DNA from: a virus
DNA: 26,223 nt
IMG/VR virus record: IMGVR_UViG_3300047095_001329
Coordinates: 1-26,223 of that record
Strand: one strand, 5' to 3'
Below the pieces are notes generated by a model, which was given only the letters and a program-made list of their open reading frames with translations, did no database searches and had not been told where the DNA came from. Positions 1-26,223 of the stretch are shown piece by piece. Every line of letters begins with the position of its first letter. The first letter of the stretch is position 1. A program made the position numbers and the translations under genes.

Positions 1-587
1 TTAAGCCGTCAGGTACCTTGAGCAAGATCATGGATACCACTGAAGGCGTTCACAAGCCGCTTGGCAAGTATATCTTCAACAACGTACAATTTAGCAGGTA
101 CGATCCTATTGTTGAAATTTTGCGAAGCGCAAATTATAAGGTAATCAATCACCCCACTGACCCAAGTGGTGTGCTGATCACTTTCCCTGTGGAGTGGCAG
201 GACGTGCCGTTCCACAAAGTAGATGGCAAAGAAGTTAACTTGGACACTGCTATCGAGCAGCTGGAAAAGTATAAGCTGATTCAGAATAGCTGGACTCAGC
301 AAAATACGTCGGTTACTATTAGTTACGATCCTAGTGAAGTTGATGGTATCATTGACTGGTTGCTAAACAACTGGGATAGTTATGTTGGTGTGAGTTTTAT
401 TTACCGTACCGATCCAACTAAAACAGCTAAAGACCTAGGTTATCTGTACTTGCCACAGGAAGTTGTTGACGAGCATACTTATCGCGATTATGTTCAACAG
501 CTACTACCTGTAGATATTGATAGTGCTAACAGCTTTGACGAAATTGTTAGCGAAGATTGTTCAACTGGGGCATGCCCAATTAAGTAA
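1..587 (+). CDS. nrdJ: Adenosylcobalamin-dependent ribonucleoside-triphosphate reductase (class II), C-terminal fragment
   Basis: Reduces ribonucleoside triphosphates to deoxynucleotides in the cytoplasm, feeding phage DNA synthesis. The frame is open to the left window edge, so only the last 194 residues are seen; the TTG at 18 is internal, not a start. The visible part begins KPSGTLSKIMDTTEGVHKPL, which matches the conserved block near the C-terminal end of the monomeric class II enzyme (P-S-G-T, then T-E-G-V-H). It is followed by a Y-x-F/x-R-Y-DP-x-V-x-x-L segment and FPVEW. The protein ends CSTGACPIK: a Cys-x4-Cys pair four residues from the end. This is the position of the swinging dithiol that re-reduces the active site in the Lactobacillus-type enzyme (known for the family). 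The 63-residue gene follows after 8 bases. The gene runs opposite to the rest of the window. Class II rather than class I or III is inferred from these motifs; the catalytic centre lies outside the window. Confidence 0.87.
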   Translation, partial: KPSGTLSKIMDTTEGVHKPLGKYIFNNVQFSRYDPIVEILRSANYKVINHPTDPSGVLITFPVEWQDVPFHKVDGKEVNLDTAIEQLEKYKLIQNSWTQQNTSVTISYDPSEVDGIIDWLLNNWDSYVGVSFIYRTDPTKTAKDLGYLYLPQEVVDEHTYRDYVQQLLPVDIDSANSFDEIVSEDCSTGACPIK

Positions 588-595
588 AAAACCAT

Positions 596-787
596 ATGGA
601 AAATCAACAACCTCAAACACTAACATTTGAATTCACTATTGACGAAGCAAATGCTATCTTGGCTGGTTTGCAAGAACTGCCTGGCAAGATTTGCAATCCG
701 CTGAGTGCTAAGATTCAACAGCAGGCTCGTGCTCAGCTTGAGCCAGCACAAGGCCAAGGTGAGTTGGCTGACAAAGTAATCAACTGA
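596..787 (+). CDS. Small conserved phage protein of unknown function (63 aa)
   Basis: An acidic to neutral 63-residue protein. Its core reads FTIDEANAILAGLQELPGK followed by a Gln/Ala-rich helix (AKIQQQARAQ). This pattern of 'F-T-x-E-E-A-N-x-I-L-x-x-L-x-x-L-P' then a helix with Ile-Gln-x-Gln recurs in short proteins of aquatic phages; I recognise the type but know of no demonstrated function. It starts 8 bases after the reductase stop with only A-rich sequence upstream, so it may depend on translational coupling. It is the last gene before the 799-834 terminator, so reductase and this gene probably share a message. No membrane segment or cysteine pair suggests a redoxin. Confidence 0.7.
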   Translation: MENQQPQTLTFEFTIDEANAILAGLQELPGKICNPLSAKIQQQARAQLEPAQGQGELADKVIN

Positions 788-798
788 TCAGCACAAAC

Positions 799-834
799 AA
801 AAAAGCCCCGTAACTTGCGTTACGGGGCTTTTTT
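799..834. terminator. Bidirectional Rho-independent terminator between convergent operons
   Basis: The + strand reads A6, GCCCCGTAAC, loop TTGC, GTTACGGGGC, T6. This is a perfect 10-bp GC-rich stem extended by A:T pairs, with a T6 tract on both strands. It can therefore terminate both the reductase unit (+) and the phoH unit (minus). The stop codon of the minus-strand gene (834-836) shares its final A with the hairpin. Confidence 0.95.
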
Positions 835-1487
835 CATGTTGGAGTATCTTCGTCACTATCTTCGTCGTCTACTTCTTCGCTGTCACCGTCATGTGGTTCG
901 CTAACGTAGCCTTCGTCGAGTTCTTCAAATACCATTACTAGTATATCACGGTATGGCTGGTCTACTTTGTGCAAGTCCATTAGGTACACATCTAGGTGGC
1001 CGTTGCGTAGCAGTTCCGCATGATACATAAACTGACCAAAAGCGTCTAGCTCTTCACTAATCTGCTCGTTGGCATAGTCTTCTAGCATTTGCGCTGCGGC
1101 CATTAGCAGTGGCTTAGCAATCTGCATTTTAGTCATCTGGAGCAGTTTTAGGGCTTTGCCCTCGCGATCACGCTGAATTTGGTTACGCTTTGTTCTACTC
1201 CAGCTGTAACCACCGTCGCCGCCCCACAAGTCCCAAGCAACTCGGCCCTTGCTTGGATAGCCTTCTTGACCAGCAAAAAATCCAGTAGCTTTCTTGTCTA
1301 CTTCATGTCTGCTGAAGAAACTGTACATTCTCAGCACAGTACTGGCGCTTAGAGGCTCCCGATCCTTTAGTTGATTTGCTCTGGCTAAGCCAACTAGGGT
1401 ACCGCCTGGCTTGCCTTCGTCTTTCCACTTTAGGGCACGTTTAGCAGCACTGGCCATGCCACTAGTTGGTTTGTATGTCTTAGCCAT
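834..1487 (-). CDS. Conserved phage protein with R-rich N-terminal domain and acidic tail, function unknown
   Basis: 217 residues. Residues 4-115 form a conserved block with MASAAKRALKWKDEGKPGGT, VGLARANQLKDRE, then LSASTVLRMYSFFSRHEVDK and GRVAWDLWGGDGGYSWSRTK. I recognise this arrangement (repeated R/K-rich helices, F-x-R-H-E-V-D-K-K, W-x-LWGGD) from hypothetical proteins of many phages and MAGs, but no role is established to my knowledge. A helical middle is followed by a strongly acidic C-terminus (residues about 195-217, mostly D and E). The basic front and acidic tail would suit a nucleic-acid-associated protein, but this is speculation. A good Shine-Dalgarno (AAAGGA) precedes the ATG. 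The gene lies 9 bases after phoH and is the last in the P2 unit. Confidence 0.75.
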   Translation of the reverse strand: MAKTYKPTSGMASAAKRALKWKDEGKPGGTLVGLARANQLKDREPLSASTVLRMYSFFSRHEVDKKATGFFAGQEGYPSKGRVAWDLWGGDGGYSWSRTKRNQIQRDREGKALKLLQMTKMQIAKPLLMAAAQMLEDYANEQISEELDAFGQFMYHAELLRNGHLDVYLMDLHKVDQPYRDILVMVFEELDEGYVSEPHDGDSEEVDDEDSDEDTPT

Positions 1488-1496
1488 CTTGATCCT

Positions 1497-2177
1497 TTAA
1501 TTTTTATAAGCTAAAATAATTTCTTTACACATCTTACTGCGAACAATATCGCTATCCAAGAATCTGACAACTTCAATGCCTTGAATATTTTGCAGTCTGT
1601 TTACCGCATCCGATAAACCGCTGTCAGGAATATCTGCTTGATCAATATCACCACTAATAATCATTTTGCAGTTTCTACCGATTCTGCTAAGCAGCATCTT
1701 CATTTCTTCTTTGGTAGCATTTTGTGCTTCGTCTAGTAGCACAATGCAGTTATCAAAAGTTGCTCCACGCATAAAACCCAGTGGCTTGGGTTCTATGTTT
1801 TTTGCTTTTAGTGCGTATTCGTAGAAACCTTTACCAAGACTCTTTGCAAATACTTGGTCAAATGGTTCTAAGTACGGAGCATACTTCTCTTCTAAAGTAC
1901 CTGGCAGAAATCCTAAACCACGACCAGTTTCTACATTAGGTCTAGTTAGGATAATCTTTTGTATGCGACGATGAAATAGTTCACTTGCAGCGTACGTTGC
2001 AGCTACATAGGTTTTACCTGTGCCTGCGCTACCTACGCCAAATATAATCTGATTTTCGTGTATTGCCCGTAAATATTCACCTTGAATATAATTTAACGGC
2101 TTTACTTCTTGAAAACCGAACTCAACAGGATTTGCTTCAAGATTGCCTGCTCGTCGCGCTCTTTTGCCACTAGCCAT
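1497..2177 (-). CDS. phoH: PhoH-like P-loop ATPase
   Basis: A RecA-fold ATPase of the PhoH family, common in phages of aquatic bacteria; its role in infection is not settled (phosphate-stress and RNA-related functions have been proposed). The 226-residue protein has Walker A GSAGTGKT, followed by LTRPNVETGRGLGFLPGTLE, the family signature after the P-loop. Walker B is IVLLDEAQN, and GDIDQ/SGLSDA come later. The ATG at 2177 (MASGKRARRAG) is chosen over an in-frame start 60 bases upstream for two reasons. It has the Shine-Dalgarno AAGGAAG, and the longer start would lie upstream of the predicted P2 transcription start near 2216. It is the first gene of the P2 unit and is followed after 9 bases by the 217-residue gene. 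The C-terminus is full length for the short phage type, which lacks the PIN domain of the PhoH2 type. Confidence 0.93.
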   Translation of the reverse strand: MASGKRARRAGNLEANPVEFGFQEVKPLNYIQGEYLRAIHENQIIFGVGSAGTGKTYVAATYAASELFHRRIQKIILTRPNVETGRGLGFLPGTLEEKYAPYLEPFDQVFAKSLGKGFYEYALKAKNIEPKPLGFMRGATFDNCIVLLDEAQNATKEEMKMLLSRIGRNCKMIISGDIDQADIPDSGLSDAVNRLQNIQGIEVVRFLDSDIVRSKMCKEIILAYKN

Positions 2178-2190
2178 AGACTTCCTTGTG

Positions 2191-2203
2191 TTTGTTAAAC
2201 AAA
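2191..2203. repeat. 13-nt palindrome in phoH leader
   Basis: TTTGTTAAACAAA is a perfect inverted repeat (6-bp arms, one central base). It lies in the predicted phoH 5' leader, 13 bases upstream of the start codon and directly after the 2204-2237 hairpin. On the minus strand it supplies the T-rich stretch (TTTGTTT) expected after a terminator stem. It could alternatively be a protein-binding site. It is short, so it may be chance. Confidence 0.4.
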
Positions 2204-2237
2204 GTGGTCTGCTATGTGAAGTATTATAGCAGACCAC
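2204..2237 (-). terminator. 11-bp inverted repeat, probable terminator of the long fibre/lysis operon, overlapping P2
   Basis: Arms GTGGTCTGCTA (2204-2214) and TAGCAGACCAC (2227-2237) are perfectly complementary around a 12-base loop. Read on the minus strand, the stem is followed by TTTGTTT, as expected of an intrinsic terminator for transcription coming from the gene ending at 2259. No T tract follows on the + strand. The upstream arm covers part of the P2 -10 element, so the site could instead, or also, be an operator for a dimeric regulator. Confidence 0.7.
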
Positions 2238-2251
2238 GCCTTAGGTGTCAA
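2216..2251 (-). promoter_or_regulatory. Sigma-70-type promoter P2 for phoH
   Basis: On the minus strand, TTGACA (2246-2251) is followed by a 17-bp spacer and TATAAT (2223-2228), both exact consensus. TG one base before the hexamer gives an extended -10 (TGCTATAAT). Transcription should start near 2216, leaving a leader of about 39 bases before phoH. The predicted start falls in the loop of the 2204-2237 hairpin. Confidence 0.9.
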
Positions 2252-2258
2252 CTATAAA

Positions 2259-2492
2259 TTATTTTTTGCCCTTTGTGTCCTCTACTTTAGTACCTTCCAG
2301 CTTTTTGTGGATTTTGATTTCTTTGCAGTCCTGCTGTGGCTTGCCGTCTTTGCCCATAACAGGCTTGCCCTCTTTTACCTTATCAACACAAACCTTTTTA
2401 GTTTCTGGTTGACTAGCTGCTTTGGCTGGAGGATCTGCCGCCCAAGCAGTAGCACTAAATGCTAGTAGTGTTGCTAGTAGTACTTTTTTCAT
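2259..2492 (-). CDS. Small exported (periplasmic) protein, function unknown
   Basis: 77 residues with a textbook signal peptide: MKKVLLATLLAFSATAWA, then cleavage before ADPPAK (A-W-A box). The mature part of about 59 residues is Lys-rich and contains two Cys (K-V-C-V-D-K and Q-Q-D-C-K-E) that could form one disulfide. The segment KEGKPVMGKDGKPQQDCKEI resembles short host periplasmic proteins, so it may have been acquired from a bacterium (inference). Shine-Dalgarno AAGGATC precedes the ATG. It is the last gene of the long minus-strand operon, 11 bases after the holin-like gene and just before the P2 hairpin. No function is assigned. Confidence 0.75.
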   Translation of the reverse strand: MKKVLLATLLAFSATAWAADPPAKAASQPETKKVCVDKVKEGKPVMGKDGKPQQDCKEIKIHKKLEGTKVEDTKGKK

Positions 2493-2502
2493 ATTTGGAT
2501 CC

Positions 2503-2964
2503 TTAAATTACAGGATGTTGTTGAGGAGGTGGCGCTAGCTTACCGCCAAAGCCTTGGGTTACTTGCGGCTGGTAGTCGTCGTAACCTTGGTTAAAGTTTC
2601 GTTGTGGTTGAGTATACGAAACTTGTTGAGTTTGAGTTGTGGTAGTAACTTGCATTGGTGGTGCTGGAGGAGCATTTGCACCTGCCATCTTTTCTTGACC
2701 ACGACTCCAAGCGGTGATACCAAGCACAGCACCCATAGCCATGTGGAATAGTCCACCACCTTGTAGTGTTAGTGGGCCCCACTGACGGAAAGCGTCGTTA
2801 GCTGCTTGTGTTTCCCAGAACTGTACTATGGTGAACATAATGGGGAACAGGATAAAGTCGGCTGCACATACACACATATACATAACAGCCATCATTGGAC
2901 GCCATTTTTTCTGAATCCAACTTTCTACCTCTTTAGGTACTTCTTGCTTTTGTTCTTCTTGCAT
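2503..2964 (-). CDS. Holin-like membrane protein
   Basis: 153 residues. The N-terminus is charged (EEQKQEVPKEVESWIQ), then KKWRPMMAVMYMCVCAADF begins a hydrophobic stretch through FPIMFTIVQFW (about residues 22-52). A second segment spans GGGLFHMAMGAVLGITAW (about 69-87) and ends at RGQEKM. The pattern W-R-P, a D inside the first membrane stretch, W-x-P-LTL, and G-x-x-LG-x-x-A-x-x-RG-x-EK is that of the 3TM-type holins found in phages and gene transfer agents. Residues 95-153 are a cytoplasmic-type tail rich in Pro, Gln and Thr. A holin would permeabilise the inner membrane and time endolysin release. Other lysis genes lie in the same operon, though about 5 kb upstream. A general membrane protein is the alternative. 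Confidence 0.68.
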   Translation of the reverse strand: MQEEQKQEVPKEVESWIQKKWRPMMAVMYMCVCAADFILFPIMFTIVQFWETQAANDAFRQWGPLTLQGGGLFHMAMGAVLGITAWSRGQEKMAGANAPPAPPMQVTTTTQTQQVSYTQPQRNFNQGYDDYQPQVTQGFGGKLAPPPQQHPVI

Positions 2965-2973
2965 TTTGTTTCC

Positions 2974-3516
2974 TTAAAATGGCAGCCACATCCACACGCC
3001 TTGCGACATTAGCAAACTAGCTACACCGCCGACTGCAACACTGGCCCAAAATAGTGGCATACTGACCGCTAAGATACTAGCACTCAGCAGCACAATGCTG
3101 ATCTGAAACGCGCTGCCTGCAAAAGTAAACCAAGGATTCTTTTTACGAATCTCATCACGTTCGGCTTCCAGTGCTCTAGCCTTTTGCATCAACTCACGCT
3201 TGCCTTCACCAGTTTCAGGCTCCGACTCATATCTAGCAACCTTTGCTTTTAGCTTGTCGGCTTTTTCAAAGTCTTTGCGAGCAACAGCGTCATCGTAAGC
3301 CATTTCGGCTAAGGTTTGCTTAATGCTTTTAGCCTGATAAAAACTCCAGGTATCGTTAGCTTTTATCGTGTTATTGAGCACTTTGCTACTATTGCCACTA
3401 GCAATATAAGTATTAATGGCCAGCAAAGCAGCAAGAACAGTGATAACCCAACCAGCTTTATCCTTAATTTGGGCTTCGCGTTCGCTACGACTAAGAGGCT
3501 TCTTTTCTTCAGTCAT
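2974..3516 (-). CDS. DUF4337-like membrane protein
   Basis: 180 residues from the ATG at 3516, chosen because it has AAGGAG 6 bases upstream; a longer in-frame start 90 bases upstream would overlap the preceding gene. After a charged leader (MTEEKKPLSRSEREAQIKDK) comes the first membrane helix, WVITVLAALLAINTYIASG. Then follows the diagnostic segment NDTWSFYQAKSIKQTLAE, a charged helical stretch, and two C-terminal membrane helices (FQISIVLLSASILAVSMPLF and the glycine-rich segment to the end). This order matches DUF4337, a bacterial family of inner-membrane proteins with no known function. It lies in a run of envelope genes next to the holin-like gene; a role in lysis or superinfection control is possible but unproven. 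Confidence 0.72.
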   Translation of the reverse strand: MTEEKKPLSRSEREAQIKDKAGWVITVLAALLAINTYIASGNSSKVLNNTIKANDTWSFYQAKSIKQTLAEMAYDDAVARKDFEKADKLKAKVARYESEPETGEGKRELMQKARALEAERDEIRKKNPWFTFAGSAFQISIVLLSASILAVSMPLFWASVAVGGVASLLMSQGVWMWLPF

Positions 3517-3526
3517 CCACTTCTCC

Positions 3527-4021
3527 TTATAAACTGCACTGATTAGTTGCACAGTATTCAATAAACTTGACCAGGCCCCAACCAACCGCAGAACCAGTAA
3601 GCACAATAATCACAAATGCAAGTGACCACTCTAGCTGCTCTTGCAGTTTTTTGCGTTTACGAGCAGCCGCTTCGCGTTGACGTCTTGCTTCGTGAGCAGC
3701 TTCTAACTCCATAGCAGCAGCACGCTGCTTAATCTTTGCCCACACGTCTACTTTACCGGCTTGCATGAATAGCAGCTGCAGCTCTTTTTCAAACTGCTGC
3801 GCTTGATCAAGTGCCATCTCAATCTGTATAGCAGCACCCATTGCGCTTTTATTGCCGCTTTGCCTAGCTTCTACAACCGCTTTGGTAGCTACACTTTTTG
3901 CGTCAAAGTACTTGCCCAGTGCAGGGCCTAGGGAAGCTACATCATCTACAGTACCTTGTACCTTTTTAATAAAGCTAACGGCCGCCTGTATACCTGCTAG
4001 GGCTGTAATGGGATCAATCAT
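3527..4021 (-). CDS. Tail-anchored membrane protein with helical body, function unknown
   Basis: 164 residues. The N-terminal half starts MIDPITALAGIQAAVSFIKK, a type of opening seen in hypothetical proteins of aquatic myoviruses. It continues as amphipathic helices, then a very basic Ala/Arg/Lys coiled coil (AAHEARRQREAAARKRKK). A single membrane helix (about residues 133-155, SLAFVIIVLTGSAVGWGLVK) lies near the C-terminus, which ends in a short tail with two Cys (CATNQC). A good Shine-Dalgarno (AGGGAG) lies upstream of the ATG. It lies between two other membrane-protein genes with gaps of about 10 bases. The layout would allow an inner-membrane anchor with a cytoplasmic helical body. No function can be assigned. 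Confidence 0.6.
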   Translation of the reverse strand: MIDPITALAGIQAAVSFIKKVQGTVDDVASLGPALGKYFDAKSVATKAVVEARQSGNKSAMGAAIQIEMALDQAQQFEKELQLLFMQAGKVDVWAKIKQRAAAMELEAAHEARRQREAAARKRKKLQEQLEWSLAFVIIVLTGSAVGWGLVKFIEYCATNQCSL

Positions 4022-4031
4022 TTACACTCCC

Positions 4032-4616
4032 TTACTTATTAGCCAGCGGATTATCGATAGCTTTTTGTATCTTGGTATCTACTTCGCGCTTGAGTTGATC
4101 AATGCCTTTGTCAGCTTCACGTCTAGCGTCCGCCATTTCCTTGCGAACTGCGATCACCTCTTGACGTGCTTTGTCCAAGTCTTCGCGTATGTCCTTGCGA
4201 GCCTGGCGCATTTCCTGCTCAGTTTCACGTTGTGCTTGCTTTACGTATCGCTCAATCTGTTCTGTGACGGACTCGTTGCGACGAATATCGCTTTTTAGGT
4301 CGTTCTTAATATCACGAGTATAGTCTGTGGTTTTTTGACTATTTTGCTCGATAACGGCTAGTCGCTTGTCAAACTCGCTAAGGTCTGGTGCTTCGTAACT
4401 AGCAATCTTCTTTTTCATGGTTTGGTAGTCTTTGTATACTTCAAAGGCTCCGTATAAACCGCCCAGTGCAGAGCTTACTATGGTAAAGGCTACCATTAGT
4501 TTGGCCGGTGTAAACTCATAACCGCCAATGCTAATCACTGTATCCTTACTAGCGTACTTTTTGGCAGCAGCTTCAAGCTTGTCTACCTGCTCGTTTAAAT
4601 TTGTACTGTCCGCCAT
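4032..4616 (-). CDS. Membrane-anchored coiled-coil protein, function unknown
   Basis: 194 residues. A single hydrophobic helix (about residues 36-62, PAKLMVAFTIVSSALGGLYG) is preceded by a short charged segment. It is followed by a long charged coiled coil (about 75-190) with heptad-like spacing and many E, R, K and D residues. There is no signal peptide and no cysteine. Shine-Dalgarno AGGAG lies 5 bases before the ATG. The geometry (one membrane helix plus about 110 residues of coiled coil) resembles an i-spanin, but a clear i-spanin/o-spanin pair is already present at 8687-9372, so a different envelope role is more likely. It sits between the Gln-rich exported protein and the tail-anchored protein. 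Confidence 0.6.
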   Translation of the reverse strand: MADSTNLNEQVDKLEAAAKKYASKDTVISIGGYEFTPAKLMVAFTIVSSALGGLYGAFEVYKDYQTMKKKIASYEAPDLSEFDKRLAVIEQNSQKTTDYTRDIKNDLKSDIRRNESVTEQIERYVKQAQRETEQEMRQARKDIREDLDKARQEVIAVRKEMADARREADKGIDQLKREVDTKIQKAIDNPLANK

Positions 4617-4624
4617 AGCAGCTC

Positions 4625-6532
4625 CTATTTATATTGCTGGTTAACCATTTGCTGGTGCAAACGATCACTGCTCAGCTGACGTAGTGCTCGCTGATTGTCT
4701 ACAGTGGTTTGCCTACCATAAATCTCCCGTGTTGCATAAAATTTAGCGTCTAGTAACGCCAGTCCTAAATATTGTTGGTAGCCAACAGGCTGAGTAGCCA
4801 TTCTGTCCAATGTTACACCGCCAGCAAGCTCGTTGTTTTGTTGTTCACGGCGTACGTCTTGTGTTTGGCTAGTAACAGTTTGTGTGCTTAGATTGGCTTG
4901 CGGATTTAAAAAATCACTTAGTGGATTAGTTCTGTCTAGCAGTGCCAGTGTTGTGCTAGGCTGTGTTTCCGGCTCCACTAGTCTTGCCAGTGTTTGCTGT
5001 TGTTGCTGTAGTGGCTGCTCTTGTACAACAACTTGTGGTGCGGTATCCACCGTTTGTGCACGTGCAACAGCTTGCTGAGCTTGTGGCTGCACAACCAATT
5101 CTTGTTGCGGCGGTTGTGGTAACGTATTTGCCACTTGTTGCACTGTAGGCTCCACAAGAACTCGTGCTATGGGTGCTGCTTGCTGTTGTTGTGCGGGCGG
5201 TGCCACAACAACTTGTTGAGCGGCTTGTTGAGGCACCTGTAGCTGTTGAGCTGGCGCCACAGCAGCTGTTTGGGCTTGTTGCACAAATGTTTGCTGTTGC
5301 TGTTGTTGCACTTGCAAAACTAAACTCTGGTCTGTTTGTTGTGTTGCCTGTTGCACCATAACAGGCTGGGTTGTTTGCGTAACCAGTTGTTGTGTAATGT
5401 CCTGTGTTGTGCGCTGTGTAACCACATCCTGTTGACGCTGTGCTGGTTGCAGTGCAACCATCTGCGTTGTCGCTACTTGAGTTACCACTTGCTGGTTAGT
5501 GCTAGTATCTTGCTGTTGTTGCTGAGATTGTTGTGCTGTGGCAACGGCTTGTTGCTCTGTGCGTTGGGTAGCTTGTTGTGCAATCTCCAGTGCTTGCTGA
5601 ACTGCACTGGCTTGTGTTTGGCGTTCACGGTCTTGATTGCGTGCTATAATGCTGAGCGCAAGCTGCGTATTTCCAGCTGGCTGTGATTGCTGTTGCTGAG
5701 CCTGTGGTTGTGGTGCAGGTGCACTTACAACTTGCTGCGTAGTTTGTGTTGCGGCCACTGTTGTAGTTGCCTGTGGCTCCACAACAGTCTGCGCAGTGGG
5801 GGTAGTTGGGGCAGGTTGCTGTGGCACTAGGCTATTTAGTGCGGCTAGGTAGCCACTGCAACTAGTGCTGTACAGTGGATTTGTGGTGCAAGGGTCTACA
5901 CTGTACCGTAGTTGAAAACTTATGTTATTAACTTCCGGTCCGTACGGTCCCGCCCAAAAGTTGTTGTCGCTGCCTACAAAGCCGTACCTGACTGTACTTA
6001 AGCTACCTAGCTGGTAGGGTGTTGCAAAGTCTTTGCTAAAGTTGAAGTTTGTCCAGTTAAACTTGTAGTTTAAGTCGTACTGGTTATTTTCAACTACAGC
6101 ACCACTGCTGTTAAAGAATCTTACGTATGCGCTAAGCTGGTCTACACGACCGTCGTCCCAGCCGTTGCCGTTTTTAGCAGTAAACCTGAAACTATACCCG
6201 TTTACCTGCAACCCAGTAATTTGTGGCAGTAAGCTGGCAACTACTTGCACTTGGTGCAAGTCAGTTTGGCCATAGCTAAAGTTTATGTTGTTGCCTGGTC
6301 TGATGATGGCGTTTGGACCGCAGTATCCTGGGTCACCTCCACGCCAGCAAGTTAAATTATCTTGATATACACCACCCACCCAGGTACTAGGCCCGCCTGG
6401 CTGTGTAACCTGCACCAGATTAGGTGTAGTGTATACTTGACCAGGCTCCAAGGTTTGTGCATTAGAATCCTGCCAGTTTATAGATAGCAGCACCAAGCAA
6501 AGCACCGAGACCAACTTTTTTGTATGTATCAT
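4625..6532 (-). CDS. Exported protein with conserved N-terminal domain and long Gln-rich region
   Basis: 635 residues. Residues 1-26 form a signal peptide ending DSNAQ. Residues about 28-232 are a conserved folded domain rich in aromatic and Asn residues (TCWRGGDPGYCGPNAIIRPG, NGNGWDDGRVDQLSAYV, RYGFVGSDNNFWAGPYGPEV). It ends in DPCTTNPLYSTSCSGYLAAL; this combination occurs in uncharacterised secreted proteins of marine and freshwater phages. Residues about 235-515 are of very low complexity, dominated by Gln with Thr, Val, Ala and Pro, including runs of five to six Gln. Residues about 525-635 are again ordered (TLALLDRTNPLSDFLN, GYQQYLGLALLDAKFYATRE). The gene starts inside the upstream gene, sharing 71 bases; AAAGGA before the ATG supports this start. 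It is probably periplasmic or outside the cell; no enzyme motif is seen. Confidence 0.72.
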   Translation of the reverse strand: MIHTKKLVSVLCLVLLSINWQDSNAQTLEPGQVYTTPNLVQVTQPGGPSTWVGGVYQDNLTCWRGGDPGYCGPNAIIRPGNNINFSYGQTDLHQVQVVASLLPQITGLQVNGYSFRFTAKNGNGWDDGRVDQLSAYVRFFNSSGAVVENNQYDLNYKFNWTNFNFSKDFATPYQLGSLSTVRYGFVGSDNNFWAGPYGPEVNNISFQLRYSVDPCTTNPLYSTSCSGYLAALNSLVPQQPAPTTPTAQTVVEPQATTTVAATQTTQQVVSAPAPQPQAQQQQSQPAGNTQLALSIIARNQDRERQTQASAVQQALEIAQQATQRTEQQAVATAQQSQQQQQDTSTNQQVVTQVATTQMVALQPAQRQQDVVTQRTTQDITQQLVTQTTQPVMVQQATQQTDQSLVLQVQQQQQQTFVQQAQTAAVAPAQQLQVPQQAAQQVVVAPPAQQQQAAPIARVLVEPTVQQVANTLPQPPQQELVVQPQAQQAVARAQTVDTAPQVVVQEQPLQQQQQTLARLVEPETQPSTTLALLDRTNPLSDFLNPQANLSTQTVTSQTQDVRREQQNNELAGGVTLDRMATQPVGYQQYLGLALLDAKFYATREIYGRQTTVDNQRALRQLSSDRLHQQMVNQQYK

Positions 6533-8057
6533 CGACTTTTTCCTTTACTGGAGTGGGTACCTTTTCAGGATTCTGTTCCCAAGCTGTTCTAGCTTGGTCA
6601 CCGATTTTGCCCTCGAAGGGGCAAGGTGTGCCGGCTTGCATCATTGCATCCCACACACGTCTATCCTGGCACATTGTAGCAACTGCGGCTACTTTCATGC
6701 CCATGTCGTACAGCGTCTTGCTTAGTTTTAAGCGTTCGCAGTTCATGTCGCGAACAGTGCCGCCGCTGCTGGCGCCTAAAATCTGTGTTTGAATACTGCC
6801 GCTAGTACCGGTACTGCAGAGATCATTGTTTCCGCCACTCATCATTGTTGGCGCGATTGCAGTTGGTGGGGGTGTGATTACTCGCTGAGTGATGTTGCTT
6901 TCATTAATATTGCGATTAGTCATCTCACCTTGCTGAATATTAGTGTTAACGCTTGTATTTGTGTTAACATTATTATTTGTATTGGTGCTGGTTGCAGTAG
7001 TCTGATTAATATTGCGATTAGTCATATCGCCTGTATTAACATTGGTGTTAACATTATTGCTAGTCGTAGTATTGATATTACGATTAGTCATGTCACCAGT
7101 ATTAACATTTGTGTTAGTATTATTACTAGTGCTAGTATTAATGTTGCGGTTAGTCATGTCGCCGCTGTTAACATTAAAGTTACGATTGGTCATGTCACCA
7201 GTATTAACATTGTTATTTGTATTCACACTGGTACTTTGATTAAAGTTGCGGTACGTCATATCACCAGTGTTAACATTATTGTTTGTGTTCACACTGGTAC
7301 TTTGATTGAAGTTACGATACGTCATATCGCCAGTATTAATGTTTGTATTAGTATTTGTACTGGTCGTAGTATTAATGTTACGGTTTGTCATATCACCAGT
7401 GTTGACATTGGTATTGACGTTGTTACTAGTCGTAGTATTAATGTTACGGTTTGTCATATCACCAGTATTAATATTAGTGTTAGTATTGTTACTAGTGCTA
7501 GTATTAATATTGCGATTTGTCATGTCACCAGTATTAATGTTATTATTTGTATTAGTACTGGTTGTAGTATTAATATTGCGGTTTGTCATATCACCAGTAT
7601 TCACATTATTGTTTGTGTTTACGCTGGTACTTTGATTTACGTTATTGTTGTTGTAGGTAACTGTACCGCTATTAACATTGTTGTTATTATAGGTCATAGT
7701 ACCAGTGTTAACATTGTTGTTAGTCACTGTACCACTTTGTATATTTTGGTTAACGTTAGTATTAGTGCTAGTACTAGTATTTGTGTTGTTATTTGTGTTG
7801 GTGCTGTTTACAGTACTGGTACTAGTGCTGTTGGTATTACTATTAGTAGTATTATTGGTAGTAACAGTACTAGTGCTATTACTAGTACTGTTTGTGTCTA
7901 CCAAGGTTTTGGAGTCGTAGGTACCTTGATTTATTAAGGTAGTGGTATTGGTGGTCGTGCCGCCCGTCGTACCAGTTGTACTGGTATTAGTAGTAGTTTG
8001 AGAATAACTTATACTGCTAAAACTCAGCAGTACCACACATAAAATTCGCTTTAGCAT
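6462..8057 (-). CDS. Exported Asn/Thr-rich repeat protein with Cys-containing C-terminal domain
   Basis: 531 residues. The signal peptide is MLKRILCVVLLSFSSISYSQ. Residues 21-105 are Thr/Asn/Ser low-complexity. Residues about 105-385 are tandem repeats built on G-(D/E/T)-(M/V)-T-(N/Y)-x-N. The Gly positions 155, 177, 199, 221, 243, 265, 287, 299, 321, 343 and 377 are spaced 22 or 12 residues apart, or their sum, 34. The C-terminal domain (about 410-531) contains four Cys, ERLKLSKTLYDMGMKVAAVA, and AGTPCPFEGKIG, a motif I recognise from secreted proteins of other aquatic phages. It ends in a hydrophobic Gly-rich tail (GLGALLGAAIYKLAG) that may insert in a membrane. Strong Shine-Dalgarno GGGAGG. 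It lies directly downstream of the endolysin. The repeats could form a fibre or beta-solenoid; function is unknown. Confidence 0.72.
   Translation of the reverse strand: MLKRILCVVLLSFSSISYSQTTTNTSTTGTTGGTTTNTTTLINQGTYDSKTLVDTNSTSNSTSTVTTNNTTNSNTNSTSTSTVNSTNTNNNTNTSTSTNTNVNQNIQSGTVTNNNVNTGTMTYNNNNVNSGTVTYNNNNVNQSTSVNTNNNVNTGDMTNRNINTTTSTNTNNNINTGDMTNRNINTSTSNNTNTNINTGDMTNRNINTTTSNNVNTNVNTGDMTNRNINTTTSTNTNTNINTGDMTYRNFNQSTSVNTNNNVNTGDMTYRNFNQSTSVNTNNNVNTGDMTNRNFNVNSGDMTNRNINTSTSNNTNTNVNTGDMTNRNINTTTSNNVNTNVNTGDMTNRNINQTTATSTNTNNNVNTNTSVNTNIQQGEMTNRNINESNITQRVITPPPTAIAPTMMSGGNNDLCSTGTSGSIQTQILGASSGGTVRDMNCERLKLSKTLYDMGMKVAAVATMCQDRRVWDAMMQAGTPCPFEGKIGDQARTAWEQNPEKVPTPVKEKVDDTYKKVGLGALLGAAIYKLAGF
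6905..7745 (-). repeat. 66-bp tandem coding repeats (22-residue period with 12-residue half units)
   Basis: The DNA inside the 6462-8057 gene repeats a unit of 66 bases (22 codons), in places 36 bases (12 codons). On the + strand it shows recurring blocks such as GTCATATCACCAGTATTAA. Adjacent copies are about 80-95% alike by eye. Because the period is a multiple of three and all copies stay in frame, these are protein-level repeats. Confidence 0.9.
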
Positions 8058-8072
8058 ATAAGCCTCCCAAAT

Positions 8073-8687
8073 TTACGCACCAAATATATGTAGTGCGTGT
8101 TGGTAATGTTTTTGTCTATCTTCTAAGCCGATAGTACCACCGTTAATACGTTTAGTTAAGGTTAGGATATCACCACGATCTGCCCACTGGTTTAAGTTGT
8201 TGGTTTCCCAAAACCAGCATGCACTCTGTGCTGCACCTTCAAAAGTTTCCATATACTCGCTAGCTTCTTCTGGTGAAATCTCCAGGCTAGCAGCAAACCA
8301 ACTGTAGTTGTCGCGTCCAGTTACTTGTATCAGCCCACGACCACAAAATCTCCAGCCGTCTCCAGACTCTTCCGCACCGTTGCCCATACGGTTAGCGTAC
8401 ACACGATTAGCAATCCGTTCAGGCTGCTTTTCGTATTGCTGTGCTAGCTGGTCTGTGGGAAAGTACTTTGGAAATGTTTTACGCAGCGACTGCCAGCGAT
8501 AGTTTAAGTTTTCTTTGATAAACACAAATCCACCTGACTCGTGCGCACACTGCGCTAAAAATGCAGCCATGCGTTGCGGAGTGTCAATTTGATACTGTGG
8601 TAACAACTGCTGTAGTGCATCGTGCCAGTATTCTACGTGCTTATTTTTTGGTATTACTTGACGTAATTGTTCCAATTCTAGTTCCAC
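8073..8687 (-). CDS. Endolysin, glycoside hydrolase family 19 (chitinase-like)
   Basis: 204 residues, a complete GH19 phage lysozyme-like domain that cuts the glycan strands of peptidoglycan. Visible family signatures are AAFLAQCAHESGGF with the likely catalytic Glu50, then ENLNY with Glu59 as second acid. FPKYFP, IANRVYANRMGNG, SGDGWRFCGRGLIQVTGRDN and KRINGGTIGL follow. There is no signal peptide or membrane anchor, so it should need the holin to reach the wall. The start is a GTG whose G is shared with the stop of the o-spanin gene (TAGTG), with AAGGAG 8 bases upstream. It is part of the i-spanin, o-spanin, endolysin cluster. Confidence 0.95.
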   Translation of the reverse strand: MELELEQLRQVIPKNKHVEYWHDALQQLLPQYQIDTPQRMAAFLAQCAHESGGFVFIKENLNYRWQSLRKTFPKYFPTDQLAQQYEKQPERIANRVYANRMGNGAEESGDGWRFCGRGLIQVTGRDNYSWFAASLEISPEEASEYMETFEGAAQSACWFWETNNLNQWADRGDILTLTKRINGGTIGLEDRQKHYQHALHIFGA

Positions 8688-8950
8688 TACTTTAACTCCT
8701 TGTAAATATTTTGCTGCACCTTATACCACTCTTGCCAGCCTTGTACTAAGTTACTGCACTCGTAATACTGTGTGTAGTTGTCTACGACCACTTTGGTCAA
8801 GTCAATAATACTGCTATCTTGCGGAGCCTGCTTTAAAGGCTTGCACTGTTCTAGCAGTAGTTGTGGCACTTGCGGAAACTTTTGTGTAACCGGCACCACA
8901 GTACTGCAACCTGCCAGCAATAAGCTAATGATTACTAGTATAGCTTTCAT
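8687..8950 (-). CDS. Outer-membrane spanin lipoprotein (Rz1-like)
   Basis: 87 residues. A short lipoprotein signal, MKAILVIISLLLAGCSTVV, has the lipobox L-A-G-C and lipidated Cys15. The residue after Cys is Ser, compatible with sorting to the outer membrane. The mature part has a Pro-containing linker (VTQKFPQVPQLLLEQCKPL) and a C-terminal helix with aromatic residues (GWQEWYKVQQNIYKEL). This resembles o-spanins of many aquatic phages. It would pair in the periplasm with the protein of the preceding gene, which it overlaps by 4 bases (ATGA), to fuse inner and outer membranes at lysis. Its stop overlaps the endolysin start by one base. Confidence 0.85.
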   Translation of the reverse strand: MKAILVIISLLLAGCSTVVPVTQKFPQVPQLLLEQCKPLKQAPQDSSIIDLTKVVVDNYTQYYECSNLVQGWQEWYKVQQNIYKELK

Positions 8951-9372
8951 GGTGTGGCCGCCTTGTTAATAGTGTTCAAGATTTCGTTGGGCACTTTTGG
9001 GCAGTGTTCCACGTACTTAACTACCTCATTGTCCTTAACCACCACACGATCTACATACTGTATGATATCCTTGCCACGCTCGCGTATAGTATCACGCTTG
9101 GTTACTACACGTTCCACAATTTTTACGTTTTCCTCATTGGACTTTGCTTCCAACTCCACAACTTTTTGTTGCAGTGCTTGTGCACGATCGTGCCACACCT
9201 GATCACGCCACTTTGCACCCAGCAAGTATAAGCTAAGTGCGGCTACCAAAATGCTCAGCCACTGTAGTAGCTGAGCATAGGGTAGTACCTTTACAGTTTT
9301 GGTTACTAGGTACAGCACTAGTGCTATAAAGAATGTGGCGCTAAATAACCACTGCGGTACAAATTCAAACAT
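8947..9372 (-). CDS. Inner-membrane spanin (Rz-like)
   Basis: 141 residues. Two membrane helices (about residues 8-25, LFSATFFIALVLYLV, and 36-52, LQWLSILVAALSLYLLG) are followed by a periplasmic-type coiled coil from about residue 58 (RAQALQQKVVELEAKSNEEN through VERVVTKRDTIRERGKDIIQ). The end, YVEHCPKVPNEILNTINKAA, with a single Cys able to link dimers, is typical of i-spanins next to Rz1-like genes. Canonical Rz has one membrane helix, so the two-helix front is a variant. The ribosome-binding site is weak (TAATACTTAAAA), suggesting coupling or low expression. It is the first gene of the lysis cluster. Confidence 0.82.
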   Translation of the reverse strand: MFEFVPQWLFSATFFIALVLYLVTKTVKVLPYAQLLQWLSILVAALSLYLLGAKWRDQVWHDRAQALQQKVVELEAKSNEENVKIVERVVTKRDTIRERGKDIIQYVDRVVVKDNEVVKYVEHCPKVPNEILNTINKAATP

Positions 9373-9381
9373 TTTTAAGTA

Positions 9382-9762
9382 TTAACTGGCTGGTGAAGTT
9401 GGTGGAGTTGGTGAGCCCCAAGGTAGCTGTGGTTCTGTAACCGGGCGAACTTTCTCGGCAATCTGCTTTAGGATCTGTGCTTCAATGTGCTCTTTGTAGC
9501 TTTGATTGCCATCCACCACTGCCTGAATCCAGCCAATTACTTGTGCTTCAGTTAGTTGATTAAACGGTGTAAATGTACTTCCGGCAGGCATTGTGGTGGT
9601 AGTGAATGGGGTGGCACCACTAAATGTGCCTTCGTTTCCTTGTTCGTCCACACCAGTCAATTTCCAGTATGTTTGTACAACAGCGCTTGGGTTTACAGTG
9701 CTATCGAAAGCTTCGTCACGCACCTTTAAACCAGTGACTTGATAAGTATAAGTAAGTGCCAT
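9382..9762 (-). CDS. Small phage protein of a paralogous pair, probably virion-associated
   Basis: 126 residues. It opens MALTYTYQVTGLKVRDEAFD and carries YWKLTGVDEQGNEGTFSGAT, then a conserved helix region FTPFNQLTEAQVIGWIQAVV and EHIEAQILKQIAEK, and ends in a Pro-rich tail (LPWGSPTPPTSPAS). The same plan (F-x-PF-x-QLTEA-x-V-x-x-WI, then H-I, then PLPW and Pro-rich tail) is seen in the gene at 13866-14228, so the two are diverged duplicates. The family is frequent near phage fibre genes and I believe is sometimes labelled DUF7936. Each copy lies next to a giant fibre gene; this one is 24 bases downstream of the S74 fibre with a strong AGGAGG. A role in fibre assembly or attachment is inferred only from position. 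Confidence 0.68.
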   Translation of the reverse strand: MALTYTYQVTGLKVRDEAFDSTVNPSAVVQTYWKLTGVDEQGNEGTFSGATPFTTTTMPAGSTFTPFNQLTEAQVIGWIQAVVDGNQSYKEHIEAQILKQIAEKVRPVTEPQLPWGSPTPPTSPAS

Positions 9763-9786
9763 ATTTCCTCCTGAAATGTTGGCGGT

Positions 9787-12700
9787 TTATTGTTTAGACT
9801 TTAATGCGTCTAATTCTTGCTTTAACTCTTTTACTGTTTGCCACAGTACAGCAACCATTCTGCCATAATCTAGCGATTTAATGGTTTCCACAACTTCGCC
9901 AGTATTAGGGTCGTGTACTTCGTTGTTATGTACAAACATATGCAAGCCTGCTGCTTCTACGTCCTGAGCCACAAAACCTATATCTTCTTTACCAGTATCT
10001 TTCCACACATAGTTCTTTGCATCAATCTTATCAAAGTACTGCTGTGCAGTAGTTAGTGTGGTGATATTAGTCTTTTTATTGCGATCAGAATAAGCAGTTA
10101 CGTTTCCGCTGAAGGTTACATTACCACTGCTGTCGCAAGTCATAATGTTGCTGCCGCCACTGTTGCGGAATATTGCATTTCCTGAGTACTGAATGTACCA
10201 GTTGCTGCTGTGGTACTGAATCTTTCCTGCAAATTCGCCGTCCCAAGTAGCAGAATCTGCACGCCAAGAACCTACTGTGCGTAGTGCGGTATTTGCATTT
10301 GGATCTAAGTAGTAACCTGTATCATTACGATCGTAATAGATAGGGGATCTCGCATCGCCGTGAATATCGGCAGTGTTGCGAATATTGATCCAGTTAGACT
10401 CGCCTAAATACATAGTTTGCGAGCCATTATTACCGTACCAGTGCTGGGCCTCGACTACGTATGCGCTAAAATCCCAGCGTGGTTCGTTGTTGACTTGGCT
10501 TACTAACTTAATACGGTTAGGTACTACATAGTTTAATCTGCTAGTGCTATTAGGATCTAAATAATATCCTGTATCGTTGCTGTCATAGAAGTTAGGAGAG
10601 TAGGTACCACCACTAAATCTAGCAAGACCGTCTGATGCTCTGATTTCTGCTACAACGCTTGGCTGACCAGATGACGTACCACTTTCAAACGTCCACCCAT
10701 ATCCGCTAGCATTTTCAATAAAACTTCTTAGGGCCCAACTATTAACATAAGTACCCGAAGGTGCAGTGATATTTCCGGTCGGCCCCGAGCTGCCTGCTCC
10801 AGCAGGGCTCATATAGTTACACCAAGCGGTATAACTGGGTGAGTACCAGCTTATACCGCTATGGGTAGTAGTTTCTCTACGAAGAAAGTTTCTGAATATA
10901 TACCCCGAAACCAAAACACTTGTACTTGCCGGATCAATATAGTACGTAGTATCATTGCTATCGTAAAACAATGGGGCACGCATTGAGCTGCCGTCTGCTA
11001 GAGAGTAGTCATCTCCTACAACTCTAAATCTCCAGCTACCGTTACTGTTTAAAAAGCCGATGCTATTGTTATTATCCGCGTAAACATAGCCTCGCACAGT
11101 ACCTTGATGACCGCTAGTTCTTAATATGATACCTACGTGAGTAGTGTTATTACCAGCTAGGTTCCAGTAGTTATTTCCTGTTGCGTACCAATGATTACCG
11201 TGAGTTTCGTTGTATAAACCGTTCTGGTTGTAGTTTCTGAACCAACCATATGTATAGCTATTATCGGTATAAGTAGAGCTTAATCTGCTAGAACTATTAG
11301 GGTTTAAATAGTAACCCGTATCATTACTATCGTATAGTATTGGGGTACGAATATCTGTGTTAATTGTGACATTACCATAATTAACTGTCATTTGCTGTTG
11401 CCAGCTAGAACCGTTATTTGCCCAAAATGCTAAACCAGGATCTATTGCGTCGATGGCACCATACGCCCGTGTTCCATTAGACCACCAAACTGACGGTAGG
11501 CTGCCATTTCCGTCAAAAGTTAGTACTCGGGTTGACCCGCTAGCCGGAATTAAGGCGTTATTGAATGATGTACTTGCAGGAGTTAAGTTTCCTGATGTGA
11601 CTCTGCTGGCTGTGGCCGCGTTACCACTAATTGAAATACCCCAAGTGCCACTGGCACCGCTGCCTGTTAATGAGGGACTGTAACTGGTGTAATTAGCATT
11701 TGTCAGCACTCTACGCCAGGAACCCCAATTTGTTCTCCAGTCCGTCATCGAGCGATAGTACAACTCGCCCGTTTCCGCACCACTGCCACCAACCCAGCCC
11801 ATATATAATTGGCTAGATCCTCCGCCATTTATAGATAGGACGTTACCAAAACTTTCTGGATAGCCGTTGCTATACGCACCAACAACATCCATGCTGCTAC
11901 CAGGAGTACTAACTGTGGTGCCAGTTTCTGCCGACCTATTGCCCTGATACGTCACACGACCGGATGCGGCGGTCACATTGATGCCCCAAGTACCACTAGC
12001 GTTGCTCTGCACAGCGCTTGTCAAATGCGCGATGCTGGCTTTGCGATAGAAGCCATCACTGCCGTTCGTGACAATCACCTGAGAGACACTTGGATTTTCG
12101 CTGTTGCCGGTGTTGCTGTTGATGTAGTTGAAATAGGTGTAGCCGCTGCCATCCCGAGTGGGGATGGTGTTGGCCCCGACAGCATCTTGAGCCGGTTTGC
12201 CGCCCAGCGTTGCGGCGCTACCGGTGATGCTGATTCCCCAGGTACCCGACGCACCACTACCTGTTAATGTTGGGCTATAACTATTATAGTTACCGGCGTG
12301 CAACAAAATATTGTCTGAGCCGTTCCAACTACTACGATACTTAGCTGCATTAACATCGTGAGTAAAAAATGCGTCTAGTCCAAAAGCCGATGGTAAAGTA
12401 CCGCTGTTCCCGCCATTAAATTCTTCTACTAGCACCCTTGTAGTGTATAGTGAGGCATGGTCACTTTTAACCTTTGGAATACCAGAATCTAAGAATACAT
12501 ACGGATAATTACTACCAGAAGCCGTTTTAGTAACAGCCTTTAATTGCCAACCGGCACCGTCTGGATTGGATACCAAATATACTTCCCCAGTATCAGTGCC
12601 TGTACCAAGAGTAACTAAAGTTATGCGATAGACTATGTTTCCAGATAGAGCACTACCATTAGGTCTAGTAATTGTCCAATATGTACTAGTGTTAACATTA

Positions 12701-13827
12701 ACATCAAATATTGCAGTATCTGTAGGTGCGGAAGCAGCAGTTACTCTTCCTTTACCGTCTACCGTAACTCGAGTATAAGTGCCAGCTGTCACACCGCTGT
12801 TGGCCAGTGTAAGCGCTACACTAGTGGTACCACTACCGGTTGCATCGCCACTAAACGTAATGGTTTGATTACCATTAATATATCCGCTAGGATTTGTGGA
12901 GTTGTAAGGGGTAAATCCAAGTGCACCAGTAACTTGTGCACTGGTTAAGCTGCCTGTGTAAGTGGGTAGGTCTGCCGAAGCCAGTGTAGCACCCACAGTA
13001 ACGCGACCTTTAGCGTCTACAGTTACCTTGGTATAAGTACCTGCGGTAACACCACTGTTTGCAAGTGTAAGTGCTGTGCTCGAACCAGTACTACCGCTAC
13101 CAGTTACGTCGCCAGTAAAAGTGAGTGCACCGCTAGGTATGCTTACCGCAACGTTGCTTACACTGGTAACACGACCTTTTGCGTCTACCACAAGTTGTGG
13201 AATGTTGGTAGAACTGCCGTAGGTTCCGGCTGTGACACCACTGTTCGCCAGTGTTAAGGCAACCGTGACTGCACCACTACCAGTTGCATCGCCGCTGAAT
13301 GTAATAGTTTGGTTGCCCGAAATATACGCGTTTGGGTTGGTTGCATTGTAAGGCGTAAATCCAAGCGCAGTAGTAACGTTGCTACTGGTGAGCTCACCGC
13401 GAATTGTGGCGCTGGACTTGTTCTCCACGTTTTGCAAGTCCAGGTTAGTTTTTGCGTTTGTTTTCTGCGTACTGCTCAAGCTTTGTGCAGCGGTGTCTAC
13501 ACGCAGGCGGTTGCCCAGTGCAGTTGCTGTGGTAGCACTAAAGCTAGCGTCGTTGCCTAGCGCACTGGCTAATTCGTTTAGTGTATCCAGTGCAGCAGGT
13601 GCGCTAGCCACCAGGTTACTAACCTGTGTGTTTACATAAGTAGTGCTAGCGTAGTTTGCGTCGTTCGTAAAGTGGCTAACCACAGTGGGCTTGTTGACTA
13701 GGTCAGCGTAACTACCAGTGGTAGCCACTGTATGAAGCCCTGTAATTTCGCTAGCCGCTACCTGGCTGTCAGCAAATATATTTCCTTGAGATAGTAAGTT
13801 AGCTAAAGCACGGGCTTTTGTCATCAT
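9787..13827 (-). CDS. Giant tail fibre with S74 intramolecular chaperone
   Basis: 1346 residues, a trimeric-fibre-type adhesin. The N-terminal region carries phage fibre motifs (GSYADLVNKPTVVSHFTNDA, APAALDTLNELASALGND). Then come shaft modules ending VDAKGRVT (three copies, about 12740-13430) and GASGTWGISI repeats. A receptor-binding half follows with four copies of Y-D-(S/R)-N-D-T-x-Y-Y-(L/I)-(N/D)-P (near 11310, 10950, 10570, 10330). The last 100 residues form a Peptidase S74 chaperone domain: SDRNKKTNI with Ser1247 and Lys1252 in the Ser-Asp-x-x-x-Lys arrangement of the self-cleaving dyad, then DIGFVAQDVEAAGL and a C-terminal helix. In the family, this domain trimerises the fibre and is cut off before Ser. 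AGGAG lies ahead of the ATG pair at 13827/13824. A GC-rich insert lies at about 12000-12250. Confidence 0.92.
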   Translation of the reverse strand: MMTKARALANLLSQGNIFADSQVAASEITGLHTVATTGSYADLVNKPTVVSHFTNDANYASTTYVNTQVSNLVASAPAALDTLNELASALGNDASFSATTATALGNRLRVDTAAQSLSSTQKTNAKTNLDLQNVENKSSATIRGELTSSNVTTALGFTPYNATNPNAYISGNQTITFSGDATGSGAVTVALTLANSGVTAGTYGSSTNIPQLVVDAKGRVTSVSNVAVSIPSGALTFTGDVTGSGSTGSSTALTLANSGVTAGTYTKVTVDAKGRVTVGATLASADLPTYTGSLTSAQVTGALGFTPYNSTNPSGYINGNQTITFSGDATGSGTTSVALTLANSGVTAGTYTRVTVDGKGRVTAASAPTDTAIFDVNVNTSTYWTITRPNGSALSGNIVYRITLVTLGTGTDTGEVYLVSNPDGAGWQLKAVTKTASGSNYPYVFLDSGIPKVKSDHASLYTTRVLVEEFNGGNSGTLPSAFGLDAFFTHDVNAAKYRSSWNGSDNILLHAGNYNSYSPTLTGSGASGTWGISITGSAATLGGKPAQDAVGANTIPTRDGSGYTYFNYINSNTGNSENPSVSQVIVTNGSDGFYRKASIAHLTSAVQSNASGTWGINVTAASGRVTYQGNRSAETGTTVSTPGSSMDVVGAYSNGYPESFGNVLSINGGGSSQLYMGWVGGSGAETGELYYRSMTDWRTNWGSWRRVLTNANYTSYSPSLTGSGASGTWGISISGNAATASRVTSGNLTPASTSFNNALIPASGSTRVLTFDGNGSLPSVWWSNGTRAYGAIDAIDPGLAFWANNGSSWQQQMTVNYGNVTINTDIRTPILYDSNDTGYYLNPNSSSRLSSTYTDNSYTYGWFRNYNQNGLYNETHGNHWYATGNNYWNLAGNNTTHVGIILRTSGHQGTVRGYVYADNNNSIGFLNSNGSWRFRVVGDDYSLADGSSMRAPLFYDSNDTTYYIDPASTSVLVSGYIFRNFLRRETTTHSGISWYSPSYTAWCNYMSPAGAGSSGPTGNITAPSGTYVNSWALRSFIENASGYGWTFESGTSSGQPSVVAEIRASDGLARFSGGTYSPNFYDSNDTGYYLDPNSTSRLNYVVPNRIKLVSQVNNEPRWDFSAYVVEAQHWYGNNGSQTMYLGESNWINIRNTADIHGDARSPIYYDRNDTGYYLDPNANTALRTVGSWRADSATWDGEFAGKIQYHSSNWYIQYSGNAIFRNSGGSNIMTCDSSGNVTFSGNVTAYSDRNKKTNITTLTTAQQYFDKIDAKNYVWKDTGKEDIGFVAQDVEAAGLHMFVHNNEVHDPNTGEVVETIKSLDYGRMVAVLWQTVKELKQELDALKSKQ
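12740..13430 (-). repeat. Shaft module repeats in S74 fibre, shared with the second fibre
   Basis: Three in-frame copies of a module containing TLANSGVTAGTY and VD(A/G)KGRVT, two of them with NQTITFSGDATGSG and ALGFTPYN. The whole stretch, from NVENKSSATIRGEL onward, is close to the stretch at about 18150-18890 in the other giant fibre, both in protein and in many runs of DNA. Confidence 0.82.
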
Positions 13828-13865
13828 AAGCGGGCTCCTGGGTTAGTATACGTGCAGCTATTAAG

Positions 13866-14228
13866 TTATTGTGCTGCTGGAGGTGGTGCTGTTGGTTCTG
13901 CGGGTGGGGGTGCCCAAGGTAGTGGTTGTTGTGCTAGTTGAGCCTTTTGTGACTCTTTATCCAGCACAAATTGGATATGTGCCTTTACACTGTCCAAGTT
14001 CTCAAAGTGCGTTTCAATCCACTGTACCACATTAGCTTCAGTAAGTTGCTCAAAAGGCACAAAGCTGTTGGCGTCTGCGTCCGGTACAGTAAGTGTTTGT
14101 GGTAGTGCAAAGGTTTGTGAGTCCTGCGCACCTTCCACAGTAAACTCAATTTGCTTGACCACTTTAGTCAAGCTGCCCAAGTCATGTGTACGTACACCAT
14201 TGACCTTGATTTGAAAAGTTGCTGCCAT
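13866..14228 (-). CDS. Small phage protein, paralogue of the 9382-9762 product
   Basis: 120 residues: MAATFQIKVNGVRTHDLGSL, then KQIEFTVEGAQDSQTF, then the conserved FVPFEQLTEANVVQWIETHF and KAHIQFVLDKES. It ends in PLPWAPPPAEPTAPPPAAQ. Shared plan and key residues with the gene at 9382-9762 show common ancestry, although the middle has diverged. Shine-Dalgarno AAAGGGA. It lies immediately upstream (in transcription) of the S74 fibre and downstream of three other small genes that follow the 1227-residue fibre. That matches one copy of this family per giant fibre. No enzymatic motif; virion-associated or assembly role inferred only from context. Confidence 0.66.
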   Translation of the reverse strand: MAATFQIKVNGVRTHDLGSLTKVVKQIEFTVEGAQDSQTFALPQTLTVPDADANSFVPFEQLTEANVVQWIETHFENLDSVKAHIQFVLDKESQKAQLAQQPLPWAPPPAEPTAPPPAAQ

Positions 14229-14240
14229 TTTGTGGTCCCT

Positions 14241-14720
14241 TTATGACTTATAGTTTAAAATACTAGCAGCTTTTTCTGCTGTAATAATTTGTTGGCTTAC
14301 TAAATGATCTAATAAAAACTTTGTATCGTCGTCCTTTAAATCAAATATTTGGCCAGGCAATGCCTCTGCTACACTGAAAAATTCTGAAATTATTGAGTCT
14401 GTTTGAGCTGCAGTTTTTATTGCGGCTCTTTCAGGCAGGCTAAATAATTTTCTGAATTCACCCACGGTTATAAACAATGGTGGAGGTGGTGCTGGTGGAT
14501 TAGGATTTAAAAATAATTCCATTAATCGGCTAGTTTCGCTGTCACTGATAAAAGTATTTGTGGCTTTATCATACAGCTTAAACATATACTGTAAACCATC
14601 AAAGTTCTCGGCAGGTACTTCTACTTGATCTTCTTGTGCCACAACTTTTTCTGGAACGTCACCAATACTGTGCTCAAGTACTCTGTTATCGTATAATTTT
14701 ACAAAAGCTCGTTGCGGCAT
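14241..14720 (-). CDS. Small phage protein of unknown function in fibre cluster
   Basis: 159 residues. The N-terminal half (MPQRAFVKLYDNRVLEHSIG to MFKLYDKATNTFISDS) looks beta-rich. A Pro stretch (NPNPPAPPPPL) links to a helical C-terminal domain with ITVGEFRKLFSLPERAAIKT, then DDDTKFLLDHLVSQQIITAE and KAASIL. The C-terminal domain type (x-EF-x-x-LF-x-x-x-ER-x-A-I ... L-x-x-L-V-x-x-x-I-(I/L)-x-x-x-R/K-A-x-x-IL) recurs in small proteins of fibre regions of other phages. A role as accessory virion protein is inferred from position. Strong Shine-Dalgarno GGAGG upstream. Its ATG lies one base after the stop of the preceding gene. Function unknown. Confidence 0.62.
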   Translation of the reverse strand: MPQRAFVKLYDNRVLEHSIGDVPEKVVAQEDQVEVPAENFDGLQYMFKLYDKATNTFISDSETSRLMELFLNPNPPAPPPPLFITVGEFRKLFSLPERAAIKTAAQTDSIISEFFSVAEALPGQIFDLKDDDTKFLLDHLVSQQIITAEKAASILNYKS

Positions 14721-14721
14721 T

Positions 14722-15216
14722 TTAATATTCCTCCACTACTAAAAAATCATAGGTAATGGTAAGGGTGCCACTAGTACCAGCTACCGGACTAATTACGTAT
14801 ATTGATTCACCAGCACTTAAATAGTGATTTTTTTGAGTTGCAAAATTACCATAGCCACTAATATTCATGTATATCCAGTCACCGCTTTGATCAGTATTTG
14901 TGTTTTGAAAAGAATAAGTTAGCACACTAGCGGAACCGCTCCTGCCTTGGCCTATAAAGTTACCTTTTGTGGTATTGCCTATATGGAGCCCTGCACCGCC
15001 GCCAGGGTTACTGTTGCTACTAATGTCCAGTATTCTTACTTTGGCTATTCTGCCACTAGGCACTGTGTAGATTGTAGTGGTTTGCCGCGCGTTCCAATTA
15101 CACTGGTAGTCCATGTACCATGGATTACCATAGTTATCATATATTTGCACATTTTGACAGCTTTGCGACATAGTTGCACTAGATGATCCTGCAAATCTTT
15201 TTACTTGTTTTGCCAT
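14722..15216 (-). CDS. Small beta-rich putative virion protein
   Basis: 164 residues, Gly/Ser/Asn/Tyr-rich with alternating hydrophobic strands. Features are MAKQVKRFAGSSSATMSQSC, QIYDNYGNPWYMDYQCNWNA, TTIYTVPSGRIAKVRILDIS, HIGNTTKGNFIGQGRSGS, a late AGESIYVISPVAG and a C-terminal strand YDFLVVEEY. The 'T-V-P-x-G-x-x-A-K/x-V' strand followed by 'L-x-A-G-E-S/x-I' is common to small phage tail or spike proteins that form jelly-roll-like domains. No signal peptide or membrane helix. Shine-Dalgarno AAAAGGATT. It lies between the cupin-like gene and the 159-residue gene. Receptor-related or decorative function is possible but not shown. Confidence 0.6.
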   Translation of the reverse strand: MAKQVKRFAGSSSATMSQSCQNVQIYDNYGNPWYMDYQCNWNARQTTTIYTVPSGRIAKVRILDISSNSNPGGGAGLHIGNTTKGNFIGQGRSGSASVLTYSFQNTNTDQSGDWIYMNISGYGNFATQKNHYLSAGESIYVISPVAGTSGTLTITYDFLVVEEY

Positions 15217-15232
15217 TTAATAATCCTTTTGA

Positions 15233-15658
15233 TTAAATAACCAGCATAGGCTGAAGTTTTACTGATAAACTACTATCACGATTACTCTTTAAAGGATAAT
15301 GTAGTGGCTCATTATCTCTACAGACCTCTTCAATAAGAAAATCTGGATCTAATAACTCACCGGTTTCCGAACGTAAGGCGTGTATGCAGCTGCACACTGT
15401 GTTTGCTTCCAGCGCAGTAAGGCGATGTGTTTTGTCTTTTGCTACAAAAATAAATGCTGGTGCTACAAACTCTTTGCTAGCAGTTACCAAGTTTGTACTA
15501 GGATCTATAACTTCGTACAAAACCTTGCCGCTGCTCAATAAGGTGGCATGATCATAATGATGTTTATGACCATGCTCTACGTCACCTACATTTTTAAAAT
15601 GCATCATTCTACTAAATACATTACTTACTAGAATCATGGTTGTTTCTGGCTTTGCCAT
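15233..15658 (-). CDS. Cupin-like small protein
   Basis: 141 residues. A His-rich first motif, GDVEHGHKHHYDHATLLSSG, followed by GKVLYEVIDPSTN, then FVAPAFIFVAKDKTHRLTAL and CSCIHALR, fits the two-motif plan of a small cupin barrel. The His cluster and the His of KTHRL are the likely metal ligands. No enzymatic function can be read from this. Cupin-type proteins of this length occur in phages next to fibre genes. The remaining C-terminus (LLDPDFLIEEVCRDNEPLHY) is unremarkable. The Shine-Dalgarno (GAGG) is about 12 bases from the ATG, so initiation may be weak. It directly follows the 1227-residue fibre gene. Confidence 0.65.
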   Translation of the reverse strand: MAKPETTMILVSNVFSRMMHFKNVGDVEHGHKHHYDHATLLSSGKVLYEVIDPSTNLVTASKEFVAPAFIFVAKDKTHRLTALEANTVCSCIHALRSETGELLDPDFLIEEVCRDNEPLHYPLKSNRDSSLSVKLQPMLVI

Positions 15659-15673
15659 TATTATATAACCTCA

Positions 15674-18600
15674 TTACTCAAAAGCACTAAATAGGGCGCC
15701 GCCATCGCCTGCGGCTACCGTGACCGCACCTACTTGGCCATTTACGGAGGTTACTGCGTAGCTAGACGCGTTCACCGTGTCTAACACAACTGCTCCTGTG
15801 CCACCACCATATGCGTTTTTGTGGCAGAAAATGGTGCCGTTATTCCAACGCCACTGCCAGCCGTACGTGTTGTTGTGGAACCCGGACGTGTTGGAGTCGG
15901 GGTTGATCATCAGCGAGACGCTGCCGTTGCTTGCGTCAAACTCTAATCCAGCCCAGTTATTACGTGAACCGGCTATACGCCATGCACCGTAATTGGCGTT
16001 GTTCGGGTAGAAGTGCGCTCCATTCAGTGGCGAGTAGAGGCCGGAGTGGTTGGGGAACTCGATCCACTCATTCGAGTAGTTGCGGGCGCTTGTAGTCCAT
16101 GCCGTCGTCGTCAAACGACCGGTCATCGTGCCGCCACTTAGTGGCAGAGCGTAACTGGCGTAATTAGCAACGTGCAGCGCTATACTTCCATCAATACGAA
16201 TACCGCTTCCATCACGAACGTCAAGTGTATTGGACGTGTAACCAGCTCTATGAAACGCAATAGCAACAGTGCCGGCATCGGTATTTTTAATCTCTAGCTG
16301 GCTGTTAGTCCAACTTGGAGCCGTGCTACCAATATTGCCACCAATTGCGTTTAAAGAACTACGACCTTGGCCACCTATTGCAATGTTAGGAGATTGAATC
16401 TCACCCTGAACATTTAATCCATTTGATGGAGTGCTAGTGCCACTATAGCCACTACCAACGGTCATGCCGCCGTTAACGTGCAGCTTCTTGCCGCTAACAG
16501 CAGAGCCGCTGCCACCTATTGCAAACGTGCTGGTAGAGCCGTTAAACCAGGTATAGTCAGTGCCAGAAACGTCAGTCCAAGCAATACCTGCCCACGAGGT
16601 ACCTGCTCCATTCAAAAATATTTGTGCGTCATTTGCACTGGAGAATGTGGTGGCGCCAGTGACGGTTCCGCCGCTCAACGGCAGGGCGTAGCTGGTATAA
16701 TTACCAGCATGTAGAATTGGGTTGCCGTTGTCGTAAAAATTAACGTCACCGCCAGTTGAAATTAGGTTTAAACCTGAAAAAATCTGCTGGCCTGAGCCTG
16801 GATCTGTAGTGCCTTGTAAGGTGCTAAAATCGCATCCTATTCCACCGTGCAAAGCTTCCCGGAATCGGTAGGTAATTCCTGAACGTACGCGCAAGTAAAC
16901 CCAGTATCCGCCGCCAGCAAAGTCTGCCATTCTAGCATGCGAAATGTAGAATCCAGCACCTGCGCTACTATTAGAACCATGTTCGCCGTACTGCACCAGC
17001 ATCATCTCTTGGCCACCATGCCATTCACGAGCTTGTGCAGTAAACTTGGCAGTACATCCGCCGTACGGGTTGTTACCGTTAAAATTGATAGAACGAGTTA
17101 CATAAAACTCTATCTGCTGCTGTCCACCGTTAAAAGTATCACCGCCTGCAAAAGTAAATCTAATCCAAGTATATCCGCTAGCGTCTGTAGGCGTTGTGTA
17201 ATCTACCGCAGGTGATAGCTGACTAGGTGTGACTGTAGTTACAGTTGCTGCATTTCCGGTAACGTTGATGCCCCAAGTACCGCTTGCACCGTTACCAGTT
17301 AGAGTCGGGCTATAGCTGGTGTAGTTGCCTGCGTGTAAAAGTGCTCGGTGAGCCGATCCATCATAAAACGAGCCGCCTCCATAAATATATGTTGAACCAG
17401 TTCCCTTGATATATGTTCCAAGGCCCGAAACAGAATTATAGCCAAACGAATCAGACTGACCAGAGAAGTTGATTACAACATTACTACCAAGTGTTAACAC
17501 TCCTGTTAGCGTTCCACCACTTAATGGCAAGTAGCTTGACAGTGCACTGCTAGTGATGTACCCACTAGGATTGGTGCTGTTGTAAGGTGTAAAACCAAGT
17601 GCAGTAGTAACTTGACTTGAAGTAATAGTGCCTGTATAAGTTGGTAAATCTGCACTGGCAAGCGTAGTACCTGTTGTAACACGACCTTTTGCGTCGACCG
17701 TAACTTTGGTGTAAGTACCTGCCGTAACACCACTATTAGCCAATGTAGTAGTAATTGTCCAGTTTGCTGAACCGTCTACACTAGCGCTACCCGACACGTC
17801 GCCACTTAGTGTCTCAGTACGTGCTGTAGTCCACTTGGTAGCACTTAACACATTCTTGCTAACGTCAGCTGTGTTGTCTACACTACCTAATCCAACGTCA
17901 CCTTTTACTAAGGTAACTACGCCAGTTTTGCCGGCCACCGAGTCTACAGCACCACTAGTAATGTATACGTATACTGTACCTGACCAGCGATAAGCCTTGT
18001 TGGTGTCTAGTGCAACATAAATTTTGCCAGTTTCGCCGGTTGCAGGAAATCCTGCTAAGTTTGCAAACTCTAATACGTCGTCAACATAGCTTGGTAGTCT
18101 AGCGGCGTCAATCACACCACTAGTAATTTTGCTGGCGTCTAAGTTGGGGATATCGCTGGCGCTTAGTGTGGCGCCTGTTGTAACACGACCCTTAGCATCC
18201 ACTGTAACTTTAGTATACGTACCCGCCGTAACACCACTATTAGCCAATGTAAGTGCAACACTTGTAGCTCCACTGCCTGTTGCATCACCACTAAAAGTAA
18301 TTGTTTGGTTGCCCGAAATGTATCCGCTTGGATTAGTACTGTTATAAGGGGTGAACCCTAGCGCGGTAGTAACTTGACTCGAAGTGATAGTGCCAGTATA
18401 AGTAGGTAAATCCGCACTGCTTAGTGTAGTACCAGTAGTAACGCGACCTTTGGCGTCAACTGTAACTTTAGTGTAGGTACCTGCTGTAACACCACTGTTT
18501 GCAAGTGTAAGCGCAGTGCTACTACCAGTGCTACCAGTTCCCGTTACGTCACCAGTAAAGGTCAGCGAACCGCTTGGAATATTTACACCAACGTTGGTTA

Positions 18601-19357
18601 CCGCAGTTACACGACCTTTAGCGTCCACAGTTAGCTGTGGTATGCTGTTTGCGTTGCCGTAAGTACCTGCTATAACGCCGCTGTTAGCAAGTGTAAGGGC
18701 TACGCTAGTGGTGCCGCTGCCTGTCGCGTCGCCACTAAACGTAATTGTTTGATTGCCACTAATGTATCCACTTGGATTGGCACTGTTGTAGGGTGTAAAT
18801 CCAAGTGCAGTGGTAACGTTGGTACTGGTAAGCTCACTGCGAATTGTGGCGGAACTTTTATTCTCCACATTGCCCAAGCCAAGATTGGTGCGTGCACCCG
18901 CAGCAGTGCTGCTGGCTGTACCACCCAGTTCTACCGGCATTATGCCGTTTGCACTACCAGCACCAGCTGAAAAAGTATTGCCAGCTGTAATGTCAACGAT
19001 ATCGCCAGCAGTTGCAGCTGTAGTTAACACAACTGAGCTACCGTTTGTAGCCGTAAAGTCTTGCCCACTTACTAGTTTAATACCGTTTAGGTGAACGTCC
19101 ACGTAGCCAACTGTGTAGTTGACAGAAAATGTGGTTTGATTAGCATTAGCAGTAAATATTTGTTGACTGCTAATAATGTATTGACCGCTTGGGCCAGCAC
19201 TGGTTAAGTCTACAATAGACTCTGTGCCAGCAACACTTTTCTTTAAGAAAACCTTGCCATCATATGTATTGATGGCAAGTTCTCCTAAATCTAAGTCTGC
19301 TGTGGTAGGTACCTTGCTTGGTACACTACTGCGTTTAATCTGTACTTTACTGGCCAT
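15674..19357 (-). CDS. Second giant tail fibre
   Basis: 1227 residues. The N-terminus MASKVQIKRSSVPSKVPTTA, then LDLGELAINTYDGKVFLKK, is the common attachment module of phage fibres and is shared with the 443-residue protein. Next comes a domain with FSVNYTVGYVDVHLNGIKLV. Shaft modules follow with four VDAKGRVT copies and VAGKTGVVTLVKGDVGLGSV, the widespread fibre motif. A distal part has repeated LPLSGGT(M/V)TG and ILHAGNYTSY blocks. The end reads AVTSVNGQVGAVTVAAGDGG, without an S74 domain. Its C-terminal DNA (about 15700-16150) is richer in GC than the shaft, suggesting exchange of the receptor-binding tip. Shine-Dalgarno AAAGGGG. A myovirus long fibre or a siphovirus side fibre would both fit. 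Confidence 0.88.
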   Translation of the reverse strand: MASKVQIKRSSVPSKVPTTADLDLGELAINTYDGKVFLKKSVAGTESIVDLTSAGPSGQYIISSQQIFTANANQTTFSVNYTVGYVDVHLNGIKLVSGQDFTATNGSSVVLTTAATAGDIVDITAGNTFSAGAGSANGIMPVELGGTASSTAAGARTNLGLGNVENKSSATIRSELTSTNVTTALGFTPYNSANPSGYISGNQTITFSGDATGSGTTSVALTLANSGVIAGTYGNANSIPQLTVDAKGRVTAVTNVGVNIPSGSLTFTGDVTGTGSTGSSTALTLANSGVTAGTYTKVTVDAKGRVTTGTTLSSADLPTYTGTITSSQVTTALGFTPYNSTNPSGYISGNQTITFSGDATGSGATSVALTLANSGVTAGTYTKVTVDAKGRVTTGATLSASDIPNLDASKITSGVIDAARLPSYVDDVLEFANLAGFPATGETGKIYVALDTNKAYRWSGTVYVYITSGAVDSVAGKTGVVTLVKGDVGLGSVDNTADVSKNVLSATKWTTARTETLSGDVSGSASVDGSANWTITTTLANSGVTAGTYTKVTVDAKGRVTTGTTLASADLPTYTGTITSSQVTTALGFTPYNSTNPSGYITSSALSSYLPLSGGTLTGVLTLGSNVVINFSGQSDSFGYNSVSGLGTYIKGTGSTYIYGGGSFYDGSAHRALLHAGNYTSYSPTLTGNGASGTWGINVTGNAATVTTVTPSQLSPAVDYTTPTDASGYTWIRFTFAGGDTFNGGQQQIEFYVTRSINFNGNNPYGGCTAKFTAQAREWHGGQEMMLVQYGEHGSNSSAGAGFYISHARMADFAGGGYWVYLRVRSGITYRFREALHGGIGCDFSTLQGTTDPGSGQQIFSGLNLISTGGDVNFYDNGNPILHAGNYTSYALPLSGGTVTGATTFSSANDAQIFLNGAGTSWAGIAWTDVSGTDYTWFNGSTSTFAIGGSGSAVSGKKLHVNGGMTVGSGYSGTSTPSNGLNVQGEIQSPNIAIGGQGRSSLNAIGGNIGSTAPSWTNSQLEIKNTDAGTVAIAFHRAGYTSNTLDVRDGSGIRIDGSIALHVANYASYALPLSGGTMTGRLTTTAWTTSARNYSNEWIEFPNHSGLYSPLNGAHFYPNNANYGAWRIAGSRNNWAGLEFDASNGSVSLMINPDSNTSGFHNNTYGWQWRWNNGTIFCHKNAYGGGTGAVVLDTVNASSYAVTSVNGQVGAVTVAAGDGGALFSAFE
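18150..18890 (-). repeat. Shaft module repeats in second fibre
   Basis: Three successive modules with TLANSGV(T/I)AGTY, VDAKGRVT and NQTITFSGDATGSG, plus a further partial copy at about 17550-17760. The order (NVENKSSATIR, ALGFTPYN, SGNQTITFSGDATGSG, TVDAKGRVT) repeats that of the S74 fibre at 12740-13430. The DNA is near-identical in short stretches, so the two genes could recombine here. Confidence 0.82.
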
Positions 19358-19393
19358 GTGGCTGCCCCTTTAAGCTATTTAGCTGGGAAATAT

Positions 19394-20725
19394 TTAGTAG
19401 GTGCCGCAGTCGATTGTATCAATAGTGACTAATCCTGCGGTTACATCAAAGTTTAGTGCGTCAAACTGTGCCAGACCCTTAATCAAGGTTGTAGCAGTTG
19501 GAATTAGAGTGTGTGCAATAGCTGTTACTAAGCCTTTTGCATTCACTGTAACAGTAGGAACTGTTAAGCTATCACCAAATGTACCAACATTGCTGTTTAC
19601 AGTGGCCAGTGTAAGAGCGGCGCTTACGTTTGCTGTGCCGTTAACGCCTACTAGGGTGGCTGTTGCGTCGCCGGTTAAGCTCAAATCGCGAGCAGTTTGC
19701 CACTGTGTTGCAGTATCTGCGTTGCCTTTGAGTGCACCAAATACTTGTGCAACTTCAAGGTCTTTGTTCATTTGCCAGCGATCATTTGCGCTAGCGTAAA
19801 CTAACGTTGCTGGTGTAGCGGGGCCACGGATTGTGATGCCACCACCGTCTGCCATTGCCGCGTTAGTCGCGTCTTTAGCCAGCTCAATATTTTTGTCGCC
19901 AATCGAAACTGTGGTACTATTAACTGTAGTAGTTGTACCCAATACAGTTAGGTTACCAGTAATCGAGGCATTGCCGTCAATATTAATATTGGCAGCAGTA
20001 ATGTCATTACTATTTAGTGTACCATTGACAGTAACGTCGTTGAAAGTAACGTTACTGGTTGGTGCAACTGCTTGCGGCAGGTTGATAGTAATAGTGTTGT
20101 TTGTAACGGCTGTGGTAACGCCCACGCCACCTACAACACTCAAGGTATCACTTAACAGGTCAATACCGTCTGTACCTGTTGTACCAGCAATATTTAGTAC
20201 TGTAGCAACACTTACTGTACCTGCTGCAGTTAGTCTACCTTTTGCGTCTACTGTAAAAGTAGGAATCTGTGTAGTGCTGCCATAAGTGCCTGCCGTTACA
20301 CCAGTGTTTGCCAGCGTAATTGCGGTACTAATATTTGCTGTACCATCAACGCCTGTAAAGCTCGCGGTTGCGTCACCAGTCAAGCTAAATGTGCGTGCAT
20401 TTAACCACTTAGTAGTAGTTGCGGAATTACCAATTAAATCAGCAGTAATAAATCTTGCAGCAAAATCGCCGTTGCTGTCACGACGCACAAATGCGGTTGC
20501 AGTATTCAGGTGTGTGCCTGCGTCCACCAAATCTGTGTAGCGCTTACCACCGATAATAATGTGATTTACCGCATTACCTGCAGTTTCCACACCCATACCA
20601 ATGTACAGCCTGTCACCACCGTTGCTGCCGTTATCTGCCAGTGCGCTATACGCTAATTCACCTGCTGCCAAGACAGCTGGGTTACCACTAACGTCGCTGC
20701 GCTTTATTCTTAATAAAGAAGCCAT
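19394..20725 (-). CDS. Fibre/baseplate structural protein with shared attachment and shaft modules
   Basis: 443 residues. It starts MASLLRIKRSDVSGNPAVLA and GELAYSALADNGSNGGDRLY, the same N-terminal attachment module as the 1227-residue fibre. Then follow GNADTATQW/GNSATTTKW-type motifs, two degenerate shaft units (VDAKGRLT, VNAKGLVT), and a beta-helix-like centre (NVTFNDVTVNGTLNSNDITA, SITGNLTVLGTTTTVNSTTV). IELAKDATNAAMADGGGITI completes the pattern seen in structural proteins of cyanophage-like myoviruses. It is likely a short fibre or baseplate-proximal component. Shine-Dalgarno AAGGGG. It precedes the giant fibre in transcription and follows a series of small virion genes. Confidence 0.82.
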   Translation of the reverse strand: MASLLRIKRSDVSGNPAVLAAGELAYSALADNGSNGGDRLYIGMGVETAGNAVNHIIIGGKRYTDLVDAGTHLNTATAFVRRDSNGDFAARFITADLIGNSATTTKWLNARTFSLTGDATASFTGVDGTANISTAITLANTGVTAGTYGSTTQIPTFTVDAKGRLTAAGTVSVATVLNIAGTTGTDGIDLLSDTLSVVGGVGVTTAVTNNTITINLPQAVAPTSNVTFNDVTVNGTLNSNDITAANINIDGNASITGNLTVLGTTTTVNSTTVSIGDKNIELAKDATNAAMADGGGITIRGPATPATLVYASANDRWQMNKDLEVAQVFGALKGNADTATQWQTARDLSLTGDATATLVGVNGTANVSAALTLATVNSNVGTFGDSLTVPTVTVNAKGLVTAIAHTLIPTATTLIKGLAQFDALNFDVTAGLVTIDTIDCGTY

Positions 20726-20736
20726 ATGTTATCCCC

Positions 20737-20973
20737 TTAAAACTGACCTGCTTCAAAAATCTGCTTTTCCAGCAGGTTAGTAGCTGTCCATTTATTTGTT
20801 GTGGCATTATAAATAAGTATGCCACCATCCTGTAATGCGCTTACATCCACGTCGCTGCTATTAGTTAGCGTACCTACCATGTTTGGCGGCATCATGCCAC
20901 TGGTAACTACTTTGGTAACTTCGACATTAGCAACAACTGTTTTTCCTAAATCAGTTACTACTACTTGAGTCAT
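20737..20973 (-). CDS. Small virion-type protein
   Basis: 78 residues: MTQVVVTDLGKTVVANVEVT, then SSDVDVSALQDGGILIYNAT and NKWTATNLLEKQIFEAGQF. The block D-V-(D/x)-x-S-x-LQDG-x-IL-(I/V)-YN-x-T-x-x-KW followed by LEKQ and a C-terminal E-x-GQ(F/Y) is one I recognise from short structural proteins adjacent to fibre genes in aquatic phages. It may be a linker between baseplate and fibre. Its ATG overlaps the stop of the upstream gene by 4 bases (ATGA), so translation is coupled, and it lies 11 bases before the 443-residue gene. Confidence 0.68.
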   Translation of the reverse strand: MTQVVVTDLGKTVVANVEVTKVVTSGMMPPNMVGTLTNSSDVDVSALQDGGILIYNATTNKWTATNLLEKQIFEAGQF

Positions 20974-21560
20974 CGTGTTACCTCCCTGACCAGTGTAATA
21001 TTGCCACTAGCAAAAGTAACTACATTGTTTCCGTTGAATAGCTCAATGGAGTACACAGCAGTAGTAAAATCAAAGTTTTGTGTTATGCTGCCTAGCAGCG
21101 TAACTTGAATAGTTTTGTTTGTATTATCTACCACAATCTGATAGTTGGCGCTAGTAGCTTCGTGTAAGACAACACTGCTGTCAACACTTTCACGAATTTG
21201 CATTCTGGCGCTGTAATTTGCTAGTGGTACTGGTTGGTTAAACTCTACCACACCACCACTAGTGTACGCCGCGTATCCTAGACTGTTAATTTGGTTGATT
21301 TCTATGGTAGTGCCGGTTACGCTGGTAGCTAAATAGTAGCTGTCGCCTTGACTATTTATTTCCTTCATACCGCCAGCACCTACCACACGAAATCGCCAAC
21401 CTTGCGGCAAGTTGTGGGTTGCGCTAGTAGTGATTACACACGGAGCAGCTTTGGTGATTGTTTGTATGGGTACATAAACTTTTGTTTCTGATTCCCAGCG
21501 AAACGTTTCCTGAAAGGTGCTGCCTTGATAAATTTTATAATTGATCTTAGCTGGTTGCAT
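20970..21560 (-). CDS. Putative virion structural protein (baseplate/fibre region)
   Basis: 196 residues, beta-rich. MQPAKINYKIYQGSTFQETF followed by RWES is the opening of a phage structural family whose members read 'Y/I-x-QG-(A/S)-T-F-x-x-x-x-x-W'. A central insert has VITTSATHNLPQGWRFRVVG (a pattern of T-x-x-H-x-L-x-x-G found in phage tail proteins). The C-terminal half, YSARMQIRESVDSSVVLHEA and VYSIELFNGNNVVTFASGNI, completes a domain typical of small tail proteins. No membrane segment. It overlaps the preceding gene by 14 bases and the next by 4. Exact role unknown. Confidence 0.68.
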   Translation of the reverse strand: MQPAKINYKIYQGSTFQETFRWESETKVYVPIQTITKAAPCVITTSATHNLPQGWRFRVVGAGGMKEINSQGDSYYLATSVTGTTIEINQINSLGYAAYTSGGVVEFNQPVPLANYSARMQIRESVDSSVVLHEATSANYQIVVDNTNKTIQVTLLGSITQNFDFTTAVYSIELFNGNNVVTFASGNITLVREVTR

Positions 21561-21906
21561 TGGTAGTTACCTTTACTTTCCTTACAGCAGCTACTCTTTT
21601 GAAAGCATTCAACTCGCTGGTCAGTGCTATAACTTCTGTTTGTAGCTTGTCATTCTCTATACAGAGTTGACGTAACTGACTATTTAACTGAATGATTTCT
21701 TGCTGTAATTTGCCTAACTCTGTACTAAGGATCGTATTTTGTTGACTAACACGCTCCAGCTCTTTGTGCATTAATGCCATTACACTGTCGGCCGACTCAG
21801 ACAGTTTCCAGTCCTTTGTAACCTTTTTGATACCAAAAGCCAATGCAATTACTGCTAATGATAAAATTATGATGGCATCTAGCGCTTGAACTCCTGTTAC
21901 CTCCAT
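21547..21906 (-). CDS. Membrane-anchored coiled-coil protein in virion operon
   Basis: 119 residues. An N-terminal membrane helix (about residues 10-27, DAIIILSLAVIALAFGI) is followed by KKVTKDWK and a coiled coil (about 35-105) rich in Leu, Gln and Glu with heptad spacing (ELERVSQQNTILSTELGKLQ). The tail is basic (VAAVRKVKVTT). It looks like a small inner-membrane protein with a cytoplasmic coiled coil. Its position among structural genes is unusual for a lysis protein; it may act in assembly or be a superinfection factor. Shine-Dalgarno AGGGGA. Overlaps the following gene by 14 bases. Function unknown. Confidence 0.6.
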   Translation of the reverse strand: MEVTGVQALDAIIILSLAVIALAFGIKKVTKDWKLSESADSVMALMHKELERVSQQNTILSTELGKLQQEIIQLNSQLRQLCIENDKLQTEVIALTSELNAFKRVAAVRKVKVTTNATS

Positions 21907-21931
21907 GATTAATTTCCCCTAGCAGTAACTG

Positions 21932-22636
21932 TTAAAACTCTTCGAGTTGAATTGTTGAGCTATACATTGTGTATGTTGTATGTGCTATATTTGCCAGTGT
22001 GTTAAACCTGCCGTATATAGAATACATTTGCTCTTTGTCTTGGTAGGTGTCCTGTGGAAACACAGACACAAATATTGGAGTAGCTTTTCCTTGTACTCGC
22101 AATATATCAAATAATTGAAATTTGTCTGCTTCATTTAAGTACTGCAGATCAAACTGTAGCGTTTTGCTTTTTGGCTGTTTTACTACGTATTGATCACCAC
22201 TTTGTAGGCGCTCAATAGTAGTAGCATCATTGTAGCCAACTGAAACACCGTAGCCTACGTTGTGAGTAGGTGACCAGTATTTTCCGATTATAAATCTACT
22301 TATCTTTACAGATTTGTTGAAACTAACAGTAAAGCTGGTGCTACCACTCACTGTTAAGTAGGCGGCTACATACTTTACACCACCAAATGCTACGTTAGGA
22401 GTAGTATTACTACTAGTAGTATTTTCACTAACGCTGCCGGAAACTGTCATTGTAACAGGGCCAATATCTTCGGCCAAAACTGCTATTACGGCTATAGACC
22501 CTGTTAAACTACTGGTAGTAACTGTAAAGTTGCTTCCGGTTTGAAACTGGGATTTATAGTCGTTGCAAGCTGCAGCCGTTGCGCTTCCACCAACCGCTGT
22601 AACTTGATTATTCGATACTATTCTTAGATTTGCCAT
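21932..22636 (-). CDS. Putative virion structural protein, first gene of the P1 operon
   Basis: 234 residues from ATG 22636. MANLRIVSNNQVTAVGGSAT is the common opening of this phage tail-protein type. Longer in-frame starts at 22675 (ATG) and 22693 (TTG) would add a hydrophobic leader, and neither has a good ribosome-binding site. The fold looks beta-rich: FGGVKYVAAYLTVSGSTSFT, then SRFIIGKYWSPTHNVGYGVS, then RLQSGDQYVVKQPKSKTLQF and a C-terminal block VFPQDTYQDKEQMYSIYGRF. The 'I-G-x-x-(W/x)-x-P-x-x-N-x-x-Y-G' motif followed by 'R-L-x-x-G-x' recurs in tail proteins of several phage groups. It lies about 135 bases downstream of the predicted P1 start. Confidence 0.68.
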   Translation of the reverse strand: MANLRIVSNNQVTAVGGSATAAACNDYKSQFQTGSNFTVTTSSLTGSIAVIAVLAEDIGPVTMTVSGSVSENTTSSNTTPNVAFGGVKYVAAYLTVSGSTSFTVSFNKSVKISRFIIGKYWSPTHNVGYGVSVGYNDATTIERLQSGDQYVVKQPKSKTLQFDLQYLNEADKFQLFDILRVQGKATPIFVSVFPQDTYQDKEQMYSIYGRFNTLANIAHTTYTMYSSTIQLEEF

Positions 22637-22770
22637 AAGTACTATAAACCCTGTTAAATAGTTTATATAAATCATTCGCAATAAGTCTTGCAATGATCCA
22701 TATACGTCACCTATACGATTAATCTGGCTTTGCGACTGTTACCAAAAATTTATAGACCAATACAACATTT
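22637..22770 (-). promoter_or_regulatory. Leader of the P1 operon
   Basis: About 135 transcribed bases precede the first likely start codon, much longer than the usual 10-25 base gaps in this genome. The leader is AT-rich with no strong hairpin that I can see. It contains a 9-codon frame from the ATG at 22701 whose stop overlaps the ATG at 22675. It may just be untranslated spacer. Confidence 0.4.
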
Positions 22771-22806
22771 TGGTATTATTATACCATAAGGGCAGAAACT
22801 TGTCAA
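22771..22806 (-). promoter_or_regulatory. Sigma-70-type promoter P1 for the fibre/lysis operon
   Basis: On the minus strand, TTGACA (22801-22806), a 17-bp spacer and TATAAT (22778-22783) are exact consensus, with an extended -10 (TGGTATAAT). The -10 is the centre of the palindrome TGGTATTATTATACCA (22771-22786), which might be an operator. The -35 lies 3 bases beyond the T tract of the upstream terminator. Confidence 0.9.
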
Positions 22807-22809
22807 TGC

Positions 22810-22848
22810 AAAAAAATACCCTGCCCAATGGTTTGAGCAGGGTATTTT
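22810..22848 (-). terminator. Rho-independent terminator of the Ig-repeat gene
   Basis: Arms AAAATACCCTGC (22813-22824) and GCAGGGTATTTT (22837-22848) pair perfectly over 12 bp around a 12-base loop. On the minus strand the stem ends in a run of seven T (22816-22810). It lies about 40 bases past the stop codon at 22888 and directly before P1. Confidence 0.93.
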
Positions 22849-22887
22849 GGCAAGGTATAATTGTGGAAATTTTGCTGATTTAGTGTG

Positions 22888-25800
22888 TTACTGTTCTATG
22901 CCTCCGCCACCACCGCAACTTGTACTGTTGTACTCAATTACACTGGTGTAAGTTCCGCACGCTCCGTTAGCATACACACCCCACAAGGTTGTTCCTGAGC
23001 AGTAATCGCTTAAGAATGTTCCGTATGGTTGAGGCGTGGTTGAAGTCACAGTGTAAGTTTTCTGATTACCACTACCATTAAAATTAATGTAGTAGTCAAA
23101 TGTACCTGCGGATAAAGTTTGATTAGGAAAAGTGAATCCGCCGCTACTATTAAGTGTTTGACTACCAGTTGCTGCACCTGTATACGAGAATGTAGTATTA
23201 GGTACGCCACCCGTAATTACTATGTCAAATAGTGTATTGGCGCATACACTAGTAGGGCCAATTTGCTCGTTGTAAACTGTGGCAGTATTTATAGTTATGC
23301 TGTAAGATTTACTTGCGCTAAAGCCGTCGTTAGAGTAGGCTGTAACAGTAAAATTAGAAGTGCCTGTTGTGCTTGGAGTACCTGTTAAACTTCCATTACT
23401 ACTCAAACTTAAACCATTTGGCAACGACCCGCTGGTCACATAGAAACCGTACGGAGCCTGTGCTCCGCTGGCACTAATAGTTTGGCTATATGCACTATTA
23501 ACAGTTCCATTTGATAAACTTATGGGACTTATAGTAATTGTTGGCGGAGTGCTAATAGTTACGCTGTATGCTTGACTGCCAGTATAACCTTGAGCATCCT
23601 GTGCACGAATAGTAAAGTTGTATGTACTAGCAACATTTGGTGTGCCACTTAGTACTCCGCTACTACTCAAACTTAGGCCATTAGGTAATGATCCGCTAAT
23701 AACGCTAAAGGTATACGGAGAAGTACCTCCACTAGCAGTTATGGTCTGGCTATAGCTACTGGAAGTATATCCGCCAGGTAACGTGCTAGGACTTAAAAAG
23801 ATGGACGGACCTGAAGGAGCAATAAAATACACAGTTGCACTAGCTGTATCGTTTGTGCCGCTGGTTGCAGTTAAGGTAATAGTTGTAGTACCATAACTAT
23901 TTATAGAACCAAGAGCAGGTACACCCGTAGCAGTTAGTGATGTATTAGTATATGGATTATTACCACTTACAGTACTTGTGGTACTAATACTAATACTGCT
24001 TGCATTGCTTACAGTCCATCTAAACTTTGGGGAAGTACCGAACCCACCACTTACACTGCTGCTGTAGCTCTCAGGACTAAATAAGGAGATTTGGAACTGT
24101 GAAATTGTGGGAATAATATTCTCAGGGTCTACTGCAACACTATAGCTGCGTGAACCAGTATAACCGTCCGCGTCAGTAGCCTGCACAGTAAAGTTATATG
24201 TACCTTGCGTAGTAGGCGTACCACTAATACTGCCTCCACTACTTATACTCAATCCACTAGGTAGCGCACCACTGCTAATACTAAAAGTATAACTAGCTCT
24301 ACCACCGCTTGCTGACACAGTTTGATTATAACTGTTATTTACCTTTGTATTTGGCAGCGTAGTAGGCGATACGGTAATAGTAGGCGCTGTTACATTATAG
24401 GTAACGCTGGCCGTAGTTGTACCGCCACTTACGTGTGTGGCCGTTAAGGTATAAGTTCTAGAAGTGTATCTTGTGGGCCCGATTATATCCACAGCAGTTA
24501 AGCTAGTATTGGACAAGTCAGTTACACTTACGCTTGTAGCGTCAGTAGTAGACCACTCAAAATACGGAGTAGTTGCGTATCCACCAGTTACACTAGTGCT
24601 GTAACTACCTCCTGGTGCTTTAACTCTAAAATAGTTAATGGTGGGCCCTATACCTGTAGTAGTAACACTGGCAGATTTTACGTTATTAGTTGCGGCAAAT
24701 TTAACCCACAAATACCTTAATCCTGCCGGTGAGCCAAGAGTGCTACCAGTAAATCCAGTATTTACATAATTGCCACTTTGGTCTAGTGTTAGTGGGCCGT
24801 TTATAAAGGTGCTTGGCTGGCTGGCGGTTGTAGTAACTTGATATGTAAAAGTAGTACCTGGAACGCCCTTTACAGTTAGTGTAAAATTATTATTCCAGCC
24901 TACTGTACTAGGGCTTATACTTACAAACTCGCCAAAACCTTCGTGCACTCTGCTAAGTGTATAAGTGGCCGTTGTGGACACACTACCACTTTGTGACACT
25001 ATGCATTGTAGTGTGGCTGTAATAGCGCCGGCTGTATCACCACTGGTAGTTACTACCGTAACGCTAGAACCTGTGCTAGATCCGCTGATCGAGTATAGCC
25101 CGGCGATACTTGGGTTTACTATTGACCAGCTGTAGCTTATTGCGTTACCATTACCACCAGTAGGGGTAACAAAGTAACTTTGAGTAATAGTACAAGTACT
25201 TGTACTATTACTATCATAACTGCAACTGGTTACTTCAGTGCCACTGGGCTGTATATATGCTGCTAAGGCGGTACCACCGCCAGTGCCACCACCTGCTCCC
25301 AAGTTGGCAGCATCAATACCAAAAATAGTATTAACATTGCTGCCGTAACTATAACTCCAGTTTAAAATAGCATCTTCAAGATTTGCTTCTGTTAGGATGC
25401 GCTTAGCGTATATAGTAGTACCTTGCCTACGTAGTCCACCTTCGTAGTTTCTAACCCAACTACTAAATCCGGTTGTACCTCTGCGCGCTGCAGTAGACTG
25501 GTAGTAGTTTGGTACTAGTACAGCTGGCTGACTGCCTGTGAAGATGTCGGGACTTTCGTTGACACTCTCAGTATCTGTGCCAGTAAACGATATGCTGCTG
25601 AACCCCTTAATCATAAGGTGATCGTTTGCTGCATCAAACACTAAGCTGCCGCCACTATTAAACAGCTGCATACCGTAGCCTTCAGTACTGGCAGGCACAT
25701 TACTCAAGGAGAACACTAGTGCTTCGCCAATAGTGTAGGTAGCACCAGTACCAGCAAAAATAGTGCCGTATATGCTAGTGGTACCTACCACATTGGCAGG

Positions 25801-26223
25801 TATATAGGAGTCCCCAGTAAAGTACACATTACTAGCATTTTCGGGTAGTGTCCACAGCACCAGTCTGTCAGTGCCTGAGCCAACACTAGTTTGAATTCTA
25901 TGGTAGTAGGCTACACCACCGTTTTCAGCAATGTAGTTTGTATACTCAGGCTGTGCTGGTGGTGTAAATCTGCCTAAGAATACTGGCACCGGAAACTGAG
26001 CAGACACAGTACGTTCACCGTTTGCATTGGTAGTTAATATACCAAAACTTGGCTCAGTTGTGTTAGTGGTAAATACTAGTAGTATGGTAGGAAATTGTTG
26101 GCGTTGGGTAGTGTACCCAGTTACAGTAATTTGTGCCCAACCAGTTCCGGCTTGAGTACTGGTGCTTATAGTATGCGGGCCAGCATTAACAAAGTAGTAA
26201 CGAAGTTTATCAGCACCAGGTAC
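22888..26223 (-). CDS. Large surface/virion protein with Ig-like (He_PIG-type) repeats, N-terminus outside window
   Basis: The frame stays open to the right edge, giving at least 1111 residues; the GTG at 26007 is internal, as the 72 codons before it also read as protein without a stop. The visible front contains TILLVFTTNTTEPSFGILTT and a domain to about 25250. Then come tandem beta domains. Three are close to the putative-Ig He_PIG family (near 24140-24390, 23560-23810, 23280-23545), each with Y-x-QT-(V/I)-(S/T)-ASG, LP-x-GLS(I/L)SS and SGTP or TGTP followed by T-(Y/S)-NFT. Two of another type carry PYFEWSTTDATS and PKFRWTVSNASS. The end is Cys-rich (GTFLSDYCSGTTLWGVYANG). It ends in CGGGGGIEQ. 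Such repeats bind carbohydrates or extend surface proteins in phages. Probably a virion protein, transcribed upstream of and separately from the P1 operon. Confidence 0.85.
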   Translation of the reverse strand, partial: VPGADKLRYYFVNAGPHTISTSTQAGTGWAQITVTGYTTQRQQFPTILLVFTTNTTEPSFGILTTNANGERTVSAQFPVPVFLGRFTPPAQPEYTNYIAENGGVAYYHRIQTSVGSGTDRLVLWTLPENASNVYFTGDSYIPANVVGTTSIYGTIFAGTGATYTIGEALVFSLSNVPASTEGYGMQLFNSGGSLVFDAANDHLMIKGFSSISFTGTDTESVNESPDIFTGSQPAVLVPNYYQSTAARRGTTGFSSWVRNYEGGLRRQGTTIYAKRILTEANLEDAILNWSYSYGSNVNTIFGIDAANLGAGGGTGGGTALAAYIQPSGTEVTSCSYDSNSTSTCTITQSYFVTPTGGNGNAISYSWSIVNPSIAGLYSISGSSTGSSVTVVTTSGDTAGAITATLQCIVSQSGSVSTTATYTLSRVHEGFGEFVSISPSTVGWNNNFTLTVKGVPGTTFTYQVTTTASQPSTFINGPLTLDQSGNYVNTGFTGSTLGSPAGLRYLWVKFAATNNVKSASVTTTGIGPTINYFRVKAPGGSYSTSVTGGYATTPYFEWSTTDATSVSVTDLSNTSLTAVDIIGPTRYTSRTYTLTATHVSGGTTTASVTYNVTAPTITVSPTTLPNTKVNNSYNQTVSASGGRASYTFSISSGALPSGLSISSGGSISGTPTTQGTYNFTVQATDADGYTGSRSYSVAVDPENIIPTISQFQISLFSPESYSSSVSGGFGTSPKFRWTVSNASSISISTTSTVSGNNPYTNTSLTATGVPALGSINSYGTTTITLTATSGTNDTASATVYFIAPSGPSIFLSPSTLPGGYTSSSYSQTITASGGTSPYTFSVISGSLPNGLSLSSSGVLSGTPNVASTYNFTIRAQDAQGYTGSQAYSVTISTPPTITISPISLSNGTVNSAYSQTISASGAQAPYGFYVTSGSLPNGLSLSSNGSLTGTPSTTGTSNFTVTAYSNDGFSASKSYSITINTATVYNEQIGPTSVCANTLFDIVITGGVPNTTFSYTGAATGSQTLNSSGGFTFPNQTLSAGTFDYYINFNGSGNQKTYTVTSTTPQPYGTFLSDYCSGTTLWGVYANGACGTYTSVIEYNSTSCGGGGGIEQ

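Follow-up and report, generated by a model that had tools for sequence, protein, structure and literature searches.

Bacterial chromosomes have known sites where the terminator that closes an operon overlaps the promoter that opens the following one. At Salmonella tufB-secE and other ancient operon junctions, inter-operon terminator-promoter overlap affects expression and fitness, according to the account of Brandis, Cao and Hughes (2019) given in PMC7055797. The nusG-rplK junction of E. coli K-12 (L361:1321-1370) was read directly and has the promoter TTGCAC-17-TACAAT, the hairpin arms AAGGCGTGAGATTG/CAATTTCGCGCCTT and the tail TTGTTTTTAT. One arm lies within the spacer and the other past the -10 element, with the T-tract behind them, the same layout as in the phage element described below. 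The E. coli junctions rpmJ-rpsM (TTGCAA-17-TAGATT with GCTGGCTA/TAGCCAGC) and rpsQ-rplN were similar by eye. In phage phiX174 (L296:3956-3981) the TH hairpin GCCTCC-AAATCTT-GGAGGC-TTTTTT is located at 3956-3980, and the RefSeq start of the pA RNA, 3962, is the first base of its loop. A recent published model has the pA RNA mostly cut off by TH (PMC11527146). As the annotated start is a loop base, the pA RNA should instead escape TH, contrary to that model.

Transcripts that differ in the arms they carry are also known from IS10 and IS50. External transcripts contain both arms of the fold-back structure and fold, while resident transcripts, begun between the two arms, contain only one. The fold hides a ribosome site and acts on translation, whereas in the element described here it would end transcription. 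In E. coli the ampC attenuator is the frd terminator, a single hairpin which closes one operon and stands beside the promoter of the following one. This hairpin is included in full in the ampC transcript and attenuates it, unlike the arrangement proposed here.

The element studied is located on the minus strand of a 26-kb IMG/VR virus record, IMGVR_UViG_3300047095_001329, of which all 26,223 nucleotides analyzed are called the window. It separates an upstream block with tail, lysis, and membrane genes from a downstream unit on the same strand that begins with phoH. The upstream block ends with a gene (2259-2492) that encodes 77 amino acids and had no family match. PhoH, encoded at 1497-2177 with its ATG at 2177-2175, is 226 amino acids long (PF02562, E = 5.1e-69; phrog_170) and is the first gene read from the promoter P2. 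A second gene of unknown function (834-1487, phrog_2859) follows, and a sequence scan placed a conventional strong terminator at 799-834, closing the P2 unit. The upstream block is headed by P1 (22778-22806, minus strand), the sole other perfect promoter in the window. A separate terminator is present directly upstream of P1 on the same strand (22813-22848) and is adjacent to the -35 element of P1, not nested with it. Between the tail and lysis genes, at 4625-8057, two low-complexity structural proteins are encoded, a Q-rich protein of 635 amino acids and one of 531 amino acids with NTN/GDMTNRNI-type repeats.

The lineage of the window is T5-like (Demerecviridae), as judged from a 100-kb relative, G002. 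The terminase of G002 is 48-50% identical to those of T5-like Vibrio phages and its T5-type SbcC-like gene, a nuclease of the D12/D13 type, is 35% identical; the comparison was made on G002, as the window does not contain these genes.

A sequence scan identified P2 at 2251-2223 as a perfect extended sigma70 promoter, TTGACA-17-TGCTATAAT. The sequence-only reading had described a perfect consensus promoter with a 17 bp spacer here, and this was borne out. P2 matches the sigma70 consensus at 12 of 12 positions, and it also has a TG ahead of the -10 element. The -35 element TTGACA is at 2246-2251 and the extended -10, TGC-TATAAT, is at 2223-2231 with TATAAT at 2228-2223. From the promoter spacing, transcription is predicted to start 6 to 8 nt past the -10, at 2217-2215. 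Repeat copies of the motif were sought in the record and the exact form occurred once.

An inverted repeat overlaps P2. Read from 2251 to 2197 on the minus strand the order is TTGACA CCTAAGGCGTGGTCTGC TATAAT ACTTCAC ATAGCAGACCAC TTTGTTT. The 5' arm, GTGGTCTGCTAT, occupies 2226-2237 and runs from the promoter spacer into the -10, of which it takes up the first half. The loop, AATACTTCAC, spans 2216-2225 and includes the last part of the -10 together with the discriminator. The 3' arm, ATAGCAGACCAC (2204-2215), corresponds to the initially transcribed sequence of P2, and the T-rich tail TTTGTTT follows at 2197-2203. The repeat and the T-rich sequence behind it had been recognized in the earlier reading, where the stem was given as 11 bp; it is 12 bp long and 100% complementary, with a loop of 10 nt. 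Folding gave the hairpin by itself -18.1 kcal/mol. The surrounding 71-nt region folded at -20 kcal/mol compared to -10.05 ± 2.54 in shuffles (z = -3.9). The stem begins 21 nt after the stop codon of the upstream gene, and among relatives this distance is 14 to 24 nt. In E. coli a trailing ribosome can reduce termination at such a distance (PMC4824070). The T-rich tail of the window element is moderate. In sequence terms the upstream block is followed, just past its last gene and on the same strand, by a hairpin and T-tract of the intrinsic terminator type, and P2, which serves the following block, overlaps this hairpin on that strand. No Rfam RNA family matched within the window above the gathering score.

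The bacterial overlaps likewise combine a terminator and the next promoter on the same strand in one element. They belong to chromosomal ribosomal and RNA polymerase operons, with a fitness effect measured at tufB-secE, whereas the window element joins a phage tail and lysis block to phoH. The promoter of the window element is much stronger and its arms vary widely between relatives. In phiX174 the pA RNA likewise lacks the 5' arm of TH, but there the discriminator, which follows the -10, forms the 5' arm in place of the spacer, the -10 is weak, and the phage is an unrelated single-stranded DNA phage. The layout is therefore already known, from E. coli operon junctions and phiX174, and what is new is the setting and the unusually strong comparative evidence.

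To obtain relatives, IMG/VR was searched with PhoH, giving approximately 200 loci, and the bases before each phoH start were extracted. The nested arrangement was found at the phoH junction in 61 distinct sequences from related phages, and their core stems were of 41 different sequences. The promoter was highly conserved. A -35 of TTGAC followed by A, C, or T was present in 61 of 61 elements, the 17 bp spacer in 60, the TG in 58, and TATAAT in 47, with one-base variants of the -10 in the remainder. Loop length and arm sequence varied, and arm pairs were wholly replaced, as in GTGGTCTGCTAT/ATAGCAGACCAC in the window, GTTGAGGTGAT/GTCGCCTCAAC in L171, GCCGTGGTAA/TTACCACGGC in L212, and CCGGTGG/CCACCGG in L225. 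The T-rich tail, defined as at least four T in the nine bases after the stem, was present in 57 of the 61, above the level in shuffles of the same bases.

The changes in the two arms were matched. Across the 61 elements the 5' half paired with its own 3' half at a mean of -17.1 kcal/mol, compared to -8.4 kcal/mol with foreign halves from elements with PhoH below 82% identity and -7.4 kcal/mol with shuffled halves, and none of 5000 permutations of the partners reached the observed mean. A set of 18 representatives less than 90% identical in PhoH gave -19.2 for own and -10.8 for foreign halves (0 of 20000 permutations). In alignment A2, 75.7% of cells were paired in a nine-pair helix in the register of the window, compared to 54.1 ± 2.1% after shuffling. 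The A2 covariation score was 0.552 against 0.212 for the shuffles, which do not keep relatedness, and it was 0.11-0.22 once the helix was slid by 1 to 3 columns, a control which does. RNAalifold predicted no consensus structure on a MAFFT alignment of all types, because the stems occupy different registers. A count of named structures and the arm-swapping test were used in its place. Compensatory change in the arms, which the sequence-only reading had proposed looking for in related phages, is thus clearly present, and the conservation in 61 elements together with the covariation indicates that the overlap of terminator and promoter has been maintained by selection.

Other states of the junction were also found. 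L277, L258, and L283 have a canonical terminator with a T-tract at this junction but lack the promoter, and Stenotrophomonas phage ANB28 likewise has a terminator without a promoter before phoH. In L213, L215, and L216 the promoter is present, and a hairpin instead follows the start. Hairpin and promoter are both retained in L209, L241, and L243 with a T-tract that is poor or absent, and these three loci offer a natural test of a role for the hairpin beyond termination. On the PhoH tree the nested state requires eight changes, at least four of them on well supported branches. The elements of L209 and L241 are almost identical although the two are far apart on the tree, suggesting that recombination probably also swaps phoH junctions between phages.

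Nested elements were rare elsewhere. A rule placing the predicted start in the loop with at least 10 of 12 promoter matches gave nothing in T4, T5, three T5-like Vibrio phages, T7, P1, P22, phi29, M13, Mu, lambda, or phiX174. Weak cases in these phages were at about the level of chance, with T4 slightly above it. Applied to 1.9 Mb of loci, the same rule returned the phoH junctions and three other sites, of which G001:21250 and L198:5704 look genuine. The first of these (L285) is weaker, with TTGATT-17-TATAAT within CCCCAAACT/GGTTTGGGG and a tail of ATTTTTTATT, and lies just past a tRNA-like sequence. The second (L198:5705-5760), from an unrelated phage, has TTGACA-17-GATAAT within GAGGACGGAT/ATCCGTCCTC and a tail of TTTTCGTTTG and follows a thyA-like gene. 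In the two 100-kb relatives no nested element besides the phoH junction reached 11 of 12 promoter matches. Perfect promoters of the form TTGACA-(16-18)-TATAAT numbered 16 per 100 kb in G001 and 10 in G002, compared to 0-1 in T4, T5, T7, and P1. No transcriptomes of this phage group were found in the literature.

The 50-base element is probably both the terminator of the upstream block and the promoter of the phoH unit, with the RNA begun at P2 escaping the terminator. Polymerase arriving from the tail and lysis genes would copy both arms, the hairpin would form during transcription of the T-rich tail, and the RNA would end near 2203-2197. Polymerase recruited at P2 would start at about 2217-2215, between the arms. 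As this predicted start is at the border of the loop and the 3' arm, RNA born at P2 would lack the 5' arm and hold the 3' arm only. The earlier proposal that operon RNA can form the hairpin and P2 RNA cannot agrees with the folding predictions over the 61 distinct elements, in which read-through RNA folded at -15.3 kcal/mol and the first 34 nt of the predicted P2 RNA were nearly unstructured at -1.0 kcal/mol. Unable to fold the hairpin, P2 RNA would continue through phoH and the next gene to the terminator at 834-799. The stem lies where the sequence of a sigma70 promoter is least constrained, in its spacer and in the stretch transcribed first, and most of the -10 is in or beside the loop. Because of this position the arms would be free to drift as long as they remain complementary.

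That a promoter and an inverted repeat overlap by chance is a reading with a negligible claim. Strong promoters are generally abundant in these genomes, and nothing further speaks for it. It is contradicted by dinucleotide shuffling of the entire window, repeated 100 times, in which both strands together gave two perfect promoters in total and none with 12/12 matches was nested in a stem of 10 bp or longer. The conservation of the element also contradicts it, and the covariation of the arms already refutes it. The inverted repeat could also be an operator, with a phage or host regulator controlling P2 from half-sites straddling the -10 and the start. A perfect palindrome centered near the start is in the classic position for a repressor, and early-region promoters of these phages have palindromic -10 regions. 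A dimeric regulator calls for conserved half-sites at a fixed spacing, and the 41 different stems and core loops of 3-16 nt do not show them: the distance between the arms shifts in small steps rather than by helical turns. G-U pairs, which break the symmetry of the DNA, are common among the elements, the stem is followed by a T-rich tail, and three relatives have the hairpin and tail without the promoter. Since loops and arms vary and G-U pairs are common, an RNA hairpin is favored over a protein operator, and the regulator site offered as an alternative in the earlier reading is very improbable. In the early region of G001 and G002 (L089, L104, L109-L113) the -10 region of several perfect promoters is palindromic, for example GCCAAAATTATATGTTATAATTTTGGC, and a second strong hairpin follows at once in the leader. 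These have the appearance of a repeated, regulated early-promoter module.

If the structure acts as RNA, it might serve as a 3' end or as a stability or processing structure of the mRNA, with termination elsewhere or dependent on Rho. The poor T-tracts of L209, L241, and L243 and the closeness of the stem to the stop codon are in keeping with this. It is nevertheless quite improbable, given that the tail exceeds shuffles of the same bases in its frequency of 57 in 61 and that the terminator-only relatives have a canonical T-tract. Hairpin and promoter may instead both be active but mainly interfere with one another, which would make the element, instead of a simple boundary, a switch between the late operon and phoH. 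Polymerases from upstream would block P2, or open complexes at P2 would block polymerases from upstream. A terminating polymerase must cross P2 and would stop approximately 13-20 bp downstream of its start, which fits such interference. The sequence offers nothing that separates it from a plain boundary, and the roles of switch and boundary can coexist with the terminator and escaping promoter favored here. Interference as the main function is considered rather unlikely.

Taken as terminator and promoter in one, the element could also couple the two units, with a polymerase that finishes the late transcript staying on P2 and restarting without leaving the DNA. This is a speculative and unlikely extension. 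In vitro, E. coli polymerase that has reached an intrinsic terminator is able to remain on the DNA after termination, slide along it, and initiate again (PMC6978380, PMC6978322). If such recycling does take place, the output of phoH would follow the flow through the tail and lysis operon.

The nested element is a clear example, well conserved among T5-like freshwater phages that form a family. The 61 nested terminator-promoters come from one setting, in which the arms have been replaced many times while the promoter and the pairing were kept. Evolution thus argues strongly that overlaps of this kind are under selection as RNA hairpins and did not arise by accident. The series extends the layout of E. 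coli ribosomal operon junctions and phiX174 to tailed phages. The elements offer compact natural insulator-promoter parts, and they make the recycling of polymerase from terminator to promoter directly testable.
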